From assembly GCA_003551265.1 (NCBI GenBank), contig PUMG01000282.1, positions 1 through 13,039 of the forward strand: a DNA stretch of 13,039 nt, given 5' to 3'. The notes under the pieces are model-generated. The model saw only the letters and a list, made by a program, of their open reading frames with translations. It had not been told where the DNA came from and did not search any database. Source of the DNA: Halovenus sp. Its GTDB lineage: Archaea > Halobacteriota > Halobacteria > Halobacteriales > Haloarculaceae. Position 1 is the stretch's first letter, and each line of letters begins with the position of its first letter. The translations under genes and the position numbers were made by a program. Shown here in pieces: positions 1 to 13,039 of this stretch.

Positions 1-616
1 ACTTCGGCTGGAACTCACAGGGTGTGCACTTCGAGCGCTGATTCGTCCTTGCTGGCGGCCCGTCGATGGCGCTGGCGGTTCGAATCGCTGCACGGTACGT
101 CGCCGTGCGCCTGACGTCGATCTCAATCTCGCGGACAATCCCGTACGCTGGATACTCCGCGAAGGCACGCCCGACTTCTGTTTCTCGTTCCCACGAGAGC
201 GCCTTCGCTGCCGCGACCAGTCGAACGCTCTGTGGTTGCCAGACGCCCTGTCGAGGTGGCCGACCCGCAAAGACGAGCGAGAGCGTCGGTTCGTCCGTCG
301 CCAGCAGTTTGTGGACGATGCCGTGACAGTCCCGACCCTGGACGAACGCCTCACGGACTGCGGGATTCGCAATCTCGTCCCAGCAGTCGAGACGCGCACG
401 CACACAGCCGAGATTTGACCGATACTGGGTGGGTGTCACCTCTATCGGTGCTGCTTCGAGCGCATCGTCGTCTGTCAGTAACTGCTCGTAGTGAAATGCG
501 AGCTCTCGTTTTGCTTCGACCGCTTCCGGTGTCGGAACATCCTCGGACGACTGTCTCCGATAATACAGTTTGCGCGGACAGTACGCTGCAGTCTCGACGT
601 CACGAAAGGCGTGCAT
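1..616 (-). CDS. Cas4-like (PD-(D/E)XK fold) protein, 3' end cut by window edge
   Basis: The reading frame is open from an ATG at 616 to the window edge (205 residues visible), so the C-terminus is missing. An N-terminal YCPRKLYY motif (Cys13) and a C-terminal CTPCEF motif (Cys197, Cys200) match the cysteine pattern that holds the Fe-S cluster in Cas4/Dna2-type exonucleases; a further cysteine probably lies just outside. Residues 127-167 (a Gln followed by a helix, then EYPAYG and a charged strand) resemble the Cas4 region after the catalytic core. The catalytic positions look degenerate: the expected GxxD reads GIVH (99-102) and the expected E-x-K segment reads LVFAG (114-118). It may therefore be a structural or DNA-binding relative rather than an active nuclease. 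No cas genes or CRISPR repeats are nearby; its neighbour is mcm, so a replication or repair role is conceivable but inferred. The family call is moderately sure, the function unknown. Confidence 0.62.
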   Translation of the reverse strand, partial: MHAFRDVETAAYCPRKLYYRRQSSEDVPTPEAVEAKRELAFHYEQLLTDDDALEAAPIEVTPTQYRSNLGCVRARLDCWDEIANPAVREAFVQGRDCHGIVHKLLATDEPTLSLVFAGRPPRQGVWQPQSVRLVAAAKALSWERETEVGRAFAEYPAYGIVREIEIDVRRTATYRAAIRTASAIDGPPARTNQRSKCTPCEFQPK

Positions 617-644
617 AGATGGCTAACACTGCGCTCGTGTTCGG

Positions 645-651
645 ATATAAA
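645..651 (-). promoter_or_regulatory. TATA-like box for the Cas4-like gene
   Basis: On the minus strand the sequence reads TTTATAT, 29-35 bases before the ATG at 616. That spacing fits archaeal TATA-dependent initiation close to the start codon, so a leaderless or nearly leaderless transcript. It lies in the 60-base gap after the 90-residue gene, so the Cas4-like gene can be transcribed independently. Confidence 0.5.
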
Positions 652-676
652 CGTCCGCACAATTGCCGTTGTCCGC

Positions 677-949
677 TCATTCGAGCGGGACGACATCGAA
701 CGAATCGACACCGGAAACCAGCTCTACTATCTTCTCGCGGGCCTCGCGCTCTGAGGTCGCAAGCACGACCAGGCCGTCGACTGCGCTGTGGCCGTGTGCA
801 CGGTAGGCTGTTGCCTCTGGCTGGAAGTCAGTGGCGTACGTGCGAAGCACAGCACGGACCTCGCGTTCGAGTTCGGGGAGTGTGAGTTCGTCGTCTTCGA
901 ACTGGCTGAGTGCGTCCTCGATGTTTCGGAGGGTGGAGATACGGTCCAT
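677..949 (-). CDS. Small conserved haloarchaeal protein of unknown function, downstream of mcm
   Basis: A 90-residue acidic, mostly helical protein. The N-terminal half (IEDALSQFEDDELTLPELE) is likely a helical pair, followed by a conserved-looking VLRTYATDF segment. The C-terminal half (DGLVVLATSEREAREKI and on) suggests a small alpha/beta unit. I chose the ATG at 949. A GTG at 958 would add three residues and overlap the mcm stop as GTGA, and cannot be excluded. With five bases after the mcm stop and no promoter gap, it is almost certainly co-transcribed with mcm. No membrane segment, metal motif or catalytic signature is visible, and I do not recognise a characterised family. The tight coupling suggests a helicase- or replication-linked role, which is inference only. 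Confidence 0.75.
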   Translation of the reverse strand: MDRISTLRNIEDALSQFEDDELTLPELEREVRAVLRTYATDFQPEATAYRAHGHSAVDGLVVLATSEREAREKIVELVSGVDSFDVVPLE

Positions 950-954
950 CTGTC

Positions 955-3900
955 TCACGTGGTTCGGAGGTAGCCGGTCTGTGGCTCGTACACCTCGCCT
1001 TTCTGTTTGAGTTTCTCTATCTCGTGTTCGGTCTTCGTCGAGTCGATGCCAACCTCCTCGGCACGCTCGACGACGATTTCGAACGGCGCCCCCTCGTCGT
1101 ACTCCGCTTCGATATCCGCGATGAGGTGTTTGATGTTCTTGATGCGGTCACGCTGACTCTTCGTGGTTCCTGTCTCGACGACGTCCGCGTCGAACTCGCC
1201 TGTCTCAGGGTCCATGCCGATCTCTTCGAGACAGTACTGTGCGATTTCCGTTCCCCGCAGTGCGTCTTCTAGTTCGACGGTATCTGAGAGGCGGACCCGT
1301 GCGCTCGCTTCTGCCAGTCGGACGAGCGCTTCGAGTTTTCGGGCGGTGACTGGCACCGGTGCGTCCTCGTCCGACCCTGTCGAGCGGAGGTTAACGTAGA
1401 ACTCCCGTATCTGGCTTTTCGCCTCCTCGGTCATGGTGGGGTAACAGTTTCGCTTCGCATACGCGATGTACTTGCGAAGTAACTCCGCGTCAATCTCCGG
1501 GGAGACGTCCTCGGTCACCCGCTCGACCTCCTCGACGGTGTAATCGGAGTTCTGCATCTTCTCGCGGTGCGTGTTCAACTCGCCCGCGTAGTTCGTCTTG
1601 ATGATGTGGTCGGCTAACTCTGCGTCTTTCTCCTCGTTCGGGTTGTCCGTGACCGTGAAGATGAGGTCGAAACGCGAGATAAGCGGCGGATCGAGGTCGA
1701 TCTGTTCGCCGATTGGCTCGTACTGGTCGAAGCGACCGTACGTCGGGTTGGCGGCACCGAGCAACGAACAGCGTGATTTGAGTGTCGCGTTGATTCCTGC
1801 CTTGCTGACACTGATGGATTGCTGTTCCAGCGCTTCGTGCATTGCGCTCTGGTCCTCGGAGCGCATCTTATCCAGTTCGTCGACAGCCGCGATTCCCTGG
1901 TCGGCCAGCACGAGCGCACCGGCTTCGAGAGACCACTGCTGGCCGTCGCCGAAGTCGTCGCGAACCGCTGCAGCGGTGTTGTGCGTGACGAGTCCGTTGC
2001 CGATGAAGTTGTGTGTTCCAGGGACGGTCAGGTCGAACACCTCTTTCGTTCCCGTCCGCTCGACCGAGACGACGCTCTCCCACAGCAGTCCTGATTCGAC
2101 AACCTCCTCGACTGTGCCCTCCTGGTCCCCGAGGTCGACTTCCGTGAGGATATCGCGTGCCCGCTCCCTGCCCGGGTTGTCTCCGTCTGTGACGTTGTTG
2201 TAAAACCTCCCGCCAGCACCGTCTGTCCGTGCGAGCGTCTCACCAATCGGAATGGACGCTCCGCGCAGATTCGACCGTTCAATCAGGCGCTCGAGTGCGC
2301 GTTGTTTCCTCCCCGACCGAAATCCGATGGTCTCTGCGAACGTCGCAATGTCCGCTCCGTAAATTGTCAGGTGTGTCTGTACTGACTGTGAGTGAATTTC
2401 GTATCCACACTGTAGCTCGGTTTTTCCACGCCGGTCGCGCTTGCGAGAGCGAGCACTGACTCCGTAGGACGCGAGCATCAGTTGTACCTGTCTCGCAAGT
2501 TCGGGGCTGATGGTCGACAGCTGGATGCTCGAACCACCATCGTCTCGCGCACAGACTGCGCCATCGGCATCGAACAGTCCCTGGAGGAATGCGTCGGCGT
2601 TCTCTGCCGTAGTCAGTCTGTGGTCCAGTTCGAGTGTTTCCTTCGGCGTTACCATACCGAGGTTTTCGAACAGTCGCGCGATGGTTGCACTGTGAATTCG
2701 TATGCAGGGAACTTTCTCGTCCTGGTGTTCGATAGAGACCGAGTAGTCGAACGTGTTCTCGATGATTCTCGCAGCCTCTTCGAGGAGTTCTGTGTCCGAG
2801 TTCGAAATACGGACACACCCTCTGTTATTTCCTCGGCGCGAGACCATGATATCACCGTCACCGAAAACGAGACCGACAAGATAGAGCAGGTCTGAATCGA
2901 AGCGCTCGGGAATGGCGACGCTGTTGCCGTGACGGAGCATCGCACGGGCGATGTCGATGTCGTTACGGTCTGCGTCGATTGCATCGAGAATCCGGTCGAA
3001 TTTCTCCTGTGGCAGGTGACGGTGCGCCAGTGAATTGTAGATGAAATCCTCTGAGAGGCCCAGTTCGTCAGCGGCGTCTCGCAACGTCCCGAACTCCTCG
3101 CATAACTCGTTTCGGAGGAATGAAACAGATTCATCCGTCGGCTTCCGTTTCTCAGTGGTATACTCGATGTAGCTGTCGACCGGTGGTGACGTTCGCGACA
3201 CCGTGTCGTACTTCGGGACCGCAACGTGGTCTCCCGGCTCTATCTGTGACAGCGGCTTCCACTCGATACCCTCCGTTCCACAGACGAGCAGCGGTGTGTT
3301 CTGTGACGCCTCGAGCTGTTTTCCGTACTCTGTCTCGATACGCCGACACTCTTTTTCTGGCATCCGCCAGACGTGCGAGGACTCCTTCTCGACGATGTCC
3401 CCGCTCTCTCGGTCGAACGTACACAGACGCTCCTCGAACGGTGCAGCGGTGTCGGTGTCGACAGGCGTGGGGTGTTCGCGCTCTGCAAGGGTCTGAATCG
3501 GGACGTACCCATCTTCGGTGTGAATCAGCGTGTCGCCAGTGACACACAGCCCCGCAGAGCTGCTCCCTTTTCCAGAGGTGTAGACCGAACGCGGTGCTAT
3601 TTCCCTGACGTACTGTAACATCTGGCTCTTGCCGGTACCCGGATCACCGATGAGGAGCATGTGCAGGTCTCCACGCGTCCGTGAGCCGTCGGGGAGGTGT
3701 TTCGTCACGCCGGAAAACAGCTGAAATATCATCGCCCGCTTTTCTTTCTCGTAGCCGTAAATTGAGGGGGCGATGGATTTCTCCATCTTCTCGTAGATGT
3801 CGGGTTCGTTCGAGAGTTCGATTATCTGCTTTTTGTCCTCGTCGGTGATGTCCATCTCCTCGAACTGCTCGTCCTCGATTTCGACGGTCATGCCGTTCAT

Positions 3901-4620
3901 GTAGAAGTCGAACATCGGCGACTTCTCGCGCTCGTTGCCCTGCTGGTCGAGTTTGAGAATCCCTGTCACCTCGACGTGGTCACCGGCGGTCACGCGGCCG
4001 GTGATGTCGTCTTCGATGTTGACATCGACGTTCTGTGGCGTCTCCCCGCCGCGCAACCCTTCGGGAGACTCCTGTATGCGGAGTTTCTGTGCGTCGATGA
4101 ACTCCGACTGGTCGTAATTAATTCGAAACGGGCCCTGCCGTTCACAGCCCTGACACTCGTGTGGCTCCTGGAAGTCACCACCCTCCTGTGGGATGCGCGT
4201 CAGCGTCCCACAGCGCTGGCACTCGAATGCCGAGGTGACGATTTTCGGGCGGACGTCAGTCGCCTTGCGGACGATACCCTGAATTGCAATCAACATTCCA
4301 CGGTGGTCTGCCCGAATCTCACGGATGTCCGTCCGCTCGGGTAGTCCACGGACTCTGACGTGGGCCTGACCGAGAGAAACGTCGACAGGAAGGTCATAGA
4401 GCCTGAGCGCCTCCTCGGCGTACTGCCGAATCTGCTCGGGCTTGCTCCGGAAGTCGTCGGCGAGGTGTGGGTCGAACTGGTAGAGGTCTCGCCAGTCGAT
4501 GTAGAGCGACTTCTGCTCGGTGGGGTACTTCTGGGCAAGCTCTCCGATCTCGTTGCGATAGTAGCTTCGGTAGAACTCCTCGAACGCGTCGATGAGTTCG
4601 GTGTCGTCCGCGCGTGCCAT
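955..4620 (-). CDS. mcm: Replicative DNA helicase MCM with intein
   Basis: Precursor of 1221 residues; removing the 523-residue intein leaves 698, the usual size of a haloarchaeal MCM. It is the ring-shaped ATP-driven helicase that unwinds DNA at replication forks. The N-terminal domain has a four-cysteine zinc site (Cys134, Cys137, Cys156, Cys159) in an OB-fold region. Walker A is GDPGTGKS (325-332). After the intein come Walker B with VDELDK (Asp914, Glu915), sensor 1 in GAANP (Asn958) and the arginine finger in SRFD (Arg983). The C-terminal 65 residues look like the winged helix. The intein interrupts the conserved GL/TAA segment between Walker A and B, so the helicase cannot work until splicing has occurred. 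The ATG at 4620 gives the typical MCM N-terminus; no clear Shine-Dalgarno is present. The small gene at 677-949 follows directly. Confidence 0.97.
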   Translation of the reverse strand: MARADDTELIDAFEEFYRSYYRNEIGELAQKYPTEQKSLYIDWRDLYQFDPHLADDFRSKPEQIRQYAEEALRLYDLPVDVSLGQAHVRVRGLPERTDIREIRADHRGMLIAIQGIVRKATDVRPKIVTSAFECQRCGTLTRIPQEGGDFQEPHECQGCERQGPFRINYDQSEFIDAQKLRIQESPEGLRGGETPQNVDVNIEDDITGRVTAGDHVEVTGILKLDQQGNEREKSPMFDFYMNGMTVEIEDEQFEEMDITDEDKKQIIELSNEPDIYEKMEKSIAPSIYGYEKEKRAMIFQLFSGVTKHLPDGSRTRGDLHMLLIGDPGTGKSQMLQYVREIAPRSVYTSGKGSSSAGLCVTGDTLIHTEDGYVPIQTLAEREHPTPVDTDTAAPFEERLCTFDRESGDIVEKESSHVWRMPEKECRRIETEYGKQLEASQNTPLLVCGTEGIEWKPLSQIEPGDHVAVPKYDTVSRTSPPVDSYIEYTTEKRKPTDESVSFLRNELCEEFGTLRDAADELGLSEDFIYNSLAHRHLPQEKFDRILDAIDADRNDIDIARAMLRHGNSVAIPERFDSDLLYLVGLVFGDGDIMVSRRGNNRGCVRISNSDTELLEEAARIIENTFDYSVSIEHQDEKVPCIRIHSATIARLFENLGMVTPKETLELDHRLTTAENADAFLQGLFDADGAVCARDDGGSSIQLSTISPELARQVQLMLASYGVSARSRKRDRRGKTELQCGYEIHSQSVQTHLTIYGADIATFAETIGFRSGRKQRALERLIERSNLRGASIPIGETLARTDGAGGRFYNNVTDGDNPGRERARDILTEVDLGDQEGTVEEVVESGLLWESVVSVERTGTKEVFDLTVPGTHNFIGNGLVTHNTAAAVRDDFGDGQQWSLEAGALVLADQGIAAVDELDKMRSEDQSAMHEALEQQSISVSKAGINATLKSRCSLLGAANPTYGRFDQYEPIGEQIDLDPPLISRFDLIFTVTDNPNEEKDAELADHIIKTNYAGELNTHREKMQNSDYTVEEVERVTEDVSPEIDAELLRKYIAYAKRNCYPTMTEEAKSQIREFYVNLRSTGSDEDAPVPVTARKLEALVRLAEASARVRLSDTVELEDALRGTEIAQYCLEEIGMDPETGEFDADVVETGTTKSQRDRIKNIKHLIADIEAEYDEGAPFEIVVERAEEVGIDSTKTEHEIEKLKQKGEVYEPQTGYLRTT
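1978..3546 (-). mobile_element. Intein with LAGLIDADG homing endonuclease inside MCM
   Basis: A 523-residue in-frame insert (precursor residues 359-881). It begins with Cys (CVTGDTLIHTEDG, block A) and ends in VTHN followed by extein Thr882 (blocks F and G: VFDLTVPGTHNF ... THN), so both splice junctions look intact. The two endonuclease dodecapeptide motifs are LVGLVFGDG (intein 222-230) and LQGLFDADG (321-329); both keep the metal-binding Asp, so the homing enzyme may be active. A segment at about intein 153-178 resembles a helix-turn-helix. Block B, normally TxxH, reads SQNT (intein 81-84): Thr84 (codon ACA) takes the place of the usually invariant His. Inteins at MCM/CDC21 sites are common in archaea, and the element spreads by homing into intein-less alleles. 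Confidence 0.95.
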
Positions 4621-4649
4621 CTACTGAGAGACAGATTGTGCGTGCTCAC

Positions 4650-4677
4650 CTAAGAAGGTTCGCAAACCTCACGTGAG
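4650..4677 (-). promoter_or_regulatory. mcm upstream region: weak TATA-like box and two adjacent palindromes
   Basis: On the minus strand CTTCTTAG (4650-4657) lies 30-37 bases before the mcm ATG and is the only TATA-like candidate, though a poor one. Directly upstream of it is an inverted repeat AGGTT-cgca-AACCT (4656-4669), overlapping a perfect 10-base palindrome CTCACGTGAG (4668-4677). Placed over and just behind the core promoter, these could be binding sites for a dimeric regulator. That is inferred from position and symmetry alone. Confidence 0.35.
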
Positions 4678-4741
4678 ACGGTCGGTTGTGAGTATGTATC
4701 GGTTGGGCATGGGAAATCCGGCGCAGACCGGTGCGTAAGCG

Positions 4742-4747
4742 TTTAAT
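4742..4747 (+). promoter_or_regulatory. TATA-like box for the TRAM-domain gene
   Basis: TTTAAT centred about 26 bases before the ATG at 4770, the spacing of a leaderless haloarchaeal transcript. Its position argues against a GTG start at 4731, which would lie upstream of the promoter. Confidence 0.5.
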
Positions 4748-4769
4748 CTGTCCCCCAAGTAAGGGGACC

Positions 4770-5219
4770 ATGCCCGACTGTCCACTCGCGGACGACTGTC
4801 CCAGTTTTAGCGAACAGATTAACGGTATGGGATGCCAGCACTACGGCGACCGTGGTGGTGCCGAGTGGTGTAATCACTACAACCAGCCGATACGGGACCT
4901 GAAATCACAGCCGGTCAAACCCGGCGAAGACGTCGTCATCGAGGTGGAGGACATTCACGAAAGCGGTGCCGGTGTCGGCCGAACCGAGGACGGGTTCATC
5001 ATCATGGTCGATGGAATTCTCCCCCCGGCGCGTGCGCGAGTGGAGATAACCAAGGTGCGGTCGAATCACGCTCGAGCGAGAGAACTCGAACGGCTACCGA
5101 TGGACGAGGACGAGGTGTCCGAAGACGAACTCGACGGCGAGAGCGACGAAGCGGATTCGCGGAACAAAGACGACGGGAGACCACGTCTCGGGAGCCGTGA
5201 TAACTTCTGGGGCGGCTAG
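4770..5219 (+). CDS. Cys-rich TRAM-domain protein
   Basis: A 149-residue protein. Residues 1-40 hold four cysteines (Cys4, Cys10, Cys22, Cys34) with the pattern CxHY twice (22-25 and 34-37), suggesting a bound zinc or Fe-S cluster. Residues about 48-106 form a TRAM domain (a small beta-barrel, nucleic-acid-binding, known from RNA-modifying enzymes and archaeal RNA chaperone-like proteins), with the typical segments HESGAGVGRTEDGFIIMVDG and ARVEITKVR. The last 45 residues are an acidic, disordered-looking tail ending DNFWGG. The ATG at 4770 is preferred over the GTG at 4731 because it follows a TATA box at leaderless spacing and begins at the cysteine module. The gene is divergent from mcm. 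An RNA-binding role (translation or RNA stability) is likely from the domain; the target is unknown. Confidence 0.88.
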   Translation: MPDCPLADDCPSFSEQINGMGCQHYGDRGGAEWCNHYNQPIRDLKSQPVKPGEDVVIEVEDIHESGAGVGRTEDGFIIMVDGILPPARARVEITKVRSNHARARELERLPMDEDEVSEDELDGESDEADSRNKDDGRPRLGSRDNFWGG

Positions 5220-5250
5220 CCCACGCGTGTAAGACGAGCAGAGGAACTCC

Positions 5251-5257
5251 TTTTATC
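5251..5257 (+). promoter_or_regulatory. TATA-like box for the SDR-like gene
   Basis: TTTTATC lies 21-27 bases before the ATG at 5278. The 58-base gap after the TRAM gene therefore carries its own promoter, and no Shine-Dalgarno is seen before the ATG. Confidence 0.5.
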
Positions 5258-5277
5258 GAGCGCTCGCATCACCCCAC

Positions 5278-6063
5278 ATGGACCTCGAAATCGAGGGAAA
5301 CGTCGCACTGTGTACGGCCGCGAGCAGCGGACTCGGACTCGCGAGCGCGAAGTCACTGGCACGTGACGGAGCACACGTGGCGCTGTGTGGCCGAACACAG
5401 GAACGAATCGATGCAGCGAGAACAGCAGTCGACGATGTCGGTGATGGCGAGGTGCTCGCTGTCGAGGCTGACATCACTGATGCTGACCACGTCGAAGCGT
5501 TCGTCGAACAGACCGTCGACCGTTTTGGCGGAATCGACCACGTGGTCACCAGCGCAGGCGGCGTCCCGCCGGGGAGATTCGACGACATGGAGACGAGTGA
5601 CTGGTACGACGCCTACGATATGCTCGTGATGAGTGTGGTCTGGACGCTCAACGCCACCACCTCGTTTCTCCGGGAATCGGACGCGGGAACTGTCGTCGCC
5701 ATCACCTCTCGCTCGGTCGAGGAAGTCATCGACAACCTCGTGCTCTCGAACGCGGTCAGGCGAGGAGTTATCGGACTCGTACAGACACTCTCGCGCGAAC
5801 TCGCACCGGACGTACGGGTCAACGCCGTACTCCCCGGGGCACACGAAACCGCGCGCATCGAGAATCTCATCGAGGAAGCCGTCGAGCGCGGCGAGTTCGC
5901 CGACTACGAGGAAGGATATCAGGACTGGGGGGCGGACGTACCGCTCGGCCGGGTTGGACAGCCACGCGAACTCGGTGATGTCGTCGCATTTCTGTCGAGC
6001 GAGCGTGCGAGTTACGTGACCGGCACGTCCGTTCCGGTCGATGGTGGCTCAATCAGAGGATGA
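5278..6063 (+). CDS. Short-chain dehydrogenase/reductase-like protein, catalytic Tyr and Lys lost
   Basis: A 261-residue Rossmann-fold protein of SDR length. The nucleotide-binding loop is TAASSGLG (13-20) rather than the usual TGxxxGIG. The segment TSAGGVPPGRF (91-101) stands where NNAG is usual. The family's catalytic Ser is present (Ser144). The YxxxK motif reads LVLSN (154-158), so the Tyr is Leu154 and the Lys is Asn158. The C-terminus has the usual VNAVLPG and VTGTSVPVDGG. This matches the 3-oxoacyl-ACP-reductase-like SDR subgroup described as lacking the perfect cofactor motif and catalytic tetrad. Conventional oxidoreductase activity is doubtful; it may bind a dinucleotide or acyl ligand without the usual proton relay. 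It is convergent with tatCo. The fold is sure, the substrate unknown. Confidence 0.9.
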   Translation: MDLEIEGNVALCTAASSGLGLASAKSLARDGAHVALCGRTQERIDAARTAVDDVGDGEVLAVEADITDADHVEAFVEQTVDRFGGIDHVVTSAGGVPPGRFDDMETSDWYDAYDMLVMSVVWTLNATTSFLRESDAGTVVAITSRSVEEVIDNLVLSNAVRRGVIGLVQTLSRELAPDVRVNAVLPGAHETARIENLIEEAVERGEFADYEEGYQDWGADVPLGRVGQPRELGDVVAFLSSERASYVTGTSVPVDGGSIRG

Positions 6064-6068
6064 GTGAC

Positions 6069-6086
6069 TCGAAGGTTCGATTTATT
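6069..6086 (+). terminator. Possible terminator after the SDR-like gene
   Basis: The palindrome TCGAA-GG-TTCGA (6069-6080) is followed by TTTATT, six bases after the SDR stop and ten before the tatCo stop. The T-rich tail and convergent position suggest transcription ends here, but the stem is short. Confidence 0.3.
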
Positions 6087-6095
6087 CCGTCGCGA

Positions 6096-7079
6096 TCATC
6101 GCCCGGTCCAGCGGAGTAACAAGAGCGTGAGTTCGTAGAGTATGACCATGGTGATACCGACCATGAACGGGGCCATTCCGGTCGGGTCGGGGCTGAACAG
6201 GAACGCGAATCCAGCGAAGGCAAGCCAGAAGAAGTAGCGTTTCTCTTCGAGCCAGCGGCGGGTCGTGACGCCCATCATAATCGCGAGCATGATGAACAGC
6301 GGAATCTGGAAGATGGCAGCAAACAGCCCCATCATCAACAGGATGAGGTCGAACGTCTCTGTGAGACCGAACGCGATTTCGGCGACGTCCTCGGAGTAAA
6401 ACAGGAAGTACGTGAAAATAAACGGCAAGACGAGCAGGTACGCGAACGCGAGACCGACAATAGCGAGGACGAGGCTCGTCGGCACCGCAGCGAGATAGTA
6501 CCGGCGTTCGTGTGGGTACAGGCCCGGACGCATGAACAGGTAGGTCTGGTAGACGAACACCGGGAGTGCAATCACAAACCCGGCGAGTGAGGCGACTTTG
6601 ATGCGCGCAAACAGCAACGCAAGCGGATGATATACACGGGGACACGCTGTCGTATCGCCACTCCCGTCGACACACGTTTCGGGATTACCGGGCAAGAAGG
6701 AGTACCACAGATGGTTGATGAGTTCCGGCGCGAACGGGAAAATGATGAGACTGACACCACCCATGACGACGATGACCGCGGCCAGGCGCTTGAGCATCTC
6801 GTCGATGTGGTCCGTTAGCGGCATCTCCTCGTCGTCGGGCGCTCCATCGAACGCTCCCTCTGCCGACGAACCTTCTGACTGTGTGGCTGACGTGGCGTCT
6901 GCCTGTGTGGTTCCGCCGTCGCTTTTTGGGTCACCCTCCTCGCTCTCGGTGACATCTTCGGATGAGTCATCTCCCTCGGGGAGATGGACTCCTTCTGGTG
7001 ATTCGTCGCTCTCCGGGAGCTCTCCGGCGGGGCCGTCGCTATCAGCGGGCGTTGACGGTTTGTCGTCCCCGTCGGTCAT
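6096..7079 (-). CDS. tatCo: Twin-arginine translocase subunit TatC, single-domain form (TatCo)
   Basis: A 327-residue membrane protein, the receptor core of the Tat pathway that exports folded proteins with twin-arginine signals. An acidic, disordered-looking N-terminal extension of about 85 residues precedes the TatC domain, longer than in bacterial TatC. HIDEMLKR (91-98) matches the bacterial HLxELRxR motif, with Glu94 in the signal-contact position. FMRPGLYPHERR (182-193) matches the second signal-binding loop, with Glu191. Six hydrophobic spans follow the TatC layout. The first outer loop carries Cys136 and Cys146, which could form a disulfide. I chose the ATG at 7079; an in-frame start at 7148 would add 23 basic residues and pass through the likely promoter. 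The gene is divergent from tatCt. Confidence 0.95.
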   Translation of the reverse strand: MTDGDDKPSTPADSDGPAGELPESDESPEGVHLPEGDDSSEDVTESEEGDPKSDGGTTQADATSATQSEGSSAEGAFDGAPDDEEMPLTDHIDEMLKRLAAVIVVMGGVSLIIFPFAPELINHLWYSFLPGNPETCVDGSGDTTACPRVYHPLALLFARIKVASLAGFVIALPVFVYQTYLFMRPGLYPHERRYYLAAVPTSLVLAIVGLAFAYLLVLPFIFTYFLFYSEDVAEIAFGLTETFDLILLMMGLFAAIFQIPLFIMLAIMMGVTTRRWLEEKRYFFWLAFAGFAFLFSPDPTGMAPFMVGITMVILYELTLLLLRWTGR

Positions 7080-7104
7080 TGGGGTGTGAGTACTTCGTGG
7101 TCTC

Positions 7105-7110
7105 TTGTAA
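7105..7110 (-). promoter_or_regulatory. TATA-like box for tatCo
   Basis: Minus-strand TTACAA lies 26-31 bases before the ATG at 7079, consistent with a leaderless transcript. It supports the 7079 start over the longer frame. The box is imperfect. Confidence 0.4.
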
Positions 7111-7136
7111 GCCTTCTCTCTCGCTATGAATAGATT

Positions 7137-7143
7137 GATAACC
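7137..7143 (+). promoter_or_regulatory. TATA-like box for tatCt
   Basis: GATAACC lies 25-31 bases before the ATG at 7168. The 88-base gap between the two tat genes thus holds two back-to-back core promoters about 27 bases apart, so binding at one could affect the other. Confidence 0.35.
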
Positions 7144-7167
7144 AGCAATCAGCTACGTTCTGCATAG

Positions 7168-9402
7168 ATGTCTGGAGCGCTTCCAGAGGGGACGGCTCGC
7201 TCACTGGCTAGCGGGCGGGCCACCATCGGTTCGATGCTCTCGGCTGCCCAGACCCATCTCAAGAAGGTTTTTCTCGTGTTCGTGACGACGATGTTGCTCA
7301 CGCTCTGGGCGCTTCGTGCGTTCATCTGGGAGCGTCTCGAACAGGACCTCGTCTTCGACCGGATGGACGTCACGACCGAACAGGCGACGGAGATTATCGT
7401 CGTGACGCCGTTTGACGTCATCTTGCTTCAGGTGAAAATCGGCATCGTGATGGGCATTCTCGTCTCGATTCCGGTGTTGCTCTGGTACAGCCGGGACGCG
7501 CTCAGACAGCGCGGCTACTGGCCGTCGTCGACGATTCCACGGTGGAAAGTCTGGTCGTTCGTGGCTGCCATTTCACTTCTGTTTCTGGGTGGGATTTCCT
7601 ATGCGTACTTCTTTTTCTTCCCGATAATGTTCGACTTTCTCGCGGCGAACGCCGTTCAGGCCGGGTTCAAACCGACCTGGTCTATCGTGATGTGGACCGA
7701 GTTCATCTTCTTCCTCGCGCTCTCGTTCGGACTGGCAGCACAGCTCCCACTGCTGATGAGTGCGACCTCCCGGACAGGCATCGTCCCGTACGAAACCTAC
7801 CGGAACAAGTGGAAGTACGCGGTTGTCGGTATCTTCGTCTTCGGCGCGATGTTCTCGCCGCCGGACCCGTTCACGCAGGTGATGTGGGGCGTCCCGCTCG
7901 TGTTGCTTTATTTCGTCAGCCTTGGCATCGCCAAACTGGCAGTCCTCTCGAAGCGGGCTGGGGAACAGGTCACGATGGCAGAGGTCGCCCGGGCACACTG
8001 GAATATGCTCGCTGGGACTGCTTTCCTGACGGCCGTCGCTGTCTACGCGTACCTCACAGAAGGCGGTGTGCAGGCGACGAACGACCTGCTTGCCGCAGTT
8101 GGCTCACGCTATCGGGTCGTCGTCTTTCTTGATGACCCGGTTGCGTTCGGTCTCGATGCAGGAGTTGCAGCGGCCCTTGTGGGCGTCGCGGCTGCAGTTC
8201 CCGTTGCCGGTGTTGTGCTCTTTTATTACCGGATTCAGGAGCTGGAACGTCGACTCGAAGCTGCTGAGTCTGGCGGTGTCCCAGCAGACGAACAGGGCGC
8301 TGAAACAGGAGATGAGGGAGCAAACGCAGGCGAACCCGCCGAGATAGACATTGGGGCGATGGGCGCTCCTGCGCTGAAGGCCACGTCAGCCGAGGCGTTC
8401 GTCGACCTGAGTGAAGAGCGTGCACTCCACTACGCCGAACAGGCGCTCGAAGACGACGACCCCGAGAAGGCGAAGGCGGTCCTCGACAGGTTCGACGAGG
8501 CACAGGAGTACCAGCAAGAACAGGAAGAAGAGGAGGAGGAAGAAGACGAAGAGGCTGGAATCGTCACGTCGACCGCCGCAGGAATCGTCGACCCGTTCAC
8601 TGAGGACGAGACGACAGAGGACGACATCGGTGGGTACTACTACGACATCCGGTTCATACTCGACTCGCTGACGTCCAGAGCGATGTGGATTGTCGGGACG
8701 TTCATGGTCGTCCTCGCCGGGTCGTTCATGTGGCTGTACCTCGGCGGTATCGGTCAGATTCGAGAGATGTTCTTCCAGAACATGCCCGACGCCCTCGTCG
8801 ACGAACCGGAGATTGTCGTCTTGCACCCTGTCGAGGCGCTCATCTTCATGCTGAAGTTCTCGACACTGCTCGCAGCGGTGTCTATTCTCCCGCTCGTGCT
8901 GTACTTTGCGTGGCCAGCCATCGAAGACCGCGGTCTCTCCTCGGGTGACCGGAACGTCCTCCTGTGGTGGGGCGGCATGATGTTTCTGGCCGTCTTCGGC
9001 GGAACGTTCCTCGGGTTCGTCTACATTGCGCCCACGATACTCTCGTTGCTCGCCACTGACGTGGTGCTCAACGACATGATTATCGCCTACCGCATCAGCA
9101 GCTTCGGCTGGCTCGTCATCTACCTGACCGTCGGTGTGGGTCTGCTGGCGATGATTCCGGTCACCATGGTGTTGTTCAACCACGGCAACATCATCTCCTA
9201 CCGCCGGATGCGAAAGAGCTGGCGGGGTGTCATCCTCGCGTTCTTCGCAGCCGCAGGGCTCCTCTCGCCGAGTGGCATCTGGACGATGTTCATCGTCGCC
9301 ATCCCCATGTCGATCGCGTACGGATTCGGACTCGGTCTCGTCTGGCTGTACTCGGGTATCAACCGCCGGGTTCGCCAGCCGTGGGGCGAAGCGGCTGACT
9401 GA
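7168..9402 (+). CDS. tatCt: Tandem-fused twin-arginine translocase subunit TatCt (two TatC domains)
   Basis: A 744-residue membrane protein with two TatC domains: about 20-260 and about 490-735. In the first, IVVTPFDVILLQVKIG and MFSPPDPFTQ are typical TatC segments; in the second, VVLHPVEALIFMLKFS and GLLSPSGIW are their counterparts. Between them lie two extra hydrophobic spans (about 278-296 and 330-354) and a long acidic cytoplasmic stretch (about 356-485) with a Glu-run. This is the 14-span architecture known for haloarchaeal TatCt. The first domain lacks a good copy of the HLxELR and PHERR signal-binding motifs found in TatCo, and the second has only partial ones, so the two TatC proteins are probably not interchangeable. 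No TatA gene lies in the window. The ATG at 7168 follows a TATA-like box at leaderless distance. Confidence 0.95.
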   Translation: MSGALPEGTARSLASGRATIGSMLSAAQTHLKKVFLVFVTTMLLTLWALRAFIWERLEQDLVFDRMDVTTEQATEIIVVTPFDVILLQVKIGIVMGILVSIPVLLWYSRDALRQRGYWPSSTIPRWKVWSFVAAISLLFLGGISYAYFFFFPIMFDFLAANAVQAGFKPTWSIVMWTEFIFFLALSFGLAAQLPLLMSATSRTGIVPYETYRNKWKYAVVGIFVFGAMFSPPDPFTQVMWGVPLVLLYFVSLGIAKLAVLSKRAGEQVTMAEVARAHWNMLAGTAFLTAVAVYAYLTEGGVQATNDLLAAVGSRYRVVVFLDDPVAFGLDAGVAAALVGVAAAVPVAGVVLFYYRIQELERRLEAAESGGVPADEQGAETGDEGANAGEPAEIDIGAMGAPALKATSAEAFVDLSEERALHYAEQALEDDDPEKAKAVLDRFDEAQEYQQEQEEEEEEEDEEAGIVTSTAAGIVDPFTEDETTEDDIGGYYYDIRFILDSLTSRAMWIVGTFMVVLAGSFMWLYLGGIGQIREMFFQNMPDALVDEPEIVVLHPVEALIFMLKFSTLLAAVSILPLVLYFAWPAIEDRGLSSGDRNVLLWWGGMMFLAVFGGTFLGFVYIAPTILSLLATDVVLNDMIIAYRISSFGWLVIYLTVGVGLLAMIPVTMVLFNHGNIISYRRMRKSWRGVILAFFAAAGLLSPSGIWTMFIVAIPMSIAYGFGLGLVWLYSGINRRVRQPWGEAAD
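8524..8553 (+). repeat. GAA/GAG triplet tract encoding an acidic run in TatCt
   Basis: Ten consecutive codons, all GAA or GAG apart from one GAC, encode residues 453-462 of TatCt in the loop between its two TatC halves. The purine-only character on one strand makes the tract prone to slippage, so its length may differ between strains. Gains or losses in multiples of three would keep the frame. Confidence 0.8.
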
Positions 9403-9421
9403 GTGTCAGCACTTCGACAGA

Positions 9422-9450
9422 ATTGTGGCTTTCCCAGTACGCAACACAAT
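9422..9450. other. Weak inverted repeat between convergent tatCt and the methyltransferase gene
   Basis: ATTGTG (9422-9427) and CACAAT (9445-9450) are complementary, separated by 17 bases, in the 58-base convergent gap. There is no T-run next to it. It may contribute to 3'-end formation of either gene, but a chance repeat of this size is quite possible. Confidence 0.2.
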
Positions 9451-9460
9451 GTACTCCGGT

Positions 9461-10201
9461 TCATGACACCGTACAGCACCAGTATCCTTCACGCTCGTCG
9501 ATGTGATACCCCACCTCTTCGAGGAGCGTTCTCATTTCGGCCATCCGCTTGCCCGACAGCCCCTCCTCGTGGACTTCGATGAACAGCGGCGGAGAGACTG
9601 ATTCGAGGGTGTCGCGCCCTCCGGCCAGTACGTCTGGTCCTGCACCCTCAACATCGAGTTTGACAACGTCCGGTTCGGGTCCCTCTCTCACGACCTGGTC
9701 GAGGGTAATCACTGGAACGCTGACGGTGTCCGCAACAGTCGCCTCCCACCGGGTTGCGCTCTCGCGGTCGAATCCCGAGAGTTCCGGATACGTCGAGACG
9801 TAGAACGTCGCCTCACCGGACTCAGCACCGAGTCCCTGCGCCCGGACATGGATCTGGTCTTCGAGTCCGTTCACCTCGACGTTCGCTCGCAGGTGAGACG
9901 CAGTCTGTGGCGACGGTTCGAATGCGACCAGCCGTCTGTCTGGCACATCACCCGCGAGCGCCAGTGCGTAGATGCCGACGTTGGCACCCACGTCGTAGAC
10001 GACATCCGACGGACCACAGCTCTCGGACACGGTAGCGAGCATCGGGTCGTCGCCGGGGCGATTGACCAGTTCGTAACACCAGAAACTCCCTGCAGGTGTG
10101 TGGTTGGACCGCGTCACCAGCCGATACTGGTAGTTCAGCGCCACCAGCCGGAAGTACGACCGGTAGCCGAGTCTACGAACCAGCGAAGGGAGTCGATCCA
10201 T
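9461..10201 (-). CDS. FkbM-family SAM-dependent methyltransferase
   Basis: A 246-residue class I methyltransferase. Motif I is VVYDVGANVGIYALAL (67-82), the S-adenosylmethionine loop. FEPSPQTASHLRANVEVNGL (94-113) is the acidic cofactor-ribose segment and following helix of FkbM proteins. DVVKLDVEGAG (178-188) is the FkbM signature after the central strand, and FIEVHEEG (207-214) follows. FkbM enzymes methylate oxygen atoms, often on sugars or secondary metabolites; in archaea they often sit near glycan genes, but no glycosyltransferase is in this window and the substrate is unknown. There is no signal peptide or membrane span. The C-terminus ends in WCCTVS. The ATG at 10201 follows a TATA-like box at leaderless distance, so it need not be co-transcribed with mvaD, which ends 72 bases upstream. 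Confidence 0.88.
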   Translation of the reverse strand: MDRLPSLVRRLGYRSYFRLVALNYQYRLVTRSNHTPAGSFWCYELVNRPGDDPMLATVSESCGPSDVVYDVGANVGIYALALAGDVPDRRLVAFEPSPQTASHLRANVEVNGLEDQIHVRAQGLGAESGEATFYVSTYPELSGFDRESATRWEATVADTVSVPVITLDQVVREGPEPDVVKLDVEGAGPDVLAGGRDTLESVSPPLFIEVHEEGLSGKRMAEMRTLLEEVGYHIDEREGYWCCTVS

Positions 10202-10226
10202 CCTGTGTCACCATGGTTTGACAGCG

Positions 10227-10232
10227 TGATAA
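10227..10232 (-). promoter_or_regulatory. TATA-like box for the FkbM-type gene
   Basis: Minus-strand TTATCA lies 26-31 bases before the ATG at 10201, consistent with independent, leaderless transcription within the 72-base gap after mvaD. Confidence 0.45.
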
Positions 10233-10273
10233 CAGTCCGTATGACCGCGATTGTTGCACTGTCCGCTGTCTGC

Positions 10274-11254
10274 TCAAAACAGCGCTTCGTCTTCCTCGAG
10301 TACCCGTGCCGGTCCGCCGACACTCCAGCGCCGAGTTTCGACACCACAGGCTTCGATGGCCTCTTCGACACGGTCGACGAACGCTGCGGTCGTGTTGACG
10401 TAGACGCTCGCTCCGGTGTCGGCGGAGAAGTACACCGGAACGTCCTCCTCGCTTCGGAGTTCTCGAACCGCGTTGAATATCTCGATGGTTTCGGGTTGCC
10501 AGTACACCCAGCCGGCGGGCCCGGTCATCGTCGTCGCAGTCAGCGAGAGCGTGTCGTGTTCTGCGAGTTCGAACACCCGGCGGAAGTCACCATCTGCGAG
10601 CGCGTCTCGCATCTGTGCAATCTGTCCGTGGATGTGCGCCAGTCGCGCGTCGAACATGTGGCTCGCTTCCGCTTCTCTGTGTGCGTGTTCGGTCTCTTTG
10701 TATGACCGGACGAGACCACCCACGATGCGGACGTCCGTCTCGAGCTCCTCGGGCACAGCAATCCGCTCCGAGCGACAGTCCCGGTCGTTGAGGCCGTTTC
10801 GAAGGTGGGAGAAGCCGCCAGTGACCGCACGTGCCGCAGAGGATGACCCCCGGCGCGCAATCGTCGAGATTTCTGGACGCGACAGGTCGAGTTCTGCTGC
10901 CTCTGCCAGCGCCATCGCTGCTGCGGCAAACCCGGAAGAGGAGGAGCCAAAGCCGACGTTGGTCGGAAAGGAACTCTCGGATTCGAACCGGACGGGGTGG
11001 TCGATGTCTGCGAGTGTGCGGACGTGGTCGACAACGTGAGTCACTCGCTCTTGCGCTCGGCCATCTACTTCTTCACCATCGATGACGAACACGTCGGTGT
11101 CGAGGGTGTCGTCGAATTCGACAGTCGTTCTGGTGTGACTCGGTGCCGTACAGAGGCTGATCGAGTCGTGATACGGTAACCGCCGTTTCTCCTCGCGCAT
11201 TCCGTGATACTTGATGAGCCCCTGAATCGGATGGGCTAGCGCCGTTGCCTTCAT
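10274..11254 (-). CDS. mvaD: Phosphomevalonate / diphosphomevalonate decarboxylase (GHMP superfamily)
   Basis: A 326-residue GHMP-family enzyme, the usual length for mevalonate-diphosphate-decarboxylase-like proteins. GLIKYHG (12-18) with PYHDSIS (27-33) forms the N-terminal substrate region. PTNVGFGSSSSGFAA (97-111) is the phosphate-binding GHMP motif. FSADTGASVYV (276-286) holds the probable catalytic Asp279, equivalent to the Asp of DAGPN in eukaryotic enzymes. In Haloferax volcanii an enzyme of this kind acts on 5-phosphomevalonate, giving isopentenyl phosphate for the archaeal mevalonate pathway that feeds ether-lipid synthesis; sequence alone does not decide between that substrate and the diphosphate. 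It is cytoplasmic. The gene is divergent from the UPF0179 gene, with its own TATA-like box. Confidence 0.93.
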   Translation of the reverse strand: MKATALAHPIQGLIKYHGMREEKRRLPYHDSISLCTAPSHTRTTVEFDDTLDTDVFVIDGEEVDGRAQERVTHVVDHVRTLADIDHPVRFESESSFPTNVGFGSSSSGFAAAAMALAEAAELDLSRPEISTIARRGSSSAARAVTGGFSHLRNGLNDRDCRSERIAVPEELETDVRIVGGLVRSYKETEHAHREAEASHMFDARLAHIHGQIAQMRDALADGDFRRVFELAEHDTLSLTATTMTGPAGWVYWQPETIEIFNAVRELRSEEDVPVYFSADTGASVYVNTTAAFVDRVEEAIEACGVETRRWSVGGPARVLEEDEALF

Positions 11255-11275
11255 ACGTGCAGGGTCTGGGCGTCG

Positions 11276-11283
11276 CTATTTGG
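11276..11283 (-). promoter_or_regulatory. TATA-like box for mvaD
   Basis: Minus-strand CCAAATAG lies 22-29 bases before the mvaD ATG at 11254, leaderless spacing. It shares a 106-base divergent gap with the UPF0179 promoter. Confidence 0.4.
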
Positions 11284-11330
11284 TCGTTGTGATACGAACG
11301 GGCGCTCGTCCCAGATTTGGCTCCGTCAGT

Positions 11331-11336
11331 GTTAAT
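11331..11336 (+). promoter_or_regulatory. TATA-like box for the UPF0179 gene
   Basis: GTTAAT lies 25-30 bases before the ATG at 11361. This supports the shorter start, since an upstream in-frame start at 11280 would lie before the promoter. Confidence 0.5.
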
Positions 11337-11360
11337 CCGCCAGAGACCCAACAGCAAACG

Positions 11361-11813
11361 ATGTCGACGGTGACGCTCATCGGAACACGCCTGGCGGAGG
11401 AGGGGACAGAGTTCGTCTATCACGGCGAATCGACCGACTGTGAGGGCTGTCCGTACCGAAGCCAGTGTCTCAACCTGACCGAGGGGCGCAAGTATCGCGT
11501 CACCGCTCTCAGAGAGAACGCAAGCACGCTCGACTGTGCCGTTCACGACACCGGTGTCACCGCTGTGGAGGTCGAGCCAACGTCTCTCACGGCAAACGTG
11601 GCGTCCAGCAGGTCCTACGCCGGCAGCAAGGTCTCACTGGAAGGACCCTGTCCACACACGAGTTGTCCCAGCCACGAGTACTGCGAACCCGTCGGTGCTG
11701 ACTTCGACGAGGAGTACCGCATCGACGAGGTGCTCGGTGACCCCCCACACGAGTACTGCATGCTCGACCGCGACCTGATGCTCGTGCGGTTCGAACCACC
11801 AGGTGACGCCTGA
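11361..11813 (+). CDS. UPF0179 family cysteine-rich protein
   Basis: A 150-residue archaeal protein of unknown function. It starts STVTLIGTRLAEEGTEFVY and has two similar cysteine clusters: Cys27-x2-Cys30-x5-Cys36 and Cys97-x4-Cys102-x5-Cys108, plus Cys59 and Cys133. HEYC occurs twice (105-108 and 130-133). Eight cysteines in a small cytoplasmic haloarchaeal protein point to one or two metal sites (zinc or Fe-S). The family is widespread in Euryarchaeota; I know of no proven role. The ATG at 11361 is chosen over 11280 because it fits the TATA spacing and the family N-terminus. It is divergent from mvaD and convergent with the DUF2237 gene. Confidence 0.9.
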   Translation: MSTVTLIGTRLAEEGTEFVYHGESTDCEGCPYRSQCLNLTEGRKYRVTALRENASTLDCAVHDTGVTAVEVEPTSLTANVASSRSYAGSKVSLEGPCPHTSCPSHEYCEPVGADFDEEYRIDEVLGDPPHEYCMLDRDLMLVRFEPPGDA

Positions 11814-11819
11814 ATCTGA

Positions 11820-11839
11820 CAGACGGAAATATTCGTCTG
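11820..11839. terminator. Hairpin in the convergent UPF0179 / DUF2237 gap
   Basis: CAGACG (11820-11825) and CGTCTG (11834-11839) form a perfect 6-base stem with an 8-base AT-rich loop, six bases after the UPF0179 stop and 17 before the end of the opposing gene. Being symmetric, it could serve both strands. There is no long T-run, so it could equally be an RNA 3'-end stabiliser. Confidence 0.4.
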
Positions 11840-11856
11840 GGAATGCTCCTCGACGT

Positions 11857-12297
11857 TTATTTTGGCTCTTCCGTCCGCTCCGGTGGTTCCGCTCCGTTCG
11901 TTTTCGGGTCGATAAACTCCCGGGCACTCACCCCTTCGTACTCGTAGTCGTCGAGCGTCGAGAAATAAACCTCTTCCAGAACGGATTCGTTGGTCGCTTC
12001 GAGAATCACTGGTGGAGCGACGTCTGCTTCCAGTGCCTCGACCCACCGACCGAGACAGAGACACCACCGGTCACCCGGTTCGAGTCCGGGAAATGCGAGC
12101 GCTGGCCGTGGTGTCACGAGGTCGTTTCCACGTGCTTTGCTGAACTGGAGGAACTCCTCGGTCATCACCGCACAGAGTTCGTGTCGCCCGGCATCTGATT
12201 CGAGGTGTCGACAGCACCCGTCCCGCAGGTAGCCCGTCATCGGGTCCACACTGCAGGGTGCCAACTCCGTTCCCAGAACGTTCTTTTCCTCAGTCAT
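11857..12297 (-). CDS. DUF2237 family protein
   Basis: A 146-residue cytoplasmic protein. NVLGTELAPCSVDPMTGYLRD (6-26), GCCR (27-30), CAVMTEEFLQFSKARGNDL (42-60) and FPGLEPGDRWCLC (69-81) are the family's hallmark segments, found in bacteria, archaea and eukaryotes. Six cysteines (15, 28, 29, 42, 79, 81) and His39 could form a metal site, but the function is unknown. The last 26 residues are an acidic, Pro-rich tail. The ATG at 12297 is chosen because it begins the family domain and follows a TATA-like box; an in-frame upstream extension to 12372 would run through that promoter. Confidence 0.9.
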   Translation of the reverse strand: MTEEKNVLGTELAPCSVDPMTGYLRDGCCRHLESDAGRHELCAVMTEEFLQFSKARGNDLVTPRPALAFPGLEPGDRWCLCLGRWVEALEADVAPPVILEATNESVLEEVYFSTLDDYEYEGVSAREFIDPKTNGAEPPERTEEPK

Positions 12298-12320
12298 ACG
12301 GGCTGTTGGGACGCGAATAC

Positions 12321-12327
12321 CATAAGG
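12321..12327 (-). promoter_or_regulatory. TATA-like box for the DUF2237 gene
   Basis: Minus-strand CCTTATG lies 24-30 bases before the ATG at 12297, leaderless spacing. Confidence 0.45.
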
Positions 12328-12371
12328 GCCGGTATCACGACCTCTACCCCCTCGACAATGCGGACAGAACA

Positions 12372-12377
12372 CTTAAT
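12372..12377 (+). promoter_or_regulatory. TATA-like box for the small HEWD-motif gene
   Basis: CTTAAT lies 25-30 bases before the ATG at 12402, leaderless spacing. It supports the 59-residue product over a longer frame starting at 12258. Confidence 0.5.
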
Positions 12378-12401
12378 GAGCGCCCCACGACAACACTACG
12401 T

Positions 12402-12581
12402 ATGGTCACACTCGTTCCACCAAGCAGGCGGGCCTGTCTTCGCTGTGGACGTACCGAGGTCTGGAGCACCGACCGAACGACGTGGGTCGTAGCAGGCGAC
12501 AGTGAGTCGAAAGGCGAACTTCACTGTGTCCACGAGTGGGACATCACCGGGAACTACAATCCGTTCGAAGAGTCGGCGTAG
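12402..12581 (+). CDS. Small CxxC protein with HEWD motif (probable zinc-binding microprotein)
   Basis: A 59-residue protein. Cys12-x2-Cys15 lies in ACLRCGRTEVW, and a second potential metal pair, Cys42 and His44, lies in HCVHEWDITG. Such a two-part C/H pattern fits a one-knuckle zinc finger, a class abundant among small haloarchaeal proteins. The HEWD segment followed by NYNPF is striking and looks like a family signature. It is cytoplasmic, with no signal peptide. The ATG at 12402 fits the TATA spacing. It lies 39 bases before cutA on the same strand, but cutA has its own TATA box. The role is unknown; regulation or protein binding is inference. Confidence 0.75.
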   Translation: MVTLVPPSRRACLRCGRTEVWSTDRTTWVVAGDSESKGELHCVHEWDITGNYNPFEESA

Positions 12582-12588
12582 CCAGGTC

Positions 12589-12598
12589 TTTTTATTTT
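12589..12598 (+). promoter_or_regulatory. TATA box for cutA
   Basis: TTTTTATTTT, the most A/T-rich promoter element in the window, has its core TTTATT 25-30 bases before the ATG at 12621, consistent with leaderless transcription. The T-run just after the HEWD-motif gene could also end that gene's transcript. Confidence 0.55.
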
Positions 12599-12620
12599 CC
12601 TTCGCCGAGAACAGAGAGGT

Positions 12621-12926
12621 ATGCCAACAGTATACATCACCGCACCGCCGGATAGCGCACACTCACTCGCACGAGCGCTCGTTGACGAGCGACTGGCCGC
12701 CTGTGTGAACCGGGTGCCGTGTGAGTCGACGTATCGATGGGAGGGTGAGATTCACGACGACGAGGAGGTTATCCTGCTGGCCAAGACGACCGACCAGCAC
12801 TACGACGACCTGTGTGAGCGGGTGTGTGAACTCCATCCCCACGACGTTCCCTGTATCGAGCGATTCGACGAGGCGAGTGTTCTCGATTCCTTCGGTGAGT
12901 GGGTGCACGAAGAGACCCGACAGTGA
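12621..12926 (+). CDS. cutA: CutA1-family divalent-cation tolerance protein
   Basis: A 101-residue protein, typical CutA length. VYITAPP (4-10), ALVDERLAACVNRV (19-32) with the conserved Cys28, STYRWEGEI (36-44), DEEVILLAKTT (47-57) and ELHPHDVPCIERF (70-82) match the family from end to end. CutA forms a compact trimer with a ferredoxin-like fold resembling PII signalling proteins. It was linked to copper tolerance in Escherichia coli, but the general function is unsettled. Cysteines at 34, 65, 69 and 78 are additional to the conserved one. AGAGGT sits directly before the ATG, too close for a normal Shine-Dalgarno, so the leaderless reading is preferred. It is convergent with the gene cut by the right edge. 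Confidence 0.95.
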   Translation: MPTVYITAPPDSAHSLARALVDERLAACVNRVPCESTYRWEGEIHDDEEVILLAKTTDQHYDDLCERVCELHPHDVPCIERFDEASVLDSFGEWVHEETRQ

Positions 12927-12944
12927 AAATTTACCAGAATTTTC
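12925..12944. terminator. Bidirectional A/T hairpin between cutA and the right-edge gene
   Basis: GAAAATT (12925-12931) and AATTTTC (12938-12944) form a perfect 7-base stem with a 6-base loop. The first arm overlaps the cutA stop codon and the second ends five bases before the opposing gene's stop. Each strand gives a TTTT run, as expected for termination in both directions in archaea. Confidence 0.5.
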
Positions 12945-12949
12945 GCCCG

Positions 12950-13039
12950 TCAGTACGGAATCAGCTCGGGTTCGAGAACGCCAGCAGTGGCCAGCACTGT
13001 GAGTAGCAGACTTGTCAGGACGATTGACATCGCTGGCGG
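12950..13039 (-). CDS. 3' end of a membrane-protein-like gene, cut by window edge
   Basis: The minus-strand frame is open from the window edge to a TGA at 12950-12952, giving 29 residues. They hold a hydrophobic span (SIVLTSLLLTVLATAGVL) followed by EPELIPY at the C-terminus, as in the last membrane helix of an integral membrane protein. The frame contains an ATG, so a tiny 26-residue peptide is an alternative, but a longer gene entering from the right is more likely. It converges with cutA across a shared hairpin. The fragment is too short to assign a family. Confidence 0.5.
   Translation of the reverse strand, partial: PPAMSIVLTSLLLTVLATAGVLEPELIPY

Follow-up and report, generated by a model that had tools for sequence, protein, structure and literature searches.

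The histidine at position 10 of block B (B:10) is present in nearly all inteins. It is described as the most conserved intein residue in a review that counts two inteins without it (PMC4031507), and the inteins that lack it are called a very small subset elsewhere (PMC6333167). The closest described system is the Tko CDC21-1 intein, which has Thr at the block B His position (PMC5874633) and, as related in two reviews, employs Lys58, a residue outside the motifs, instead of that His (PMC4031507, PMC5874633). Orthologs of Tko CDC21-1 are reported to lack the block B His as well (PMC3196547) and to have Leu at the -1 position (PMC6333167). Here we describe an MCM intein found on a haloarchaeal stretch of DNA of 13,039 nucleotides, the whole of which is referred to as the window. 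The His-less group to which this intein belongs is already known; what we add is how widely the trait occurs, and the presence of Arg at the Lys58 position. Full-text searches yielded no paper with a title or abstract opening devoted to block B of the haloarchaeal MCM-b inteins, subscription papers such as Tori et al. 2012 being outside their reach.

Results

Organization of the MCM gene and its intein

The window contains an ORF for the MCM replicative helicase that is interrupted by one intein. The features of the ORF are as follows, with a slash marking the point of intein insertion.

955..4620, minus strand: ORF of the MCM replicative helicase, 1221 aa with its single intein and 698 aa without it
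1978..3546, minus strand: intein of 523 aa, ORF residues 359-881, inserted at SGKGSSSAGL/TAAAV, the CDC21-b (MCM-b) position
3544..3546, minus strand: Cys1, first nucleophile, Cys in 157/157 distinct haloarchaeal b-site inteins
3364..3369, minus strand: Trp60-Arg61 pair, Arg61 aligning with Lys58 of the Thermococcus mini-inteins at the same site
3283..3324, minus strand: block B region, G75 to V88, GKQLEASQNTPLLV
3295..3297, minus strand: Thr84 (ACA) at B:10, where His is usual
2851..2871, minus strand: first LAGLIDADG motif, LVFGDGD, residues 226-232
2557..2577, minus strand: second LAGLIDADG motif, LFDADGA, residues 324-330
2032..2034, minus strand: Asp505, block F position 4 (F:4), kept in 157/157
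1978..1983, minus strand: His522-Asn523, block G positions 6 and 7, in 157/157, both residues having been demanded by the extraction pattern
1975..1977, minus strand: Thr +1 of the C-extein, second nucleophile

The NCBIfam model of the main MCM (NF040949) matched the ORF in two stretches, and Pfam analysis of the ORF revealed an intein splicing domain as well as LAGLIDADG_3 (PF14528) in two stretches. The intein is inserted after AGL and before TAAAV, 27 residues beyond the P-loop site. By offset, this position adjoins residue 362 in the numbering of Hfx. volcanii, which is one of four sites listed for MCM in PMC3972481, and it is the same as that of PabCDC21-2, for which an equal downstream distance of 27 residues from the P-loop site is given (PMC6801210).

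Among the residues that define a class 1 intein, Cys1, the F:4 Asp, the G:6 His, the G:7 Asn (codon 1980-1978, minus strand) and a Cys, Ser or Thr at +1 are all present in the window intein, as the preliminary description had held. The two class 1 residues of block B are both replaced, Thr at B:7 by Ser81 and His at B:10 by Thr84, and the B:10 departure is the known exception of Tko CDC21-1 and the His-less CDC21-b group. The two LAGLIDADG motifs each contain acidic residues, so that a homing endonuclease is predicted. The intein also has His512 at F:13. This second assisting His also varies among the haloarchaeal b-site inteins, F:13 being His in 137/157 and otherwise Asn (17), Gln (2) or Arg (1).

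An AlphaFold2 model built from 16 sequences was weak overall (mean pLDDT 59). The N-terminal HINT part scored 72-90 per block of ten residues, the C-terminal one 57-88. The six best Foldseek matches were all inteins, TliVMA being first and PhoCDC21-1 sixth. The model supports an intein fold and nothing finer.

Block B contains Thr in place of His

Block B of the window intein reads S81-Q-N-T84-P, with the B:10 residue encoded by ACA at 3297-3295; the stretch 3286-3306 spans the codons from S81 to L87 (SQNTPLL). The absence of the block B His was thus confirmed. The His residues of the intein are found at positions 9, 25, 58, 107, 175, 177, 206, 274, 285, 309, 385, 392, 512 and 522. An alternative His was sought at the block B position and there was none: when 397 inteins of three MCM sites (b site, 157 and 40 rows; a or P-loop site, 71 and 85 rows; KMR/S site, 44 rows) were aligned, T84 fell in the column occupied by His in every one of the 200 a-site and KMR/S-site inteins.

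Thr84 is neither a chance change nor a sequencing error, since Thr is found at this position in 157/157 distinct haloarchaeal inteins and is encoded there by all four Thr codons. The codons among 38 genome loci were ACG in 30, ACA in 4, ACT in 2 and ACC in 2, and this use of every Thr codon points to selection for the amino acid. Position B:7 is also altered, being Ser in 156/157 of the distinct haloarchaeal b-site inteins and Thr in the remaining one.

The His-less state is shared by the inteins of the AGL/T site

We compared the window intein with other inteins at the same site, counting B:10 residues from alignment columns rather than from motif patterns. The haloarchaeal set comprised 182 sequences (119 proteins and 63 loci), which gave 157 distinct inteins after removal of 25 exact duplicates; the pattern used for extraction demanded Leu(-1) and His522-Asn523. 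Two proteins were left out before counting, P0067 (no N-terminal anchor; Thr at B:10) and P0221 (a false cut). Searches seeded with Pyrococcus and Thermococcus sequences contributed 92 more (90 distinct), made up of 40 in a first set and 52 obtained with a Thermococcus b-site mini-intein as query. Among the AGL/T inteins cut at both junctions, B:10 was Thr in 249/249 (247 distinct) and His in none, with Thr in 157/157 of the distinct haloarchaeal inteins and in 40/40 and 52/52 of the two seeded-search sets. The Thr is thus common to the halophilic alleles at this site, a point on which the preliminary description had asked for an alignment.

Three further AGL/T inteins were defined by the N-terminal junction only. 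P0203 and P0215 both read TPNT at block B, and P0193, from an MCM whose source name points to a nanoarchaeote and inserted after SGKGVTGAGL, has Asn at B:10 (TKEN-P) and Phe-Lys replacing Trp-Lys. The totals for the b-site lineage are therefore 252/252 without the B:10 His, with Thr in 251/252 and Asn in P0193, the latter indicating that Thr is not obligatory. The Thermococcus mini-intein query had returned 87 new proteins, which gave the 52 clean b-site cuts, one empty site and 34 proteins without an anchor. Of these last, 19 contained a fitting W[KR]...TxxT pattern but were left uncounted, 2 gave chance-like matches and 13 gave none. The same pattern was present in three anchor-less proteins of an earlier search (P0165, P0185 and P0220), likewise outside the counts. 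Source names in the set of 52 include Thermococcus, Methanothermobacter, Methanomassiliicoccus and a woesearchaeote.

With the window intein as query, a protein search gave 656 matches from 7994 candidates scored, and the best 120 of these, the window included, all have Thr. At the genome level, an intein was confirmed at the AGL/T junctions in at least 62 of the 391 genomes of the window's class, its own genome included; a separate contig scan of genomes gave one locus only. The B:10 residue is Thr in all 62 genome loci and in one from Halonotius pteroides, and their B:7 residue is either Ser or Thr.

The haloarchaeal MCM-b inteins, which by source name come from Haloplanus, Halorubrum, Halorhabdus and others, occupy the same site as the window intein and are for most genome loci 50-65% identical to it over the whole length (93% for P0002). 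No difference in splicing motifs was seen, so the window intein is a typical member. Two haloarchaeal b-site inteins, L066 and L067, are mini-inteins of 160 and 185 aa, many of the non-haloarchaeal members are mini-inteins as well, and L064 and L065 retain the Thr at just 34% overall identity. The presence of Thr in b-site mini-inteins indicates that loss of the His does not depend on the endonuclease, and its presence in 92/92 of the Pyrococcus- and Thermococcus-seeded inteins indicates that the trait belongs to one intein lineage and is not tied to halophily. The preliminary description had linked the substitution to a halophilic, endonuclease-bearing intein, a link that these data do not support. 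It had also held that Thr sets the window intein apart from Tko CDC21-1; this distinction does not stand, because Tko CDC21-1 is itself reported to have Thr (PMC5874633), as do all 249 of the same-site inteins.

The exteins of the P0002 MCM are identical to those of the window at 688 of 698 positions. P0002 has one intein of 179 aa at the P-loop site, one of 523 aa at AGL/T and one of 636 aa at KMR/S. Of these three the window has the middle one only, and this shared intein (485/523 identical) diverges more than the exteins do.

Inteins at neighboring MCM sites retain the His

Both b-site anchors were present in 119 proteins of the first search; a further intein is found at the P-loop (a) site in 71 of these and at the KMR/S site in 44. 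We take the KMR/S site to be site d of PMC10643990, where the MCM inteins of that site are described with Pro instead of the +1 Ser. The inteins of these two sites share the class 1 blocks with the window intein, and those of the a site the Trp-Lys/Arg pair as well, but they differ from it in their insertion sites and in having His at B:10, without exception in 200/200 (71/71 and 85/85 at the a site, 44/44 at KMR/S).

A tree of 90 HINT domains placed a single Thr/His change on one branch (support 98/83). The change was again single (SH-aLRT 81) in a tree of 89 rows from which B:7 and B:10 had been masked and the long row P0209 omitted. In both trees all sampled b-site rows fall on one side of one branch; both trees are unrooted, and P0193, which is in neither, would add one change. 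Because the block B His is described as the most conserved intein residue (PMC4031507), we take His as the ancestral state in these unrooted trees. The simplest origin of the Thr, and in one case Asn, of the CDC21-b family would then be a single ancestral loss of the His.

A basic residue is conserved at the position of Lys58

Mini-inteins of the Thermococcus type at the AGL/T site are 140-145 aa long. In the ten inspected, Leu is found at -1, Thr at B:10, and a Lys that follows a Trp is residue 58; this Lys58 aligns with Arg61 of the window intein, so that the basic residue is present in the window intein as Arg, not Lys. Among the matches of the Thermococcus mini-intein search no record bore the name Tko CDC21-1, but the residue numbering, Leu(-1) and Thr of that intein would place it at the AGL/T site. 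On that placement, Tko CDC21-1 and the Thermococcus mini-inteins are alike with the window intein in the insertion after AGL, Leu(-1), Thr at B:10, the Trp-basic pair and the class 1 residues. The window intein differs from the 140-145-aa mini-inteins in having Arg for Lys, Ser at B:7, a LAGLIDADG endonuclease and a halophilic host. Other b-site members of the Thermococcus type, of 631-636 aa, are not mini-inteins.

The residue after the Trp (Phe in two cases) is basic in 249/249 of the b-site inteins: Arg in 157/157 of the haloarchaeal set, and basic in 40/40 (28 Lys, 12 Arg) and 52/52 (29 Lys, 23 Arg) of the two seeded-search sets. The same Trp-Lys/Arg pair is found in 156/156 of the His-bearing a-site inteins (71/71 and 85/85), and the inteins of the KMR/S site have His-Glu or His-Gln there (44/44). 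Because the pair is also universal at the His-bearing a site, its conservation alone cannot show a compensating role, and the basic residue probably predates loss of the His and was recruited later, as judged from its distribution. It is only the published mutagenesis of Tko CDC21-1, as conveyed by reviews, that would single out Arg61 as the compensator. The Tko work together with the Lys or Arg found in 249/249 b-site inteins makes this residue the best candidate for a stand-in, and by analogy Arg61 is probably the compensating residue of the window intein. The preliminary description had drawn the parallel to a compensating mechanism as in Tko CDC21-1, and this proves to be the right one.

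Other residues of the window intein were considered and set aside. A JBC review puts Tko Lys58 near a position "22 residues past" B:10, which, taken literally, leads to residues 106-107 and so to His107; this residue is His in only 83/157, and Lys58 lies 24 residues before B:10 in the ten mini-inteins inspected (23 in P0171). Cys67 and Cys89 are kept in haloarchaea only, and Lys65 is fully kept only there. Trp96 is near-invariant among the b-site inteins and lacking from those of both other MCM sites, yet a Trp occupies the corresponding position in His-bearing inteins such as Pho RadA and Ssp DnaB.

The host gene is the main MCM

The genome from which the window comes (2.9 Mb in 380 contigs, 88% complete) contains a second MCM gene (L001:682-2733) on another contig (C243). 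This gene is free of inteins and encodes 683 aa that are 43-45% identical to the window exteins, with the motifs GDPGTAKS and DEID; its stretch at the intein site, SGKGVTEAGM/TASAV, differs from the invaded site. The core haloarchaeal MCM is described as having 697-702 aa without inteins and the motifs GDPGTGKS, DELD and SRF, and an outlier group as being 24-48% identical to the Hfx. volcanii MCM (PMC3972481). The window MCM has 698 aa, GDPGTGKS, DELD and SRF and thus fits the core group by sequence, and L001 resembles the outlier group as characterized there. The view that the intein resides in the main rather than a second MCM is upheld by these core-group motifs, by the NF040949 match and by the outlier type of L001.

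In 14 of 17 searched genomes with a b-site intein (1-4 contigs, 97-100% complete; exceptions G172, G360 and G041), the intein-bearing gene was the only ORF with an MCM domain above 40 bits. MCM is cited as essential in Hbt. salinarum (PMC3972481). A sole MCM gene in these 14 genomes, together with that essentiality, indicates that the intein should splice in them. A dead intein is very unlikely in the CDC21-b family, and we infer the same for the window's own cell.

Discussion

We consider it likely that the window intein, of class 1 and equipped with an endonuclease, is a typical representative of the CDC21-b (MCM-b) family, orthologous to Tko CDC21-1, and that it splices with Arg61 probably standing in for the block B His. 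In such a mechanism the first step, the N-S acyl shift at Leu(-1)-Cys1, would go without the His, probably aided by Arg61 (Lys58 in Thermococcus), and strain from the bulky Leu(-1) would perhaps add to it; steps 2 to 4 would use the usual residues Thr+1, Asp505, His522 and Asn523. We give about even chances to a more specific proposal, namely that Arg61 does the job of Tko Lys58 throughout the haloarchaeal MCM-b inteins, its guanidinium group taking over activation of step 1, and that the B:10 Thr is itself selected in a large natural lineage. The basis for a selected Thr is its presence in 251/252 of the members read and the use of all four codons in haloarchaea.

It is rather unlikely, though worth weighing, that Arg61 does little and that strain at Leu(-1), together with the fold, drives the first step with no replacement of the His needed. 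An evolved Ssp DnaB intein with its block B His mutated is reported to be rescued by large side chains at -1, and that work suggests the Tko CDC21-1 orthologs, which have Leu(-1), as a possible instance in nature (PMC6333167); the b-site inteins that we inspected do follow AGL. Leu(-1), however, belongs to the conserved extein and so gives no sign of co-adaptation, its uniformity in the haloarchaeal set having been demanded by the extraction pattern, and Lys58 is stated by reviews to matter in Tko CDC21-1 (PMC4031507, PMC5874633). Much less probable is a decaying, non-splicing intein. The model for such decay is the Arth_1007 intein of Arthrobacter FB24, which like the window intein lacks the B:10 His and is inactive; unlike the window intein it has Asn at B:10 and tiny exteins and is described as a pseudogene (PMC3196547). 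We regard decay as hardly credible here, given that Thr84, Arg61, Cys1 and Asp505 are invariant in 157/157 (His522-Asn523 also, by the extraction pattern), that the window intein has no stop and both LAGLIDADG motifs, and that its host is the main MCM, which is the sole MCM in 14 of the 17 related genomes.

The preliminary description had suggested that loss of the His makes splicing slow or salt-gated and thereby controls the supply of MCM. Some haloarchaeal inteins are indeed known to splice in high salt only, among them HutMCM2, reported as salt-inducible and unfolded without salt (PMC8512742). The cloning primer given for HutMCM2 encodes Met-Arg ahead of residue 1 (PMC8512742), which by our reading probably places this intein at the KMR/S site, where B:10 is His in 44/44. 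Salt dependence therefore needs no loss of the block B His; it is a folding property, seen in an MCM intein that probably bears the His. The His-less state is moreover found in 92/92 of the Pyrococcus- and Thermococcus-seeded members and is not halophile-bound. We found no evidence in support of salt gating of the MCM supply and consider it very improbable.

The consequence for the window alone is modest, the feature being ordinary. Its significance lies in the family: a whole intein lineage at one MCM site lacks the block B His (252/252 read) and is present in at least 62 of the 391 genomes of the window's class. These inteins form a natural series for studying how splicing starts without its usual catalyst, with Lys or Arg at the compensator place, Ser or Thr at B:7, and the endonuclease present or absent. 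The Asn variant P0193 is a natural variant worth testing.

Other features of the window and its genome

At 2-616 on the minus strand the window contains a cut ORF starting MHAFRDVETAAYCPRKLYYRR, which had no Pfam match at E 1e-4 and which may resemble Cas4-like nucleases. Two adjacent, divergent TatC genes are found at 6096-7148 (minus strand) and 7168-9402 (plus strand), the second encoding 744 aa with two TatC stretches. Elsewhere in the same genome, a search with the window intein matched G000:C318:5648-6286, with 31% identity over residues 224-421, within an open frame of 2265 aa; by this similarity it is perhaps a further intein.
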